Positions 1-64,000 of a DNA stretch of 64,000 bases are shown here, in pieces (the stretch's first letter is position 1; the number at the start of each line of letters is the position of its first letter). The translations under genes and the position numbers were made by a program. The DNA comes from Prochlorococcus sp. MIT 0603 (GTDB taxonomy: Bacteria; Cyanobacteriota; Cyanobacteriia; PCC-6307; Cyanobiaceae): positions 714,300-778,299 of the forward strand of contig NZ_JNAW01000002.1 in assembly GCF_000760215.1 (NCBI RefSeq). The letters run 5' to 3'. The notes under the pieces were generated by a model, which was given only the letters and a program-made list of their open reading frames with translations, had not been told where the DNA came from and made no database searches.

Positions 1-803
1 TGACTAAGACTTCTAGCAAGCCAACGAAAATGACTTTGGTCTCCTCCTAAACCAGGCATAAAAGCAATCCAATTATCTCTTGAGGAACTTCTTGCTAATG
101 GTTTCCAAATCTCAACTTCTAAATCTTCAGATCGATGAGATACCTTTATTTTCAAAGTCTCTTTTAACGATTCCTTTAAATCATCTTCAGAACTTTTATC
201 AACTTTCAACAAATTTATATTAGAAGAAAAACTTCTTAAATCTGTCAATAATTTTTGCTGCTTCTGCAATTCATTTCGCCAATTAGATAAAACAAGGAGC
301 CAGCCATCTAAATCAAAATGTACAACCTCTGCAGATAATCCCTTTAAAAGATCTAATAATGAAACTTCCTCCTGATCCTCAAGGAGAGTCTCTAAAGTAT
401 TAAAAAGCTTTATACCACTATTATCATCATCTATTACAACAAGATCACTGATTTCGTCTAACAACTTGCGTCCTGCCCAACTCCTAAGGAGTTGTCTAGC
501 CATACTTTTATCTTTAATTAGAGGAGCTTCTAAGAATTCTGATAATGCAGCTCTACTTTTAAAGCCAAGCATATTAAGCCAAAAAGCTAGTTCTGAATTA
601 GCCTTTAAATCATCGAGATCTTTGTCATTTAAACCTCTATTCCAAAGATTCAATTCGTCTATTGGAATAGGAATAGTCATTCCATCAAAATGAAACTCCA
701 CCCTTTCAGCTGCATATAAATGGCTTCCAAAGCAATTGATTGTACCAATAGTGGCAACCAAGCAACTAACAATTATTCTTCGTATTGAGCTTCTTAAAGG
801 CAA
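1..803 (-). CDS. Exported alpha/beta hydrolase with DUF1400-like N-terminus (3' end cut)
   Basis: The minus frame is open from about 809 to the window edge, so the C-terminal part is missing. From a TTG at 803 the N-terminus has a basic n-region (RSSIRR), a hydrophobic core and an SHLYA|AE site, which reads as a signal peptide. Then comes a stretch like the cyanobacterial DUF1400 domain (AERVEFHFDG, IPIPIDELNLW) and a linker. The start of an alpha/beta hydrolase core is at the edge, with the oxyanion-type segment FMPGLGGDQSHFRWL. No ATG lies near the natural start; TTG codons at 809, 803 and 761 are possible. The first two overlap the divergent transporter start. The substrate is unknown. Confidence 0.75.
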   Translation of the reverse strand, partial: MPLRSSIRRIIVSCLVATIGTINCFGSHLYAAERVEFHFDGMTIPIPIDELNLWNRGLNDKDLDDLKANSELAFWLNMLGFKSRAALSEFLEAPLIKDKSMARQLLRSWAGRKLLDEISDLVVIDDDNSGIKLFNTLETLLEDQEEVSLLDLLKGLSAEVVHFDLDGWLLVLSNWRNELQKQQKLLTDLRSFSSNINLLKVDKSSEDDLKESLKETLKIKVSHRSEDLEVEIWKPLARSSSRDNWIAFMPGLGGDQSHFRWLARSLS

Positions 804-2029
804 CGACAACTCTCAAACAATGGTGGAATCAGTTTCCCTCAAAGCTGCGCAGAATCACAACTTGTAGATTATTAGCTTCAATTGGAGCTGGAGGTGTTCT
901 ATACCTAACTCCTCTTGTATTTAATAATCTATCTTTTAGTGCAACTCAAATTGGATTAGGTTTTTGTGCAGCTGCAGCAGCAGGAACATTTACAAGACTA
1001 ACAACTGGCATTTTCCTTGACAGGGGAACTGGATTTTCTATCCCATTAAGGATAGCTGCCCTATTAGCAATTACAGCTGATCTTATTCTTTTTACAGCCT
1101 ATACGAAGCAAGCCTACATCTTCGGTGAATTATTCCTTGGGGGGGCTGCAGGTATTTATTGGCCTTCTGTCGAAATAGCTATCCCAATTTCCTGCAAAGA
1201 AGGTCAGTCTGGTAAAGGGTTTGCACTAGCTCGTACAGCTGACGCTCTAGGAGTCAGCATAGGTGTTTTACTAGGCTCAGTTTCTGCATCAATTGGCTAT
1301 TTAAGGTCAATTTATTTGATAGAAATATGCTGTATGTTTATTTTACTCGCATTGCTCGAAGATAAGGATTCCAAGCAAATACTTCCAGTCAGCAGAGTCA
1401 ATCCAAATATAAATAGTTCAAATATGATAATAAAAAACTATTCGGAAATAATTAATTTAATAAAAACACTTTCTCCAATGTTGGTATTAAGCATATTAAG
1501 CACTGGCATACTATCTCTAATGCAAATCGGACTTCAACTTGACCTAGTAAAAGGAGGGATTAACAGACCGGGAATAGAAAGCAATCTAATAGGATGGGTT
1601 ATAGCCTACAAACTTATATTATTATTATTATTACAATGGCCCATTGGCAAATGGCTATCCAAAAAGAATATTAAATATGGATTAAGACTTAGCACAATTA
1701 ACTTTATGGTTGGATGTTTACTGCTTTCACTTTCAAGTTTTTACTATAATGGTCTGATATTAATGATAGTTGGTTTAGTTCCTATTTCTATTGGAATTGC
1801 AATGTTCTTGCCAACTGCCACTGAATCAATAGTTCAAATATCTCCTAAAAGTTTTCGAGGTTTGTCAATGGCTATCTACTCACAATGTTTTGGAATTAGC
1901 TTCTTAGTATTTCCATTAATAGCAGGTAGAATAATAGATGAAACTGGAGATGGCATGATTCTATGGTTAGCTACAAGCATATGCTGTTTACTAGTATACC
2001 CTTTAATAAATAAAATCAAGTTAGCATAA
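785..2029 (+). CDS. MFS-family transporter
   Basis: This 414-residue, very hydrophobic protein has about 12 predicted membrane spans. The loop between spans 2 and 3 carries a major-facilitator-like signature (RLTTGIFLDRG), and there is a long polar central loop near residues 190-220, as between the two MFS halves. The start is a TTG at 785 with no clear Shine-Dalgarno sequence. It overlaps the likely start of the divergent hydrolase, so one of the two starts is probably further in. The substrate cannot be told from sequence; a sugar or drug exporter-like role is possible. Confidence 0.85.
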   Translation: MSFLKATTTLKQWWNQFPSKLRRITTCRLLASIGAGGVLYLTPLVFNNLSFSATQIGLGFCAAAAAGTFTRLTTGIFLDRGTGFSIPLRIAALLAITADLILFTAYTKQAYIFGELFLGGAAGIYWPSVEIAIPISCKEGQSGKGFALARTADALGVSIGVLLGSVSASIGYLRSIYLIEICCMFILLALLEDKDSKQILPVSRVNPNINSSNMIIKNYSEIINLIKTLSPMLVLSILSTGILSLMQIGLQLDLVKGGINRPGIESNLIGWVIAYKLILLLLLQWPIGKWLSKKNIKYGLRLSTINFMVGCLLLSLSSFYYNGLILMIVGLVPISIGIAMFLPTATESIVQISPKSFRGLSMAIYSQCFGISFLVFPLIAGRIIDETGDGMILWLATSICCLLVYPLINKIKLA

Positions 2030-2089
2030 ATTTATTAGATTAAGAAATACTTAGTATTTAAATATGTAAGAATAGTAAATGATAAATAT

Positions 2090-2437
2090 TCAACTATTTG
2101 GAAGGTTTTCATTCTCAATCTCATAAAGCCGACGTTCCCTTAAAAAGAGAAAAAATGGTGCTGAGAATCCTATAGCAATAGTAAATGTTCCTAAAGCTAC
2201 AAGCCAAAAATACCTTATATTCAATCGACGAGCTTCTACATACATCCATAAGAAAATTGCACTTGCTAAAAAGAGCAAATCAAATGAAAGAGATTGTGAG
2301 GCTGCATTAGAAGTCGCCAAGTCTATGAATTTTGCAAAATCAAAGCCTGGTCCATAAGTTTTTGCAAATCGAACATTGGCAAGAGTGGGGAAAATTGCTC
2401 CTGCTATTGATATAAGCAAGTAAAAGTAAGCAAGCAT
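2090..2437 (-). CDS. DUF2834-like small membrane protein
   Basis: This 115-residue protein has three hydrophobic segments, at about residues 3-20, 48-68 and 75-98, and a charged C-terminus (LRERRLYEIENE). The pattern with conserved Phe/Trp residues (FLWMYVEARRLNIRYFW) resembles the DUF2834 family of small bacterial membrane proteins. It is convergent with the MFS gene. The function is unknown. Confidence 0.7.
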   Translation of the reverse strand: MLAYFYLLISIAGAIFPTLANVRFAKTYGPGFDFAKFIDLATSNAASQSLSFDLLFLASAIFLWMYVEARRLNIRYFWLVALGTFTIAIGFSAPFFLFLRERRLYEIENENLPNS

Positions 2438-2814
2438 CTTAGAGAATAAATCCTACTTATATCAAAGTTACAATGAGATTAAATATATATCAAATTTCTT
2501 AGAAAACCACTAAATAATAAAACCAGGATTCAAAGGGTATCTATTGAAATCAAACTAAAACATTAAACAATTTATGCTGACGATTCATTAGCAAGCAAAA
2601 AAACATTTCAACATAACTCCTTGACAAACAAATGATTATTTCCATTGAGAAAAAGGCTTTAATAGTATACATAAATCTCTAATGAAAGGTAATTAACAGA
2701 AAAATAGATTTACAATAGTATCGATTGAATAGAATTATATTAGAAATTCTTTAATTAATAGCATACAGAAAGATATAATTATGTTTAATATGTTTTTTAA
2801 AGTTCGTTAATCAG
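2438..2814. other. Intergenic region, no gene seen
   Basis: This AT-rich gap of about 380 bases lies between two divergently transcribed genes. I see no convincing short coding frame, tRNA or strong hairpin. It presumably holds both promoters. Confidence 0.5.
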
Positions 2815-3636
2815 ATGAAATCAATAAATAATATAAGATTAGCTGTATTAGGTCATATCGAATGGGTCTCATTTATATCAGTAGAGACAATGCCTACTCA
2901 AGGATTGATAACACATGGTAATAACTTTCTCGAAAATGCTGCAGGAGGTGGGGCTGTAGCAGCAGTGCAAATGTCAAAACTAACCAATCAAAAAGTTCAT
3001 TTCTTTACATCTCTAGGCAATGACTCTATAGGTCATAAATGTTTTAAAGAACTAAGCTCATTAGGGATAGAATTACATACTGTTTGGAAAGAAAAGCCTA
3101 CAAGAAGAGCATTTAGCTTTGTAGATAAAAATGGGGATCGTGCCATAACAGTTGTTGGAGAAAGGCTTCAACCGTCATATAAAGATTCGCTACCTTGGGA
3201 TATGATGGAAAACTTTGATGCTGTGTTTATAACAGCAGGAGATTCAGAGGCAATTAATGCTTGCAGGGAAGCAAAAATTGTTTGCGCAACTCCTAGAGTA
3301 AAAATAAAAGCCTTGAATGAAGCGAGTATTCAATTAGATGCTTTAATTGCTAGCAAATTAGACCCTGATGAACAAATTAAAGAAGACTCTCTGTATGTAA
3401 GACCTAAATTCATAATAAAAACAGAAGGCGCTTTAGGTGGGCTAATAACACCAGGTGGTAGATATGAAGCAGTAAATCCAGGAAAAGAAGAAGTAGATAG
3501 CTATGGATGTGGCGACAGCTTTGCAGCAGGAGTTACTGCAGGATTAGCAGCAAATCTGGAGATAAAAGAAGCTGTGCAACTCGGTGCAAAATGTGGGGCA
3601 GAATGCGCTTCTCACTTTGGAGCTTATAATAAATAA
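2815..3636 (+). CDS. PfkB/ribokinase-family sugar kinase
   Basis: This 273-residue protein has a PfkB fold signature. Near the N-terminus is a Gly-rich substrate region (ENAAGGGAVAAVQMSKL) followed by FFTSLGNDSIGHKC, typical of ribokinase-type enzymes. Near the C-terminus is DSYGCGDSFAAGVTAGL, the catalytic GxGD motif with its anion hole and catalytic Asp. It is somewhat shorter than ribokinase (about 300 aa). It should phosphorylate a sugar or nucleoside with ATP in the cytosol; the substrate is not determinable. Confidence 0.88.
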   Translation: MKSINNIRLAVLGHIEWVSFISVETMPTQGLITHGNNFLENAAGGGAVAAVQMSKLTNQKVHFFTSLGNDSIGHKCFKELSSLGIELHTVWKEKPTRRAFSFVDKNGDRAITVVGERLQPSYKDSLPWDMMENFDAVFITAGDSEAINACREAKIVCATPRVKIKALNEASIQLDALIASKLDPDEQIKEDSLYVRPKFIIKTEGALGGLITPGGRYEAVNPGKEEVDSYGCGDSFAAGVTAGLAANLEIKEAVQLGAKCGAECASHFGAYNK

Positions 3637-3745
3637 AAAAGACGCAACTTTACTACTTAAAGTGAAGACTTCAGAAGAATCAAAAAGAATTGAGTCTAAG
3701 CAAAGCTTACGATCAACAAAACAATATAAGAAGGACTTTATTGCA

Positions 3746-3898
3746 ATGTATATATTAACTATAATAACTCTTATAGTTATGTTCTTAAATTCCGTCTATA
3801 TATTATTGAAAGGGATACAAAGAGGTATCTTTAAAAAGGAGGTTCTTTCAAAAGAAAGTGATTTAGGATTTGATATCGATATTATAATAAAACCTTGA
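3746..3898 (+). CDS. Small single-span membrane protein
   Basis: This 50-residue frame begins MYILTIITLIVMFLNS and has one membrane span followed by a basic, then acidic, tail. An AAGGA sequence 10 nt upstream of the ATG at 3746 supports this start. The frame stays open upstream into the sugar kinase gene, but the longer version would overlap it. It is unrecognised; coding status rests on the ribosome site and the clear hydrophobic segment. Confidence 0.4.
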   Translation: MYILTIITLIVMFLNSVYILLKGIQRGIFKKEVLSKESDLGFDIDIIIKP

Positions 3899-3965
3899 TT
3901 AGGTTATTAATAATCTTAAATGTAATTACCTAAAATAAACTATATAGAATAAGATTTAAACCAAA

Positions 3966-4331
3966 ATGAAAATCATTATTGCTTTTATTATCATTTCATT
4001 TATATCCCTATTATATAAATATAAAAAGGCAAAGCAGGCTAGAAAATTAACTCGAACAAGGATTTATTCCTTCCGGAAAAAGTTAACAGGTAATGTTCAT
4101 GCAAATCGTAAGTTATTTCTACAATATTCATATTCTTTAGAAATAGATCCCACAAAGAATATTCAGGTGAATACATTTGACAAAGATGAAGAAGTTTTTG
4201 AGAAAGCAAGTATTCACAAGGCTAGGCTTTTAAAATTTGGAAAATCAAAAATGAACGGTCAAATGTTTTACTCATCTTTAAAAGGCGATGTTTTTATTAT
4301 TTCAAGTGATGGGAAGAAGGAATATGTATGA
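3966..4331 (+). CDS. Hypothetical membrane-anchored protein
   Basis: This 121-residue protein has one N-terminal membrane anchor (residues 1-17) followed by a strongly basic stretch (KYKKAKQARKLTRTR). A mixed polar domain without recognisable motif follows. The basic residues after the span predict a cytosolic soluble domain. It is probably co-directional with the preceding small membrane protein, 67 bases away. The function is unknown. Confidence 0.55.
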   Translation: MKIIIAFIIISFISLLYKYKKAKQARKLTRTRIYSFRKKLTGNVHANRKLFLQYSYSLEIDPTKNIQVNTFDKDEEVFEKASIHKARLLKFGKSKMNGQMFYSSLKGDVFIISSDGKKEYV

Positions 4332-4680
4332 TTACTATAAACATCCTTGGAAAAGTAAAACCAATAAATTCAATAGATTTTTTATAATCCAAAATCTTAT
4401 ATGTTTTATAAGATAATATAGTTGATTATAATCTATAGTTCTTTGCTTATTTTTTATTTGCAAGGGCTTAGGAGAAGTTATTCTATATGAATGTCCAGCC
4501 ATCTATTCTCTAACCATAAATGCTCACCAAGCAAAAGATAAGGATAGAAAGAAGAAAATCTAAGATTATTCTTCTGACTTTTTTGAATTCTTTCTAACTA
4601 CCTTTTTTATAATTCGTTCCTATAATCAAGAGTAAATTTGATGTGTAGTTGAAATGTATAGCTAGATAAAATAAAGAAAT
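4332..4680. other. Intergenic region, no gene seen
   Basis: This AT-rich gap lies between convergent genes. Short start-stop pairs occur (for example at 4487), but none exceeds about ten codons. No U-tract terminator stands out. Confidence 0.5.
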
Positions 4681-4875
4681 CTAATTTTTCAATGGGAAAA
4701 GAAGATTTTCCTCACAACGTATTAAATCAATGCAATTTGGGTGATCGTGTATGTACTTATTGAATTCCATTGCAAGCATTCTTGCTTCAAAGGAATCACT
4801 CGCATAAAAACAATTCTCCTGCCTTAAATTATCGAATGATCGATAACGAACTGTATAAGGTTTCAAATTAATCAT
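4681..4875 (-). CDS. Conserved-looking small hypothetical protein
   Basis: This is a 64-residue soluble protein (MINLKPYTVRYRSFDN...). It has a balanced composition, a helix-forming middle (SFEARMLAMEFNKYIHDH) and an Ile-Arg-Cys segment near the end. AAGGAG lies about 8 bases upstream of the ATG on the minus strand (around 4880-4885), which supports the start. No family is recognised. Confidence 0.55.
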   Translation of the reverse strand: MINLKPYTVRYRSFDNLRQENCFYASDSFEARMLAMEFNKYIHDHPNCIDLIRCEENLLFPLKN

Positions 4876-4995
4876 GGACTCCTTAAAATTAGGATGTCAA
4901 TTTAACTATCACTCTTAAAGAAGGTAAATTACCAGCTATGTCTTCCAATCAATATATTAATAGTATTCCTGAATTACCCAACACAAACCAATAAA

Positions 4996-5547
4996 TTAAT
5001 TACCAGGCATTGCAGGTTTATACCCAACACCTCTCTCTGAACATTCAAGACTGTTTCTAGTTTCAACTCCTGTTACGGGGTTAGTACCTTCTGCGATTTC
5101 ACAAAGATTTCTCTGATCATCACTATCAAGTACTGCATAACTAAAGTCAGCTCCTTCTATTAGGGCTCCTGCAAAACTACTTCCAGAAGCAATCATATTT
5201 ACTAAAACAGCATTTCTTAAATCAGTTTTCTGAAAATTCACCCTATCCGATAATGTATCCGTCAAATCAATACCATTAAGATTGGACCCTTTTAAATCAG
5301 CTAGCGTTACGACTGTCCCATGCAAATCAACATTACTAAGGTTTGCATCTCTAGCAGTAGCTCCAGCAATGGAAGACTTGGACAAGTCTTGCCCGTGAAG
5401 ATCAATCCCAGTAATTTGAGAGCGAACATAGTTTGGCACCTCATCCCCTACATTTAAGACTGCATTAACCGACAAACAGGGAAGGAAAGTCAAAAGTAAG
5501 GCTATAGAAACTCCTAAAAGTCTCTTAAAAGGGGAAATTATCGACAT
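4996..5547 (-). CDS. Exported pentapeptide-repeat protein (probably thylakoid lumen)
   Basis: From the Met at 5547 this is 183 aa. A signal peptide (KRLLGVSIALLLTFLPCLSVNA) is followed by pentapeptide repeats of the A(D/N)LxX type (LHGQDLSKSSIAGATARDAN, then ADLKGSNLNGIDLTD), which fold as a right-handed beta helix. Two Cys residues in the C-terminal tail (RNLCEIAEG and SLECSERG) may form a disulfide. The frame continues 22 codons upstream, but that extension would precede the signal peptide with polar sequence, so I place the start here. The role is probably structural or interaction-related. Confidence 0.8.
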   Translation of the reverse strand: MSIISPFKRLLGVSIALLLTFLPCLSVNAVLNVGDEVPNYVRSQITGIDLHGQDLSKSSIAGATARDANLSNVDLHGTVVTLADLKGSNLNGIDLTDTLSDRVNFQKTDLRNAVLVNMIASGSSFAGALIEGADFSYAVLDSDDQRNLCEIAEGTNPVTGVETRNSLECSERGVGYKPAMPGN

Positions 5548-5668
5548 TGGATTAGCCCTAATCTGATTGTTCTTTTTATTATCACCCCTAAGGGAAGGAC
5601 AAATCACATGCAAAGATATATCCAGTTACCTTAAATATCTTTTCAAGCAAAACTAATTAAATAAACCA

Positions 5669-5866
5669 TCAAAGAGGTCTACCTGAAAAGTATTGGTGAA
5701 CCGCAGTATTTGTCCAGTAAACACAAACAAATGACATGAGGAACAAATTAAATAGAACAAAAGCTCCTCCTATTCCAAAAGAATTCAATTGAACACTAGG
5801 CCTAGTGTTTAATGCTTCTGAATCTACTGTAAACATCCTTTTAACTTCTTGACTCATCCTAATCAT
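5669..5866 (-). CDS. Small single-span membrane protein, unknown
   Basis: This is a 65-residue protein. A polar N-terminus is followed by one membrane span near residues 31-51 (IGGAFVLFNLFLMSFVCVYW) and a short tail ending YFSGRPL. Met4 or Met11 could also be the start. The size and layout resemble small photosystem or Hli-type proteins, but the Hli signature (ExxNGRxAMxG) is absent, so no identity is claimed. Confidence 0.5.
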   Translation of the reverse strand: MIRMSQEVKRMFTVDSEALNTRPSVQLNSFGIGGAFVLFNLFLMSFVCVYWTNTAVHQYFSGRPL

Positions 5867-6318
5867 TAAGAATACAGTAATGAGAATATAACTTAAAAAA
5901 AAATCCGACGTGGTCAGCTAAGTCTATAAAACAACTTCGAGACAAGATCTTTATTTTTGCTTAAGTATTGTCAAGACTCAAATTAATAGCCTTCATGCTA
6001 TTAAAAGCTCAAAATCGATTTAAAAGAATAATTTCTCTATTTATTTGATTAAGTAAACATCAATTTTTCTTAAAGTAAATATAAATACTATTTAGCTCAT
6101 AGTTTGAATGATATTAATACAAAGGAGGGCTTAAACGGAGTCAAAAAGACTTGCCATTTGATTGACACAAATAAAATGACATAGATTCCTAAAGTTCCTA
6201 AATTGTTAGTCAAAATTACTTACTCTTAATAATTTCATCAGCATTTTCATATTCTTAAAACTGGTTTCTTGCAAGCTAGTCATAGGCGATTAACATTTTC
6301 ATATCTAATACAACTTTA
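5867..6318. other. Intergenic region, no gene seen
   Basis: This 450-base AT-rich stretch lies between divergent genes. An AAAGGAGGG sequence at about 6120 looks like a ribosome site but is followed only by very short frames. No tRNA or strong hairpin was found. Confidence 0.45.
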
Positions 6319-6522
6319 ATGTCCACTAGCAAAAGAGAAGAAATCAGCTCACATTTGCGCTATATACGCCAAGAGCTAAGGGATTTAGACCAGATGCTTA
6401 ATGAAGATGGCCTCCTACCTGAGATAACAGAGCTTAAGGAAGTTTATAACTCTTTAGATGCTCTTCATCAGCTTTTGACTGGCAAAGTCAAAAAGAAGCC
6501 CAAGCCAGAATTTGATGATTAA
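6319..6522 (+). CDS. Small helical hypothetical protein
   Basis: This is a 67-residue, highly charged, largely alpha-helical protein (REEISSHLRYIRQELRDLDQ) with a Lys-rich tail (KVKKKPKPEFDD). It probably forms a short helical hairpin. It resembles small conserved picocyanobacterial proteins in style, but no function is recognised. It is convergent with the flavodoxin gene. Confidence 0.6.
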   Translation: MSTSKREEISSHLRYIRQELRDLDQMLNEDGLLPEITELKEVYNSLDALHQLLTGKVKKKPKPEFDD

Positions 6523-6570
6523 TCCTTAGAGATAGATTGATGTTTTGAATATTTAATACTTTAATTAAAA

Positions 6571-7092
6571 TTAAGCTCCAGGCATTTCACTTTTCAACTG
6601 CTCTGCCCATTGAGATATCCTTGTATCTGTCATATCAGATTCACTGTCTTCATCCAATGGGAGGCCGCAAAAAGTTCCTCCTAGTACGCTCTTAGACTCA
6701 TCAAATGTATATTCACTTGTACTTACATAGCCAACCATAGTAGCTCCTGCTTGTTGGAAATATCTATGCAATTCCTCCATTGCATCGCAATAATTTTCTG
6801 TATAGGTCGATGAGTCTCCTAAACCAAAAATAGCGACTTTTTTACCTGATAAATTTAGTTCGCCTATTTCCTCGAGGATTGTGTCCCAAGCTGTTCCTGA
6901 CCTCTCTGAATCTGCTCCTGTGTTCCATGTTGGTATTCCACAAATAATTCCATCATGGCTTGCAAGCTCTGAAAGGTCATCAACATCTGACATGTCTTTG
7001 GGATCTTCTGCCCCATCCAACAATCCATGAATCCTTTCTGCAATGTCCTCTGTTTTTCCAGTAGTTGTTGCGAAATAAATACCTATTGTCAT
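6571..7092 (-). CDS. isiB: Flavodoxin
   Basis: This 173-residue long-chain flavodoxin carries the FMN-phosphate loop in IYFATTTGKTEDIAERI. It also has the isoalloxazine-contacting loops ICGIPTWNTGADSERSGTAWD (about residue 50-70) and FGLGDSSTYTENYCDAM (about residue 90-105). It carries electrons from photosystem I to FNR in place of ferredoxin when iron is short. It lies on the same strand and downstream of the first pcb gene (7961-9046), with two small membrane-protein genes between. This recalls the isiA-isiB arrangement of other cyanobacteria. Confidence 0.95.
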   Translation of the reverse strand: MTIGIYFATTTGKTEDIAERIHGLLDGAEDPKDMSDVDDLSELASHDGIICGIPTWNTGADSERSGTAWDTILEEIGELNLSGKKVAIFGLGDSSTYTENYCDAMEELHRYFQQAGATMVGYVSTSEYTFDESKSVLGGTFCGLPLDEDSESDMTDTRISQWAEQLKSEMPGA

Positions 7093-7205
7093 TAGAATTT
7101 TAAAGCCAACTATGTCCTAGGCGATTCTGGAAAACAAGGGTGAAAAGATATCACTAAACTACGTGCAATCTTATACTTTCGAAGGTATCGATATGATCAT
7201 GATGC

Positions 7206-7550
7206 TTATGTGAATTGGGTTAAACCGCTATGCAAGCCATATGAAATCAAAAGAAATGACATTACACCAAGACTTATAAGCATTGATGTATAAAGCCTGT
7301 TAACTCCATAGTCATCTTCAACAGGAGTAAAGTCTGCTATTACAAAAGATTTATTTGAATATTTGGCTCTATCAACAAGACCAGAAGGTTTTAGCTTAAA
7401 TGCCTCATTTTGTATTTTTGTATTCAATGAATACTGATCTTCCTTGAAAAATCTGGGGAACATATAAGTATGCCATAAAGCAATTACTGCAACCCAGAAG
7501 ATTGTGCTTAATCCGGCTATACCAAAGAGAAGATACTTAAATAATTCCAT
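7206..7550 (-). CDS. Hypothetical two-span membrane protein
   Basis: This 114-residue protein has one membrane span at each end (about residues 8-28 and 88-107) and a polar middle (FFKEDQYSLNTKIQNEAFKL). It is unrecognised. It lies between flavodoxin and the pcb island on the same strand, 20 bases downstream of another small membrane-protein gene. The two probably form an operon. Confidence 0.6.
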   Translation of the reverse strand: MELFKYLLFGIAGLSTIFWVAVIALWHTYMFPRFFKEDQYSLNTKIQNEAFKLKPSGLVDRAKYSNKSFVIADFTPVEDDYGVNRLYTSMLISLGVMSFLLISYGLHSGLTQFT

Positions 7551-7569
7551 GAGAATAAATCAACTTCTT

Positions 7570-7713
7570 TTATGTCAATGGATTCTTAATTGAATTCCTT
7601 TGTTTTTCTAGTGCTTTGCCTCTGATATACATGAAGATACAAAGTGTTGCTATGACTATAGGAGGATGAGAAGAAAGTAAATTTCCTACAGTTTGAATTT
7701 CCTCTGCTGTCAT
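7570..7713 (-). CDS. Very small single-span membrane protein
   Basis: A short 47-residue frame starting MTAEEIQTVGNLLSSHPP has one membrane span (IVIATLCIFMYI) and a basic tail (RGKALEKQR). It ends 20 bases before the start of the next minus-strand gene, consistent with an operon. No family is recognised. Coding status rests on the well-formed amphipathic N-terminus, span, positive-inside tail and operon spacing. Confidence 0.5.
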   Translation of the reverse strand: MTAEEIQTVGNLLSSHPPIVIATLCIFMYIRGKALEKQRNSIKNPLT

Positions 7714-7882
7714 AGGAACTTATTCTTGTGACTAACTAATACAGTAATTCTTTAATAATGATTAGGCTGTGATATAGATCATTTGCGTAAGCATTCTTTT
7801 TTACTTTTAAGCCTATCAATTATTTAATTCTTATTGGATATGAAAACTTTTAATTCTTATCAGAATATTTCTTCTAAATAAA

Positions 7883-7930
7883 AGATTCCAATAAAAAACC
7901 TCGTTCTCACGAGGTTTTTTATTGGAATCT
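7883..7930. terminator. Bidirectional terminator, 21-bp perfect stem
   Basis: The inverted arms 7883-7903 and 7910-7930 pair perfectly over 21 bp around a 6-base loop. The core is CCTCG/CGAGG, flanked by A6 and T6 runs, so it works as a U-tract terminator on either strand. It lies just downstream of the first pcb gene. Confidence 0.9.
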
Positions 7931-7960
7931 TCTGATTATCCAAAGATTACATCTAGGTAA

Positions 7961-9046
7961 TTAAGAATTTATTCTAAATGTACTCTCCTTCTCATTACCA
8001 ATTGAAGCAGTTACGCTTTTGAAATTAAAGCCTAATGCCCGTAATGCATGCCAGAAATGGCCTTGCAAGAAAAAGAAGCCAAGGTAGTAATGAACATTTG
8101 TTAGAGCAGCTCTAGTTGAATGTCCCCAAAATGCAGTTGCATCAGAAAGATCTCCTGTGTCAACCCAATAGGGAGAGACAGCAAACTTAAGTTGAAGCGT
8201 CTCACCATACCAAGCCTCTGGATAAACAGTTGTATTAGTTGCACACCAGAATGCTGCAACTATTGCCATCCAACCAATACCTGCAAGTGACCAAGAGAGT
8301 ACTGCCTCTGCTGAAAGCAATTCAGAACCCTTGAATTTGCTCCATTCACCAAGTCTTTTATCTTCCCATGGGGTTGATCCTGCAATAACGTGAAAAGCTC
8401 CACCAGTAATTTCAGCGAAACCCAAGAAAGCATGGCCACCCATAACATCCTCAAGGCTGTCAATAGTAATGAAATCAAACTGCCTTTGCCAGATCATAGA
8501 AAGGTCAAGGTTGTAATTAACCTGACGGACTGCTCCAAGAGCAGGATCATAAATTCCATGAATCCTGGCCCATTCAACAAACCAAACACAGGCAACACCC
8601 ATAAAAACTAAATGGTGTCCAAGAATAAATGTCTGGTTGTCAGGGTTATTCCATTCAAGCTTAAATTTCTGAGCTTGCAAAACCTCACTATCTTCTACAT
8701 TTTCATCAAAGAGGACTCCATGAAGAAGGCCTCCTCCTCCATAAACCATAGAGAAAATAAGGTGGAAAATAGCAATAGTTGCAACACCGGCTCCAGTCCA
8801 AACACCAGCTTCATCAAAGCCAATGCCTATAGAAGCAAGGTGTGCCAAGAATAAAGAGCTCTGATGTCCCATGGGTATCTCGGGATTGTACCGAGCAAGC
8901 TCCCAAAGAGTGCTACCACCAGCTGCAAAGCAAATCAGGCCTGTATGTCCTACATGAGAGGCAATGAATCGGCCAGAGCGGTTGGTAACTACAGAATTAC
9001 CAGCCCACCATCCATAGGTAACTTCTGGATTTCCATAGGTCTGCAT
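7961..9046 (-). CDS. pcb: Chlorophyll a/b antenna protein Pcb (copy 1, flavodoxin-linked)
   Basis: This 361-residue, six-span protein is of the Pcb/IsiA/CP43 family, the divinyl-chlorophyll a/b antenna of Prochlorococcus thylakoids. It has the N-terminus MQTYGNPEVTYGWWAGNSVV and the His-containing spans ASHVGHTGLICFA, LGHHLVFMGVACVWFVEWAR and NVHYYLGFFFLQGHFWHALR. Compared with the other two copies it has a longer lumenal segment around residue 225 (GSTPWEDKRLGEWSKFKG) and a different C-terminus. Its linkage to flavodoxin suggests an iron-responsive, PSI-type Pcb such as PcbC, but this is inference. There is no Shine-Dalgarno sequence; the start follows an A/T run. Confidence 0.95.
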   Translation of the reverse strand: MQTYGNPEVTYGWWAGNSVVTNRSGRFIASHVGHTGLICFAAGGSTLWELARYNPEIPMGHQSSLFLAHLASIGIGFDEAGVWTGAGVATIAIFHLIFSMVYGGGGLLHGVLFDENVEDSEVLQAQKFKLEWNNPDNQTFILGHHLVFMGVACVWFVEWARIHGIYDPALGAVRQVNYNLDLSMIWQRQFDFITIDSLEDVMGGHAFLGFAEITGGAFHVIAGSTPWEDKRLGEWSKFKGSELLSAEAVLSWSLAGIGWMAIVAAFWCATNTTVYPEAWYGETLQLKFAVSPYWVDTGDLSDATAFWGHSTRAALTNVHYYLGFFFLQGHFWHALRALGFNFKSVTASIGNEKESTFRINS

Positions 9047-9606
9047 AATTTTTTAAGCAATACAGGCGAATATCCAATGCAGATTACACGGTGCTCAATA
9101 GATATGCGCAGAATAGTTAAAGGTCTTTATTTTGTTAGTAAGAAATAATTTTAGATCGTAAAAAAAAACTGCTCCTCGATGCCTATATAGGAAAAAATTT
9201 TCCGGCTAGATTGATTAAGACAATAAGTGTTAAAGCCTGCAGTACAAGGGGTTCCACAATAAAAGCGGAAAGTTTTTTTCAAGCGGGAAGACTAGAACAT
9301 CGTTATAAAGTTGAAAAAATAAAAATAAAAGCAAAAATAAAAAAATTATTAAGAAGCAAGGTCGAGGTGATTTGGCTTAAAAATAAAGACAGGAAAAATC
9401 ATTTTCAATAACTTTTATAGCGCCCAAAGATTTCCAAGAAGAATAAAAGTGCCGAATCAGAAATTGATCAAATCAAAGAAACAAACACTTGTTCTGAAGA
9501 AAAACAGAAATTTTAGCTTTTTAAATTAATAGTGATGTCAAAAAAGGATTTAATTGCAAATTACTTTTAACTCTAGGCTATAACTAATCTACTTTTCATT
9601 GACTTG
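9047..9606. other. Divergent promoter region between pcb copy 1 and small-protein gene 1
   Basis: This 560-base gap contains the conserved pcb upstream element at 9104-9133. The remainder is A-rich and carries only doubtful short frames (for example 9211-9411, Lys-rich). I find no persuasive gene. Confidence 0.5.
9104..9133 (-). promoter_or_regulatory. Conserved pcb upstream element, copy 1
   Basis: On the plus strand this reads GCGCAGAATA-GTTAAAGG-TCTTTATTTT. The GTTAAAGG core ends about 70 bases before the pcb start codon. The same layout precedes the other two pcb genes. In the gene's direction an AAATAA-like -10 box sits just before CCTTTAAC, so the element may span the transcription start of a roughly 70-base leader (inference). 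Confidence 0.55.
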
Positions 9607-9819
9607 ATGATTGATTTCTCGCATTTGCTGGATTTCGCAACGCAACTACCTCACCCATCAGACATAGGTTTAGTAAAGCCATCAGGTGGTTTCCAACTCA
9701 TACCAGTAATTTTTGGAATACTTGCAATAATTCAAGTATCTCAATTCCATTGGTATGCAAGAGACTGCAACGATCCAGAAAAATTTGAAGGAACGGAAAG
9801 ACAAAAATTATCACGTTAA
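9607..9819 (+). CDS. Pcb-island small membrane protein, copy 1
   Basis: This 70-residue protein begins MIDFSHLLDFATQLPHPSDI. It has an N-terminal amphipathic segment, a KPSGGF turn, one membrane span (about residues 29-46, ending IIQVSQFHWYA) and a charged tail starting ...CNDPEKFEG. The ATG at 9607 is preferred over the adjacent TTG because the paralogues start at the same residue. It is the longest member of a four-gene family confined in this window to the pcb cluster. No described family is recognised; a small photosystem- or antenna-associated subunit is a reasonable hypothesis. Confidence 0.75.
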   Translation: MIDFSHLLDFATQLPHPSDIGLVKPSGGFQLIPVIFGILAIIQVSQFHWYARDCNDPEKFEGTERQKLSR

Positions 9820-9847
9820 ACTTTGATTATTTAAATCTTTTCAAACT

Positions 9848-9878
9848 AAAAAAGCAGAGCTTAAAGCTCTGCTTTTTT
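9848..9878. terminator. Terminator after small-protein gene 1
   Basis: The arms 9848-9860 and 9866-9878 pair perfectly over 13 bp (AGCAGAGC/GCTCTGCT core with A6/T6 flanks) around a 5-base loop. It lies 29 bases after the small gene's stop codon. Confidence 0.9.
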
Positions 9879-9890
9879 GTGTTTTATATA

Positions 9891-9936
9891 TTCCATTAAA
9901 AAAATCCCTATTTAAGTAGGGATTTTTTTAATGGAA
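9891..9936. terminator. Terminator after pcb copy 2, 20-bp perfect stem
   Basis: The arms 9891-9910 and 9917-9936 pair perfectly over 20 bp, with core ATCCCTA/TAGGGAT and long A7/T7 flanks. It serves the minus-strand pcb gene ending at 9984 and would also act on the plus strand. Confidence 0.9.
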
Positions 9937-9983
9937 TTGAAACTATCAATGAGTAAAAGCATTAATAGCAAAACAAAAGATCG

Positions 9984-11039
9984 TTAACTTGAAAGAGTCC
10001 TTGGTATACCAAAGGGACCAGTTCTGTCTAGCAATCTCTTAAAGTCAAAGCCCATAGCACGCAATGCATGCCATAAATGACCTTGGATAAAGAAGAATCC
10101 TAGATAATAATGAACGTTAACTAAAGCAGCCCTAGAAGTGTGTCCTAAGAAAGCAGTTCCACCAGGAACAGTATCTATCCAATAAGGAGCAACCCCAAAT
10201 TTAAATTGAAGAACTTCTCCATACCAAGACTCAGGATAAACAGTGGTGTTTTGAGCAGCCCAAAAAGCAGCCACACATGCCATCCAGCCTATACCTGCTA
10301 ATGACCAAGAAAGAATTGCTTCAGCTGAGAGCAATCCCTTGCCCTTGAATTTTGTATAAGTGCCAATTTGCTTAGTTGCAATATGAAAAGCACCTCCTCC
10401 AATTTGGAAGAAAGCTAAAAACGCATGGCCCCCTAAGACATCCTCAAGGCTGTCAATAGTTAAAAAGTCAAACTGATGGTTCCAAATTTGAGTGAGGTCA
10501 AGGTTGTAATTAACCTGTCGTATTGCCTCAATAGCAGGATCATAAATTCCATGAATCCTGGCCCATTCAACAAACCATATATTTGCAACACCAAAGAAAA
10601 TTAAATGGTGTCCAAGAATGAAAGTTTGGTTATCAGGGTTGTCCCATTCCAACTTGAACTTTCTGGCTTGTGGAACTTCTGAATCCTGCATATCTCCTGT
10701 GAAATATACGGAGTGCAAAAGTCCTCCTCCTCCATAAACCATAGAGAGGATTAAATGAAGTATTGCGATATTGGCTACACCAACACCAGTCCAAACTCCA
10801 GCTTCATCAAAGCCAATACCGATAGATGCCAAATGAGCAAGAAAAAGAGAACTTTGGTGACCCATAGGCAATGAAGGGTCAAATCCTGCTAGTTCAACAA
10901 GTGTGGCTGCACCACACCCAAAGGCAATTAGTCCTGTATGAGCTGCATGAGCTGCAATGAATTTGCCTGAGCGGTTGGTGACTCCAGAATTACCAGCCCA
11001 CCACCCGTAGGTGACGTTTGGGTTTCCGTAGGTCTGCAT
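9984..11039 (-). CDS. pcb: Chlorophyll a/b antenna protein Pcb (copy 2)
   Basis: This 351-residue six-span antenna protein has the same N-terminus (MQTYGNPNVTYGWWAGNSGV) and His-bearing spans as the other copies (ILGHHLIFFGVANIWFVEWA and NVHYYLGFFFIQGHLWHALR). The length matches the PcbA/PcbB-type proteins of low-light strains. It shares the short lumenal segment FHIATKQIGTYTKFKG with copy 3, unlike copy 1. Which photosystem it serves cannot be decided from sequence alone. Confidence 0.95.
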   Translation of the reverse strand: MQTYGNPNVTYGWWAGNSGVTNRSGKFIAAHAAHTGLIAFGCGAATLVELAGFDPSLPMGHQSSLFLAHLASIGIGFDEAGVWTGVGVANIAILHLILSMVYGGGGLLHSVYFTGDMQDSEVPQARKFKLEWDNPDNQTFILGHHLIFFGVANIWFVEWARIHGIYDPAIEAIRQVNYNLDLTQIWNHQFDFLTIDSLEDVLGGHAFLAFFQIGGGAFHIATKQIGTYTKFKGKGLLSAEAILSWSLAGIGWMACVAAFWAAQNTTVYPESWYGEVLQFKFGVAPYWIDTVPGGTAFLGHTSRAALVNVHYYLGFFFIQGHLWHALRAMGFDFKRLLDRTGPFGIPRTLSS

Positions 11040-11100
11040 AATTTTTTTTGAGCGAAAAAGGCGCTATTCCCCATGAACACTACATGGTGGTTCCTTAATC

Positions 11101-11130
11101 TGTGCGGAATCGTTAAAGGACTTTATCTAA
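11101..11130 (-). promoter_or_regulatory. Conserved pcb upstream element, copy 2
   Basis: On the plus strand this reads GTGCGGAATC-GTTAAAGG-ACTTTATCTA. Its GTTAAAGG core lies 73-80 bases before the start of pcb copy 2, almost the same distance as in copies 1 and 3. Confidence 0.55.
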
Positions 11131-11225
11131 GAGAAATAAAAAAACATTTTTCAACATGCAACGAGATGAGATTTTCTGTGCTCTTTATGTTTATCTATTA
11201 GGAAATTTTACTAAAACTCCATTCC

Positions 11226-11378
11226 ATGATTTCCCTTCTTCACTCCCCAGATTTATTAGCGACTATTACTGTTGGAGGGTTTAACCCCCTTGCAGCAATC
11301 TTTGGTGTAATCACCTTTATTCAGGTAACTCAATTCATTTATTACGGTTTCGACGCAAACGACCCTTCTTCTAACTAA
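11226..11378 (+). CDS. Pcb-island small membrane protein, copy 2 (divergent)
   Basis: This 50-residue protein begins MISLLHSPDLLATITVGGFN. It lacks the PHPSDIG/KPS segment of its paralogues but aligns from GGF onward: GGFN..AAIFGVITFIQVTQFIYYG then a DANDPSSN tail, compared with copy 1 FGILAIIQVSQFHWYA and NDPE. It has one membrane span. It starts 187 bases from, and divergent to, pcb copy 2, and a strong terminator follows its stop codon, which supports expression. Confidence 0.7.
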   Translation: MISLLHSPDLLATITVGGFNPLAAIFGVITFIQVTQFIYYGFDANDPSSN

Positions 11379-11406
11379 GGACTAATTACTAGGTAATTAC
11401 ATAAAA

Positions 11407-11442
11407 CAAAAAGCCTCCTCGCAAAAACTAGGAGGCTTTTTG
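11407..11442. terminator. Terminator after small-protein gene 2
   Basis: The arms 11407-11419 and 11430-11442 are perfect over 13 bp (AGCCTCCT/AGGAGGCT with A5/T5 flanks), starting 29 bases after the stop codon. Confidence 0.9.
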
Positions 11443-11519
11443 TTTGGCATCAGAAGAAACTTGTGTACAAAAAACGAAAATAATTTGAATTAAGTCAAGA
11501 AATACTTTCTGAAATCTCA

Positions 11520-11672
11520 TTGAGTCGAAATCAAAGCCTTAAACAATCAAACGTTGAGGAAAACCGCAAAAAAATAAAAGAAGGCTATAAAAGAGGCATG
11601 GAAATCTTATCCATTGCTAATCAAGGATGCGCTAACTTAATCCAAGAATCTTTTTTAGAAAAAGACAAGTAG
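11520..11672 (+). CDS. Possible small basic protein
   Basis: A 50-codon frame opens at TTG 11520 and ends at TAG 11672. The product is charged and helical (VEENRKKIKEGYKRGMEI) with a terminal segment containing one Cys (ANQGCANLIQESFLEKDK). No Shine-Dalgarno sequence is obvious and no family is recognised. It sits between members of the Pcb-island small family but is not related to them. Confidence 0.3.
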   Translation: MSRNQSLKQSNVEENRKKIKEGYKRGMEILSIANQGCANLIQESFLEKDK

Positions 11673-11994
11673 AGCAGACCTATATCAAGGCAATAAGTCC
11701 CAAATAAATTAATCAAGTAATAATTAATGGCAGTATTTCAATGCAGAAGGAATTTATAAGGCTTAGCTTCTGATAAACCCTAAAAATTTGTTCAGACAAG
11801 TAGGAAGTTTGTTTTGATTAGAAGAACACGCAGGCCTTCAAGCTAAATAGATTCGATCAAATAAGCAAAGGGTATATTTGTCAATGTAAGTAGAGTTGTA
11901 GTCTCTAATGTAAAGCTGATGTAAAGTCTGCATGCACGGGTCTGGCAAAGTGGCCACCTGGGTTATCTATAGACAAAAACTGCTATCCAATTCA
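11673..11994. other. Intergenic region before small-protein gene 3
   Basis: This 320-base gap has only very short frames. It probably holds the promoter of the tandem small genes 3 and 4. Confidence 0.4.
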
Positions 11995-12189
11995 ATGATT
12001 GATCCAACTCACTTACTTGATTTCGCCACACAATTACCACACCCATCTGATATTGGAATCATAAAGCCTTCAGGTGGCTTCAATTTTGGCGCTGCTCTCT
12101 GCGGCTTAGGAGCTTTCTTTGGCGCTTCTCAATTCTTTTACTATTCAGATGATTCAAAAAGAATTGACCCTTGGGCTAAAAGAGATTAA
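11995..12189 (+). CDS. Pcb-island small membrane protein, copy 3
   Basis: This is a 64-residue protein with the family N-terminus MIDPTHLLDFATQLPHPSDI. The KPSGGF turn leads into a Gly/Ala-rich membrane span (GAALCGLGAFFGASQFFYY) and a polar tail (DPWAKRD). The frame is open 21 codons upstream, but the ATG at 11995 matches both paralogues. Copies 3 and 4 are near-identical in the first half at DNA level, showing a recent tandem duplication. Confidence 0.75.
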   Translation: MIDPTHLLDFATQLPHPSDIGIIKPSGGFNFGAALCGLGAFFGASQFFYYSDDSKRIDPWAKRD

Positions 12190-12215
12190 TTAAATCAAAT
12201 TTTCTCTAACGAACC

Positions 12216-12259
12216 AATATCACCTTTCTATCTCAACTAATGAATTAGAAGGTGATATT
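12216..12259 (+). terminator. Possible weak terminator between small genes 3 and 4
   Basis: The arms 12216-12226 and 12249-12259 pair over 11 bp with a long 22-base loop, followed by TGTGTTTTT. It is less compact than the other terminators here, so attenuation rather than full termination is possible. Confidence 0.35.
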
Positions 12260-12316
12260 TGTGTTTTTAGAACAAACATTCGATATCTTTTTTTAAAACC
12301 ATCAAATTTTGAACCA

Positions 12317-12484
12317 ATGATTGATCCAACTCACTTACTTGATTTCGCCACACAACTCCCTCATCCATCTGACATTGGAATCATAAAGCCTTCAGGTGGA
12401 TTTAACTTAGGTGCTGCATTGGCTGGGTTAGGAGCGTTTTTTGGGGCTTCTCAATTCTTTTATTATGCAAACTCTAAAGATTGA
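12317..12484 (+). CDS. Pcb-island small membrane protein, copy 4
   Basis: This 55-residue protein begins like copy 3 (MIDPTHLLDFATQLPHPSDI). It has the same KPSGGF turn, a Gly/Ala-rich span (GAALAGLGAFFGASQFFYY) and a very short tail (ANSKD). Its first 39 bases are identical to those of copy 3. It is convergent with pcb copy 3, separated by a shared bidirectional terminator. Confidence 0.72.
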   Translation: MIDPTHLLDFATQLPHPSDIGIIKPSGGFNLGAALAGLGAFFGASQFFYYANSKD

Positions 12485-12575
12485 TTCTTACAACAGATTT
12501 TAGCCTCATATAGAAAGACTTTTAAATAAATAAATTGCGCTTATCAAATTAAATGCAGTTTCAAAAGTCTTTTTA

Positions 12576-12625
12576 TCAATCATTAAAAAAGCCTCGTAGT
12601 AAAACGAGGCTTTTTTAATGATTGA
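12576..12625. terminator. Bidirectional terminator, 22-bp perfect stem
   Basis: The arms 12576-12597 and 12604-12625 are perfect over 22 bp with a GCCTCGT/ACGAGGC core and A6/T6 flanks. It serves small gene 4 on the plus strand and pcb copy 3 on the minus strand. Confidence 0.92.
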
Positions 12626-12640
12626 GATTCTACCGAGAAC

Positions 12641-13699
12641 CTAGGAAGCAGTTGACTCAGTTAATCCACCTATTGCTTTAGCAATACGTCTGAAATCAAA
12701 TCCCATAGCACGCAACGCATGCCATAAATGTCCTTGAAGACAGAAGAAAGCAAAGTAATACTGAACATTAACTAAAGCCGCACGAGATGTATGGCCAAAG
12801 AAGTATTTGCAATCTGATATATCCCCAGTATCGGCCCAGTAGGGAGAGATACCAAATTTGAACTCAAGTGGTTCGCCGTACCACTCAATTGGATAAACAG
12901 TTGTATTGTTAGCAGCCCAGAATGCTGCAACAACTCCCATTAAGAACAACCCTGCCAATGACCATGAAAGAATTGCTTCTGCAGAAAGAAGCCCTTCTCC
13001 CTTGAATTTGGTGTAATCACCAATTTGTCGAGTTGCTATATGGAAAGCTCCTCCACTGATCTGCAAGAAAGCCAAAAATGCATGGCCACTCATAACATCT
13101 TCAAGACTATCAATATTAATGAAGTCAAATTGATGACCCCAAACCATTGCAAAGTCTCCATAGCCAGGGAAAACTGTCCTTACAGCTCCAATTGCTGGGT
13201 CATAAATGCCATGAACCCTAGCCCATTCGACGAACCAGATATTCGCCACTCCCAAAAAGATCAAATGATGACCAAGAATGAAAGTCATGTTGTCAGGGTT
13301 ACCCCATTCCAACTTGAACTTATCAACTCTTCCAATTGGGCCACCTTGAAGGTCGGGATCAAAGAATAAAGAGTGAGCAAGTCCTGCTCCTCCATAAACC
13401 ATTGAAAATATCAAGTGGAAAATTGCAATTGTTGCAACACCTGCACCTGTCCAAACGCCAGCTTCGTCAAAGCCAATGCCTAGTGAAGCTAAGTGGGAAA
13501 GGTATATAGAGCTTTGATGCCCCATGGGAATAGAAGAATCAAATCTTGAAAGTTCCCATAGACAACTTGCACCAGTTGCGAAACAAATAATTCCTGTATG
13601 ACCAACATGAGAACCGATAAAGCGGCCTGCTCGGTTGGTGACTACAGAATTACCAACCCACCACCCATAGGTGACATCTGGGTTTCCGTAGGTCTGCAT
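12641..13699 (-). CDS. pcb: Chlorophyll a/b antenna protein Pcb (copy 3)
   Basis: This 352-residue six-span Pcb protein has the N-terminus MQTYGNPDVTYGWWVGNSVV and the spans ILGHHLIFLGVANIWFVEWA and NVQYYFAFFCLQGHLWHALR. It has Asn-Val-Gln-Tyr where the other copies have Asn-Val-His-Tyr, so one probable chlorophyll-ligand His (about residue 316) is replaced by Gln. It also differs in the loop GRVDKFKLEWGNPDNMTFIL and by a short insertion (RTVFPGYGDFAMVWGHQ). Its divergent neighbours are the two hli genes. Confidence 0.95.
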   Translation of the reverse strand: MQTYGNPDVTYGWWVGNSVVTNRAGRFIGSHVGHTGIICFATGASCLWELSRFDSSIPMGHQSSIYLSHLASLGIGFDEAGVWTGAGVATIAIFHLIFSMVYGGAGLAHSLFFDPDLQGGPIGRVDKFKLEWGNPDNMTFILGHHLIFLGVANIWFVEWARVHGIYDPAIGAVRTVFPGYGDFAMVWGHQFDFINIDSLEDVMSGHAFLAFLQISGGAFHIATRQIGDYTKFKGEGLLSAEAILSWSLAGLFLMGVVAAFWAANNTTVYPIEWYGEPLEFKFGISPYWADTGDISDCKYFFGHTSRAALVNVQYYFAFFCLQGHLWHALRAMGFDFRRIAKAIGGLTESTAS

Positions 13700-14183
13700 A
13701 ATTTTTAAAAATGAGGACTAAAAACCTTTTACAAGAGTACAAGCCTGTCATTAATATGTACGAAATAGTTAAAGGACGTTATTTAATTGGAACTTTTCAA
13801 AAAACGGATTTCTCTGAATCAGTCCGTATAAGCAATCCTCCCTTATCGCTCAAAAACTCAATAAACAACTCAAAATCAACTTTTGAACAGCCAGTGATTT
13901 TAAATATTTCATCATGAAACTTTTTAAAATGCTTTGGATCAATTGACTCTGAACACATAGCCAATTCTAAAAACACAACATAAACGATAAGCCTAATTCT
14001 TCAAACTTCATCAAAGATTGATTAAAAACATATTGCAAATTCGTTAAGAATTAGATTTAAAACCATTCTTAAAAGAGAAGACATTGATGCTTGGAAATAA
14101 AATTTTCAAGTAAAGCAAGCTCTCTTTGCTTTACAAAGCTTTACAGAACATGTAATATTGCTTTACATGAAATCATCAGTCAA
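13700..14183. other. Divergent promoter region between pcb copy 3 and hli genes
   Basis: This 480-base gap holds the conserved pcb element at 13758-13785. A frame at 13711-13917 runs through the element in the opposite sense and looks non-coding. No other gene was seen. Confidence 0.5.
13758..13785 (-). promoter_or_regulatory. Conserved pcb upstream element, copy 3
   Basis: On the plus strand this reads GTACGAAATA-GTTAAAGG-ACGTTATTTA, with the core 69-76 bases before the start of pcb copy 3. Across the three copies the shared pattern is GyrCrrAATm, then GTTAAAGG, then wCkTTATyT. Confidence 0.55.
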
Positions 14184-14291
14184 ATGTCCCCCGAAGCAGA
14201 AAGATTCAACGGTTGGGCAGCAATGATAGGCATCGTTGCTGCATTTGGGGCTTACTCCACAACTGGTCAGATCATGCCAGGAATCTTTTAA
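14184..14291 (+). CDS. hli: High-light-inducible protein (short form)
   Basis: This 35-residue Hli protein starts at the ATG at 14184 (MSPEAERFNGWAAMIGIVAA) and ends TTGQIMPGIF. It contains the chlorophyll-binding helix signature ExxNGxxAMxG and the conserved C-terminus. Hli proteins are single-span relatives of plant light-harvesting proteins that bind chlorophyll and carotenoid to dissipate energy. The frame is open 31 codons upstream, but that extension is not typical. The next hli gene follows after 12 bases. Confidence 0.92.
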   Translation: MSPEAERFNGWAAMIGIVAAFGAYSTTGQIMPGIF

Positions 14292-14303
14292 ACCCTAAAC
14301 ATA

Positions 14304-14513
14304 ATGACCACATCAAGCTCTACTCAAATCACAACAGAATCTGGGAATCGTCAGAACATTTTCCCAGTCGAGGCTCAACCTCAATTGATTGAAAACTATT
14401 CTGGATATGGAGAGGATGCAGAAAAAGCAAATGGCAGATGGGCAATGATTGGCTTCATAGCATTATTAGGAGCTTACTTAACAACAGGACAAATTATCCC
14501 AGGCATTTTCTAA
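14304..14513 (+). CDS. hli: High-light-inducible protein (long form)
   Basis: This 69-residue Hli protein has a 35-residue polar N-terminal extension. The span follows with EKANGRWAMIGFIALLGAYL and the end TTGQIIPGIF. The ExxNGRxAMxG motif supplies the Glu-Arg pair and Asn chlorophyll ligands. It is probably co-transcribed with the short hli gene 12 bases upstream, divergent from pcb copy 3. Confidence 0.93.
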   Translation: MTTSSSTQITTESGNRQNIFPVEAQPQLIENYSGYGEDAEKANGRWAMIGFIALLGAYLTTGQIIPGIF

Positions 14514-14814
14514 TTAATCAAAAATATTGAATTAAAAAAATCTTTTTAGATTTAATCTAATGTTTTACAAAAGATAGTAATCATTGTATTAACTTATAAC
14601 TTGAAAATTTTCAGTAATGATTAAAGCTTAAAACAATATCTGTCGAACCGGGCAAAAGATCAAGGCACTAAATCCACTGTTGGAAATCCCTTTAAGCATA
14701 AATGCATCAATTCAAACATTAATATTTGAATTGATGCATTTCAAAAGATTTTGCAAAGAATCTATTTCTATAGATTGAATATAAAGTAAATCAACCAAAT
14801 ACATAATTAAGAGT
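14514..14814. other. Intergenic region with long perfect palindrome
   Basis: This 300-base gap has no gene. It contains the 17-bp inverted repeat listed separately at 14700-14741. Confidence 0.5.
14700..14741. repeat. 17-bp perfect inverted repeat
   Basis: The arms 14700-14716 and 14725-14741 (AAATGCATCAATTCAAA and its complement) pair perfectly around an 8-base loop. It lacks a following U-run and lies about 75 bases before the next gene. It could be a weak hli terminator or a regulatory hairpin. Confidence 0.7.
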
Positions 14815-15135
14815 TTGTCATCACCTACAAAAGGGCAAATCATAGCCGCTTCATCTGGATGGATAGCTGCGTTATTAAACTTTTTACCTGGTTTAGGTAC
14901 AGGATATTTATATCAAAGGAGATGGAAAGCCTATTGGATAACAACCATAGCCTCAGCCTTATGGGTCTATTTTGATTTATTGAGCTTATTTTCAATGGAC
15001 CCTTCTGATCCTGCTTCTTCCCAAACGAACAATACTGGATTGATAGGTATCCTTGTTATTTCATCTATATCAGCATACGAAGCTGCTATTGCAGTAAAAA
15101 GGGAAAGAGAAAAGGAGAATTCACAATCAACGTAA
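14815..15135 (+). CDS. TM2-like small membrane protein
   Basis: This 106-residue protein has a TTG start at 14815 and no nearby ATG. After a polar start come a span and the segment LPGLGTGYLYQRRWKAYWIT. Its G-x-G-x-x-Y-x-x-R-x-W pattern resembles the loop of TM2-domain proteins. A second span, a polar Ser/Asn-rich loop, a third span and a charged tail (VKREREKENSQ) follow. The function is unknown. A second TM2-like gene lies at 22866. Confidence 0.65.
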   Translation: MSSPTKGQIIAASSGWIAALLNFLPGLGTGYLYQRRWKAYWITTIASALWVYFDLLSLFSMDPSDPASSQTNNTGLIGILVISSISAYEAAIAVKREREKENSQST

Positions 15136-15316
15136 AAAATCACAGAAAGGTCTATGGAATTCTTTTAAACGAATAAAGCTCAGAAAGATTTAAAGCCAAG
15201 TTATTAAGCGCTTAGCAACTGCTTAATTTTTATGATTGTAAATTTTCAATAGAAGCTTGCCTATTGGAAGGCTTATAGAGTAGTATCGTTGGAATTTTTT
15301 AAAATCATTAAAGAGA

Positions 15317-15466
15317 TTGGGCAACTACCCTGAAATATCAATACCTTTCTATATAGCAATGTTTTTTATAGCATTGCTATTTTTAGAAGACAGTGGCGAT
15401 GACGATGACGAGGGAGGAGGATTAATGCAGCCTGTTTATGAAGGCCAAGCTTCTGGAAGGCAATAA
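15317..15466 (+). CDS. Small single-span protein with acidic-Gly motif
   Basis: This is a 49-residue product from TTG 15317; an internal ATG at 15359 is the alternative. It has one span (ISIPFYIAMFFIALLFLE), then a striking DSGDDDDEGGG acidic/glycine stretch and LMQPVYEGQASGRQ. The ordered span, acid patch and Pro-containing tail look like a genuine conserved picocyanobacterial protein, though I cannot name it. Acidic residues after the span could contact a basic partner or a metal. Confidence 0.55.
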   Translation: MGNYPEISIPFYIAMFFIALLFLEDSGDDDDEGGGLMQPVYEGQASGRQ

Positions 15467-15570
15467 CTAAGCCCTCAGCAACTTAGAAAAACATATCAGT
15501 ACATCAATTCAACTTTAGATTCGAACAAATGTCCGCCAAAGGGTAGAATATTAAGAGAATCTAAAGGCAT

Positions 15571-15795
15571 ATGAAATACCTTCTTTGCCCGCCTGACAAA
15601 AGCATCAAAGTAATTGATGATTATTTTTCAGAGAGAGTAAATTTGCTAAGAGGGAAAGATAAGAATGCCTTAATATCTGAATTCAAAGAATGGCTAATCA
15701 AAGATAGGCGAGCAGAAGATAATGTCTGGACAATACCCGACCTTACTGATGAGGGCTTATGTGATTTTTTTAAAAGAGCTATATCAAAAAACTGA
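15571..15795 (+). CDS. DxxALxxEFxEW-family small protein, copy 1
   Basis: This 74-residue soluble protein contains the core KDKNALISEFKEWLIKDRRA followed by a short aromatic-Pro segment (WTIPDLTDEG). Two other proteins in the window share this core (26379 and 53416). The function is unknown. The family looks all-helical and probably mediates protein contacts. Confidence 0.6.
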   Translation: MKYLLCPPDKSIKVIDDYFSERVNLLRGKDKNALISEFKEWLIKDRRAEDNVWTIPDLTDEGLCDFFKRAISKN

Positions 15796-15921
15796 GTTAT
15801 ATCAAGACTAATAAGGGGTTATGCTTATAATTTATTGTTGAATATAGTTAGATGATTGAAGTTTAGGTTCAAAGAAAAGCAGAAAGAGTAGAGGCTAAAC
15901 CGCATACGAGAAGATCAAGTT

Positions 15922-16122
15922 TCATTGACTTTGAACATCAATAGCAGTTGATAAAGCTTTTACAAAATCACTGAAATCGCATTTCTCTGTTCCATCATCT
16001 CCTTGAATTCCATATCCTGCGGCAAGACAAAGTGCATCTCCATTCCCATTAAAGTCATTACGATGCTCCTCTAAATAAGAAGCAAGGGCCTTCCCTTCTA
16101 GTTTGGCTTTGTTTTTGTCCAT
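15922..16122 (-). CDS. Small hypothetical protein
   Basis: This 66-residue protein has a charged helical start (DKNKAKLEGKALASYLEEHR) and a middle with NGNGDALCLAAGYGIQGDDG containing one Cys. CDFSDFVKALSTAI follows. A ribosome-site-like AGGAG lies about 10 bases upstream of its ATG on the minus strand. No family is recognised. Confidence 0.55.
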   Translation of the reverse strand: MDKNKAKLEGKALASYLEEHRNDFNGNGDALCLAAGYGIQGDDGTEKCDFSDFVKALSTAIDVQSQ

Positions 16123-16253
16123 TTGGGTATAACTCCTCTCTTGATATTTAAAATAGTCAAATATAATAATGATTTCTCAATTAAAGTTATATTTGTTAAG
16201 CAAAAGCTAGGCCAAGACAAGGCATAAATCCTAGTCGAATAATTGACTAAAGA

Positions 16254-16787
16254 CTAGGCAGCCAGAAGATTATCGGGATGGTTATCGTCTTTCCAGTCTC
16301 TTAGGTCATTGATTATATTATTTGTAGCGTCATAAAGATCATCCTCGGAAACAGATCTACCTCTCTTTTTGATTTCTTTTTCCAGTAAAAGCATCACTTC
16401 TTCTTCTGCTTCAGAAAGCAAAATACCTTCTCCTTCCAAAGTGTTATTTAAGTCTTCTAAGGAAAGTAATGTGGTTATTTCATCAATAGTCACAAGTCCT
16501 TTAATTTCCTCATAACCACTGCCATCTGAAATACAGTAGTTAAAAGCATAAACCTTGAATTCATATGGTAATTCTGTCCAAGCACTATCATCAAAAAGAT
16601 TAAATTGTTGATCGGAATAGCCTTGCTCTTCACAAAATGAATACTTGGCATTCTGTAAATCGTCGCCTTCATTTTGATCCAAAGAAAAGGCTTCTTCAAA
16701 GAGATCAAAAAACTTGGCCTTTTCCTTATCAGTTTTTAAATTCTTTGCTTGGCTCCAGTAATAGCGAAGTTTTTCGTAGTTTGTCAT
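16254..16787 (-). CDS. Acidic hypothetical protein
   Basis: This 177-residue soluble, strongly acidic protein has predicted helices throughout and two Cys (SFCEEQG and FNYCISDG). Its start MTNYEKLRYYWSQAKNLKTD is Tyr/Lys-rich and the end (DWKDDNHPDNLLAA) acidic. No motif is recognised. It is co-directional with the small gene at 15922-16122. Confidence 0.6.
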   Translation of the reverse strand: MTNYEKLRYYWSQAKNLKTDKEKAKFFDLFEEAFSLDQNEGDDLQNAKYSFCEEQGYSDQQFNLFDDSAWTELPYEFKVYAFNYCISDGSGYEEIKGLVTIDEITTLLSLEDLNNTLEGEGILLSEAEEEVMLLLEKEIKKRGRSVSEDDLYDATNNIINDLRDWKDDNHPDNLLAA

Positions 16788-16862
16788 GAAGTTAGAATTG
16801 TTATGATTTTGAGCTATAATTCTTTTAATATATCCTTGAGAAAAGTCCAGTAGTTAGTTATT

Positions 16863-16898
16863 AATTTGCAATATTATCAATAGATAATATTGCAAATT
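16863..16898. repeat. 16-bp perfect inverted repeat, 4-base loop
   Basis: The arms 16863-16878 and 16883-16898 (AATTTGCAATATTATC and its complement) pair perfectly around AATA. A second short hairpin (16934-16942 with 16947-16955, 9 bp) lies nearby. Neither has a U-tract. They lie between two minus-strand genes. Confidence 0.7.
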
Positions 16899-17000
16899 AC
16901 ATAAGTTAAGTTCATTGCTACTTATCAGAAAAATTTCTATATACTGATATAGAAATAGAGTTAATTTGCTTCTTAGTGAGAATTAATAAGAAAGAAAAAG

Positions 17001-17267
17001 CTAATTAGGAATCGCTTGGATCATTGAAACAAGAGTTTTATGAGCATCAGAACTATCTTGTAAACAATGATCAAATGGTATTACAATTATTTCACCACTA
17101 ACTTTTAATTTCATATTCTTATTATTTATTTCGACCATCTCTGGATCTTTAGGATTAGGGATTCCTCCATAATGACAAGCATATTTGACAAGGGAGTCTT
17201 TATGATCTTTATTCATGTGAAGGCAAATCCTTTCACTAACTAAAGGGGTTATATACTCAGAAGTCAT
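17001..17267 (-). CDS. DUF2470-domain protein
   Basis: This 88-residue protein matches the DUF2470 pattern, with HMNKDHKDSLVKYACHYGGI near residue 17. Its His-Met-Asn-x-Asp-His motif is found in heme-utilisation (HugZ-like) and pyridoxamine-oxidase-related proteins. Here it stands alone, which is common in cyanobacteria. A heme- or tetrapyrrole-related role is inferred from the family only. Confidence 0.8.
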   Translation of the reverse strand: MTSEYITPLVSERICLHMNKDHKDSLVKYACHYGGIPNPKDPEMVEINNKNMKLKVSGEIIVIPFDHCLQDSSDAHKTLVSMIQAIPN

Positions 17268-17324
17268 AAATAAATTAAGTTATTCAGTATTATTTATACT
17301 AGGATATTTAATCAAAAAAAGCTT

Positions 17325-18002
17325 TCAAGTTTTTATTAAAGATTGAAATAGGAACTTTTTAGAAGAAGGGGGCATTTCATTAAATGCTTCACTATCTATA
17401 GTTCTACTTGATAAAACCCATGTGCATTCATCCTCCAAACAAATAAATTCATCTTTAAAATGACATTTCGCTGACTTAGGAGACTTTGTAGATGGTTCGA
17501 AATATTGGCTAGTATAATTACTACTTAAATATCCGCTGCCAGTATGTAAAACTTTATTTGTATAGATATTAATTAATGATCCATGTATATTCCTATATAC
17601 CATAGTAACTATATTATCTTTTATTCTATATTTATCACCTGAATTTTTCCCACCAACTAAAATCTCCATACCAATTTCATTTGTATCTCCTAATGTAAAT
17701 GTATTGTCACCATGAACTTTATCAAATCCTCTTCTAACTCTATGAATACACACTTCCCATAATTGAGAAGAAATTAATTTAGTTATATTATCATCATTTA
17801 TATCTATAATTATAGGTTTAAAATTGCTATCTAAACTGAACAATCCTTTGTGCTCATTAATTCCATCATAGAAAACGCAAGATCCCTTGTATCCATTGAA
17901 ATCTGGATCCCATGTATAGCGATTTTCATAAGCACTTCGAAACAAGTCTCGACACTCTACGTTAACATCTGGTTTAATCACTATTTTTAAATCCAAAGAC
18001 AA
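17325..18002 (-). CDS. DUF3386-like cyanobacterial protein
   Basis: This 225-residue soluble protein starts with CRDLFRSAYENRYTWDPDF and NGYKGSCVFYDG, the pattern of the DUF3386 family seen in cyanobacteria and plants. The remaining sequence is beta-rich, as expected for that family. The function is unknown. It is co-directional with and 57 bases upstream of the DUF2470 gene. Confidence 0.75.
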   Translation of the reverse strand: MSLDLKIVIKPDVNVECRDLFRSAYENRYTWDPDFNGYKGSCVFYDGINEHKGLFSLDSNFKPIIIDINDDNITKLISSQLWEVCIHRVRRGFDKVHGDNTFTLGDTNEIGMEILVGGKNSGDKYRIKDNIVTMVYRNIHGSLINIYTNKVLHTGSGYLSSNYTSQYFEPSTKSPKSAKCHFKDEFICLEDECTWVLSSRTIDSEAFNEMPPSSKKFLFQSLIKT

Positions 18003-18187
18003 ATCAAGTTAAGCATAGTCTTGGTTTTGCAAAAATTCAACCAAGTTTTACTCCAAAAAGCAACACCCTATATTCCAACTTAACTTCAAAAATCAAAATC
18101 AAAATATTTTTTTAGATTCATAACTTATTAACAGGATTGGAATGATGTTGGGTTAAAATTAACTCTAAACAAAGACTTCTCAGATTT

Positions 18188-18403
18188 TTGGCCATCCAAC
18201 CCGAGGTAATACCCAATAATAGCAATGCGGGTGAGGAGGCGAAAGTGATATATCCAAATTTGTTTCCCCTAATAATCTTGATAATTGCATTTATTTTTTC
18301 AATAATTTTTCTAAAAGTAATTTTTAGCTTTATTTTAATGGTTATAGGTCTTATCTTTATTTGGAAAAATACTATTAAGTTAATTTCATCAGATCAAAAA
18401 TAG
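18188..18403 (+). CDS. Small two-span membrane protein
   Basis: This 71-residue product has a TTG start at 18188 and no usable ATG nearby. A polar N-terminus is followed by two closely spaced spans (LFPLIILIIAFIFSIIFLKV, then FSFILMVIGLIFIWKN) and a short polar tail. It is unrecognised and convergent with the Nif11 gene, 13 bases apart. Confidence 0.45.
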   Translation: MAIQPEVIPNNSNAGEEAKVIYPNLFPLIILIIAFIFSIIFLKVIFSFILMVIGLIFIWKNTIKLISSDQK

Positions 18404-18416
18404 AAAGCGCTTATTA

Positions 18417-18632
18417 TTAATTATATTCTCCAGGAACATCTTTTTTCTTTACAGTTACTCTCCCAACTTTTTTACCTGAAAAACGTAGCAACTCATCACC
18501 TGAAAATTCATACCCATATTTCAGTGCTATTAGTGCTACATCATCAGCAGTAGAGCTTGCTAAAACTTGACTTTTAATAGAAGGATCATCCTGCATCTTC
18601 TGAAGGAAAGCTTTAAGTTGATCTATAGACAT
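18417..18632 (-). CDS. Stand-alone Nif11-domain protein
   Basis: This 71-residue protein is a Nif11-like domain: MSIDQLKAFLQKMQDDPSIK, then ADDVALIALKYGYEFSGDEL. Nif11 domains are the leader part of many ribosomally made peptides, including prochlorosins. Here the tail (LLRFSGKKVGRVTVKKKDVP) has no Cys, no Gly-Gly cleavage site and no Ser/Thr-Cys-rich core. It is therefore probably not a lanthipeptide precursor and more likely a free-standing Nif11 protein of unknown role. Confidence 0.85.
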   Translation of the reverse strand: MSIDQLKAFLQKMQDDPSIKSQVLASSTADDVALIALKYGYEFSGDELLRFSGKKVGRVTVKKKDVPGEYN

Positions 18633-18985
18633 ATCTTAATTCTAGGCTAAAGGAAGAATGTTAATGAGTTATCTATATATTAACAGATATTTATTAAGCT
18701 TTCTTTAGCAGTAATGAAAATAAAGAATTGATATCGGCCAAGGCAATATATAGACAATTAAAGCAATTTAGAAAAGCCAAGGGTTAAGCAAGTCATTATC
18801 AATTGAATAAGAATGGTTAAATTAAGTAATATTATTAAATTCATAGATGTCTTTAATTAAAGAACGTCTGCTTTAAGAATTTAGTCGACAAAACAAGACC
18901 ATTTAGACACAATTTATAACGCAAGAGGGTTCTTTTAAGTAATTAGGTGTCATTAGATTATTATTTTACTCGAATCAACACTTAT
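18633..18985. other. Divergent intergenic region
   Basis: This AT-rich 350-base region lies between the Nif11 gene and purT. No additional gene was seen apart from the in-frame upstream extension of purT to a GTG at 18947. Confidence 0.5.
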
Positions 18986-20167
18986 ATGACTATCTTTCCA
19001 AAGACATTAATGATACTAGGCAGTGGTGAGCTGGGGAAAGAACTTGCAATTTCAGCCAAAAAACTTGGGTGCAAAGTAATTGCTTGTGATAAATACAAGG
19101 GTGCTCCAGCAATGCAAGTATCTGATTTAGCTCTCGTTTTTGAAATGAATAACAAAGAAAAGCTTGAGGAAACTATAAGAACTTATCAGCCAGATTTGGT
19201 TGTACCTGAAATAGAAGCACTTGCTGTAGATGCCTTGCAAGCAATAGAGGAAGAAGGAATCAAAGTAATACCGACAGCTAGAGCTACCGCGATAACAATG
19301 AATAGAGATTTGATAAGAGAATTAGCATCTAAAGAACTAGGTATAAAAACAGCCAAATATGTGTATGCAGGGAACCTACAAGAATTAAAAGATGTTGCAT
19401 CACAAATAAATTATCCGATGCTCATAAAACCTGTAATGAGCTCATCCGGAAAAGGACAAAGTCTTATAAAAGAAGAATCTAATTTAGAAGAAGCTTGGCA
19501 TCTGGCAATCAAAGAAGCCAGAGGGCAGTCTAAACAAGTGATAGTCGAGGAATTTATATCCTTTGACTTAGAAATAACACTTTTAACCGTTAAACAGGAA
19601 AATGGTGACACCCTATTTTGTCCACCAATAGGGCATGAGCAGAAAAACGGTGACTATCAAAGCAGTTGGCAACCTCAAGAAATAAATGAAGCCCAACTAG
19701 ATGAAATGAAGTTAATTGCAAAAAAAGTTACAGACAACCTTGGAGGGGCTGGTTTATTTGGTGTGGAATTTTTTCTCCGTAATGAAGAGGTTATTTTTTC
19801 TGAATTATCACCAAGGCCTCATGACACAGGGCTTGTAACGCTAGTTAGTCAAAATCTCAGTGAATTTGATTTACATTTAAGAGCAATCCTAGGACTGCCA
19901 ATTCCATCAATCATATGTTCCTCTCCTGCAGCAAGCAGAGTTGTTTTAGCAAATGATCTTATTTCAACTGTTGCCTATAAGGGTATTGAAAAAGCATTAG
20001 GCTATAACAACGTGGAGGTTTTAGTATTTGGCAAACCAAATGCAAAGGAAGGGCGACGAATGGCTGTAGCACTTTCAAAAGCTGAAACTGTTGAAAAAGC
20101 AAAATTACTAGCTGATCAAGCAGCAAGCTCTATTGAGATCTTTGAAAGAGGAAGTTATCGCAATTGA
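18986..20167 (+). CDS. purT: Formate-dependent GAR transformylase (PurT)
   Basis: This 393-residue ATP-grasp enzyme uses formate and ATP to formylate glycinamide ribonucleotide in purine synthesis. It has the N-terminal LMILGSGELGKELAISAKKL, the lid region IKPVMSSSGKGQSLI, and GVEFFLRNEEVIFSELSPRP with the metal-binding Glu residues. HDTGLVTLVSQNLSEFDLHL is near the end. I chose the ATG at 18986; a GTG at 18947 would add 13 residues that do not fit the family's N-terminus. Confidence 0.93.
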   Translation: MTIFPKTLMILGSGELGKELAISAKKLGCKVIACDKYKGAPAMQVSDLALVFEMNNKEKLEETIRTYQPDLVVPEIEALAVDALQAIEEEGIKVIPTARATAITMNRDLIRELASKELGIKTAKYVYAGNLQELKDVASQINYPMLIKPVMSSSGKGQSLIKEESNLEEAWHLAIKEARGQSKQVIVEEFISFDLEITLLTVKQENGDTLFCPPIGHEQKNGDYQSSWQPQEINEAQLDEMKLIAKKVTDNLGGAGLFGVEFFLRNEEVIFSELSPRPHDTGLVTLVSQNLSEFDLHLRAILGLPIPSIICSSPAASRVVLANDLISTVAYKGIEKALGYNNVEVLVFGKPNAKEGRRMAVALSKAETVEKAKLLADQAASSIEIFERGSYRN

Positions 20168-20293
20168 TTTCCTGTTTGTAGCGAATAGCCAACTATTTCA
20201 AAACTCAAAAATCTCTTAAGGATCACTAAAGAAGTGGAATCACATATATGTCTTGAAATGATGTTATTTTCTATATGACTTTAGAAAAATATG

Positions 20294-20596
20294 ATGTTAA
20301 CCAGCCTTAATGTCTGTTCGCTACTAGAAAAATACTGTTATTCGAAGAAGGTGTCAGAAAATGAGCTTGATTTTCTAGAGAGAAGTTGGCTTGAATCCCT
20401 AAATAGCATTCATTACAATCGCTACCCTGGTATAGCTCCAGCAGTTGTATGTGATGAGGCTGGGCTAGCAAGAGGAAGTTATTGGATTAGCTGCAATGCT
20501 GCAATACTTGATAAAATCAGACCAATTGAAACAGGAAAAAGCCGAAGCGCGCGAATTTTCGATGTTCTTTTTCAATCTGGACTAATTGCAGCTTAA
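20294..20596 (+). CDS. Hypothetical soluble protein
   Basis: This is 100 residues from the second of two adjacent Met codons. The N-terminal half is helical (LLEKYCYSKKVSENELDFLE); the second half has a Gly-Tyr-Pro-rich segment (YNRYPGIAPAVVCDEAGLAR) and three Cys in total. No family is recognised. Confidence 0.55.
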   Translation: MLTSLNVCSLLEKYCYSKKVSENELDFLERSWLESLNSIHYNRYPGIAPAVVCDEAGLARGSYWISCNAAILDKIRPIETGKSRSARIFDVLFQSGLIAA

Positions 20597-20625
20597 AACA
20601 TAAACAGATAAACCACTTGCCATGA

Positions 20626-20659
20626 TTATTAGATTTATTAATAATCATAAATCTAATAA
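20626..20659. repeat. 12-bp inverted repeat
   Basis: The arms 20626-20637 and 20648-20659 (TTATTAGATTTA and its complement) pair perfectly with a 10-base loop, between two plus-strand genes. It is A/T only and has no U-tract, so it is at best a weak terminator. Confidence 0.45.
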
Positions 20660-20703
20660 AAATATGTTTAAATAGGTAGATAGTTAATTTGAAATTATTT
20701 ACC

Positions 20704-20823
20704 ATGGCTCCTGAGGAAGGCGGAGGGATGATACCTGGATTAGTTGCAATAGCCATATCTGTTGTATTTGCAGCTGTAATAGGGTTTATTATTCTTCATT
20801 TTCTACCAAATACACCTTTTTAA
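20704..20823 (+). CDS. Very small single-span membrane protein
   Basis: This 39-residue frame reads MAPEEGGGMIPGLVAIAISV with the span continuing VFAAVIGFIILHFLPNTPF. A polar, acidic Gly-rich N-terminus is followed by one hydrophobic span. The size and layout fit a photosystem or cytochrome low-molecular-mass subunit, but it matches none I can recall (not PsbM, PsbX, PetN or PetM), so no name is given. Confidence 0.5.
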   Translation: MAPEEGGGMIPGLVAIAISVVFAAVIGFIILHFLPNTPF

Positions 20824-20857
20824 TAGTAATACATCTAAAACCAAATAATCATATGAC

Positions 20858-21607
20858 TTATCTTAAAAGTGTATCCAGAAGATAATGTTTTCCTATAATT
20901 GGGTCAATAAACTCAACTTTATTTTCTAAAGACTTAGAAACTTCTTCTATTGTTCCATCTACTGAGAAGAGATTATTTAGCATACCTGTAAATTTAGAGT
21001 CCCCTCCTGTTGTGCTTGAAATGATAATTTTAGGGTTAAAAGTTTTGATAAGTTTAGGAAGTATAGATTTGCCTCTAATGAATGACCCAACAAAAGGTAA
21101 TTTAATATCAATGACTGGCGTAATTACAGTATCAACATCTCTTGCTGGAAGGTTTTGATCTAGGAAGCCATGAGGCTCTATATAAAAAGAATTTTTAGTA
21201 TTAGAAACAATATATCCATTCTCTATTTTTGGGACATTTGCACCTGCAGTAGCTTCAAGAGTAATAGAAGATATCTCTCGAATCTCGCCCGGCTTAAGAA
21301 GGAATATTTGCTGGAATCCAAGTTTCTGAACAACCTTACAAGCACTTGTTGATCCCACAACAGGAATTGAACGGTCAAGTAGTTCTAATGTCTGAGGATG
21401 TGCATGATCTGGCAAGCCTTGAGTTAAGAGTATGAGGTCTATTTGCTGAGGTGGATCGATTTCTCTATTTAAAGTGCCTCTGATCAACCAAGGCCCAGGG
21501 GGGAAAACAAGATCGCCTTTAAGCCATGGGTCAATTAAAATTCTAAAACCATTTAAATCAATCAACCAGCCGCTGGAGCCAAGATAACTGGCATCAAAGT
21601 TCATCAA
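20858..21607 (-). CDS. MBL-fold protein with degenerate metal motif
   Basis: This 249-residue protein resembles metallo-beta-lactamase-fold hydrolases (SYLGSSGWLIDLNGFRILID, DPWLKGDLVFPPGPW, DLILLTQGLPDHAHP). The expected HxHxDH zinc motif is changed to QGLPDHAHP: the first two His are missing while Asp-His remain. It may bind metal differently or be a non-catalytic member. The TGGDSKF and HYLLDTLLR segments complete the fold. Confidence 0.75.
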   Translation of the reverse strand: MMNFDASYLGSSGWLIDLNGFRILIDPWLKGDLVFPPGPWLIRGTLNREIDPPQQIDLILLTQGLPDHAHPQTLELLDRSIPVVGSTSACKVVQKLGFQQIFLLKPGEIREISSITLEATAGANVPKIENGYIVSNTKNSFYIEPHGFLDQNLPARDVDTVITPVIDIKLPFVGSFIRGKSILPKLIKTFNPKIIISSTTGGDSKFTGMLNNLFSVDGTIEEVSKSLENKVEFIDPIIGKHYLLDTLLR

Positions 21608-21890
21608 TCAAAAGGCAAAAGTCGCTTTCAACAATAATCATAAAGAACGTCTGCTGGATGGGTAAATAATTCACTAACAAATTTTTTATCAAATGAAGAG
21701 GCATTGAGGCTATCTAATTAATTTGAGAGAAAACCCTAAGTCTTCACAAAATGCACAGATTAAGCCAAATAATATTAATATATTAATTAGTCTAAAATTG
21801 ATTTTTATTGAATCTATCTCTTCTATGCCAAGCTAAGCATATAGGAGAATAGGTCAAGCAGTATTCACCTATTCCAACCAAAGTATTGTC

Positions 21891-22076
21891 ATGTCTTATG
21901 AATCTGGAAGCCTTGAGTGTAGAAGACTCGTTGAAATAAAGGAGAATTTAATTAAGACAATGCAAGCACTTGATTCTTTAAGTTCTACTGAACATATAAC
22001 CGATAGATTAAAGACTATATATAATGAGATAGAAGAAATGCATGAAGAAAGAAGAAAGTTAGAGAATGAAGATTAA
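21891..22076 (+). CDS. Small coiled-coil protein
   Basis: This 61-residue charged helical protein (SLECRRLVEIKENLIKTMQA, then YNEIEEMHEERRKLENED) has heptad-like Leu/Ile spacing, suggesting a two-helix coiled coil. It is unrecognised and convergent with the SemiSWEET gene, 9 bases apart. Confidence 0.5.
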   Translation: MSYESGSLECRRLVEIKENLIKTMQALDSLSSTEHITDRLKTIYNEIEEMHEERRKLENED

Positions 22077-22085
22077 ATGCTTTAA

Positions 22086-22364
22086 TCATAAACCATTTAA
22101 GTCCTTAATCGTATTATTTCTATAATAGATTTTGAGTAATAAAATAGCACTGTTAAAACCCAATGTAATTATGTTTGCAAATAAAACTGGTAAAGAATTG
22201 ACTTGGATCCCATATGTAATCCAAAACAGCAAACCAATAATAAAAACCACAAGCATTACCAAAGAAACATCATCAGCAGATTTTGTTCTAAATGTTCTTA
22301 TTAACTGCGGTAGGAAAGCAATTGAAGTTAAGAATGCTGCTATAAAGCCAAATAAATCAGTCAA
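22086..22364 (-). CDS. SemiSWEET/PQ-loop membrane transporter
   Basis: This 92-residue protein with three spans is of the SemiSWEET (MtN3/PQ-loop) family. It has the signature AFLTSIAFLPQLIRTFRTKS, with the Pro-Gln motif, and VFIIGLLFWITYGIQVNS in the second repeat position. The bacterial proteins dimerise and move small sugars across the membrane; the substrate here is unknown. Confidence 0.85.
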   Translation of the reverse strand: MTDLFGFIAAFLTSIAFLPQLIRTFRTKSADDVSLVMLVVFIIGLLFWITYGIQVNSLPVLFANIITLGFNSAILLLKIYYRNNTIKDLNGL

Positions 22365-22865
22365 AAGGTAGTCATATCATTATTAGCATTAGTTATAACT
22401 TACTTGCAAAGAAATTGCACAATAAGTATTTATAGGAAAATATAATTGAATTAAGCTCGTTTGAAAGCTATAACAAGAGAGTTGATTAATTTTATTAGTT
22501 ACTATAATTTAATCAGTGTGATGATTCTAATTAATATAATACAAGGGTTTCGATTATAATTGGAATTTTTGTTTTTTAAGGTACATAATCTAAAGCATTT
22601 CTTGAAAAAGACTATCTGTATAACAAATCAAAATCCAAAAGAACATTAATAATTATAATTTCATACCAAACAAACCGACAGGTTTTAGTCATTCTAATAT
22701 TATTTGCAACGTAATTCTTTTATCTAAAGAGGAGCTTCTATATTAAAAACTAATAGGAAGCAAAGATCTTTAAACTGTAATTCAACAAATTGGGACTAAA
22801 TATGAAAAATCCACACTTTCTAAGATATCAGGTTATAGTTTTTAAAGATTTTCAATTAAAAGACA
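22365..22865. other. Intergenic region, no gene seen
   Basis: This 500-base, very AT-rich gap has only short frames and no obvious tRNA, ncRNA motif or strong hairpin. Confidence 0.45.
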
Positions 22866-23183
22866 TTGTTCAATAAAGATGAAAAGAAGGCTCTTACACG
22901 CCTAGCAGTTCTCTCAATTGGCTGGGGTGTAGGCTTGGATCGATTCTACGAAGGTAGAACTAAAGACGGAATACTTTCTATTGTTGGATGGACATTAGTA
23001 TTTGGAACTCTTTTTTACCTTTCTCCCTGCCAGGGCTATGAATATACGGAAGGTGTGAAGAATTATTCTGATATGGCTTTCAATCCGTATTCTATATTTC
23101 CAATTGGATTTGGAGCCTATGGGATAATATTAGTCATACGAAAAGCATTTAAACTCCTACGATCATTTGAATCTTCAGACTAA
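22866..23183 (+). CDS. TM2-domain-like protein
   Basis: This 105-residue protein has a TTG start at 22866. A charged start (FNKDEKKALTR) is followed by a TM2-like pair of spans with a conserved loop (IGWGVGLDRFYEGRTKDGIL). A polar segment with one Cys (SPCQGYEYTE) and a last span follow. TM2 proteins have no single known role. The second TM2-like protein in the window is at 14815. Confidence 0.75.
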   Translation: MFNKDEKKALTRLAVLSIGWGVGLDRFYEGRTKDGILSIVGWTLVFGTLFYLSPCQGYEYTEGVKNYSDMAFNPYSIFPIGFGAYGIILVIRKAFKLLRSFESSD

Positions 23184-23356
23184 TAGTACCAACTGTTATT
23201 TACACAAGTTTAGAGACGTTATTACATCAAAAGCTAGCTTGTTACTATAGAGGTAATTATTTATATAACTTCCCTTTGAATTTTCATTAGATTACTTAAC
23301 TTCAATTTACAGTTGCTATTTAGTTAATCATCTGCCGATCAAACTAATATATTTTC

Positions 23357-25300
23357 ATGACTCTCATAAGTCTTGTTAAAGCATCTAAGGATTTTGGAGT
23401 TCGTACTCTTTTTGAAAACCTAGATTTACATATCAGTGAGAAGGAACGGCTTGGTTTGATTGGGGCAAATGGTTCGGGGAAATCAACACTCCTCAAAATA
23501 ATTGCAGGGAAAGAACCTCTTTTAAAAGGTAAGCGGGAATCTTCAAGCGGTATTCGTATAGCACTAGTTGATCAAGACGATGATTTTAATGAGCAAAGTA
23601 GTGTACTTGAAGAGGTTCTTAGAGGTTGCGGAGAAAAAAGGGAGTTATTGCTACGTTTTAATGCCTTGACACAAGAGGTTGCTCATAATCAAGAAAAAGC
23701 AATCCTACTTAAGCAATTAGGAGAAGTAAGTGAGCTTATGGATATCTCCAAGGCCTGGAATCTAGAACAACAATGTAAAGAAATCCTAGGGAAGCTTGGG
23801 ATAAATAATATCAACAAAAAGATTAACGAGCTTTCTGGTGGATATCGAAAAAGAGTAGGCTTAGCATCTGCATTAGTCTCAAACCCAGATGTTCTTCTAC
23901 TTGATGAACCAACAAACCACCTAGATGCTATTGCAGTTGACTGGCTTCAGGGATGGTTGGAATCTTTTAAGGGTTCTCTTGTTCTTGTTACCCATGACAG
24001 ATATTTTCTCGACAAAATAACGGCAAGAATGATTGAGCTTGATCGAGGTAAAGCTTATAAATATTTCGGTGGTTATGGCAAGTATCTTCAAGATAAAATC
24101 AAACAAAAAGAGTTAGAAGTTAGTTCCAAGAAAAAATTTCAAAACACATTAAAAAAAGAACTGAATTGGCTAAAGCAAGGACCAAAAGCAAGGAGCAGTA
24201 AGCAAAAAGCGAGGCTTCAACGAATTAGTGAAATGAAATCTCAACCTTCAATTCAAATTAAAAAATCATTAGAAATAAGTTCGTTATCAAGGAGAATTGG
24301 CAAGAAAGTGATTGAAGCTAAAGATGTAAGTGTAATAATTGAGAGCGACAAAAACAATTCATTCCTGCTAAAAGACTTCACATATAGTTTTGGTCCGGAA
24401 GACCGTGTGGGAATTATTGGTCATAATGGGAGTGGCAAATCTACATTATTGGACCTTATTGCAGGAATAAAAATCCCTTCTAAAGGAACAATTGAAATTG
24501 GTGAAACCATAAATATTGGTTATTTAGATCAACACACAAATGATTTAGTCCAAGGAGAAGGGTTAGAGAGAAAAGCAATAGATTTTATAGAAGAAGTTGC
24601 TTCTAGCGTTGATATTGGAGGGAAGCAAATAACTGCCTCACAACTATTAGAAAAGTTTCTTTTTTCACCATCTGACCAACACAGTCCATTAAAGAAGCTA
24701 TCAGGAGGTGAGAAAAGAAGACTTACTCTTTGCAGAATGCTTATACAAGCACCAAATGTATTACTGCTAGACGAACCTACGAATGATCTCGATATCAACA
24801 CTCTAAGTGTCCTGGAAGATTTTCTTGATGATTTCAGGGGATGTGTTGTTGTTGTATCTCATGATCGATACTTCCTTGATAGGACTATAGATAGACTCTT
24901 CCATTTTGAAAAGGCACAATTGCATAGGCATGAAGGTAATTACACTTCATTCATAGAACAAAAAAGACTTGAAAATGATCATCAAAAAATGGCACTTGTA
25001 AGCAATGAAAAGTCAGTCCCACTTAAGAGTCCGAGTAATCAAAATAAAAAAGGCGTAAAGATAAAAGCGATAGGATTGTCGGATTCAAGAACTCTTAGTT
25101 TTCAGGAGAAACAAGAACTTAAAGAAATAAATAAGAACCTACCCTTCTTAGAAGAAAAAAGAGAATCCCTTGAGAAGCATATCTTAGACTCCGACATCTC
25201 AGCTAATATTTCAAGTGATAGTCAAGACTTAGCCGATCTGATTGAACGAATCAAAGAGCTAGAAGATAGATGGATATTTCTAAGTGATCTTGAAAATTAA
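23357..25300 (+). CDS. uup: ABC-F family ATPase (Uup/EttA-like)
   Basis: This 647-residue protein has two ABC ATPase domains and no membrane spans. The first has Walker A GLIGANGSGKSTLL, signature LSGGYRKRVGLASALV and Walker B LLLDEPTNHLD. The second has GIIGHNGSGKSTLLDL, LSGGEKRRL and LLLDEPTNDLD. Between them is the charged linker and, at the end, a Glu/Lys-rich coiled coil typical of Uup. ABC-F proteins act on the ribosome to relieve stalling. Confidence 0.92.
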   Translation: MTLISLVKASKDFGVRTLFENLDLHISEKERLGLIGANGSGKSTLLKIIAGKEPLLKGKRESSSGIRIALVDQDDDFNEQSSVLEEVLRGCGEKRELLLRFNALTQEVAHNQEKAILLKQLGEVSELMDISKAWNLEQQCKEILGKLGINNINKKINELSGGYRKRVGLASALVSNPDVLLLDEPTNHLDAIAVDWLQGWLESFKGSLVLVTHDRYFLDKITARMIELDRGKAYKYFGGYGKYLQDKIKQKELEVSSKKKFQNTLKKELNWLKQGPKARSSKQKARLQRISEMKSQPSIQIKKSLEISSLSRRIGKKVIEAKDVSVIIESDKNNSFLLKDFTYSFGPEDRVGIIGHNGSGKSTLLDLIAGIKIPSKGTIEIGETINIGYLDQHTNDLVQGEGLERKAIDFIEEVASSVDIGGKQITASQLLEKFLFSPSDQHSPLKKLSGGEKRRLTLCRMLIQAPNVLLLDEPTNDLDINTLSVLEDFLDDFRGCVVVVSHDRYFLDRTIDRLFHFEKAQLHRHEGNYTSFIEQKRLENDHQKMALVSNEKSVPLKSPSNQNKKGVKIKAIGLSDSRTLSFQEKQELKEINKNLPFLEEKRESLEKHILDSDISANISSDSQDLADLIERIKELEDRWIFLSDLEN

Positions 25301-25329
25301 GATAGACTCTGTTTTACACCAAGTAGAAA

Positions 25330-25626
25330 TTACCTCCGATTTCTATTTCCACCATGATCAGAGCGCCTGCCATCTCTCGAATCTCTCCTAGGCTCTGCCT
25401 TGTTTACTCGAATATTTCGTCCCATCCACTCAACATCTTGCAAATCGTCAATTGCCTTTTGTTCGTCTGCTTGATTAACCATATCAACAAATGCAAATCC
25501 ACGTTTTCTACCTGTTTCACGATCAACAGGTATTTTACAATCTTTCACTTCCCCATAACTGCTGAAAACACCAATAATATCTTCCTGTTCAGCATCAAAA
25601 GAGAGATTTCCAATAAAAATTGTCAT
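25330..25626 (-). CDS. RRM-domain RNA-binding protein
   Basis: From the Met at 25626 this is 98 aa. It is a single RNA-recognition motif with RNP2 (MTIFIGNLSFD) and RNP1 (RKRGFAFVDM), plus a short Arg/Asp/Gly-rich tail (EPRRDSRDGRRSDHGGNRNR). This matches the cyanobacterial Rbp proteins that bind mRNA and are often cold-regulated. The frame is open 9 codons upstream, but the start at MTIF matches the family. Confidence 0.92.
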   Translation of the reverse strand: MTIFIGNLSFDAEQEDIIGVFSSYGEVKDCKIPVDRETGRKRGFAFVDMVNQADEQKAIDDLQDVEWMGRNIRVNKAEPRRDSRDGRRSDHGGNRNRR

Positions 25627-25859
25627 ACAAGTAGGACTAAGAATAGAGCACAAACGAATGGGGCTAAAGGAAGTTCTTTAATTGCCAAAGCCTTTTGGGC
25701 TTAATCCAATCTAGATAACCATTTAGATCACACAATAATATCCTATTTCAACGTAGGTTTCTATCAAGTGAGTTATAAGTAATTTAATCTAAAGAATCAT
25801 CCTTATTATTTACTAACATATAAAAAAATCAGTATCGTTAGTTGAATTAAAACTTTTAT

Positions 25860-26291
25860 ATGGCCAACCCAATTGAATTTGGCTCATTTTACAAACTACT
25901 CAAGGCCGTAAGAGACGGAAATGAACAGAAGGGTAAAGAGTTGGAATGGATGCTAGCCGAATATGAGCATGCAAAGGATGCATCAAGTGCATTTGATGAG
26001 CTAGGACAAATATTTTGCCATCACGGGGTTATGGAGTTATATGACTACACTGGAACAGATGATATTACATATATCAATAGCTTAGACCAATCAGTTTGGA
26101 ACTATCTAAAAGTAAGAATGGATATTGGACTCGCTGATTATATGGTTAAATCCATGTTGACACATGCAAAAGATCATCAACTAGCAAAGAAAGTTTCCGA
26201 CAAATGGAATTATAAAATTGATGAGATCGAAGAGAATATAGAGGAATTAGCCAAGTATGTCACAGACGGAATAGTGGAGTTAATCATCTAG
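25860..26291 (+). CDS. Hypothetical helical protein
   Basis: This 143-residue, charged, mostly helical protein has a His/Cys-containing central stretch (LGQIFCHHGVMELYDYTG) and an acidic C-terminal region (DEIEENIEELAKYVTDG). No family is recognised. It is followed after 87 bases by a gene of the DxxALxxEFxEW family. Confidence 0.6.
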   Translation: MANPIEFGSFYKLLKAVRDGNEQKGKELEWMLAEYEHAKDASSAFDELGQIFCHHGVMELYDYTGTDDITYINSLDQSVWNYLKVRMDIGLADYMVKSMLTHAKDHQLAKKVSDKWNYKIDEIEENIEELAKYVTDGIVELII

Positions 26292-26378
26292 ACAAGCAAA
26301 AAGCAATAGTCTAATTCACCTACAAATTAGTGGCTTATGCGCAAAAGATTAGGTAGGCTGAAATAGCATTAAAAAAGC

Positions 26379-26579
26379 ATGCAAGAAGTTAACTCAGCAC
26401 TAGAGTCGCTATCACTTGCGGTCATTCATGTTTTGGATAGATCCAAGCATTTGTCAGGTAAAGATCAGTATGCTCTTATTAATGAATTTGCAGAATGGAT
26501 TGTTGACCTACCTAGTTACGAGGATGTCATTGCCTTTCCAGATATGACTAAGGAAAATCATAATGATTCAGAAGTGTAG
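26379..26579 (+). CDS. DxxALxxEFxEW-family small protein, copy 2
   Basis: This 66-residue protein has the core GKDQYALINEFAEWIVDLPS followed by VIAFPDMTKEN, aligned with the genes at 15571 and 53416. It is soluble and helical, of unknown function. Confidence 0.6.
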   Translation: MQEVNSALESLSLAVIHVLDRSKHLSGKDQYALINEFAEWIVDLPSYEDVIAFPDMTKENHNDSEV

Positions 26580-26626
26580 AGATCTTTAGACGACAAAAGA
26601 TACGCACACAATATTTTAAGGTTAAA

Positions 26627-26815
26627 TTAAAAAATATAGACATTAAAGCCACCACACCTAAGAATAATATCCCTTATGCAATACGAAAAAGGAAGATCAA
26701 CTAATTTCAACAGTTGATTATTTCCAGCAGAGAAGACTCTTGGTGGGTCTAGCAATCCAAACAACACTCTTTCATCTTTACTGCCAAGGAACATCCTTAT
26801 GCAAAATAGATCCAT
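26627..26815 (-). CDS. Doubtful small protein
   Basis: This is a 62-codon minus-strand frame (MDLFCIRMFLGSKDERVLFG). Composition is not clearly coding and the gap around it is otherwise empty. It is listed with low confidence only. Confidence 0.2.
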   Translation of the reverse strand: MDLFCIRMFLGSKDERVLFGLLDPPRVFSAGNNQLLKLVDLPFSYCIRDIILRCGGFNVYIF

Positions 26816-27291
26816 AATAATGAGCTTCAGCTACAAACAAAGGCCTGAACTTATGAGAGAAGTCTTGACATCTATTTATTCTTTGTAGATTTTGACCTTA
26901 AAAACCAGGAAGAATGAATTTCACTAGCACAAGAATTTTTTATTAAGCAGCTCAAAATAGCCTTAAAAGCAACAAGATCATGATGAATTAAGTCACCAGT
27001 TAAAAATCATGAATATGACAATTAACAATGCTCAAAGAATAAATTGACTTGTATAGATGTATTTATCCAAAAATGAAAAATCCTGAGTTCAACATTTACT
27101 AATTAAGGGCTTTTACCTTTCTACTTAGGAATTGATGAATAGCAATGGTTTTAAAAGAAAATTTGAATCATCTAATCTCATTTTTTAAAAGCATTAAGTT
27201 CTGAAAACAAAGAATTTATCGCATTTTCCTTTAAATCTTGCCATTGTGTAAATAATAAATCTCTGTTAGTTCAATTAATTCAATTAAAGTT
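26816..27291. other. Intergenic region, no gene seen
   Basis: This is an AT-rich gap of roughly 480 bases with no convincing frame or RNA. Confidence 0.4.
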
Positions 27292-27537
27292 ATGTCTACT
27301 CAAGAACTTTTAGAGGCCTCACTTAAAGAACCAGCAATAGGACAAACGTCCAAATTCCAATGGCATGCCACTCCTATTGGCATAGCCGCATTATCCAAGC
27401 AAGAATTATCTGTTTCTGAGAACTCATCCTACGAGGATGCTTTGAAGGAAGGTCTTGAAGTAGGTCTTGATCTAAGTAGAGAGGAAAGAGAATCGCATTA
27501 CTCTAAAAAAGGTTTGGTTATTCTGTTTTATTCATAG
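27292..27537 (+). CDS. Small hypothetical protein
   Basis: This 81-residue protein begins MSTQELLEASLKEPAIGQTS, has a FQWHATPIGIAALSK segment and ends GLVILFYS. The middle (SSYEDALKEGLEVGLDLSRE) is acidic and helical. No motif is recognised. Confidence 0.5.
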   Translation: MSTQELLEASLKEPAIGQTSKFQWHATPIGIAALSKQELSVSENSSYEDALKEGLEVGLDLSREERESHYSKKGLVILFYS

Positions 27538-27751
27538 ATTCGTACAATAAAAAAATATTGCCTTAGGCAACTAATTGCATGACTTAAATTATTTGTATGA
27601 ACAAGAAAGCCCTTTGTCTAGTTTTCATACAAATTTCACCTACCTTGATTGTTTCTGTTTGATTGAAGAATTTTTAAACATCTAAATATGTTGTGTATGT
27701 GTTGAAAAAGCATTGCCTTTTTATCAGCATGGAAGAAGTCCTTTTTTAATA

Positions 27752-29059
27752 ATGAGTTTATCCAAGCAAGGAATTCAAAAGAGTTTAGGCCCTGGGATTA
27801 TTTTGGCAGCTGCCTGTATAGGTGGATCACATTTGATGTCATCGACTACCGCTGGCGCGAAATTTGGGTTTGCGTTAGTTGGTTTAATCTTACTCACGAA
27901 TTTTATTAAATACCCTTTTCTACTTGTTGGGACTCGTTTTACATCTGCAACCGGTCTTTCATTATTAGAGGGGTTTAAAAAAAGGAGCCAATTTTACTTA
28001 CCACTTTATCTAGTAGTGAGTCTAGTTACAGGGACGTTAACCATTGCTGCAGTTAGTTTTGTCTCTGGTCTTCTATTGACAAATATTCCTTTTTTTGCAG
28101 GGTTTCCCCCAATGGATTTGTCTATTGCGGTTTTAGTTATAAGTGGGCTAATTTTACTTTTAGGACAGTACAAAGCTCTTGATCGTATTTCAAAGGTTCT
28201 AGTTTTGCTACTAACTTTCTTAACAACCATTGCTGTTATATCACTCCTACAACGTGAATCCGTAGCCAATATCAATATAAACTTGTTAAATAGCAGCCCT
28301 AGTCCTTGGAAACTATCAAATTTATCTTTTTTGATCCCATTGATGGGCTGGATGCCAGGCCCTGTTGAATTATGTGTTTGGCCTTCCCTATGGATGTTCT
28401 CTAAGTCAAAAGAGACAAAGCATATAGCAACTCCCAAAGAAGCAGAGTTTGATTTTAACATTGGCTACCTTATAACAATTATCACAGCTCTTCTCTTTGT
28501 ATCACTAGGAGCATTCACGATGTATGGAACTGGGGAAACAATGCTGTCAGGGAGTGGTGTTTCTTTTGCCCAAAACCTTATTCGTCTTTACACAGAGTCT
28601 ATGGGGGATTGGGCTAGGTGGATAATTATTCCTGCATCGTTTGCGGCAATGTTTAGTACGACTTTGACATGCCTTGATGCATACCCACGAAGTATTTCAG
28701 CTTCAATTGGAATTATTCAAGGTAAAGACAGAGGAATTGCTTCATCAAAATCTGAAATCAAACGTCTAAGATTCTGGATGGTGCTACATATATTCACCTC
28801 ATTAACTGCTCTTCTTATTGCCAAGTCAGGCGGCCTTACGGTCAAAGATTTTGTTTTTGGAGCGATGACCGGAAGTTTCTTGGCAGCACCTATATTTGCT
28901 TGGATGGCTATGGATACTCTTAACAGTCCATTAGTTAAAGAAGAATATCATTACGGTTCTGCAATGAAATCCCTATGCTGGTTTGGCTTGCTTTTTCTTG
29001 GGGGATTTAGTTTGCTATTTATTTCAAACTCATTTTTCGGATTAGGTCTTTCAGGCTAA
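27752..29059 (+). CDS. NRAMP-like transporter (divergent)
   Basis: From the ATG at 27752 this is 435 aa; an upstream frame adds 13 residues. It has about 11 spans. TM1 reads LGPGIILAAACIGGSHLMSS, like the NRAMP DPGN metal-binding helix with changed residues, and TM6 has PLMGWMPGPVELCVWPSLWM. The canonical DPGN and MPH motifs are not intact. It is probably an NRAMP-superfamily member with altered ion selectivity, possibly Mg2+ or another divalent metal (inference). Confidence 0.75.
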   Translation: MSLSKQGIQKSLGPGIILAAACIGGSHLMSSTTAGAKFGFALVGLILLTNFIKYPFLLVGTRFTSATGLSLLEGFKKRSQFYLPLYLVVSLVTGTLTIAAVSFVSGLLLTNIPFFAGFPPMDLSIAVLVISGLILLLGQYKALDRISKVLVLLLTFLTTIAVISLLQRESVANININLLNSSPSPWKLSNLSFLIPLMGWMPGPVELCVWPSLWMFSKSKETKHIATPKEAEFDFNIGYLITIITALLFVSLGAFTMYGTGETMLSGSGVSFAQNLIRLYTESMGDWARWIIIPASFAAMFSTTLTCLDAYPRSISASIGIIQGKDRGIASSKSEIKRLRFWMVLHIFTSLTALLIAKSGGLTVKDFVFGAMTGSFLAAPIFAWMAMDTLNSPLVKEEYHYGSAMKSLCWFGLLFLGGFSLLFISNSFFGLGLSG

Positions 29060-29095
29060 TATTGCTTGGGAAGGGAGCGTTTGTATAGCATTAAA

Positions 29096-29434
29096 TCATC
29101 CAAAAGTCCTTCCATCCCAACCCCAGAGTCTAGCTGGAACATCATCAAAGCCAATATAAATACGCTTAGGAGATATCCCAGTCTTATTAGCAACTAACTT
29201 ACAAAACACTGCCGACATCTCTGAAGGGTTTAATGAACCAATTGACTTGACTTCAATATAACAACAAGGTTCTTCAGTCCCGCCAAATGTCATGGGAACA
29301 TTAGTCTGTAACAAAGTCATTACATATTGTTCTGGCTTACCCGTTAGACCAGCTAATTGATTAGACAATTCCTTAAGAAGTAAATTAGAGTCGCCTATTT
29401 CACTAATAGAAGTTTGAACATTAATTAATGGCAT
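29096..29434 (-). CDS. MIF-like tautomerase
   Basis: From the Met at 29434 this is 112 aa, so after Met removal it exposes the catalytic Pro (PLINVQTSIS). It has the beta-alpha-beta pattern with QYVMTLLQTNVPMTFGG, YIEVKSIGSLNP and RIYIGFDDVPARLWGWDGR. MIF-like proteins with tautomerase activity are known from Prochlorococcus. Its physiological role there is unclear. Confidence 0.9.
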   Translation of the reverse strand: MPLINVQTSISEIGDSNLLLKELSNQLAGLTGKPEQYVMTLLQTNVPMTFGGTEEPCCYIEVKSIGSLNPSEMSAVFCKLVANKTGISPKRIYIGFDDVPARLWGWDGRTFG

Positions 29435-29517
29435 CAATCAAAAAAATATGACTTACAGCTATATTTCTAGCAAACATTTTAAATAAAAGCATACAGGAAT
29501 ATACAAAACAATGAGGT

Positions 29518-29913
29518 TTATTCTTTTATATTCTTAAAAGAATACTTCTTCAATACTTCTATATCAATTATATTAAGCGTTGTGATTTCTGTTGATTCTA
29601 ATCTCACCAAGGGTGCCATTCCATCTTCATAAGCCTCCTTCCATCTTGCTGCACAAACACACCAGAAATCTCCTTCTTTTAATCCTGGAAATCCATATTG
29701 CGGGATTGGTGTAGATAAATCATTGCCCTGAGCAGAACTGTATCTGAGAAAAGCATTAGTTATCACGCAACAAACCGTATGCATTCCATAGTCAGAGGGG
29801 TCTGTAGAACAACTACCATCTCTGAACCAACCAGTTATTGGGTTGCAGCCGCATTCCTGAAGAGGTTCTCCAAAAACGTTCTTAGCAATATTACTAGTTG
29901 AAGTATTCTCCAT
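29518..29913 (-). CDS. DUF2237-family protein
   Basis: This 131-residue protein matches DUF2237: NVFGEPLQECGCNPITGWFR, DGSCSTDPSDYGMHTVCCVI, GNDLSTPIPQYGFPGL and FWCVCAARWKEAYEDG. The many conserved Cys suggest metal or disulfide binding. The function is unknown. Confidence 0.9.
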   Translation of the reverse strand: MENTSTSNIAKNVFGEPLQECGCNPITGWFRDGSCSTDPSDYGMHTVCCVITNAFLRYSSAQGNDLSTPIPQYGFPGLKEGDFWCVCAARWKEAYEDGMAPLVRLESTEITTLNIIDIEVLKKYSFKNIKE

Positions 29914-30074
29914 TTTTCATACATTAATAAAGAGATTGTTTCATTTGTGAAATTAGGTTTTTAATGCAAATGGTGTGGAATAAAGCATAGCTGATATTTG
30001 AGGGAAAATATTAAAGTTTTTCTCAAGAGCTCTTAAAATCTAATTATTAGCTTTTAAAAAAAGTTAAATAATGC

Positions 30075-31196
30075 TCATGTTGTTGACAGCTCCTGTGATT
30101 TTTCATCCCAGAGAATATACTGGAAGCAATTTGGTATATCTTTTATTTTCAAATATCTTGCATTCAAAAGGAGATGTTTATTACGATTGTGGCAAGCGCG
30201 TAAATTATAATTAGGTATTCTTTCACATAAATGATGGATAGTATGAAAAGAAATATCGGCTAAAAACCAATTTAAATAATCTGGTATATCTAAATTACTA
30301 CTTCCCTCAATTGCACCGCGTAAAACACTCCAGTCTTCAGTCCTACTTGCATAAGAACCTTCGAAATTATGTTGCACAAAGAATATGCAAATAAAGATGG
30401 CTGCTGAGGCAGTCATGATTATAGAATAGCAACTCCAGAACAGTCCTAAACCAAGCCAACGACTCATCAGAAACCAACCTGTTATCACAGCAACATTATT
30501 AGCAAAAAGATCTATTAATTCCCCAGATGTATTGCCATATCCAGAGTGATAAGAACGAAACCTTGTCGTAATGTTAAAAAGATTTTCAAAGTCACGTCGA
30601 TGAATTTTATTTATTAATTCAATTAAAAATGACCTAATAAAACAGATAGTTGCATGTATCAGCGTCAACCTCGGTTTAATAACAAGGTAAAAGAAGCCCC
30701 CTGGGAATAACATTATCCAATGGCGGCTTAAGGTATAAAGGGATTTATTAAAGGCAGGAAGTGATTTAAAAGCATTTAGTGACAGGACATCAACGGGGCC
30801 ACGGTAAATCTCCCAGTCACCATTGTGCTTATGATGAAAGGCATGGTCTCTAGACCATGGATGCTGAGGGATTGCATTTATAGCTCCTAAGAAAAAGCCA
30901 ACTACACGATTGAGCCATCGCGACCGAAAGAGCGCTCCATGTCCACAATCATGCATCAACGAAAAAGTTCTCGATGAAAGCAAAGTCAACAACCCAAGGA
31001 CAGGTAATAATTCAAGAGCTGTTATCAAAAATGGATGGCCGGTATTAGTGATAAATGAGATTAAATTCCAAAGCAATGCAATAGGGATGAGAGTGGTCAA
31101 GACTTGCCAAAAGGCCCTTAAATTACTTCTGCGCAAATAAGGAGTAAGAATAAAATCGTTACGACTTATTAGTTTATTGTTTGTTGATGAAGTCAA
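30075..31196 (-). CDS. Membrane fatty-acid desaturase
   Basis: This 373-residue membrane protein has the three histidine boxes of acyl-lipid desaturases: HDCGHG (residue ~84), HAFHHKHNG (~120) and HTIHH (~320). These hold the di-iron site, and four to six spans lie around them. In cyanobacteria such enzymes add double bonds to glycerolipid acyl chains. The exact position (delta-9, -12 or omega-3) or a carotenoid-type substrate cannot be fixed here. Confidence 0.9.
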   Translation of the reverse strand: MTSSTNNKLISRNDFILTPYLRRSNLRAFWQVLTTLIPIALLWNLISFITNTGHPFLITALELLPVLGLLTLLSSRTFSLMHDCGHGALFRSRWLNRVVGFFLGAINAIPQHPWSRDHAFHHKHNGDWEIYRGPVDVLSLNAFKSLPAFNKSLYTLSRHWIMLFPGGFFYLVIKPRLTLIHATICFIRSFLIELINKIHRRDFENLFNITTRFRSYHSGYGNTSGELIDLFANNVAVITGWFLMSRWLGLGLFWSCYSIIMTASAAIFICIFFVQHNFEGSYASRTEDWSVLRGAIEGSSNLDIPDYLNWFLADISFHTIHHLCERIPNYNLRACHNRNKHLLLNARYLKIKDIPNCFQYILWDEKSQELSTT

Positions 31197-31574
31197 ATGC
31201 TTAACTCTCCACTTGCAATGTCATATTCAGAGTGAACTGAAAGGCAACAATTTTTTACCAGCAAAGCTATGAACATAGTTGATAATTCATGCTGATTTTT
31301 CCTATCAAAAGACATTTTTTTTATGAAGGCAATCATTCTAAAATGAACCTCAAAAGAGTAACTTAGTTTGCATGGAAAGAATCGTTTAATGTTCTCCCTT
31401 GCAGACAAAACTTCAAAGTCATAGCTAACTGTAAACCAAATTAGTTCAAATCACTAAAATAATTAAGGCCTTTAGAAAATCCTTAATTTATCTAATTACA
31501 AAAGTTAAGAGCAATCCATAACCAAGCTTTAGCTACAAAACTATATCTATAGTTATTCGCCAATAAGAGTCGAG

Positions 31575-31823
31575 TCAAAAGCTTTTTGTTTCTCTGACAA
31601 CAAAGCTACTCTTCGTAACTAATGCCGACCCTTCAATCTCTAATCCTTTGACACTAGATATTTCACCTTTAAGACCTTCCAATTTCAGCTGTTCAATCAT
31701 TGTCTGTATTACTTGTGTTTCCACAAGTTTCTGATCAATTCTATCAGGTGTCATCTTCTCAAAGAATTTACCAGCCTTAGCTTTAACAACATCAGAAGCA
31801 TTGGTTATCTTTAGCAAAATCAT
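31575..31823 (-). CDS. Small hypothetical protein
   Basis: This 82-residue soluble protein (MILLKITNASDVVKAKAGKF, ending SSFVVRETKSF) has a Lys/Glu-rich helical first half and a beta-forming second half (LKGEISSVKGLEIEG). It resembles small conserved cyanobacterial proteins; no function is recognised. Confidence 0.6.
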   Translation of the reverse strand: MILLKITNASDVVKAKAGKFFEKMTPDRIDQKLVETQVIQTMIEQLKLEGLKGEISSVKGLEIEGSALVTKSSFVVRETKSF

Positions 31824-31946
31824 TATTATAAGGTGATTTTTTACAACCTAATTGATTGGTCCACAGAAAGGCTTGCTGATCTATTAAATCTTAGTCAAAA
31901 ACAAGTAATAAATTCCAAAACTCAAAGAATTAAAGCAGCTTATCAA

Positions 31947-32336
31947 TCATTTGCCTCTCTTCATACCAAAAACTTCTTGATCTATCCGAGCAAAGTCAAT
32001 GTTTTCCCAAGGGAAAAGCAGCCATTCTGAAGAATTGCAAACCTCCACAGCATTCCACCAATCAGGCTCTCTTTTACTTAACCATACAAATGTTGTGATG
32101 CCAGGAATATCTTTTACATTATTTAAAGTCAATCCAGTTTCACAGACATCGTCAACAACAAGTGAGTAAGGCTTCGGCTTAGTTAAGAATGGAATCCTCA
32201 ACGCATGACTCAATGCAACAGCTAGACAAAGCCCTCCCCTAGGGAAACCATATACTCCTGACAAGGATTTTGATCTGCAAGCAGATGTAATGTGTTGAAC
32301 AGAAAAGTCAAATTCATTCCACGTCAACAATCTCAT
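31947..32336 (-). CDS. Phosphoribosyltransferase-like protein
   Basis: This 129-residue type I phosphoribosyltransferase fold has VYGFPRGGLCLAVALSHAL and the PRPP-binding loop YSLVVDDVCETGLTLNN. In most PRTases that loop reads VVDDvxdTG, so the key Asp-Asp and Thr-Gly are kept. It is a short protein, possibly a purine salvage or related enzyme; the base is unknown. Confidence 0.85.
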   Translation of the reverse strand: MRLLTWNEFDFSVQHITSACRSKSLSGVYGFPRGGLCLAVALSHALRIPFLTKPKPYSLVVDDVCETGLTLNNVKDIPGITTFVWLSKREPDWWNAVEVCNSSEWLLFPWENIDFARIDQEVFGMKRGK

Positions 32337-32512
32337 GATTTATTTTTCCAAAAGCAAACTACGTTCTAAAAGAAATAAGCCATTCTAATAGCATTAATAA
32401 AAGAACTATAACTCAAGACTTTAGGCATATAGTGTAGACCTTTTTAAATAAGAACAATGCAACCCCCTAAAGAGGACTCAACTGGACAGATAAATACTTA
32501 ATAAAGCTTTCA

Positions 32513-32959
32513 TTAAAAAAAGCATCTTATTGCTACGCCTAATTCGCATCGTTTAACTCTGATTTCACTCCCATTGGTGGTTGAAAATATTTTTTCTACA
32601 ATAAGTCCATCCTTAAGAATTATTTTGTGAACTTTCCCCTGAAACCTTCTTCGTGTCCAACAAATTTTTTCTTCATTAGAGATACTACATTGACTTGCCA
32701 AAGAGAGATCTATCTCATGAGGAGCTGTTGAGACAATAGTTCTCTTCTTTGAAGATAATGAAGGCAACTTATCTTTTAAATAAGAAAGTGATTCCCTAGA
32801 TATTTTGAAAGGATGGATGTTTATATGTGTGCCTTCATGAAATTTCGAAAAAACCTTTACCTGAATCAGACCACAAGTTAATTCAATGCGCTCTTTAACA
32901 CGGTGATATTTTGACTGAACATTCTTCTGACCTTTTTGGATGTAAGTTGCTACAGGCAT
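32513..32959 (-). CDS. Hypothetical basic protein
   Basis: This 148-residue Lys/Arg/His-rich, beta-strand-like protein has six Cys spread along it. Stretches such as FQGKVHKIILKDGLIVEKIF suggest paired beta strands. No membrane span or motif is recognised. Its function is unknown. Confidence 0.5.
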   Translation of the reverse strand: MPVATYIQKGQKNVQSKYHRVKERIELTCGLIQVKVFSKFHEGTHINIHPFKISRESLSYLKDKLPSLSSKKRTIVSTAPHEIDLSLASQCSISNEEKICWTRRRFQGKVHKIILKDGLIVEKIFSTTNGSEIRVKRCELGVAIRCFF

Positions 32960-33599
32960 TCATTTTCAATGCTACTAAACATTTTTAACAGATCTAGCGT
33001 TAATTTCAATCCATATATAGTCACGACATGTTCAAAAGATGGGAAAAGCTCAAAAAGCGTGGAAATAACAGTCTAAATAATTGGAGGGAGGTATTGCGTC
33101 TAAGAACATCATGTCAGGCAATTCATTGAGAGAGAAGTCTTAAGCGTGCTTGACCACAACTTCTTGTAGTCAAGCACGCTAGTTATATGTTAATAACAAG
33201 TCCGCAAAAATCAATAAGCTAAAACAATAAGTCCACATGTAAACTATCGAATTAGAGCTTAAACCTACATCACTATTGAAACCAATAAGAGTTGGAAGAT
33301 TCATTAAAAATTCAATCCAAATACCATCTAACGATTACATATATTTAAGCTTATTATCGATGAGTAAGGTAAAAACTAGTAAAGCACTACTACAGAGCTA
33401 TTCTCCTCGCTTCAGATATACAAAGAGACTTCTCAAAAGATCAAAGTAGCCATCTGAGTATTAATCACTAATCCAAGATAGAAGAAGGTTCTTTGTAATG
33501 TAATTATTACTTTTAATTAAGTCTCATAAAGAACTTTAAACGGACGCAGTTTTTTGAAATCACATGAGTTATCTATGTCTAAGTTGCAAGGAGTCAATT
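32960..33599. other. Long intergenic region with strong hairpin
   Basis: This 640-base gap has no good frame. It holds the hairpin listed at 33143-33180, which could belong to an unannotated small RNA. Confidence 0.5.
33143..33180. repeat. Strong hairpin, 12 + 4 bp stem
   Basis: AGCGTGCTTGAC (33143-33154) pairs perfectly with GTCAAGCACGCT (33169-33180). A single C/A mismatch is followed by a further ACAA/TTGT pairing around the CTTC loop. It is far more GC-rich than the surrounding sequence and has no U-run. It may be a small RNA or mRNA processing element. Confidence 0.7.
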
Positions 33600-33833
33600 A
33601 TGAAAAGCTCAGTTAAAATACTTCTATATATTTTAGCGTGGATAATCGCATGGCTTGCATTTAGTTTTATTATTGATAGTGGTTTGGTTACAATTAAAGT
33701 TTACAATCCTGGCACCAAAGGTAGCTTAATCACCTTTACCTGTGGTGCTTTTACTTCCTTAATAGGAGCAACATCCTTATATCGTGAAGTATTCACAGAT
33801 GACCTAACGAAAGAGGATGCGAAAGTGGATTGA
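33600..33833 (+). CDS. Small two-span membrane protein
   Basis: This is 77 residues from the ATG at 33600, preceded by a clear AAGGAG ribosome site 8 bases upstream. It has two spans (ILLYILAWIIAWLAFSFIID, and ITFTCGAFTSLIGATSLY) and an acidic tail (DDLTKEDAKVD). It is unrecognised. Confidence 0.6.
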   Translation: MKSSVKILLYILAWIIAWLAFSFIIDSGLVTIKVYNPGTKGSLITFTCGAFTSLIGATSLYREVFTDDLTKEDAKVD

Positions 33834-34218
33834 CAAAACAGAATAAGCTACATGCAACCTATAGACATAAGAGCATTGGCTGAGGGGATAGTTATTGCAG
33901 ACAACTTTATCAACTATATTTGGCAACAAATCAACCCAATGCAAATCCTCTACAATTAATTGAGGAATAAACAATACGCCTAATAAACGACATACTGAAT
34001 AGACATGTGGGAGCGCATTTGTAATAGGTATATTAAATTCGACATTCAGCAAGACAAAGTGCAATCGTCAATTTACAAGCGGTAAACCTATAGGATCTAT
34101 AAGATTCGAAATAAAGTTGTTAAGAAGCTAGATCTATGACAACAAAGGAAGAAAGACAAGCGCAATTTGTAAATAGAACTTGAAGAATAATTTTTTATGT
34201 CTACTATAGAATAAATAT
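33834..34218. other. Intergenic region, no gene seen
   Basis: A minus-strand frame at 33804-34064 exists but has atypical composition and overlaps the end of the previous gene, so I do not count it. Nothing else stands out. Confidence 0.45.
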
Positions 34219-34398
34219 ATGTTAAAAATGAAAAAGAGGATTAGACATTTCAAAAAGCCTAACAACCTTTTCAACCCTAATGGTCAAGGTATATCTACAT
34301 ATGACCTGACATACGTAACATCAAACAACAATAAAATAAGGAATGAAGAGTTACGTGTAGCTTTAACCAAAGAACCTACAAAAGTAGGCAATACATAA
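34219..34398 (+). CDS. Small basic protein, coupled to next gene
   Basis: This 59-residue frame (MLKMKKRIRHFKKPNNLFNP) is Lys/Arg-rich at the start. A Met at 34228 is also possible. Its stop overlaps the next gene's ATG in a TAATG arrangement at 34396-34400, a translational-coupling layout. No family is recognised. Confidence 0.45.
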   Translation: MLKMKKRIRHFKKPNNLFNPNGQGISTYDLTYVTSNNNKIRNEELRVALTKEPTKVGNT

Positions 34399-34595
34399 TG
34401 GTGTTAACAGTACTTAGATCAATGACTGAGCTTCTACTACCAGTCAAACAAGATGAAAAAGCAAAAGCAGAAAAGGGTTTTGCAAATCGTGATGCTATGA
34501 AACGCTATCTAAAGCTCACAAATGAATTAAACAAAAAAGTGAAGCGCAAGCGGGCTAAGAAACTTATTCAGCAATCACAAAGGGAGGCAGCTTGA
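34398..34595 (+). CDS. Small basic helical protein
   Basis: This is a 65-residue protein: an N-terminal hydrophobic segment (MVLTVLRSMTELLLPV), then a charged helix and a strongly basic end (KKVKRKRAKKLIQQSQ). It starts in the stop of the upstream small gene. A nucleic-acid contact is plausible but unproven. Confidence 0.5.
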   Translation: MVLTVLRSMTELLLPVKQDEKAKAEKGFANRDAMKRYLKLTNELNKKVKRKRAKKLIQQSQREAA

Positions 34596-34809
34596 TATAA
34601 CGAAGCTTGAATATGATAAAAGACAAATGCCTCTGCTTATCACTTAACCCCATATATCGTTTCTTAAGTGAATTCACCTCCTTGAGACTACTCCAAATAA
34701 AGGCGAGAATTATTTTGATTGGGAAAAATCCATTAATCAGCCAACATGCATGTTTGCATAGACGCTGCAAACATAGTAGTATACTAGTACTAGAGTCTAG
34801 GTTTGTAAA

Positions 34810-35058
34810 ATGATCGCTCCAGAAGGATGGTTAATCGAAGCCAATGGTAAATGGTTGCTACTTTTCCATAAAGACCCTATATCACTCCAACGAATTCCAC
34901 ATTTTTATATCGACAAGTGGACTGTATCATCTACTCACACACCTCTTACTTTCGTAAATCGAAGAAGGGTTAGATTAACTCCTGCTATAGAGACTTGGAA
35001 TGAGCTCATTGAGAATGGTTGGGCCAAAATCGAAAGTCAATTCGGAGATGTTGCATAG
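34810..35058 (+). CDS. DUF1651-like protein
   Basis: This 82-residue protein matches the picocyanobacterial DUF1651 pattern: EGWLIEANGKWLLLFHKDPI, RIPHFYIDKW, and RRRVRLTPAIETWNELIENGW. The conserved Trp and Arg/Arg-containing helix are present. The function is unknown. Confidence 0.75.
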   Translation: MIAPEGWLIEANGKWLLLFHKDPISLQRIPHFYIDKWTVSSTHTPLTFVNRRRVRLTPAIETWNELIENGWAKIESQFGDVA

Positions 35059-35296
35059 CAAATAGATTCAAATATTTCGGAAGAAACTCCCTAATCAAAA
35101 ATAAGAATATTTCTTCTTTATTTTATTTGATCTTTATTAATCATAAAAAGCTTCTCAGAATCAACCTCATCACAATATTTAATCTTAATGTTGGTAAAAA
35201 TCGAACCTATATAACTTTTGTTAATAAGGAGCTAACTTTCATAAAGGTCTCAATTCCTTGCCATCCGATTCCAAACATAATTATCTAGCGAAGATT

Positions 35297-35776
35297 TTAT
35301 GAAGCCAATGCGACTTCAATAGCCGCTATCAAGTCTTCACTCGATGGTTGGACGCTTGGCTCGAAACGAGCTATTACATTCCCTTCTTTGTCAACTAAGA
35401 ATTTTTCAAAGTTCCAAGCAACATCTCCCATTGGTTCTGATTTGTTAAGTGTAGTGTAAGGCTCGGTTGTAGCACCTTTTGCATGAACTTTATTGAAAAT
35501 TTCAAAGGTCACTCCAAAATTCACCGAACAAAATTTTTGAATCTCATCAAGACTTCCTGGTTCCTGTCCTCCAAAATCATTACAAGGGAAACCTAGAACA
35601 GCAAATCCTTGCTCTTTGTATTTATCGTGAAGTTCTTGCAATCCAGCATACTGTGGTGTGTTCCCACAGCGACTAGCGACATTGACGATTAAAAGAACTT
35701 GCCCTGAATAATCACCAAGCTTTTTTTTCTTACCACTTGAAGTTTGAACTTCAGTTGTTTTTACATTAACCAACAT
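35297..35776 (-). CDS. Glutathione peroxidase-like protein
   Basis: This 159-residue thioredoxin-fold peroxidase carries Cys in place of Sec (NVASRCGNTPQYAGLQEL). The later motifs LGFPCNDFGGQEPGS and VAWNFEKFLVDKEGNV are also present, giving Cys, Gln, Trp and Asn of the catalytic tetrad. It reduces hydroperoxides; in such proteins thioredoxin is often the donor. It is cytosolic, as no signal peptide is seen. Confidence 0.93.
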   Translation of the reverse strand: MLVNVKTTEVQTSSGKKKKLGDYSGQVLLIVNVASRCGNTPQYAGLQELHDKYKEQGFAVLGFPCNDFGGQEPGSLDEIQKFCSVNFGVTFEIFNKVHAKGATTEPYTTLNKSEPMGDVAWNFEKFLVDKEGNVIARFEPSVQPSSEDLIAAIEVALAS

Positions 35777-35870
35777 TGAGCTAGTAAAGAATTATTGATC
35801 GACTACAAAAGATAGCAGCTTTTGGTACACCCATTACAACATTGAGGGAAAGTTTTGGGATTTTAAATAC

Positions 35871-36018
35871 ATGAAAAGTATCCTTTTAGCTCTTTCAAAG
35901 GGTCAAGCAAAGAAGAGAGAACGGTCAGTCTCAGCAGTTAACAAAAGCAACGATTGCTAGAGAATTAAATATTGATGTTCAGAGCGTTACCTTCCTTGAA
36001 GTTATAGACCCTTTTTGA
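35871..36018 (+). pseudogene. Possible frameshifted small HTH-like gene
   Basis: The frame from ATG 35871 reads MKSILLALSKGQAKKRERSV and stops early. Adding two bases (GA) in the short GAGAGA run near 35917 joins it to another frame. That frame reads RENGQSQQLTKATIAREL and ends TFLEVIDPF at 36018, giving 49 residues. The joined second half (LTKATIARELNIDVQSV) is helix-turn-helix-like. This may be a decayed gene, a sequencing error or a slippery tract. It overlaps the end of the minus-strand frame at 35979. Confidence 0.35.
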
Positions 36019-36191
36019 GATCGAAATACAAACAAGAGGGGAAGGCCTATAACCATTAGGGTCGCAAAAGATAAAATTATATTTATAGTAGAGCTGCTTA
36101 CACCTAAATCTGAAGAAGCTAATCCAAATAAAGTTACAAGCATTTCAAGTAAGGGTATATAAGGCTTCTTTAATATAATCATTAAGAACAC
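35979..36191 (-). CDS. Small single-span membrane protein
   Basis: This is a 70-codon minus-strand frame. Met17 (MLVTLFGLASSDLGVSSSTI) gives a 54-residue form with one span (INIILSFATLMVIGLPLLFV) and a basic end (FRSQKGSITSRK). The size and shape resemble low-mass photosystem subunits but no identity is secure. Confidence 0.45.
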   Translation of the reverse strand: MFLMIILKKPYIPLLEMLVTLFGLASSDLGVSSSTINIILSFATLMVIGLPLLFVFRSQKGSITSRKVTL

Positions 36192-36292
36192 CCTCTATAA
36201 GTTAATAACTAACCAAGCTCAGAAGTTATTGATACATTCGAAAGCATCATTTAATAACAAAAGCAATTTGATATGGCTCTAGTATGTAGTTT

Positions 36293-36298
36293 TAGGAG
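36293..36298 (+). promoter_or_regulatory. Strong ribosome-binding site
   Basis: AGGAGG lies 5 bases before the GTG start of the next gene. Such a full match is uncommon in this window and supports the GTG as the true start. Confidence 0.7.
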
Positions 36299-36303
36299 GC
36301 CAA

Positions 36304-36972
36304 GTGGCAAACACCAAAAAAAATAATTATAACTCTGAAGATAATCTTGAGAAGAGAGATTCTATTGATAAAGATAAGCCACTATCAATAGATAAAACAT
36401 TTACAACAGACTCTATTGGTGAAGAGAAGCGATTATCAGTAGATGCAGCGTTTACAACAGATTCACTAGAGTTAAAAGAATCTCCAACCTTACAAAAAGA
36501 AAAGATCGATGAATCTAATAACGATGAACTTATAAAGCCTGAGCTAATCTACAAATCTAATAAAAGTTCTTTTAAGGTTGGCAAAATCAATACCTTTGAG
36601 GAGATATTTAATGCGATAGAAAATGGGTTTACAAAAAATAAAACTCGTACAGAATATGCTTTCCCTCATCCAAGGTATTGGCTAGGTCCTCGCTTCATGG
36701 CTGTATGGGCACTGCCAATTATTTTAATACAAAAAGCAAGAGCTTTACTATCATCTTCAAACCCAATAAGGCCTTATTCAAAAGCAGATTATTCTGTTCG
36801 CAAGTCAGAAACTATCTACACATCAACAAAAAGAGCTCTTGAAAGCACAGGTGGCATCAGATTCTTTGGAGCTCGGTTTTTAACAATCTGGGTACTACCT
36901 TTAGCCATTACTGGAATATTCATGGAGTTCCTTTTTGTAAGTCCTTTAACTGGCTCTCAACCATTTGGATAA
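36304..36972 (+). CDS. Membrane protein with internal repeats, unknown
   Basis: This 222-residue protein starts at GTG with an AGGAGG site. The N-terminal half is polar with an imperfect tandem repeat (LSIDKTFTTDSIGEEKR and LSVDAAFTTDSLELKES). The C-terminal half has two similar membrane spans preceded by similar motifs (LGPRFMAVWALPIILIQKA and FGARFLTIWVLPLAITGIF), so that half also looks duplicated. I recognise no family. The hydrophilic N-terminus may be intrinsically disordered. Confidence 0.65.
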   Translation: MANTKKNNYNSEDNLEKRDSIDKDKPLSIDKTFTTDSIGEEKRLSVDAAFTTDSLELKESPTLQKEKIDESNNDELIKPELIYKSNKSSFKVGKINTFEEIFNAIENGFTKNKTRTEYAFPHPRYWLGPRFMAVWALPIILIQKARALLSSSNPIRPYSKADYSVRKSETIYTSTKRALESTGGIRFFGARFLTIWVLPLAITGIFMEFLFVSPLTGSQPFG

Positions 36973-37032
36973 GGAACGGTTTAAAGTTCTTACTTAAATG
37001 CACTCTCAGCAAAGCTTTGGATTAAATCTATA

Positions 37033-37179
37033 TCAAGGCTTTGAATTCAACTCATCTTCCATTCCTCTTTTTATCCCTGTGTATAAGGCTGCAAGCAGAA
37101 AAAGACCTAAAACAAAATAAAGCAACCTTTCAAGAAAGAGTGTTATTGGATTACCTATTAGTTCTGAGACTGGTTCCAT
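37033..37179 (-). CDS. Small single-span membrane protein
   Basis: This 48-residue minus-strand frame begins MEPVSELIGNPITLFLERLL and continues with a span (YFVLGLFLLAALYTGIKRGM) and an acidic tail (EDELNSKP). A longer plus-strand frame covers the same bases but is Cys/Leu-rich without a sensible pattern. I therefore favour this strand, because its span is flanked by polar residues as in real membrane peptides. Confidence 0.55.
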   Translation of the reverse strand: MEPVSELIGNPITLFLERLLYFVLGLFLLAALYTGIKRGMEDELNSKP

Positions 37180-37531
37180 TGATATCCTGTGTAATGAGCA
37201 ACTATGTCATCACCATGTCTTGTACATCTAGAATGTAAGCGCTAACAAATCCTTTTACATGCATATTCTTCTATGTAATAACAAAAAGCAATCCAAACAA
37301 GCTACTAGCAACATATGGACGTCCTTCCACCTCACCAAGCATTTTTAAGAACCAGGATAGTCTTTGATGTTTATTGAATAAGCTCATTACAAGAGCAAAC
37401 ATCTTAGAGATAGGTTGCTTGATCAATAATACTAGACTTTATGTTTTTGGACTATATTAACCAAAGCGATAAGAAGGCATACATGTCAACATATAAGAGC
37501 TATCAGCATCTCACCGATTCCTTAGTTAATT
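37180..37531. other. Intergenic region, no gene seen
   Basis: This 350-base gap lies between a minus-strand small gene and a plus-strand gene. It has only short frames and no strong hairpin. Confidence 0.4.
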
Positions 37532-37930
37532 ATGATCATTCCTAGACCTACAATCTCTGTAAAATCCTTTGAGAACGCATTGGAAAATGCAGATTTGTCA
37601 GAAAGTGATCATACTTTAATTGATTATATTAGATATGTAGGAATTTTCTCTCAACCTAGTCTTGTAAGAGATCTAAGACTTAAACCTAAACCACCTGCTT
37701 TAAGCATCCTTTGCGATATATGTAGAAAAATTGGCTATCAGATCCCTGAACACTTCAAAGACATTCGTAAATGGTCTGAGAGCAATAGTGAGCATGGTGT
37801 TTACTGGGATGGAGACCTTGTTTGCAGTACAGCTAAGAATATAGATGGTGAGCCGTTAACCCCCGAAGCGGGAACTGCTCCATATGAGACTCTTGTAGTC
37901 CACAAAGAGCTATTTACTGGCTTAGGGTGA
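37532..37930 (+). CDS. Conserved-looking hypothetical protein
   Basis: This is a 132-residue soluble protein. The first part is helical (SFENALENADLSESDHTLID), then come LCDICRKIGYQIPEHFKDIR with two Cys, and GVYWDGDLVCSTAKNIDGEP near the end. It looks like a compact alpha/beta protein; no family is recognised. Confidence 0.6.
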   Translation: MIIPRPTISVKSFENALENADLSESDHTLIDYIRYVGIFSQPSLVRDLRLKPKPPALSILCDICRKIGYQIPEHFKDIRKWSESNSEHGVYWDGDLVCSTAKNIDGEPLTPEAGTAPYETLVVHKELFTGLG

Positions 37931-37959
37931 GAATCAACAGATATAGATAACACAGATGC

Positions 37960-38256
37960 TTACTTAAGCTCATAAAGCACCTGAAAAGACTTTTTTGTTT
38001 TACTGAAAATAAGAACTTTGTTTGAGCCATATAGGGATATTCCAGTTTGATTTCTTAATGTATTAAATGTTGTCAATGCAACTCCACACGTCTCTATAAA
38101 TAAAATTGGCAATGTCTTTTCATCTCCATTCATTACCTGCAAGTCAATGGCCTGCCGTACAGCTTGACAAGCCTTTTCTAAACCCAATCGATCCGAGAGT
38201 TCTGACCACAAAAAATTAACTGGCTCACAATCAGTAAGGTCCAAAGAGTGTCTCAT
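37960..38256 (-). CDS. Hypothetical soluble protein
   Basis: This 98-residue protein starts with a DCEPVNFLWSELSDRLGLEK helix. The middle LPILFIETCGVALTTFNTLR is hydrophobic but not a clear span, and the end is beta-like. It is unrecognised and convergent with the previous gene. Confidence 0.5.
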   Translation of the reverse strand: MRHSLDLTDCEPVNFLWSELSDRLGLEKACQAVRQAIDLQVMNGDEKTLPILFIETCGVALTTFNTLRNQTGISLYGSNKVLIFSKTKKSFQVLYELK

Positions 38257-38518
38257 ATAAAATGAATGTTAATGTCTATACAAAATAGTGATCTTAACCA
38301 ATGAGCTTAAATGAAATACTTCAAACTCATCTGATCCAACGTGGAAAAGATCAATAAGTATAATATTAAGATAAAAATTACATTTTTCCTATGAAATGAA
38401 AGTTTTCAGCCAAACAAAACCTATTACAAGAGAAACGGGTAGATCGATAATTAGCAATAATCAAGTTGTATAGTGTGATTTGCTATTAAACGTCTTAAAA
38501 ATTAGAAATATAAACCTT

Positions 38519-38662
38519 CTAAGTATCGAGTTTATTTTCAGACAAGTCTAAATCATAATCACTTCTCAATTCATCAAACATTGCTTCTAAGACATCTTCC
38601 TGAGCTTTGTCTACATCTTTCAAATGTGCCTTAGCTGCCTCGAAATCATCTTTAGTAGGCAA
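38519..38662 (-). CDS. Small acidic helical protein
   Basis: This 47-residue frame starts at TTG (MPTKDDFEAAKAHLKDVDKA) with GGTGGAG positioned about 8 bases upstream. It continues QEDVLEAMFDELRSDYDLDL. The regular acidic helix and the well-placed ribosome site support it as a real gene. No family is recognised. Confidence 0.5.
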   Translation of the reverse strand: MPTKDDFEAAKAHLKDVDKAQEDVLEAMFDELRSDYDLDLSENKLDT

Positions 38663-38934
38663 GGTTAAATCTCCACCTTTAAATTATTTGTAAACGTTTT
38701 AGCATAAGTGTCAATAGATTTGCATAGTCAACTTCTTATTTGGTATTAATCTAGTGAATTTCAAGAGAGTAGAAATATGAATGAGAATATTTATAGAAGA
38801 ACAAATTTTCGCGAAAAGTAAATGTCAAAAAAGGGGTCTTTGCCTAACTGAATTATGCAAAGGAGGAGATTATTGTAAGGTGAACGCTAGAGATAGTTGG
38901 TTAGATATAAATAGTAGGGACACGATAAAACAAA

Positions 38935-39240
38935 TCATATATCTTTGAGCTTAGAAACAACACTAGGGACCTTTTCTCGAAAAGACTGTTGGCGATCAGT
39001 TCGGGTATTTACTTTTAATGTCGTATAAATGCGTTCTGCGCCTAAGCGATGCACTTCTTCATGACAATCCCTAACGCAATTAAAAACATCATCCCAGTGT
39101 CCTTCAATAGCAGTTCCATTAGGCCCTAAATCATAAGCAAGACCTTTCTTTTCGATGATCTTTTTACAAGCTCCTATATAAGGAGAGAGAGAAAGACCTA
39201 CGCCTAAAGGGACGAGACAAAAATCAATGCTTATCCACAT
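38935..39240 (-). CDS. MTH1187/YkoF-family (thiamine-binding-like) protein
   Basis: This is 101 residues from the Met at 39240. ISIDFCLVPLGVGLSLSPYI and YDLGPNGTAIEGHWDDVFNC match the family formerly called DUF77, small proteins known to bind thiamine or related pyrimidines. The longer frame adds 15 residues upstream that do not fit the family. The exact ligand is unknown. Confidence 0.85.
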   Translation of the reverse strand: MWISIDFCLVPLGVGLSLSPYIGACKKIIEKKGLAYDLGPNGTAIEGHWDDVFNCVRDCHEEVHRLGAERIYTTLKVNTRTDRQQSFREKVPSVVSKLKDI

Positions 39241-39433
39241 GATAAATAAAGACTCATTATAGGCGTCATGGGAAAAATAATCCAAAGAAACAGCACTTTC
39301 AGGTGAAGTCCTAGACCTAAAAGCAAGCTCTTATCAAAACAAGAGCAACTGGCATTTGCATAAGAGAAATAACTATTGCTTTATATGTTGAAGAGACTTC
39401 ATAAAGCACCTGACATTATCCGAAAAGAATTTC

Positions 39434-39676
39434 TTATTTGTTAAAAGTAAGCTGCTCGTATACTTCATAGCTCTTGAGCTGACTATCCAAAGATCTCAAA
39501 TATTTTTCAACTGCATGAAGCTCATTTTTTAAATGATTTCGTTTAAATTGCAATCCTCTAATCCTTCTTTGCATTTCCAGAAGACGTCTAACCCTATTCT
39601 CATGAGTCGAAATATGCTTCGAAAGCTCATTTGAAAGACTCACTCCTCCATCTCCATCATTGAGTTGGTTATTCAT
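39434..39676 (-). CDS. Small coiled-coil protein
   Basis: This 80-residue protein has a polar N-terminus and a strongly basic then acidic heptad region (ENRVRRLLEMQRRIRGLQFK, LKNELHAVEKYLRSLDSQLK). It should form a coiled coil. The function is unknown. Confidence 0.55.
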   Translation of the reverse strand: MNNQLNDGDGGVSLSNELSKHISTHENRVRRLLEMQRRIRGLQFKRNHLKNELHAVEKYLRSLDSQLKSYEVYEQLTFNK

Positions 39677-39808
39677 GGTGCTTCAGTGAATTTGTTTACA
39701 GAAAACTTCTCTAAAAAAGCATTCCTAATACCTTGACCTGAATTTTCAAGGCAATAATTCGTCCCCATATACCATGTCTATCAGAGACTGAACAAGCAGT
39801 AAATCAGT

Positions 39809-39842
39809 GTTAACGCTCGAGTAAATAGACTCGAGCGTTAAC
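39809..39842. repeat. 14-bp perfect inverted repeat
   Basis: GTTAACGCTCGAGT (39809-39822) pairs perfectly with ACTCGAGCGTTAAC (39829-39842) around AAATAG. No U-run follows (ACCCCTAGG instead), so it is not a standard terminator. It lies in the 344-base gap between two minus-strand genes and is more GC-rich than its surroundings. Confidence 0.75.
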
Positions 39843-40020
39843 CCCTAGGTGTTTAATCTAAATAAAGCTAAATGAGTTTCTTATTGATAGGGAGAGGGAT
39901 GTGAAAATCTAGATAGCTATAAATAAAATTGAAGTTGAAATATTAAAAATGGGTAAAAACTTGAGGCTTTCAGTAAACTACTTTTGTCTAACTTAGGAGA
40001 AGGGTTGATATCACTATCTT

Positions 40021-41112
40021 TTAAACGTTAAATAAGAATTCCATAACATCACCTTCCTTAACAATATATTCTTTACCTTCACTACGAATCCAACCTTTGT
40101 TTTTGGCCTCCACTAAAGAGCCTGCTTCAAGCAACTTTTTATAATGAATTGTCTGAGCACGAATGAAGCCTCTTTCAAAATCTGTATGTATTACTCCAGC
40201 AGCTTGGGGAGCTGTCATCCCAGACCTAATCGTCCATGCCTTAGTTTCCTTCTCACCAGTGGTGAAATAAGTACTTAGCCCTAGAAGCTGGTAAGAAGCT
40301 TTTATAAGACTTTGCAAGCCACCTTCGGGAACACCAAGGCTTTTTAAATAATCTAATCTTTCTGGTTGTCCCAATTCAATTAATTCAGCTTCAACTTGAG
40401 CAGAGATTTTTACACTTTCATTTTTTTCTTTTTGTGCCAATTCTCCTACATTTTTTGAATAAGCATTTCCTACCGCAAGGTCATCCTCGCTCAAATTTGA
40501 TGCATAGATTATAGGCTTAGCTGTTAGCAATCCTAATGGTTTAATAAATTGCTTTTCTTCATCGAGTAAATGAACATTCCTTGCAGCACCTCCCTGTTCG
40601 ATTTCAAGAAAAATCTTTTCTAAAATCAAATCTTCTGTTTGACTTTCCTTACTGGTTCGAACTGATTTCTTCAACCGTTCTCTTCGCTTTTCTATTTGAC
40701 TAAGATCTGATAAGCCAAGCTCTAAATTGATAATATCCATATCCCTTACTGGATTGACAGAGCCAGACACATGAATAACATTGTCATCTTCAAAGCATCG
40801 AACGACGTGAACAATCGCATCAACCTCCCGAATATTAGATAAAAATTTATTCCCCAAACCTTCTCCGTGACTTGCACCTTCTACTAAGCCAGCAATATCA
40901 ACAAACTCTATTCGCGTTGGGATTAATTCCTTGCTATGACTAATAGATCCAAGTAAATCTAATCTGTCATCAGGAACAGATACTGTTCCAACATTTGGCT
41001 CAATGGTGCAAAATGGGAAATTAGCTGCTTGAGCTTGTGCATTGGCAACTAAAGCATTAAACAAAGTGGACTTACCAACGTTTGGAAGGCCAACTATTCC
41101 TACTTTAAGCAT
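40021..41112 (-). CDS. ychF: Ribosome-binding ATPase YchF
   Basis: This 363-residue Obg-family P-loop protein has GLPNVGKSTLFNALV, then FVDIAGLVEGASHGEGLGNK (switch II) and NIREVDAIVHVVRCF. A C-terminal TGS domain (PQAAGVIHTDFERGFIRAQT) follows. YchF hydrolyses ATP rather than GTP and associates with ribosomes; it is nearly universal. Confidence 0.96.
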   Translation of the reverse strand: MLKVGIVGLPNVGKSTLFNALVANAQAQAANFPFCTIEPNVGTVSVPDDRLDLLGSISHSKELIPTRIEFVDIAGLVEGASHGEGLGNKFLSNIREVDAIVHVVRCFEDDNVIHVSGSVNPVRDMDIINLELGLSDLSQIEKRRERLKKSVRTSKESQTEDLILEKIFLEIEQGGAARNVHLLDEEKQFIKPLGLLTAKPIIYASNLSEDDLAVGNAYSKNVGELAQKEKNESVKISAQVEAELIELGQPERLDYLKSLGVPEGGLQSLIKASYQLLGLSTYFTTGEKETKAWTIRSGMTAPQAAGVIHTDFERGFIRAQTIHYKKLLEAGSLVEAKNKGWIRSEGKEYIVKEGDVMEFLFNV

Positions 41113-41234
41113 TAGAAAAAATCTAAAAACAACATTCGAGGGGTTATTCTTACGAAACTAATTGCTTAAGCATCTTAAAACCAGTCAAAGAGAAAAACTA
41201 AAATGTCCCGTCAAAAAAGCTCATTTCAAAACCA

Positions 41235-42296
41235 ATGATAAGTTCAAATCGAAAAAAGATTATTGGCATTATTGCTTTTATATTAATCCTTAGTGGTGGA
41301 AATATTTTCCTCAAAAGAGGTTCTAGCAATAGTAAGCAGGATTTAACTAGCTATACAGTAGCTGCTGAGAAAGGTCAGTTACCATCTATTATTACTGCTA
41401 GTGGAGAGCTCCAGGCTAGAAAAAGTGTAAATGTAAATCCTCATCGTCAAGGAATAATAGAAGAAGTGTATGTCACTGAAGGAGAGGCCGTTACCAAAGA
41501 CCAATTGCTTGCAAAAATACAAGGTAGAGACTTTAAATATCGCTTTAATGCACTTGAAGCAGAATTTAAAAATGCCAAATCAGCTTTTGCTCGTAGAGAA
41601 CAATTATTTCTAGAAGGTGGAATAAGTAAAGAGAAGTACGAAGAATTCCAAAAAGTTTTTCTGATTAGCAAAGCCAAGCTCGAGCAAATTAAAGTAGAAG
41701 GGGAAGAATTATTCATCAAATCACCTTTAAAAGGAATAATCACTGCCAAATATGCAGAGCCTGGAAGCTTTGTGTCTCCAACTTCGCAAAAATCAAGTAA
41801 CGGAAATTCTATTAAGACTTCAGTGGTAGAAATATCTCAAGGCTTAGAAGTAATTTCAAAAGTACCTGAAAGTGATATAGGTCGAATTCAAATAAACCAG
41901 ATGGCTAGCATTCGAGTGGAAGCTTTCCCAGATGAGCGATTTAATTCTATTGTCAGTGAAATAGCCCCAAGAGCAACTAGAAAAAACAATGTCACTTCAT
42001 TTGAGGTCCAACTATCGCTAATTAACCCTCCAAAGAAATTACGTATTGGAATGACTGCCGATATAGAGTTTAAAGCTGGTGACTCGGGGCTTAAGACAAT
42101 TGTGCCTACTGTGGCAATAGTGACTGAAGATGGAGCTACAGGTTTATTAATGGTAGGCAAAAATAATCAGCCTATATTCCAAAAAGTTGAACTTGGGTCA
42201 AGCAGTGGTAACAAGACTGCGATAATTAAAGGAATTAACCCTGGTGAAAAAATCTTCATTGATATTCCGCCATGGTCAAAAAGAAAACGGAAATAA
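41235..42296 (+). CDS. HlyD/RND-type membrane-fusion (adaptor) protein
   Basis: This 353-residue protein has an N-terminal membrane anchor (KIIGIIAFILILSGGNIFL). A lipoyl/barrel-sandwich pair follows (GIIEEVYVTEGEAVTKDQLL and IKSPLKGIITAKYAEPGSFV), with a coiled-coil hairpin between and a beta-barrel domain near the end. It should act as the periplasmic adaptor of an efflux or ABC-type exporter. No transporter gene is adjacent; the next gene is polA. Confidence 0.85.
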   Translation: MISSNRKKIIGIIAFILILSGGNIFLKRGSSNSKQDLTSYTVAAEKGQLPSIITASGELQARKSVNVNPHRQGIIEEVYVTEGEAVTKDQLLAKIQGRDFKYRFNALEAEFKNAKSAFARREQLFLEGGISKEKYEEFQKVFLISKAKLEQIKVEGEELFIKSPLKGIITAKYAEPGSFVSPTSQKSSNGNSIKTSVVEISQGLEVISKVPESDIGRIQINQMASIRVEAFPDERFNSIVSEIAPRATRKNNVTSFEVQLSLINPPKKLRIGMTADIEFKAGDSGLKTIVPTVAIVTEDGATGLLMVGKNNQPIFQKVELGSSSGNKTAIIKGINPGEKIFIDIPPWSKRKRK

Positions 42297-42326
42297 ATCA
42301 ATTTTTCAGATCATCTATAAAAAACT

Positions 42327-45269
42327 ATGACACTAAGCCAAGAAAAACCTATTTTACTTTTAGTTGATGGCCATTCACTTGCATTCAGAAGTTTCTATGC
42401 ATTTAGCAAAGGTGGTGAAGGTGGTTTAAGAACCAAGGCAGGTCTCCCTACAAGTGTGACCTATGGATTTCTAAAAAGCCTCCTTGACAACTGTAAGGTT
42501 CTTAGCCCGCAGGGAGTAACAATTGCTTTTGACACTGCGGAGCCAACATTTCGTCACAAAAAAGATCCAAACTATAAAGCCAATCGAGATATAGCACCAG
42601 AAATTTTCTTTCAAGATCTAGACCAACTTAAACAAATCCTTAAAGAAAGTCTCAATCTACCAATTATCACAGCACCAGGGTATGAAGCTGATGACGTTCT
42701 AGGAACATTGGCGACTAGAGCATCGAGCGACGGCTGGAAAGTTCACATTCTCACTGGTGATAGAGATCTTTTCCAGCTTGTAGATGACGACAGGAGCATA
42801 GCCGTTCTATACATGGGTGGCGGCCCCTATGCAAAAAGTGGCAACCCATCACTTATTGATGAGGCCGGGGTAAAAGACAAGCTTGGTGTAAGGCCAAAAG
42901 AAGTTATCGATTTAAAAGCTCTAACAGGTGACAGCTCTGATAACATTCCTGGTGTTAGAGGTGTAGGACCTAAAACAGCCATTAATTTGCTCAAAGAGAA
43001 TGGCGATCTGGATAGTATATTTAAATCATTAGATCAACTAGAGTCAAAGGGGGAGAAAGCTTCTCAAGGGTCTATTAAAGGGGCATTAAAAATAAAATTA
43101 AAAGAAGGGAAAGAGAAAGCATATCTTTCTAAAGAGCTAGCTGAAATCTTGACCGAAATCCCCATAAAGGAAGAGCTAAGCCTAGAATTAACTGAAATTA
43201 AAAAAGAAAATCTAACAGAATCTCTTGAAGAATTAGAACTCTATAGCCTTATTAATCAAATACCAAGTTTCACCGCAAGCTTCTCTCAAGGAGGCTTTAA
43301 AGCAAATAAAGAAAGCCTAGACAAGCAAAAAGAATCATCCAAAACCATAATTCACAAATCTAATAACAAGGGAAAGAATGATATAAACAAACCTCCACCT
43401 ATTAAGCCTTCAATCATTACCACTGAAAACCAACTTCAATCTCTAGCACAGAAGTTGATGAATTTTAATCAATCACTACAGCCAGTTGCTATAGATACAG
43501 AAACAACGGACTTAAATCCATTCAAAGCAGAGTTAGTTGGCATTGGCCTATGCTGGGGCGAAGGACTAGACGAGATATCATACATTCCCTTGGCTCATAA
43601 CAATCCTCAAACTTCACAACAACAGCTACCTTTACAAACTGTCGTTCAAGCTTTAACGCCTTGGTTAAGCAGTTCAAACAATCCAAAAATCCTTCAAAAC
43701 GCTAAATATGATCGACTGATTTTTCTTCACTATGGAATCCCCCTGGAAGGAGTAATTATGGATACTCTCCTTGCTGATTATCTCTGTAATGCCACAAGAA
43801 AGCATAGTCTAGAGGAAATAACAAAAAGAGAGTTTGGGTTTACCCCAACAAGCTTTAAAGAACTTGTTGGCAAGGGGCAAAACTTTAAAGATGTTGGCAT
43901 AAATGATGCAAGTATTTACTGCGGAATGGATGTATATCTCACACGGAAACTATCATTTCGGCTTAAATCACAACTTCAAGAAATGGGTGCAGAGCTTATA
44001 AGCCTATTAGAAACAGTAGAACAACCCCTTGAACATATCCTTGCTGAAATGGAAGCCAGAGGAATATGTATAGACGTTCCCTATCTAAAAGAATTATCAA
44101 ATGAGTTGAATCATAAGTTAAATGAATTAGAGGAACAAGCTTATGAACTTGCTGAGACCCCATTCAATCTCAACTCTCCAAAACAACTTGGGGAAGTCCT
44201 CTTTGACATTCTCAATTTAGATAGAAGAAAATCTCGCAAAACTAAAACCGGATGGAGTACGGATGCAAATGTACTTGAAAAACTTGAGAATGATCATCCA
44301 CTTGTTCCCCTATTGATTGAGCATCGAACACTTAGCAAACTTGTAAGTACTTATGTAGATGCACTCCCGGAATTAGTTGAGAAGGAAACTGGTAGAGTCC
44401 ATACAGATTTCAACCAGGCCGTTACGGCAACAGGACGTTTAAGTAGTAGCAATCCAAACCTACAAAATATTCCCATTAGGACTGAGTTCAGCAGACGAAT
44501 AAGAAAAGCCTTCTTGCCTCAAGAAAACTGGAAATTAATAAGTGCAGACTACTCTCAAATAGAGTTACGCATTCTTGCTCACCTCTCTGGTGAAGAGATT
44601 CTTCAGCAGGCCTATCAAAAGGGAGAAGATGTTCATACTTTAACTGCGAAGATTCTTTTAGAAAAAGATTCAATCAACTCCAATGAAAGACGTCTAGGTA
44701 AAACTATTAATTTTGGCGTTGTTTATGGCATGGGTGCTCAACGTTTTGCGAGATCAACAGGTGTTACTCAATCCGAAGCTAAAGAGTTTTTAAACAAATA
44801 CAAAGAAAGATATCCAAAAGTTTTTTCTTTTCTGGAGTTTCAAGAGAGGCTTGCCTTGAGCAAAGGCTATGTAAAAACATTACTTGGCAGGCGCAGATAT
44901 TTTGACTTTGATCGAAATGGTTTAGGAAGACTCCTAGGCAAAGATCCTATGAGTATAGACTTGAAATTTGCCCGACGAGCGGGAATGGAAGCCCAACAAT
45001 TAAGAGCAGCAGCAAATGCACCTATTCAAGGCTCAAGCGCCGATATAATTAAGATAGCAATGGTACAATTAGCTGGGCAGCTCAAAAAGAAAAGTCTACC
45101 TGCAAACCTTCTGTTACAAGTGCATGATGAATTAGTTTTAGAAGCAGATCCGTCAGCACTAGAAGAGGTTAAAGAACTAGTTATTACTACAATGGAGAAT
45201 GCTATACACCTTAATGTTCCTCTAGTTGTAGATGCAGCTATTGGGAACAACTGGATGGATGCAAAATAA
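42327..45269 (+). CDS. polA: DNA polymerase I
   Basis: This 980-residue enzyme has three domains. The 5'-3' exonuclease is at residues 1-300 (ILLLVDGHSLAFRSFYAF, LTGDSSDNIPGVRGVGPKT). The 3'-5' exonuclease at about 370-560 has DTETTDLNPF, so proofreading looks intact. The polymerase region has SADYSQIELRILAHLSGEEI, NAPIQGSSADIIKIAMVQLA and LLQVHDELVLEADPS. It removes RNA primers and fills gaps. Confidence 0.97.
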   Translation: MTLSQEKPILLLVDGHSLAFRSFYAFSKGGEGGLRTKAGLPTSVTYGFLKSLLDNCKVLSPQGVTIAFDTAEPTFRHKKDPNYKANRDIAPEIFFQDLDQLKQILKESLNLPIITAPGYEADDVLGTLATRASSDGWKVHILTGDRDLFQLVDDDRSIAVLYMGGGPYAKSGNPSLIDEAGVKDKLGVRPKEVIDLKALTGDSSDNIPGVRGVGPKTAINLLKENGDLDSIFKSLDQLESKGEKASQGSIKGALKIKLKEGKEKAYLSKELAEILTEIPIKEELSLELTEIKKENLTESLEELELYSLINQIPSFTASFSQGGFKANKESLDKQKESSKTIIHKSNNKGKNDINKPPPIKPSIITTENQLQSLAQKLMNFNQSLQPVAIDTETTDLNPFKAELVGIGLCWGEGLDEISYIPLAHNNPQTSQQQLPLQTVVQALTPWLSSSNNPKILQNAKYDRLIFLHYGIPLEGVIMDTLLADYLCNATRKHSLEEITKREFGFTPTSFKELVGKGQNFKDVGINDASIYCGMDVYLTRKLSFRLKSQLQEMGAELISLLETVEQPLEHILAEMEARGICIDVPYLKELSNELNHKLNELEEQAYELAETPFNLNSPKQLGEVLFDILNLDRRKSRKTKTGWSTDANVLEKLENDHPLVPLLIEHRTLSKLVSTYVDALPELVEKETGRVHTDFNQAVTATGRLSSSNPNLQNIPIRTEFSRRIRKAFLPQENWKLISADYSQIELRILAHLSGEEILQQAYQKGEDVHTLTAKILLEKDSINSNERRLGKTINFGVVYGMGAQRFARSTGVTQSEAKEFLNKYKERYPKVFSFLEFQERLALSKGYVKTLLGRRRYFDFDRNGLGRLLGKDPMSIDLKFARRAGMEAQQLRAAANAPIQGSSADIIKIAMVQLAGQLKKKSLPANLLLQVHDELVLEADPSALEEVKELVITTMENAIHLNVPLVVDAAIGNNWMDAK

Positions 45270-45316
45270 ATCTAAAACCAAATAATGGATAGTCATCAAA
45301 ACCTTGCAATAAAAAA

Positions 45317-46819
45317 GTGTCCTTAAAATTAACAAACACTCTCACCAAACAAACCGAGTATTTCAATCCAATTACACCTGGAGAAATAAGTATTTATTGT
45401 TGTGGTGTAACTGTATACGATCTTTGTCACCTAGGACATGCGCGTAGCTATATCGTATGGGATGTTTTGAGAAGATACTTTCATTGGAAAGGTTATAAAG
45501 TTAATTTTATCCAAAATTTTACCGATATTGACGACAAGATCCTAACAAGAGCAGCTCAAGAGAAATGTACGATGAACGAAATTAGTGAAAGAAATATAAA
45601 AGAATTCCATCAAGACATGGATGCTCTAGGAATCTTACCCCCCACCCGAATGCCGCGAGCCACACGATGCCTAAATGCGATTAGATCAATGATAGAAGAT
45701 CTGGAAAGGAAAGGCGTCGCCTATTCAATAGAAGGTGATGTCTACTTCTCTGTAATGAAGCATAGAGAGTATGGGAAGTTAAGTAGGCGTGAATTATCAG
45801 AACAACAACTAAATGCCGATGGGCGAGTTGACAGCATAGAAGGAGCACGTAAACGAAACCCTTTTGACTTTGCACTTTGGAAGGGAGCCAAGAAAGGGGA
45901 GCCAAGTTTCAGCTCTCCTTGGGGAGAAGGGCGGCCTGGCTGGCATATTGAATGTTCTGCAATGGTGCTACAAGAACTAGGAGAAACAATAGATATTCAT
46001 TTAGGAGGAGCAGATCTCATTTTCCCACATCATGAAAATGAGATCGCACAATCTGAAATGGCTAATGGGAAAAAATTGGCAAATTTTTGGCTTCACAATG
46101 GGATGGTAAATGTTGGCGGTCAAAAAATGAGCAAGTCATTAGGCAATTTCACAACAATTAGGTCTCTACTCCAACAAGGCAGATCTGCAATGACTCTTAG
46201 ACTATTTATACTTCAAGCTCACTATCGAAAACCGCTAGATTTCACGAAAGAAGCTCTTGATGCTGCTTCAATAGGCTGGGAAAGACTTAACAGAGTACTT
46301 TGTATCGGACTAATACACTATCAAACTCTGAACTGGCCTAAAACAAAAGTTCAATTACCCATAATCAATGATCTGTATAAGCTTTCTACAAATACAGAGT
46401 TAAATGAATCTCATCAGAATTTCATAACAGCATTAAATGACGACCTGAATACATCAGTAGCTATATCAATCTTATTTGATCTTGCTCGGCCACTTAAATC
46501 AATAGCCAACACAATAGAAGGTAACATTTTCGAATCATTACCAGAATCAGATAATCAAAAGACATATTCAAGGTGGTTGCTTCTTATCACACTGGCAGGT
46601 GTTCTAGGTCTTCAAGCAGAACTTCCAAGCCAAAACAATCCATCCAAACATTCTAATAGCCTATCTAAAGAGGCTATTTCAGCTGCAATAGAAGAGCGCA
46701 ATAAAGCTAAATTATCAAAGGATTTTGATAAAGCAGATGAGATAAGAGAGAGTCTAAGGAAACAAGGGATTGAATTAATTGATAAAAAAGGGGGCATAAC
46801 AGATTGGGTGCAAAGTTAA
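45317..46819 (+). CDS. cysS: Cysteinyl-tRNA synthetase
   Basis: This 500-residue class I synthetase starts at GTG. It has [20 protein letters not shown], with the HIGH-type HLGH, the zinc-binding Cys/His set near residues 30, 207 (WHIECSAM) and 236, and the KMSKSLGN loop. It charges tRNA-Cys. Confidence 0.97.
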
Positions 46820-46907
46820 GCTTTCCTCCATTACTCCCAACATCATGAACTTTTCAACCTGAATCTAACCATAGGATGAGAGACTATGAGGTAATTGCTA
46901 GAGCATT

Positions 46908-48161
46908 GTGAAAGCCATCAGCGTGCTGGGTTCCACTGGTTCGATTGGCACCCAAACGCTCGAAATAGCCAAAGAGTTCCCAGAACAGTTCAAAGTAGTT
47001 GCTTTAACAGCAGGTAAGAACTTGGATTTAGTTGTGGAACAAGTCAATCAGTATCAACCAGAAGTTGTTGCAGTAGCCGACGAGACTGATTTGCCTAAGC
47101 TTCATGAACGATTAAAAGATCTGCTTAAGGGAAACAAGTCTAAGAAGCCCCCTCAATTAGTTGCTGGTGCAGAAGGATTAAATATTGCAGCTTCCTGGGA
47201 TACTGCGGAATTAGTAGTTACAGGAATTGTTGGCTGTGCAGGACTACTTCCTACTATTGCTGCAATAAAAGCAGGGAAAGATATTGCTCTAGCAAATAAA
47301 GAGACATTAATAGCAGCAGGTCCAGTAGTACTTCCAGAACTGAAGGCTAGTGGAAGCAGATTATTACCTGCAGATTCAGAACATTCAGCAATATTCCAAT
47401 GTTTACAAGGGACTCCTTGGGCCGACAATGCCCGCCTTTCTACTGGAATTCCTACACCCGGTCTAAGGAATATTCAGCTCACAGCATCTGGAGGTGCATT
47501 CCGTGACTGGCGAAAAGAAGACTTAAAGAACGCAACCGTTAAAGATGCAACTAGCCATCCCAATTGGAGTATGGGAAAAAAAATTACAGTTGACTCAGCA
47601 ACTCTTATGAATAAAGGCCTTGAAGTAATAGAAGCACATTATTTATTTGGTCTTGATTACGAACACATAGAAATAGTTATTCACCCTCAAAGCATTATTC
47701 ACTCAATGGTTGAATTGGCAGATTCATCTGTTTTAGCTCAAATGGGCTGGCCTGACATGAAGCTCCCAATTCTTTATGCAATGAGTTGGCCAAAAAGGGT
47801 GGAAACCCACTGGGAAAGGCTAAACCTCTCAAAAATAAAACAACTAACTTTCAATGAGCCAGACATATCAAAATATCCCTGCATAGAACTTGCATATGCA
47901 GCGGGGAAAGCCGCTGGGACCATGCCTGCCGTTCTAAATGCAGCAAATGAACAAGCTGTAGCTCTTTTTCTTGAAGAAAAGATTCATTTTTTAAATATTC
48001 CAAAAGTTATAGAAAATGCATGTGAGAGTCACAAGAACGACATTAAAACTGATCCTCAAGTAAACGATGTAATTGAAGTAGATAAATGGGCCCGAAAAGT
48101 AGTCAAATCTCAAGTCGAAAAAAATTCCCGTCAAATATCTATGGCGACATATATAGGATGA
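46908..48161 (+). CDS. dxr: 1-deoxy-D-xylulose 5-phosphate reductoisomerase
   Basis: This 417-residue MEP-pathway enzyme has a GTG start. It has the NADPH fold [20 protein letters not shown], then [19 protein letters not shown] and [15 protein letters not shown] with the metal-binding DSEH, and [10 protein letters not shown]. It makes 2-C-methyl-erythritol 4-phosphate, a precursor of carotenoids and the chlorophyll phytyl tail. Its stop overlaps the next gene's start (ATGA). Confidence 0.96.
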
Positions 48162-48526
48162 ATATTCAGGTAAGTCACCACCTTTTGTTATGTACAGCAA
48201 CACCCAAATCATCTTGTTGCAACCAAAAGCAAAGCATTGAAAGCTGGGAAAGTCTTAAAAGCATTCTTAGGAAATTAAACCTTGAAGATCCTAATCGTTC
48301 TGCGGGAATAGTTATGAGAAGCAAAGTTGACTGTCTAAGAATATGCAACTCTGGTCCAATTCTTTTAATCTGGCCTGAAGGGATTTGGTATCAAAATGTT
48401 TCTCCTAGTCGCATAGAAGTAATAATTAAAAGCCATATAATCGAAGGAATTCCAATAAAAGAATGGATCTTTAAGGAAACTCCATTAAAGTTTCCAATAA
48501 CACGTTTAATGAACAATTCTTGTTAG
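48158..48526 (+). CDS. Thioredoxin-like [2Fe-2S] ferredoxin
   Basis: This is 122 residues from the ATG at 48158, which shares ATGA with the dxr stop. The Cys set [20 protein letters not shown] and [20 protein letters not shown] matches thioredoxin-like [2Fe-2S] ferredoxins of cyanobacteria. Coupling to dxr raises a possible electron-transfer role in the MEP pathway. Its 3' end overlaps the convergent hydrolase by 21 bases. Confidence 0.85.
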
Positions 48527-49618
48527 CCAACGTTGAACCACATCATCCCCCCAGCAGCCACTTAAACCATGAAAGCCATTATGACCTCCATGATTTGTTA
48601 ATAAGAATTCTAATTTAGTTGATGGGTTTTTAAAACGTACATTCTCATACAAATGCTTAAAAGGCTCCCAAGGAACCCAAGGGTCATCAACAGAATGTAT
48701 TAACAATGTCTTTGGCATAATATCAAGCTTATTCAAAAGTAATGCATTTAATGGTGAGGCTTGCTTGTAATAATCATCTACATCTCTAAAGCCCCATCTA
48801 GGAGCGGTTATTGCCGCATCAAACTCACGAATCGACGATGTAATTAGATTATTCCAGCTATTGCTTTTAATCAAGAAGTCTCTTTCTTTCTCATTAACCC
48901 CAAATGGATCAGCAAGAGTCTGTTTAACTAATCTGTGTAACAACCAAGTTTGATAAAGCTTATTCCTATTCTTCTCAATGCAAGCACTGCTTGCTGCTAA
49001 ATCCAGGGGGCTACTAATACAGACTAATCCATCTAAAGCATTGCTCCTTGAAGAAGAGGCCCACTCCAAGCAAGCATTTAATAAAATAGTACCTCCTAGA
49101 GAGATGCCTACTCCGAATAGTGGTACTAAATTATTTTTTGTTTTCCTGTTGTTTCCTAGAGAACTACAAATTTCTCTAGCCTTTGTTATTGCAGGAAATA
49201 CATCAGCATTGCAATTTGCTGCATATGTACCAGCCGCAAATTTTCTACCAGGAGCAGCTCCTCTAAGGTTCAATCTTAATACGGCAAAGCCTGCCTTAAG
49301 CAATGCAAAAGACATACGTCTCAACCCTCTTCTACGACTTGAACCTCCTAATCCATGAAGAATCAAAATCAAACCTTTAACTGAAGAAAGATCTACAGGC
49401 TTATTCAGAAAAGCTATTAATTTTTCTTTTCCTAGGTTTCCAATTTGCTTTGAAGGTATTTCTATATGAACAAATTCATTATCAGGAAGGCAAACATTAT
49501 CATCAACAAAAGTATCTCTAAGAGTTTGAAGATCTCCGCCAATCCATGGTAATCGTTGCTGAAAGAGCTTTAGCCCAAGATCTTCAGGCAAACCAAGAGA
49601 AGATTCAACTGTTACCAC
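48506..49618 (-). CDS. Alpha/beta hydrolase, YheT-like
   Basis: This 370-residue soluble hydrolase has LILILHGLGGSSRRRGLRRM (oxyanion Gly), GFAVLRLNLRGAAPGRK and the nucleophile elbow FGVGISLGGTILLNACLEWA. The late LLIHSVDDPWVPWEPFKHL (Asp) and LTNHGGHNGFHGL (His) complete the triad. This matches the YheT/ABHD1-type family. The substrate is unknown. Its start overlaps the pntB end by 14 bases, so it is probably in the pnt operon. Confidence 0.85.
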   Translation of the reverse strand: MVTVESSLGLPEDLGLKLFQQRLPWIGGDLQTLRDTFVDDNVCLPDNEFVHIEIPSKQIGNLGKEKLIAFLNKPVDLSSVKGLILILHGLGGSSRRRGLRRMSFALLKAGFAVLRLNLRGAAPGRKFAAGTYAANCNADVFPAITKAREICSSLGNNRKTKNNLVPLFGVGISLGGTILLNACLEWASSSRSNALDGLVCISSPLDLAASSACIEKNRNKLYQTWLLHRLVKQTLADPFGVNEKERDFLIKSNSWNNLITSSIREFDAAITAPRWGFRDVDDYYKQASPLNALLLNKLDIMPKTLLIHSVDDPWVPWEPFKHLYENVRFKNPSTKLEFLLTNHGGHNGFHGLSGCWGDDVVQRWLTRIVH

Positions 49619-51041
49619 TGATACCTAATTCTTTTAATTCCACCAAAAGATCTCCTAAGACCTTCTTGGCATCTCCAAAAACCATAGAAGTATTTGACAA
49701 GTCAAACAAATCATTTTTTATACCAGAATAACCTGCACTCATTCCTCTCTTAATAACAAAAACCGTTCTCGCTTCCTGAACATCAAGAACTGGCATTCCA
49801 TATAAAGGGGAACTTGGGTCATTCTTTGCTTGGGGGTTAACTACATCATTTGCACCTAGAACAAGAACAACATCTGTAGCCGGAAATTCGGGGTTAACAA
49901 CATCCATTTCTTTTAATTGCTCATAAGGAACATCTGCTTCTGCTAAAAGAACATTCATATGTCCGGGCATTCGGCCAGCAACTGGATGAATAGCATAGAT
50001 AACATTAATACCATTACTTTCCAAAGCCCTAGTTACTTCCCTAAGTGTGTGTTGTGCTTGAGCAACAGCCAATCCATAACCAGGGACAATCACTACACGT
50101 TCTGCAGCTTCAAGTGTTAAAGCACATTCTTCTACGCTGCAACTGGTTATATTGATATATTCAGTAGAACCACTTCCTGATGTAGAGGTCGCGCCAATTG
50201 CGCCGCCAAATAATACTGACAATAAAGATCTATTCATTCCATTACACATAACCTGAGTCAAAATTAGCCCAGCAGCTCCTACCATTGCTCCAGCGACTAT
50301 AAGCAATTGACTCTTTACCACAAATCCTGCAGCTGCAGCCGCTACACCAGAGTAGCTGTTTAGTAGTGATATAACTACTGGCATGTCAGCACCCCCAATG
50401 GAAAGGGTGACTCCTATCCCCAAAAGGCCAGAACTTATTACTAATAACCAAAGCCCATTGTTGCCTGAATTTAATAAGGAAACAATCGAAACAAATGCAA
50501 GCACTGCTAATCCAATATTAATTAAGTGACGAAGATTGCTTTGCATCCATGTAGGAGTAGAAAGCCAGCCTTGAAGCTTGGCCATAGCAACTATGGATCC
50601 AGTGAAAGTTATTGATCCAACAAAAACAGAGATAATAATTGAAATTATTTCCACCAATCCATTGCCATCCACTCCAGTGGAATTACTTAAAGGGAACATT
50701 GCTGCAGCCAATGCTACTAACAAAGAAGACATGCCTCCACAGCCATTAAACAAAGCTACTGTTTCGGGCATAGCCGTCATAGCAACCCTCTTAGCAGTAA
50801 CCATTCCCAACAAGCCCCCAACTACTGATCCAAATATTATCCATATCCAGGCACCTATAGATATTGATGAGCTTCCATAAGAATCAACCAAAACACCTAT
50901 TACAGCTAGCATCATTGCAACAGCCGCAAGTCGATTAGCATCACGAGCTGAGCGAACTTTTGACAAGCCTTTAATGCCTAAAGCCAAAAGGAGAACAGCC
51001 AAAAGATCGATCGAAAACTTCAATACATCGGAAAGGTTCAT
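49605..51041 (-). CDS. pntB: NAD(P) transhydrogenase beta subunit
   Basis: This 478-residue protein has about nine spans and a C-terminal NADP(H)-binding domain (VVIVPGYGLAVAQAQHTLRE, YAIHPVAGRMPGHMNVLLAE, LVLGANDVVNPQAKNDPSSP). With the two alpha-type subunits it couples proton flow to hydride transfer between NADH and NADP+. Confidence 0.96.
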   Translation of the reverse strand: MNLSDVLKFSIDLLAVLLLALGIKGLSKVRSARDANRLAAVAMMLAVIGVLVDSYGSSSISIGAWIWIIFGSVVGGLLGMVTAKRVAMTAMPETVALFNGCGGMSSLLVALAAAMFPLSNSTGVDGNGLVEIISIIISVFVGSITFTGSIVAMAKLQGWLSTPTWMQSNLRHLINIGLAVLAFVSIVSLLNSGNNGLWLLVISSGLLGIGVTLSIGGADMPVVISLLNSYSGVAAAAAGFVVKSQLLIVAGAMVGAAGLILTQVMCNGMNRSLLSVLFGGAIGATSTSGSGSTEYINITSCSVEECALTLEAAERVVIVPGYGLAVAQAQHTLREVTRALESNGINVIYAIHPVAGRMPGHMNVLLAEADVPYEQLKEMDVVNPEFPATDVVLVLGANDVVNPQAKNDPSSPLYGMPVLDVQEARTVFVIKRGMSAGYSGIKNDLFDLSNTSMVFGDAKKVLGDLLVELKELGISGNS

Positions 51042-51053
51042 TTATTCAACTCC

Positions 51054-51347
51054 TTATTTACGAGAAGGTTTACGGCTAAACATTGCAAGCATCCTGTCTG
51101 TAACGAGAAATCCTCCAACTACATTGAACAATGCAAATCCAAGTGCAATAGATCCCATAAGTAACAATGGGGGGTTATTTCCTGCCCTGATTATCAAAGT
51201 AAGAGCAGCAAGCATTGTTATACCTGAAATTGCATTTGCTCCACTCATCAAGGGTGTATGCAAAGTAGGTGGGACTTTGCCGATCAACTCAAGGCCAAGC
51301 AAGCTTCCCAATAAAAGGACCCAAAAGGCTTCACTTATAAAGGACAT
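51054..51347 (-). CDS. pntA2: NAD(P) transhydrogenase, small membrane alpha subunit
   Basis: This 97-residue protein has three to four spans (FWVLLLGSLLGLELIGKVPP, THTPLMSGANAISGITMLAA-like, and GFALFNVVGGFLVTDRMLAM). It is the membrane part of the split alpha subunit, located between pntA1 and pntB. Its start shares one base with the pntA1 stop region. Confidence 0.93.
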   Translation of the reverse strand: MSFISEAFWVLLLGSLLGLELIGKVPPTLHTPLMSGANAISGITMLAALTLIIRAGNNPPLLLMGSIALGFALFNVVGGFLVTDRMLAMFSRKPSRK

Positions 51348-52489
51348 TAATTTAACCCTCCTGAATTCATAACTTGAGTATGGCGAATGACACCATCTTT
51401 GCTTATCAAAGATCCATCAATTAATTCGTCTTCTGTATTTAAAACTATTTCTCCTTCATGAATTAAAGGACTAATAAGTGCCAAAAGATTTCTTGCATAC
51501 AAAGCACTTGCATGATTAGGAACAGTGCAAGGCAAGTCAGATGCTCCTATAAGCTTCACCCCATTTCTCAAGACTGTCTCGCCTTGTTTAGTCCCTACAC
51601 AATTTCCACCTTGAGCAACAGCAAGGTCAACAACAACCGAACCAGACCTCATTTGATCTAACATCTCTTCATTTATAAGACGAGGGGCTTTCTTCCCTGG
51701 GACTTGAGCAGTACAAATTGCCACATCAGCTTCAGACAATTGCACTAATAACTGTTCCCTTTGAGCGATCAAAAATTCTTCCGTAACCTCATTAGCATAT
51801 ACACCAGATTCAGAAGTTTCCCTTTTTGCTTCTGGTGGCTCTATAAATCTAGCTCCTAAAGATTCAACCTGCTCTTTAACAGCTTGCCTAATATCACTCA
51901 CATATACAACAGCACCTAACCTCTTGGCTGTTGCGACAGCTTGCAAGCCTGCTACTCCAGCCCCAAGGACAACAACCTTAGCCGGCTGAACCGTGCCGGC
52001 AGCAGTCATCAACATTGGGAAATATCTATCTAAAGCACTTGCCCCAATCAGAACTGCTTTATATCCAGAAATATTGGCTTGAGAAGAAAGTACGTCTGAG
52101 GATTGTGCCCTACTTATTCTTGGCAAAAGTTCGAGAGATAATGCTGATAATTTTGCTGATTGCAATACCTTGGCAAGGGATTCATTCCCGTAAGGAGACA
52201 ATAATCCGACTAATAAAGCTCCCGATTTCAATTCTTGCAAAAACTTTTCACTTGGGGAATTAACACATAGAACGACATCAATGCTCTTAAGAGAATCTCC
52301 ATTTACCTCAGAAAAGCAATCTGCTCCAACATTCAAATAAGAATCATCTGAAAAACCGGCAGAGGAACCTGCTCCGCTTTGAATCGAGACAGTGAAGCCA
52401 ATAGAAACTAGCTTTTTAACAGTCTCAGGTGTTGCTGCAACACGGGTTTCACCAAAAGCAGCCTCAATAGGAATTAAAATTCTTGGCAA
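51347..52489 (-). CDS. pntA1: NAD(P) transhydrogenase, soluble alpha subunit
   Basis: This 380-residue NAD(H)-binding subunit has MPRILIPIEAAFGETRVAAT and TAAGTVQPAKVVVLGAGVAG, a Rossmann GxGxxG, and IGASDLPCTVPNHASALYAR. It is the first gene of a run with pntA2, pntB and the hydrolase, all close or overlapping on the minus strand. Confidence 0.95.
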   Translation of the reverse strand: MPRILIPIEAAFGETRVAATPETVKKLVSIGFTVSIQSGAGSSAGFSDDSYLNVGADCFSEVNGDSLKSIDVVLCVNSPSEKFLQELKSGALLVGLLSPYGNESLAKVLQSAKLSALSLELLPRISRAQSSDVLSSQANISGYKAVLIGASALDRYFPMLMTAAGTVQPAKVVVLGAGVAGLQAVATAKRLGAVVYVSDIRQAVKEQVESLGARFIEPPEAKRETSESGVYANEVTEEFLIAQREQLLVQLSEADVAICTAQVPGKKAPRLINEEMLDQMRSGSVVVDLAVAQGGNCVGTKQGETVLRNGVKLIGASDLPCTVPNHASALYARNLLALISPLIHEGEIVLNTEDELIDGSLISKDGVIRHTQVMNSGGLN

Positions 52490-52619
52490 GATTAAAAAGG
52501 CTCATTAATAAAGAGTAAGACGCTAAAGGTTCGAAGACCAGGATTTTTGTTGAAAAAAGCTTTTCCTTAAAAGAAATTGTGGCTAACAAGAAAAAGGAAC
52601 TTAAATATTCAATAAGAAT

Positions 52620-53198
52620 ATGAGCTTAAAAGCAATCGAATGTCCAGACGGCGTTTGTCATAGCCATCATGGAGGACATGCGGTGCCACGCACTGCAATG
52701 CAAAAAAATTTGCAAAATCACGGGAGAGAATGGTGCGAACGCCTTGCAGAGAGAATCTATGAAATGTCAGTTGACACTTATTCACAGACCGTAGTCCCAA
52801 GTTTACATGCATCTGGATGGCAAAGAAGGCATTTAGACTGGGAGTTTAAGCTAGCCGACAAAAGCTCAGAACCAGATGAAACGCTAGTAGAAGGGATTAT
52901 CAACGCTACTGAAAGCTTCCTTCGAAGCACTGAAGTTCACAAATTGTTTATTCAAGAACTAGTTCAAGGAACATTTGAAGAAGCAACTGAAGATCACTTA
53001 AAATCAAGATGCGTAAGAGCTATTATTGAAGATGAAATAATGAATATGCTTGAACAACGAAAAGAAGAGATTATAAATGGATTGTCGAAAAAACTCTTAG
53101 AAGGTTCAACGAAAGATTTAAACGTAGCAAGAAAATCAGCTCTAGAAAGTATCACAGAAGTTCAAAAGCTTCTCTTAAATCACAGTCAATCAATCTAG
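52620..53198 (+). CDS. Hypothetical His/Cys-rich protein
   Basis: This 192-residue protein has an N-terminal CPDGVCHSHHGGHAVPR segment, which could bind metal, and a long acidic helical remainder (HLDWEFKLADKSSEPDETLV, DEIMNMLEQRKEEIINGL). It looks like a conserved cyanobacterial protein; the function is unknown. It is divergent from the pnt genes. Confidence 0.65.
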   Translation: MSLKAIECPDGVCHSHHGGHAVPRTAMQKNLQNHGREWCERLAERIYEMSVDTYSQTVVPSLHASGWQRRHLDWEFKLADKSSEPDETLVEGIINATESFLRSTEVHKLFIQELVQGTFEEATEDHLKSRCVRAIIEDEIMNMLEQRKEEIINGLSKKLLEGSTKDLNVARKSALESITEVQKLLLNHSQSI

Positions 53199-53326
53199 AT
53201 AAGTCATACGTTAAGCAGATCAAAAGCCATAATGATAGTGTCTTTGAATCTATATATATTTTTTCTTAAGATTCCCAGAAGCCCAGTAAAATCGTTTAAC
53301 TTCTAAAGAATTCATTAAGACAATAA

Positions 53327-53365
53327 TTCTTTTTGTACTAAAAACTCACTCTTGTACAAAAAGAA
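53327..53365. repeat. 12-bp inverted repeat upstream of small gene
   Basis: TTCTTTTTGTAC (53327-53338) pairs perfectly with GTACAAAAAGAA (53354-53365), with a 15-base loop, ending about 50 bases before the next ATG. It could be a regulatory site or leader hairpin. Confidence 0.5.
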
Positions 53366-53415
53366 CATGTATTAATCCCTTTGACATGCAAAGGTAACCT
53401 CGTTGATATAATTTC

Positions 53416-53658
53416 ATGGAAATGCCCCTTGAAAGAAGGATCAGCATAGCCACCTGTTGGGCCTCTAGCAGAATTACTCTTTTAGATAGCATTGAACGCT
53501 ATGAAGACAGCTATGCACTAACGCAAGAGTTTCGCGAATGGATAATAAATTTAGAAGATCAAAATTATGATTTGAATTCTTCAGTTTTAAAAGTTCCAGA
53601 ATCATTTCATGCAACAAAAGATAGAATCCAAGAATCAGATGAACTTCTTGAGCTCTAA
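53416..53658 (+). CDS. DxxALxxEFxEW-family small protein, copy 3
   Basis: This is an 80-residue protein with core YEDSYALTQEFREWIINLED, then VLKVPESFHATKDR. It has the same pattern as the genes at 15571 and 26379, with an extra N-terminal part (MEMPLERRISIATCWASSRI). The function is unknown. Confidence 0.6.
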   Translation: MEMPLERRISIATCWASSRITLLDSIERYEDSYALTQEFREWIINLEDQNYDLNSSVLKVPESFHATKDRIQESDELLEL

Positions 53659-53777
53659 AAATACATTTTCATACTAAAAACTCATATATATAATCAACTT
53701 GTTGGATGATATAAATAATTTCTCACATAAAAATAATTTAAAATATAATAAGTAAAATTCTTATTAATATCAAAACC

Positions 53778-55133
53778 TTGTCTATAGAAAACCTAGTCAT
53801 AATAGGCTCAGGACCAGCAGGTTATACAGCTGCCATTTATGCGGCTCGAGCTAACCTCCAACCATTATTAGTAACTGGTTTTACAAGAGGTGGTATACCA
53901 GGTGGACAATTAATGAACACAACTTTCGTAGAAAATTACCCTGGGTTCCCAGATGGAATAATGGGTCCGGACTTAATGGACTTAATCAAAGCTCAAGCTC
54001 TTAGATGGGGAACTAACCTTTTAGAAATGGATGCAGACTATATAAATATTCAACAAAACCCATTTATAATTAAAACTTCTACAGAAGAAATAAGAACTCA
54101 TTCTTTAATTATCGCTACTGGTGCAAGTGCCAACAAATTAGGTGTTCCTAACGAGAGCAATTTTTGGAATAAAGGTATTAGTGCTTGTGCAATATGCGAT
54201 GGAGCTACACCACAATTTAGAAATGAAAGATTAGCAGTTGTTGGAGGTGGAGACTCAGCATGTGAAGAAGCAGTATATCTAACAAAGTATGGAAGCCAAG
54301 TTCACTTATTAGTTCGATCCAATCAACTTAAAGCTAGTAAAGCGATGGCAGATCGTGTAAAAGCTAATTCACAAATAACAATTCATTGGGAAACTGAATT
54401 AATTGATGTTCAAGGGGATAAATGGATAAAGACATTGAGCGTCAGAAATCTTAAAACTAAAGCCGAAAAAACACTTCAGGCAAAGGGACTTTTCTATGCC
54501 ATCGGCCATACACCAAATACTGATTTAATAAAAAATCAACTATCGATAAATTCAAATGGTTATATCAATACTCAACCTGGAAGACCAGAAACCTCTGTTG
54601 ATGGGGTTTTTGCTGCAGGTGATGTTGCAGACCCAGAATGGAGACAAGGGGTTACCGCTGCAGGGAGTGGCTGTAAAGCAGCACTAGCAGCCGAAAGATG
54701 GTTAACCGAGAAGAACCTTGCTTCTCTAATTACCAGGAAAAATGTAGATCCAGAAAATGCTGAGAAACAACTTGAGATCAAAACAGCAACAAAAGAAAAC
54801 TTTAACCCACATGCCTTTTGGCAAAAAGGGAGTTATGCCCTAAGGAAGCTTTATCATGAGAGTTCTCAACCAATTTTAGTAATCTATACATCCACAAACT
54901 GCGGCCCCTGCCACATTCTCAAACCTCAACTTAAAAGAGTCATTAAGGAGCTGGAAGGTAAAGTCCAAGCAATAGAAATAGATATAGATTCTGAACATGA
55001 AATTGCCAAGCAAGCTGGAGTAACAGGGACTCCAACAACTCAACTTTTCCTTAAGAAAGAGCTAAAAGCTCAATGGCAAGGAGTAAAACAAAGAAGTGTC
55101 TTCAAAGAAGAAATAGAAAAGTTTTTGACGTAA
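53778..55133 (+). CDS. trxB: NTRC-type thioredoxin reductase with fused thioredoxin
   Basis: This is a 451-residue fusion starting at TTG. The reductase part (residues 1-310) has the FAD site LVIIGSGPAGYTAAIYAARA, the redox pair in ISACAICDGATP and the NADPH motif VVGGGDSACEEAVYLTKYG. The C-terminal 110 residues are a thioredoxin domain with the CGPC site (STNCGPCHILKPQL). NADPH-driven reduction feeds the fused thioredoxin, which supports peroxiredoxins and enzymes of chlorophyll synthesis. Confidence 0.95.
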   Translation: MSIENLVIIGSGPAGYTAAIYAARANLQPLLVTGFTRGGIPGGQLMNTTFVENYPGFPDGIMGPDLMDLIKAQALRWGTNLLEMDADYINIQQNPFIIKTSTEEIRTHSLIIATGASANKLGVPNESNFWNKGISACAICDGATPQFRNERLAVVGGGDSACEEAVYLTKYGSQVHLLVRSNQLKASKAMADRVKANSQITIHWETELIDVQGDKWIKTLSVRNLKTKAEKTLQAKGLFYAIGHTPNTDLIKNQLSINSNGYINTQPGRPETSVDGVFAAGDVADPEWRQGVTAAGSGCKAALAAERWLTEKNLASLITRKNVDPENAEKQLEIKTATKENFNPHAFWQKGSYALRKLYHESSQPILVIYTSTNCGPCHILKPQLKRVIKELEGKVQAIEIDIDSEHEIAKQAGVTGTPTTQLFLKKELKAQWQGVKQRSVFKEEIEKFLT

Positions 55134-55147
55134 AAAGTCTGATTTTT

Positions 55148-55423
55148 TTATCGCCTTCGAGGACCACCAGGCTTGGCTCCACCCCTATTAGGACGACCTC
55201 CTCCTGCACCTGCATTTCTCTCTCTATAAGTTATTCTTCCCCTCGTAAGGTCATATGGACTTATCTCTACAAGAACTTTATCCCCCGCAAGAAGTTTGAT
55301 TCTAAATTTAGTAAGCTTTCCAGCTGCTCTACATAAGCATTGATGGCCAGCCGGCTGCTCAAGTGTGACTAAATAAAAGCCATTGCCTTGCTCTTTCTCA
55401 ATAACTCCTGATGTTTCAATCAT
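55148..55423 (-). CDS. infA: Translation initiation factor IF-1 (long form)
   Basis: This 91-residue IF-1 has the S1-like core: MIETSGVIEKEQGNGFYLVT, FRIKLLAGDKVLVEISPYDL, TRGRITYRERN. A Gly/Arg-rich tail (AGAGGGRPNRGGAKPGGPRR) extends the usual 72 residues. The tail is likely disordered and may bind nucleic acid. Confidence 0.9.
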   Translation of the reverse strand: MIETSGVIEKEQGNGFYLVTLEQPAGHQCLCRAAGKLTKFRIKLLAGDKVLVEISPYDLTRGRITYRERNAGAGGGRPNRGGAKPGGPRRR

Positions 55424-55494
55424 TCTTGTATTAGTGGATTGGAATACATAATCTTAATTCTATTTAAGCCTACCTTGTTTTTAATAGTTCATCA

Positions 55495-55713
55495 TTAGCA
55501 GTTCAAAACCTCTTGGAGCTCTCTAACTGTTTGCAATTGTCCATAGTAATAATTAGCAATAGCCCTCCTATCATTATCTTTCAATCCATCAAAGGCTTCA
55601 AATCCTACATTTCTCCAGAGCTGATTTCCACATGCTTTATCAAGCTCTTCAGTTGCTTCAACTGCCATATTTTCTAATCTTCGATTTAGATTCTTAACTT
55701 GAACAATTGACAT
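55495..55713 (-). CDS. Small hypothetical protein
   Basis: This 72-residue, helical, charged protein (LNRRLENMAVEATEELDKAC, RAIANYYYGQLQTVRELQEV) has two Cys. It is unrecognised and co-directional with infA and ycf39. Confidence 0.6.
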   Translation of the reverse strand: MSIVQVKNLNRRLENMAVEATEELDKACGNQLWRNVGFEAFDGLKDNDRRAIANYYYGQLQTVRELQEVLNC

Positions 55714-55781
55714 AAAAAATCATCGTCTTGTTTAATAGTACAAACAAACTATTCTTTTTCAAGTAAGTTGTTGGCCATTGC

Positions 55782-56744
55782 TCAGAAAGGAAGTTTTTTT
55801 CTCTGCTCTTTGCTTAAATCAGCTTCCATTTCGCGCAGACGCTTGAGGATGACTCCATAATATTCTTTTATGTAAGATTCCAAATTTGTTGTCAGTGCTG
55901 GATCTAAATCAAAATCTTTATAGGTATCTTCCATTGGTGCATCTAGCTTCATACCACTTCCGCTGACATCAGCAAAAGAAAGTCTTTCAGCTACATTTAA
56001 AGACGCCTGAAAAAAAGAAACTAATGTTTTAGCGATGGCTATAAGAAAAGGTGAGACTCTTAAAATTTTTGCTTTCTTGTCACTAAAACCCTCGCACAAT
56101 TTAACGACTTCCTCACTCTTCCATGACTTAGGACCAACCAACGGATAACTTCGTCTAATTGTTTGAGGCCTTTCCAAGGCTGCGACAGCAAAAGCTGCCA
56201 TGTCCTGAGTATTCATATAAGCAATTTCACTGGCATTACCACTTATCCAGACTGGTTGGTTATCCAAAATAGGTATGGCAAATTGGCCTATTACACCCTG
56301 CATAAAAGCCGCTCCTTGCAAAATCGTGAAATCCAAAGAAGATTCCTCTAAAAGTTTTTCAGTGCAATACTTAATATCCATTAAAGGCACATTTCTGAAT
56401 TGCTCTGCAGCTAAAAGTGAAAGAAAAACAACCCTTTTAACGCCTACAGACTCACAGGCTCTAAAAAGATTTAATTTGCCTTGCCAATCTGTTTCATAAA
56501 CACTTCTTGGATCATCAGGCCTGCTTGTAGCTGCATCTATTACAGCGTCAATTCCACTCAATGCATACTCAAGATCTTTAGGATTCAATAAATCACCTTG
56601 AGTCAACTCACACCCCCATTCTTGGAGGTAAGAAGCTTTTCGAGGTCTCCTGACCATGCATCTAACTTGGATGCCAGAATCAATAGCCTTTTTGGCTATC
56701 TGCCTTCCAAGTGTGCCGGTTCCACCAATAATTAAAGCCTTCAT
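55782..56744 (-). CDS. ycf39: NmrA/SDR-type protein (Ycf39-like)
   Basis: From the Met at 56744 this is 320 aa. The N-terminal Rossmann motif KALIIGGTGTLGRQIAKKAI fits a NAD(P)-binding NmrA-type protein. The rest (FRACESVGVKRVVFLSLLAA, YPLVGPKSWKSEEVVKLCEG) is like Ycf39, which works with Hli proteins in early photosystem II assembly. It is co-directional with petM upstream. Confidence 0.9.
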   Translation of the reverse strand: MKALIIGGTGTLGRQIAKKAIDSGIQVRCMVRRPRKASYLQEWGCELTQGDLLNPKDLEYALSGIDAVIDAATSRPDDPRSVYETDWQGKLNLFRACESVGVKRVVFLSLLAAEQFRNVPLMDIKYCTEKLLEESSLDFTILQGAAFMQGVIGQFAIPILDNQPVWISGNASEIAYMNTQDMAAFAVAALERPQTIRRSYPLVGPKSWKSEEVVKLCEGFSDKKAKILRVSPFLIAIAKTLVSFFQASLNVAERLSFADVSGSGMKLDAPMEDTYKDFDLDPALTTNLESYIKEYYGVILKRLREMEADLSKEQRKKLPF

Positions 56745-56803
56745 CCCTGTGATCATTTCCAGTCAGAAGCTTAATAGCAAGGAGTCAATAAATGTGGGAA
56801 AAA

Positions 56804-56902
56804 TCATTTACCCTGAATTTTAAGCAAAAATGCGCCGCCTAAAAGTCCTACAGGAATCAACACCCAAAAGATTGCAGCCGTTCCAAAAATCTCTGAAGCC
56901 AT
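56804..56902 (-). CDS. petM: Cytochrome b6f subunit PetM (VII)
   Basis: This short 32-residue frame reads [20 protein letters not shown] followed by [12 protein letters not shown]. It has one membrane span and matches the PetM subunit of the cytochrome b6f complex. Confidence 0.9.
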
Positions 56903-57113
56903 TTAAACATTTTTTATCATAATAACCATTTAACCCTCATAGGATATAAAACCCCAAGCTATTGGGCTTAATAGCAATAAATGCTTAATTTAAGAGAGGA
57001 CCTATTCCATAAGCTCTTTTAGGGAAGTAGCTCCTATAATATTATTAATAAAAAATTTGAAAATAAAAACCTAAAACCAACTTCACCCTAATCCCCCCAG
57101 AGCAAGTATCTCA

Positions 57114-58100
57114 TTGGATCCTCATCAAACGAAAGCATCAAAAAATTCTTTTTCTACAGATAATCCCAACTGGGGAAAACACCATTTCTGGAATTGGAAT
57201 AATTTCTACTGCCATTGGAGAGTGCTGGGATCAACAAACAAACAACCTCTAGTTTTGATACATGGGTTTGGCGCCAGCAGCTCTCACTGGAGATCGAACG
57301 CAGATTTCTTTGTTCAAAAAGGTTTTCGAGTTTATGCATTAGATCTAATTGGATTTGGGAAATCAGAGCAACCAGGACCAAACAAAATCAAAAAGTTGGA
57401 TAATTATTTTTGGTCTATGCAAATAGCTGCATTTCTTCAAAACATTGTTGAAACTCATAAAAACGGCAAGGCAATACTTTTGGGTAATTCACTTGGCGCT
57501 CTTACTGCCATAACAACTGCAGCGTTTTATCCAGAACTTGTTGGCCCAGTAATTGCAGAGCCTTTACCTGACCCAGCTTTAATTAATAGCAATAATTTCA
57601 AATCACCTCATTGGTTTTTATTAATTAAAAAAAATCTACTGAATATTTTTTTCAGACTCTTTCCTTTAGAGCTATTAATTCCTTTAATTGTTAAATCTAA
57701 TCTAATTAACTTAGCTCTACAAGCTGCATACTATAACTCTATAAAAAAAGACAATGAATTAAAAAGAATTGTTAGTGAACCGGCCAAAAGGAATTCTGCA
57801 CCAAGAGCTCTTAGAGCTATGTGTATTGGCATGGCAACAAGAAATAAAGAGCACACTGCCCCTTTTTTATTAGATCGAATTAATTCAATGCCAAATCACT
57901 CGCCCATTCTTCTTGCTTGGGGTAGAGAAGATAAGTTTGTACCTCTTCGCATTGGACAGGGACTAAAAAATCAATACCCTTGGCTGGATTTATTTATTTT
58001 AGAAAATACAGGCCATTGTCCTCATGATGAATCATCTAGAAACTTCAATAATTACATTTTAAATTGGTTGAAAAATCATTTGGAAGGATATATACAATAA
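57114..58100 (+). CDS. Alpha/beta-fold hydrolase
   Basis: This 328-residue protein has a TTG start. It has [20 protein letters not shown] (oxyanion) and the nucleophile elbow [39 protein letters not shown] (Asp) and [13 protein letters not shown] (His) complete the catalytic triad. The substrate is unknown. The ilvN gene starts 6 bases after its stop. Confidence 0.9.
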
Positions 58101-58105
58101 GAACC

Positions 58106-58636
58106 ATGAAGCATACTCTTTCAGTTCTAGTTGAAGATCAATCAGGTGCTCTTAGCAGAATATCTGGGCTATTTGCTCGAAGAGGCTTCAATATTGATAG
58201 CCTTGCTGTTGGCCCTGCAGAAGCTCCTGGAATATCCCGTTTAACAATGGTAGTGGAGGGTGACGATAGAACTCTGCAACAAATGACAAAGCAATTAGAC
58301 AAGTTGGTAAATGTTCTCAATGTAATAGATCTAACAACATTACCTGCAGTTGAAAGAGAGTTAATGTTGTTAAAAGTTTCAGCGAATAATGAACATAGAT
58401 CAAGCATTCTAGATCTAGTTCAGGTTTTCAGGGCAAAAGTTGTTGATGTTTCAAACAATGCCCTTACCTTGGAGGTAGTAGGTGACCCTGGAAAGCTTGT
58501 AGCCCTTGAAAAGCTTTTAGAGCCTTATGGGATTCTTGAAATAGCACGAACAGGGAAAGTAGCATTAGAGCGAGCTTCAGGGATCAATACAGAACTTTTA
58601 AAGTCATCTTCAAAAAGCAAAAATCTACCTAGCTGA
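58106..58636 (+). CDS. ilvN: Acetolactate synthase small (regulatory) subunit
   Basis: This is 176 residues from the ATG at 58106. It has an N-terminal ACT domain ([40 protein letters not shown]) and a C-terminal domain with [20 protein letters not shown]. It controls the catalytic IlvB subunit through valine feedback in branched-chain amino acid synthesis. Confidence 0.95.
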
Positions 58637-58650
58637 AAATATACTTTCAA

Positions 58651-59334
58651 TTAATTTCTTATTCTTTTAATACTTAAAATAACATCGCCTTCTTCTATTA
58701 AATCAATAACATTCATTCCTTTGACAACTTTACCAAATACTGAGTATCTACCATCAAGCTCTGGCAAATCCTTTAGGGCAATATTAAACTCCATATTTGC
58801 TGAATTTAGTCCAATTGATCTAGCCATAGACAAAGAACCTCGTCTATGAGTTAAAACAATGCGCTTGAAATCATCACTCATAAAGATAAGTTCATTGTAA
58901 CGTGGTATATCTTCTCCTCTGATTTTTATTTCTAAAGGTATATTCTTTAAAGCTATGCTTTTATTATTAATATAACTTTGATTTTCTAGCTTAGCATCAA
59001 GATCTAAATTATATTTATGTCCTTGATATCCTCCTCTAACTATATAAGGAAAAGGGTCCTTTATGACATTATTAAAATAACTTCCATCATATAAGCTTCT
59101 ATCAACTAAAGAAAGAAAGTTAGTAGAGGTAAGTGGAGCAGATTTACCATCTAATTGCAAAACTACTTCACCTCTATTTGTTATCATTTGCACATTTATT
59201 ATTTGATCTATGCATTTATTACCTTCTTTCAAACAAAAGTCTTTAGATGTTTTCCTTACAGGGACAGCACATCCAAAAACACTTAATAGAGATAATAATC
59301 CAATAAAGTATTTAAGGATGAAAACTAACCTCAT
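58651..59334 (-). CDS. Cyclophilin-type peptidyl-prolyl isomerase, probable lipoprotein
   Basis: This 227-residue protein has an N-terminal signal with a Cys at residue 22 (LLSLLSVFGCAVP), a probable lipobox. The cyclophilin domain that follows has MITNRGEVVLQLDGKSAPLT, FLSLVDRSLYDGSYFNNVI and GSLSMARSIGLNSANMEFNI. It likely assists folding at the periplasmic or lumenal side. Confidence 0.88.
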   Translation of the reverse strand: MRLVFILKYFIGLLSLLSVFGCAVPVRKTSKDFCLKEGNKCIDQIINVQMITNRGEVVLQLDGKSAPLTSTNFLSLVDRSLYDGSYFNNVIKDPFPYIVRGGYQGHKYNLDLDAKLENQSYINNKSIALKNIPLEIKIRGEDIPRYNELIFMSDDFKRIVLTHRRGSLSMARSIGLNSANMEFNIALKDLPELDGRYSVFGKVVKGMNVIDLIEEGDVILSIKRIRN

Positions 59335-59358
59335 GAATTTGGTATGAATTTTCTCACT

Positions 59359-59940
59359 CTAATTTGACAAGCCTTCTAAGTTTACTTTTAAGAACCTAGC
59401 TAATTCTGCACCCTCCTGTTCTAACATCAAAAGAGGCTGGGGACCCCCAACTGGACTAATTGGCAGATCATTCCTACCTTTCAGTCTTAAACAAATTCTT
59501 CTTCTAGGATTAAAGCCTTCTCTAATCTCCAACTTAACTGCCTGAATTTCTTCAATTGATACTTGAACAACAATTTCCTTGAAAAAACCTTGCCTGGAAA
59601 TAGAAAGAACACCTTTCTCTTTATCAAATCGATTAAAGCCAGAACCATAATCAACTTTAATTAATGCCCACAAATAAGCTGCAATAGAAGTTCCTAAAAC
59701 TCCATAAAAACCCATGAACAAGCCTTGTGGCACAAATATCAATGTCGCCGCATTGCCCAAAGGCAAGAAATCTTTGCCGAAATAACTTGATAGCGCAGCA
59801 AGAGAAAAACCAATCCCTCCGATTGTTAAAAGTGTTGCAACTATGTAATTAGAGTTTTTCCTTGAACCTTTAACAATTTGTTCAAGAAATTTTTCAGAAG
59901 GCTCCACCGTATTAAGGGAGGGTTGAAGATCGGCTGACAT
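59359..59940 (-). CDS. ycf4: Photosystem I assembly protein Ycf4
   Basis: This 193-residue protein has two spans (NYIVATLLTIGGIGFSLAAL and ATLIFVPQGLFMGFYGVLGT). The polar domain has VSIEEIQAVKLEIREGFNPR and ISPVGGPQPLLMLEQEGAEL, a Ycf4 signature. It lies head-to-head with psbD, a common Prochlorococcus order. Confidence 0.95.
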   Translation of the reverse strand: MSADLQPSLNTVEPSEKFLEQIVKGSRKNSNYIVATLLTIGGIGFSLAALSSYFGKDFLPLGNAATLIFVPQGLFMGFYGVLGTSIAAYLWALIKVDYGSGFNRFDKEKGVLSISRQGFFKEIVVQVSIEEIQAVKLEIREGFNPRRRICLRLKGRNDLPISPVGGPQPLLMLEQEGAELARFLKVNLEGLSN

Positions 59941-60116
59941 AACTGTTCACAACTGAAAGTATTGTCTAATAAACAGGCCGAAAAAACATAAAAAGGTATT
60001 TCTTTGTTTGATTCGCAATACAACAACGGATTTCATCTGATAAAAATTTCCCCCGTCTTGCCTTGGTAATTGTTAAAGTCTCGGGCGTATCCCAAAAGCT
60101 CAGCAACGTTGCTCTC

Positions 60117-61193
60117 ATGACGATAGCTGTTGGTAGCGCCCAAGAAAGAGGATGGTTTGACGTCCTTGATGACTGGCTTAAGCGCGACCGATTCGTATTT
60201 GTTGGTTGGTCTGGTCTTCTTCTCTTCCCTACTGCCTATTTGGCTATAGGTGGATGGTTTTTAGGCACAACTTTCGTAACTTCCTGGTACACACATGGTG
60301 TTGCCAGCTCTTATCTAGAAGGATGTAATTTCCTCACTGCTGCTGTTAGTACTCCTGGCGACGCCATGGGTCACAGCCTTTTGTTCCTATGGGGACCAGA
60401 GGCTCAAGGCAGCCTTGTTCGTTGGCTTCAACTTGGCGGACTATGGAATTTCGTTGTTCTACATGGTGCATTCAGCCTCATTGGCTTCATGCTACGTCAG
60501 TTTGAAATTGCAAGGCTTGTAGGCATTAGACCTTATAACGCTCTAGCTTTTTCAGCTGTTATAGCTGTGTATTCAGCTTGTTTCCTTATTTATCCTTTAG
60601 GGCAACATAGTTGGTTCTTTGCTCCTTCTTTTGGGGTGGCAGCTATTTTCCGTTTCATCTTATTTATACAAGGCTTCCATAACATCACCCTCAATCCATT
60701 TCATATGATGGGTGTTGCTGGAATACTTGGTGGAGCACTTCTTTGTGCTATTCACGGCGCAACTGTTCAAAACACCCTTTACGAAGACACTAGTGTCTAT
60801 TCTGGAGGCAAAGCTCAAAGTACTACTTTCAGAGCTTTTGACCCTACCCAAGAAGAAGAGACTTACTCCATGATCACTGCTAATAGGTTCTGGAGTCAGA
60901 TTTTTGGTATTGCTTTTTCAAACAAACGTTTTCTTCACTTCCTAATGCTCTTCGTGCCTGTTATGGGCATGTGGTGCGCCGCAATTGGCATCGTTGGTCT
61001 TGCTCTTAACTTAAGAGCTTATGACTTCGTTAGTCAGGAAATTAGAGCTGCTGAAGACCCAGAGTTTGAAACGTTCTATACAAAAAACATACTTTTGAAT
61101 GAAGGTATGAGAGCCTGGATGTCTTCTGTGGACCAGCCACACGAAAACTTTGTATTCCCTGAGGAGGTACTCCCACGTGGAAACGCCCTTTAA
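60117..61193 (+). CDS. psbD: Photosystem II D2 protein
   Basis: This is 358 residues from the ATG at 60117 ([20 protein letters not shown]). Five spans carry the P680/iron ligands in [40 protein letters not shown] and [20 protein letters not shown]. With D1 it forms the PSII core. The frame is open 18 codons upstream, but the conserved N-terminus starts here. The end overlaps psbC. Confidence 0.97.
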
Positions 61194-62559
61194 TAACCTT
61201 TTAAAAGCTCCTAATCAGAGCATTGAGGAAACTGGCTATGCCTGGTATGTAGGCAATGCTCGTCTAATCAATCTCTCTGGAAAACTATTAGGTGCTCATA
61301 TTGCTCACACAGGACTTATGGTCTTTTGGGCTGGAGCAATGATGCTTTATGAGGTGAGCCATTTCACCTTTGACAAGCCTATGTGGGAGCAAGGTTTAAT
61401 CCTTCTTCCTCATGTAGCCATGTTTGGCTATGGAATAGGCCCTGGCGGAGAAGTAGTAGATATAATGCCTTATTTCCAAGCTGGTGTTATTCACCTTGTT
61501 TCATCAGCAATTCTTGGATTCGGTGGGATTTATCACTCTCTCGCAGGACCTGAAAAATTAGAAGAAGAGTTTCCATTCTTTTCAACTGATTGGCGTGACA
61601 AAGATCAAATGACAACCATTCTAGGTCGTCATTTATGTGTTCTTGGTCTTGGTGCAATAGCTTTTTCTATCAACTGGCAATTCCTAGGAGGTCTCTATGA
61701 CACTTGGGCTCCAGGTGGTGGTGAAGTGCGCTTAATTACACCTACAACTGATCCAGGGATTATCTTTGGATATCTTTTCCAAACCCCATGGGGAGGAGGA
61801 GGCAATATGGTTGGTGTTAATTCAGTCGAAGACATAGTTGGTGGCCACTATTACCTTGGAATAATTGAACTAATAGGTGGTCATTTCCATATGCAAACAA
61901 AACCATTCGGCTGGGCTCGTAGAGCTTTTATTTGGAATGGTGAAGCATTACTTAGTTATGCGTTAGGTGGATTATGTGTTGCAAGTTTCTATGCTTCAAC
62001 CTTCGTTTGGTTTAACAACACTGCCTATCCATCTGAGTTTTATGGCCCAACAAATGCTGAAGCTTCACAGGCCCAAAGCTTTACATTCCTTGTAAGGGAC
62101 CAAAGGATTGGAGCAAATGTTGGAACAACTATGGGTCCAACTGGTTTAGGTAAATACCTAATGCGTTCACCTACTGGAGAAATTATCTTTGGTGGAGAAA
62201 CTATGCGTTTCTGGGATTTCCGTGGACCATGGCTTGAGCCACTAAGAGGAGAGAATGGATTAAGTCTTGACAAAATCCAAAATGATATTCAGCCTTGGCA
62301 AGTGCGTCGAGCTGCTGAATATATGACTCATGCACCTAATGCTTCTATCAACTCTGTTGGTGGAATTATTACTGAGCCCAATGCGGTTAACTTCGTTAAT
62401 CTTCGCCAATGGCTAGCATCAGCTCATTTCTTCCTTGGTTGGTTTACCTTTATAGGCCATCTTTGGCATGCCGGTAGAGCAAGAGCAGCTGCAGGTGGTT
62501 TCGAAAAAGGTATTGATCGCAAAACTGAGCCTGCGCTTTCCATGCCTGACTTAGACTAA
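61177..62559 (+). CDS. psbC: Photosystem II CP43 protein
   Basis: This is 460 residues from the GTG at 61177 inside psbD (17-base overlap), the usual cyanobacterial start. The six-span core antenna has His-bearing spans and the large lumenal loop with [20 protein letters not shown], whose Arg and Glu help the Mn cluster. It shares ancestry with the Pcb proteins of the island at 8-14 kb. Confidence 0.97.
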
Positions 62560-62581
62560 AGAAAAATAATTTTTCTTTCAT

Positions 62582-62616
62582 AAAAAAAGCCTCCATTAAA
62601 CATGGAGGCTTTTTTT
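62582..62616. terminator. Bidirectional terminator between psbC and maf
   Basis: The arms 62582-62595 and 62603-62616 pair perfectly over 14 bp with a GCCTCCA/TGGAGGC core and A7/T7 flanks. The 3' arm overlaps the stop codon of the maf gene (62615-62617). Confidence 0.93.
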
Positions 62617-63250
62617 ATGCTTTTTTAAACCCAAAATCAATTCCAGCAATTGCTAAAGCATTTCTCAACCAAGGGAGACTAAGTCCTATAACATTGCTAT
62701 AACAGCCTTCTATACTCTTAATATAAAATGCCCCTTTTCCTTCTAAAGCAAAACAACCTGCACAATTCATTGGTTCTTTAGTTCTTACATAATCTTCTAT
62801 TTCAGCATGAGTTAATTCAGAAAAATTTATTTTTGTACTTATCACTTCTTGAATTACACCTTTGAAATCACAATTTAGAAAGTTTTTTTCAGCAGTTTTC
62901 CGATAAAGCAAACAATGACCTGTGTGAAGAATTCCTGTTTTGGCTGACATTAATTTCCAACGTTGAATGGCTTCTTGATCATCCTTTGGCTTGCCAAAAA
63001 CATTACCTTTAAATTCAAATAAAGAATCACATCCTAAAACTGCTTGAAATTTGGAGTTTTCTTCATCTTCTAGCAGGATTTTTGAAGAAACGAATTGAGC
63101 TTTTGCGATAGAAAGCTCTTTTACCAAGCTTTTAACATTTGAATGCTTAAACCTGTTCTCGTCAACTTGACTTACTATTACTTCAAAGTCAATACCTAAT
63201 TGATTGAGTAATCTTCTTCTGGCTTTAGAAGCAGAGGCTAGTATCAACAC
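62615..63250 (-). CDS. maf: Maf-family nucleotide pyrophosphatase
   Basis: This 211-residue protein starts at GTG (LILASASKARRRLLNQLGID). It has the later DENRFKHSNVKSLVKELSIA, AVLGCDSLFEFKGNVFGKPK and EPMNCAGCFALEGKGAFYIK motifs of Maf proteins. These hydrolyse non-canonical or selected nucleoside triphosphates, a house-cleaning role. Its stop lies within the shared terminator. Confidence 0.95.
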   Translation of the reverse strand: MLILASASKARRRLLNQLGIDFEVIVSQVDENRFKHSNVKSLVKELSIAKAQFVSSKILLEDEENSKFQAVLGCDSLFEFKGNVFGKPKDDQEAIQRWKLMSAKTGILHTGHCLLYRKTAEKNFLNCDFKGVIQEVISTKINFSELTHAEIEDYVRTKEPMNCAGCFALEGKGAFYIKSIEGCYSNVIGLSLPWLRNALAIAGIDFGFKKA

Positions 63251-63262
63251 AAAACCAAATGA

Positions 63263-63637
63263 ATGGAATTAATTGATAAGCATATTATTAATCGAAGCAC
63301 TAGAGCAATAAAGTGTCTTCCTCTAAATTCAGACTTCTATAAAGACGTGAAAGTTTCTGGTTTGTCAGCAGAAAAAGTATTGGAAATGAAAGATAAGTAT
63401 ATTGAAAGACCTCTGTTTCAAATAAGCAAATCAGAGAAAATAGAAAACAACTTCTTGTGGCTTATAAAAATTGGAGTTCTCAGGAGAGAGGTTGATGGCC
63501 AGGGACTAACATCAAAAGTTAGACTTACTCCTCTAGGCAGAATCATTCTCGAAAAGAACCCTAATATTGCTAATCAAAAAGCCACCCCTTTTGAATTATT
63601 CAGCAATTGGGTTTTTCGTAAGTTATTGAACACGTGA
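63263..63637 (+). CDS. Conserved hypothetical protein upstream of cobQ
   Basis: This 124-residue soluble, basic protein ([20 protein letters not shown], ending WVFRKLLNT) has a winged-helix-like pattern in [27 protein letters not shown] nucleic-acid or regulatory role is possible. It overlaps cobQ by four bases (GTGA) and so is probably co-translated with it. Confidence 0.65.
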
Positions 63638-64000
63638 AAAAAGACATTCCCAATTCAGTCATGGTGCTTGGGACCTCTAGTGGAGCGGGTAAATCACTTA
63701 TGGTAACAGCAATATGCAGGCTACTCCTTAGGCAAGGCAAAACTCCAATTCCTTTTAAAGGCCAGAACATGAGTAATAATGCATGGGTTGATAATAATGG
63801 TGGAGAAATGGCATATTCACAAGCAGTTCAAGCATGGGCCTCAGGACTTGAGCCAATTTGTTCTATGAATCCTATACTTTTAAAACCACAAGGAGACTGC
63901 ACAAGCGAAATCATCCATAAAGGCAAAAGTGTTGGTATATCCTCAGCATCTGAGTATTACGAAAACTGGTTTATTTCTGGATGGGAAGTGATACAAAAAG
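63634..64000 (+). CDS. cobQ: Cobyric acid synthase (5' part only)
   Basis: The frame starts at GTG 63634 in a GTGA overlap and runs off the window. It has [20 protein letters not shown] (P-loop), [20 protein letters not shown] and [20 protein letters not shown], matching CobQ of the B12 pathway, which amidates adenosyl-cobyrinic acid a,c-diamide. The C-terminal amidotransferase domain lies outside. Confidence 0.93.

Follow-up and report, generated by a model that had tools for sequence, protein, structure and literature searches.

We describe a two-span membrane protein family that is restricted, as far as searched, to Prochlorococcus. Its representative here is the product of ORF 'A', located at 36304..36972 on the plus strand of the window, the 64,000-nucleotide stretch of DNA that was analysed as a whole, which belongs to a genome of 1.75 Mb. 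The two spans are homologous, to judge from their sequence profiles, and stem from an old internal duplication. In many genomes gene A is linked to genes for the small membrane protein C, the one-span protein PR and the PsbF-like protein D, and A, C and D are mostly retained or lost together in genus g17. We tentatively propose, with somewhat less than even confidence, that A may serve a Prochlorococcus photosystem/Pcb module as an accessory protein in the thylakoid; its location, its physical partnership with these proteins and its role are inferred.

Results

The A protein and its start

ORF A encodes 222 residues and begins with a GTG, a start that fits homology, as relatives open at the same place with M-E-N, M-E-S, M-A-N or similar. 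The best homologues (G002, G009, G005, G012 and L025, the last a Prochlorococcus contig) share 51-55% with it over at least 183 residues, and homologues align across most of the ORF. An AGGAGG ribosome-binding site is found 4 nt before the GTG (36294..36299, plus strand); within 18 nt upstream it is the sole instance among the 65 window ORFs of at least 80 residues, each taken from its first possible start, and the hexamer occurs 36 times in the window, both strands together. The strong ribosome site pointed out by the sequence-only reading is thus present, but it is not common to the family: AGGAGG is absent from the inspected 20-nt upstream stretches of A relatives, so that it appears to be a local feature, real but unconserved.

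Two homologous membrane spans

A short helix preceding the first span (36592..36633, plus strand; residues 97-110, ..FEEIFNAIENGF..) is predicted from conservation and a low-confidence model. Membrane spans 1 (36688..36756, plus strand; residues about 129-151) and 2 (36853..36936, plus strand; residues about 184-211) both display the core R-F-x3-W-x2-P, the model being again of low confidence; an AlphaFold prediction of A with two sequences reached a pLDDT of 46, too low for a fold search. The A family is defined by two spans each with a W-x2-P core, and the window protein possesses both.

The spans, GPRFMAVWALPI and GARFLTIWVLPL, match each other in an HHpred-type profile-profile comparison at 96% (E 5e-9). 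In 24 control pairs, A profiles set against PsbE, PsbF and six further families of small membrane proteins never exceeded 0.64%. The best 13-residue pair of the C-terminal region scores 45 vs a maximum of 36 in 300 shuffles, and in four genomes the span-2 profile hit span 1 as well, within one and the same gene (E 4.8e-5 to 7.2e-4). Among the 36 of 41 rows used for conservation (at least 130 residues; five shorter ones excluded), W135 is kept in 36, P138 in 35, W196 in 34 and P199 in 35. Span number varies, as the suggested comparison of repeat number between relatives revealed, with one-span forms of 96 and 102 residues in G024 and G054. The one-span form was considered as the ancestral state and set aside: the base of the PolA tree (28 rows from 30 genomes; G031 yielded no match, and the partial G058 was excluded) is unresolved, with two-span G102 joining the outgroup at weak support (83/62).

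A recent N-terminal repeat

The N-terminal repeat consists of residues 19-35 (36358..36408, plus strand) and 36-52 (36409..36459, plus strand), the second copy being the one that aligns with the single copy of relatives. This best 17-residue pair has a BLOSUM62 score of 51, the highest of 300 shuffles reaching 32. The two 51-bp copies are identical at 40 of 51 bases, distributed as 12, 14 and 14 of 17 over the codon positions, and since the identities span all codon positions the repeat is best read as a tandem duplication of 17 residues (51 bp) at the DNA level. In a 16-member alignment, the 15 relatives are gapped along all or most of copy 1. When 36 full-length A rows were scanned with a simple motif, the element turned up twice in the window protein only, once (near residue 23-31) in eight other rows, with a ninth (L081) recognised by eye, and not in the remaining rows. 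All relatives with the element belong to genera g1 and g39, and many members, e.g. those of g17, have no such N-terminal tail.

Both the N-terminal repeat and the span pair thus beat shuffled sequences, and the duplicated architecture that had been seen in the sequence stands; what does not is the idea of one regular design. A holds two unrelated duplications, the span pair being old and conserved and the N-terminal repeat separate and recent. Conservation of the repeat pattern accordingly divides in two: the W-x2-P spans are kept among relatives, but the doubling of the N-terminal element is found in the window protein only.

Distribution of the family and database searches

Relatives, whose lack would have spoken against the sequence-only reading, are numerous: among 400 genomes from its bacterial family, a span-2 profile detects A in 110, six of these being fragments by our reading. 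All A-bearing genomes are about 2 Mb or smaller, the largest being 2.03 and 2.05 Mb (G102, G217). When 145 genomes of the class were scanned with a two-span profile, A was found in seven, each of them from the same family. A separate search that covered 38 genomes belonging to other families of the class found none.

The protein had been described as a membrane protein of unrecognised family, and so it remains. Even with E allowed up to 1, the window protein drew no match from Pfam or NCBIfam models; the A family has no match among PDB sequences, and no Pfam, NCBIfam or PHROG family matches A at a curated cut-off or over a real length. PF09804 matched one A member (E 0.00019). PHROG 18174 was rejected as the family of A, its match being probably due to chance: 15 of 16 members give weak matches, at best E 0.00042, and in the window protein the match covers 13 residues; on its own genome A (E 0.54) scores worse than another place (E 0.25), with 3 of 14 control genomes also matching. 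A phage origin was likewise set aside, with no match in phage records and no confirmed relative in viral contigs; two records of one Stenotrophomonas phage matched the A search at E 6, which is chance level. For D, phage records gave no match at E 0.01.

Among the papers listed by literature searches, none has a title or abstract opening that describes the A/C/D/PR set. The excerpted text of one study of signature proteins gives 37 that are shared by every sequenced Prochlorococcus other than MIT9303 and MIT9313 (PMC2823733). In excerpts of a proteome study (PMC5451487) psbF is named and the A gene is not, and in those of a diel transcriptome study (PMC2663038) psbF and isiB are named and the A gene is not.

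Protein D

Two members of D hit the NCBIfam 'cytochrome b559 subunit beta, long form' at E 1e-63 and 2e-53 (NF002717, NF002720), and D also matches Pfam PF00283 and solved PsbF chains (best E 1e-10). The histidine of PsbF is a heme ligand; in D its place is taken by an asparagine in all 19 distinct rows of at least 85 residues. The genome carrying the window contains ordinary PsbE and PsbF as well, and its D gene (G000:C2:13013-13309; L162 about 5008-5316) lies beside two ORFs of the same strand, one weakly PsbN-like (25 bits, cut-off 70) and the other short and rubredoxin-like (63 bits, cut-off 90).

Long-form D without A or C was found in eight listed genomes, seven of them larger genomes that belong to genus g34. 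In g17, a second, shorter D-like ORF comprising the N-terminal span only stands just after D (L158 10337-10570, L064, L066). G308, a g34 genome, has no A; two of its ORFs, one D-like and the other C-like and divergent (L161 1581-1970 and 5300-5623), lie 3.3 kb apart, and the C-like ORF is matched by the C profile at E 5e-6. The pairing of C with D may therefore predate A.

Gene neighbourhood

In the window, A adjoins a glutathione peroxidase gene and ORFs without family match. Among its neighbours are two small one-span ORFs on the minus strand, both delimited as stop-to-stop frames: 'G' (35979..36194), the divergent neighbour of A, which is also found beside A in g1, g16 and g39 loci, and 'L' (37033..37206), downstream of A and kept at this site in the genus. 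The genes for C (7206..7550), which is linked to A in other genera, and PR (7570..7713, HPPIVIATLCIFMYIRGK) sit apart from A on the minus strand, between those for a flavodoxin (6571..7092, PF00258) and a Pcb-type antenna protein (7961..9046, PF00421), with a second Pcb-type gene (9984..11039, PF00421) on the same strand. In this genome C is 29 kb and D about 737 kb from A on the same contig, which counts against a photosystem-module reading. The order flavodoxin-C-PR-Pcb is shared by the window, G002, G004, G005 and G009.

Profiles of A, C, D and PR, together with flavodoxin and Pcb queries, were run against forty hand-selected A loci from 38 genomes and 17 genera, mostly of about 9 kb. At least one of C, D and PR is near A in 26 of the 40 loci and 11 of the 17 genera: C in ten genera, D in six and PR in seven. 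Flavodoxin and Pcb are each near A in two genera, a second point against a photosystem module. In g1, the genus of the window, 3 of 11 A loci are linked and 8 have no partner near, which also weighs against such a module, and in g83, g88, g85, g46, g19 and g21 no member of the set was found near A in the sampled stretches, some of which stop at a contig end. The order and orientation of partners around A vary between genera: flavodoxin-C-D-A-PR is found in g86 and g4, PR-C-D-A in g17, A-D-PR-C-Pcb in G007, A-Pcb-C-PR in G102, A-D in g39, G002 and G004, and C-A in G024 and G054.

G004 carries an A remnant by the peroxidase gene and a separate D-linked A, while in G007 one A is linked to D and another, truncated, sits by the peroxidase. 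Because these two genomes have a copy or remnant at each place, both the peroxidase site and the D-linked site have held A in the genus of the window; the A-protein tree displays no clean split between peroxidase-site and D-adjacent copies. Small repeat-rich proteins (IAPLGFISIGIVPMGIV...) are encoded near A in some genomes (L058, L064, L069, L072, L074).

Retention and loss of the set

Among 68 listed g17 genomes, 43 contain A, C and D, 18 contain none, and seven are partial or hold remnants (A remnant only in three, A only in two, A and C in one, C remnant only in one). PR was found in 39 of 81 g17 genomes; in the 16 scored for both, it accompanies A-C-D in 10 of 11 cases and is present in none of four genomes without the set nor in the one with A alone. 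As A, C and D are adjacent in g17, their joint loss, which one deletion could explain, is not counted as independent evidence, and Fisher p-values for A/C/D co-occurrence ignore descent. One or more of A, C and D is present in 121 genomes; 13 of these have an intact A and lack an intact C, lack D or lack both, and eight have D alone, both of which count against the photosystem module. In G143, a decayed A remnant (L160 about 9990-10115) is located away from the site of the set in relatives.

Discussion

Pcb antennae replaced phycobilisomes in Prochlorococcus, and to our knowledge little is known of small proteins serving them. A consists of a charged, probably disordered tail, followed by the short conserved helix and two spans derived from one ancestral span; in the reading that we prefer, it would sit in the thylakoid. 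There it would act with C, PR and the PsbF-like D, which would have lost its heme ligand, on a photosystem with its Pcb antenna, in an accessory role such as assembly, docking or stabilisation. A bolder version, which we regard as unlikely, would make A, C, PR and heme-less D a dedicated module that docks or assembles Pcb on a photosystem, in which D takes the place of PsbF, either in a variant PSII or in an intermediate of its assembly, and A was invented within the Prochlorococcus line by span doubling.

Known systems offer partial likenesses. The cytochrome b559 beta long form (NF002717, NF002720) is itself a small membrane protein, encoded beside A in six genera and in overlapping taxa; however, it has no detectable homology to A and also occurs without it. 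Proteins of the PsbY, PsbZ and PsbN kind are short like A, with one or two spans, and are encoded near photosystem genes, but none of them gives a profile match with window A. CURT1/CAAD-type thylakoid proteins carry two spans after a soluble N-terminal tail, the same layout as A, which differs in being without any Pfam match at the threshold given above.

A could instead be a generic small membrane protein involved in membrane shaping, stress or the envelope, its photosynthesis neighbourhood being due to common descent. The lack of a recognised domain, the 14 of 40 loci and 6 of 17 genera without a nearby partner, and the peroxidase and unmatched ORFs that surround A in the window are all in line with this; yet A remains beside D or C despite changes of order and strand between genera, and D and Pcb are photosystem-type proteins, so we hold this explanation to be somewhat unlikely. 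An accessory of iron limitation, belonging to an isiB/Pcb regulon and acting on PSI-Pcb rings and not on PSII, would agree with the position of C and PR between flavodoxin and Pcb genes in five g1 genomes, and with flavodoxin beside C-D-A in g4 and g86. A Pcb encoded next to flavodoxin is induced by iron shortage and forms rings around PSI. However, D is similar to a subunit of PSII, and no flavodoxin was found near A in the g39 and g17 stretches, which makes this role improbable in our judgement.

It is very improbable that A is a hidden, heme-less PsbE-like partner of D in a shadow cytochrome b559. A is beside D in loci of six genera, and the motifs R-(F/Y)-x3-(W/H) and LFVS recur in PsbE by eye; against this, with PsbE and PsbF profiles of five and three distinct rows, span 2 reached 0.54% with PsbE and 0.27% with PsbF, no better than with other small membrane families, while PsbE vs PsbF gave 48.6% in the same test. 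Homology of A to PsbE/PsbF is thus not supported, 0.54% being the maximum over six comparisons and PF00283 giving no match, although a distant kinship could have escaped profiles of so few rows. Neither span of window A contains a histidine that could be a heme ligand, and of the 36 rows all keep the central tryptophan of span 1 and 34 that of span 2.

Returning to the accessory reading, lineage-restricted small membrane proteins encoded near Pcb and flavodoxin genes, including a D without heme ligand, would be concrete candidates for antenna functions. The module question is testable, since one genus holds genomes with and without the set. In G412 (L064, L065), the A-C-D-PR set occurs twice, about 360 kb apart.
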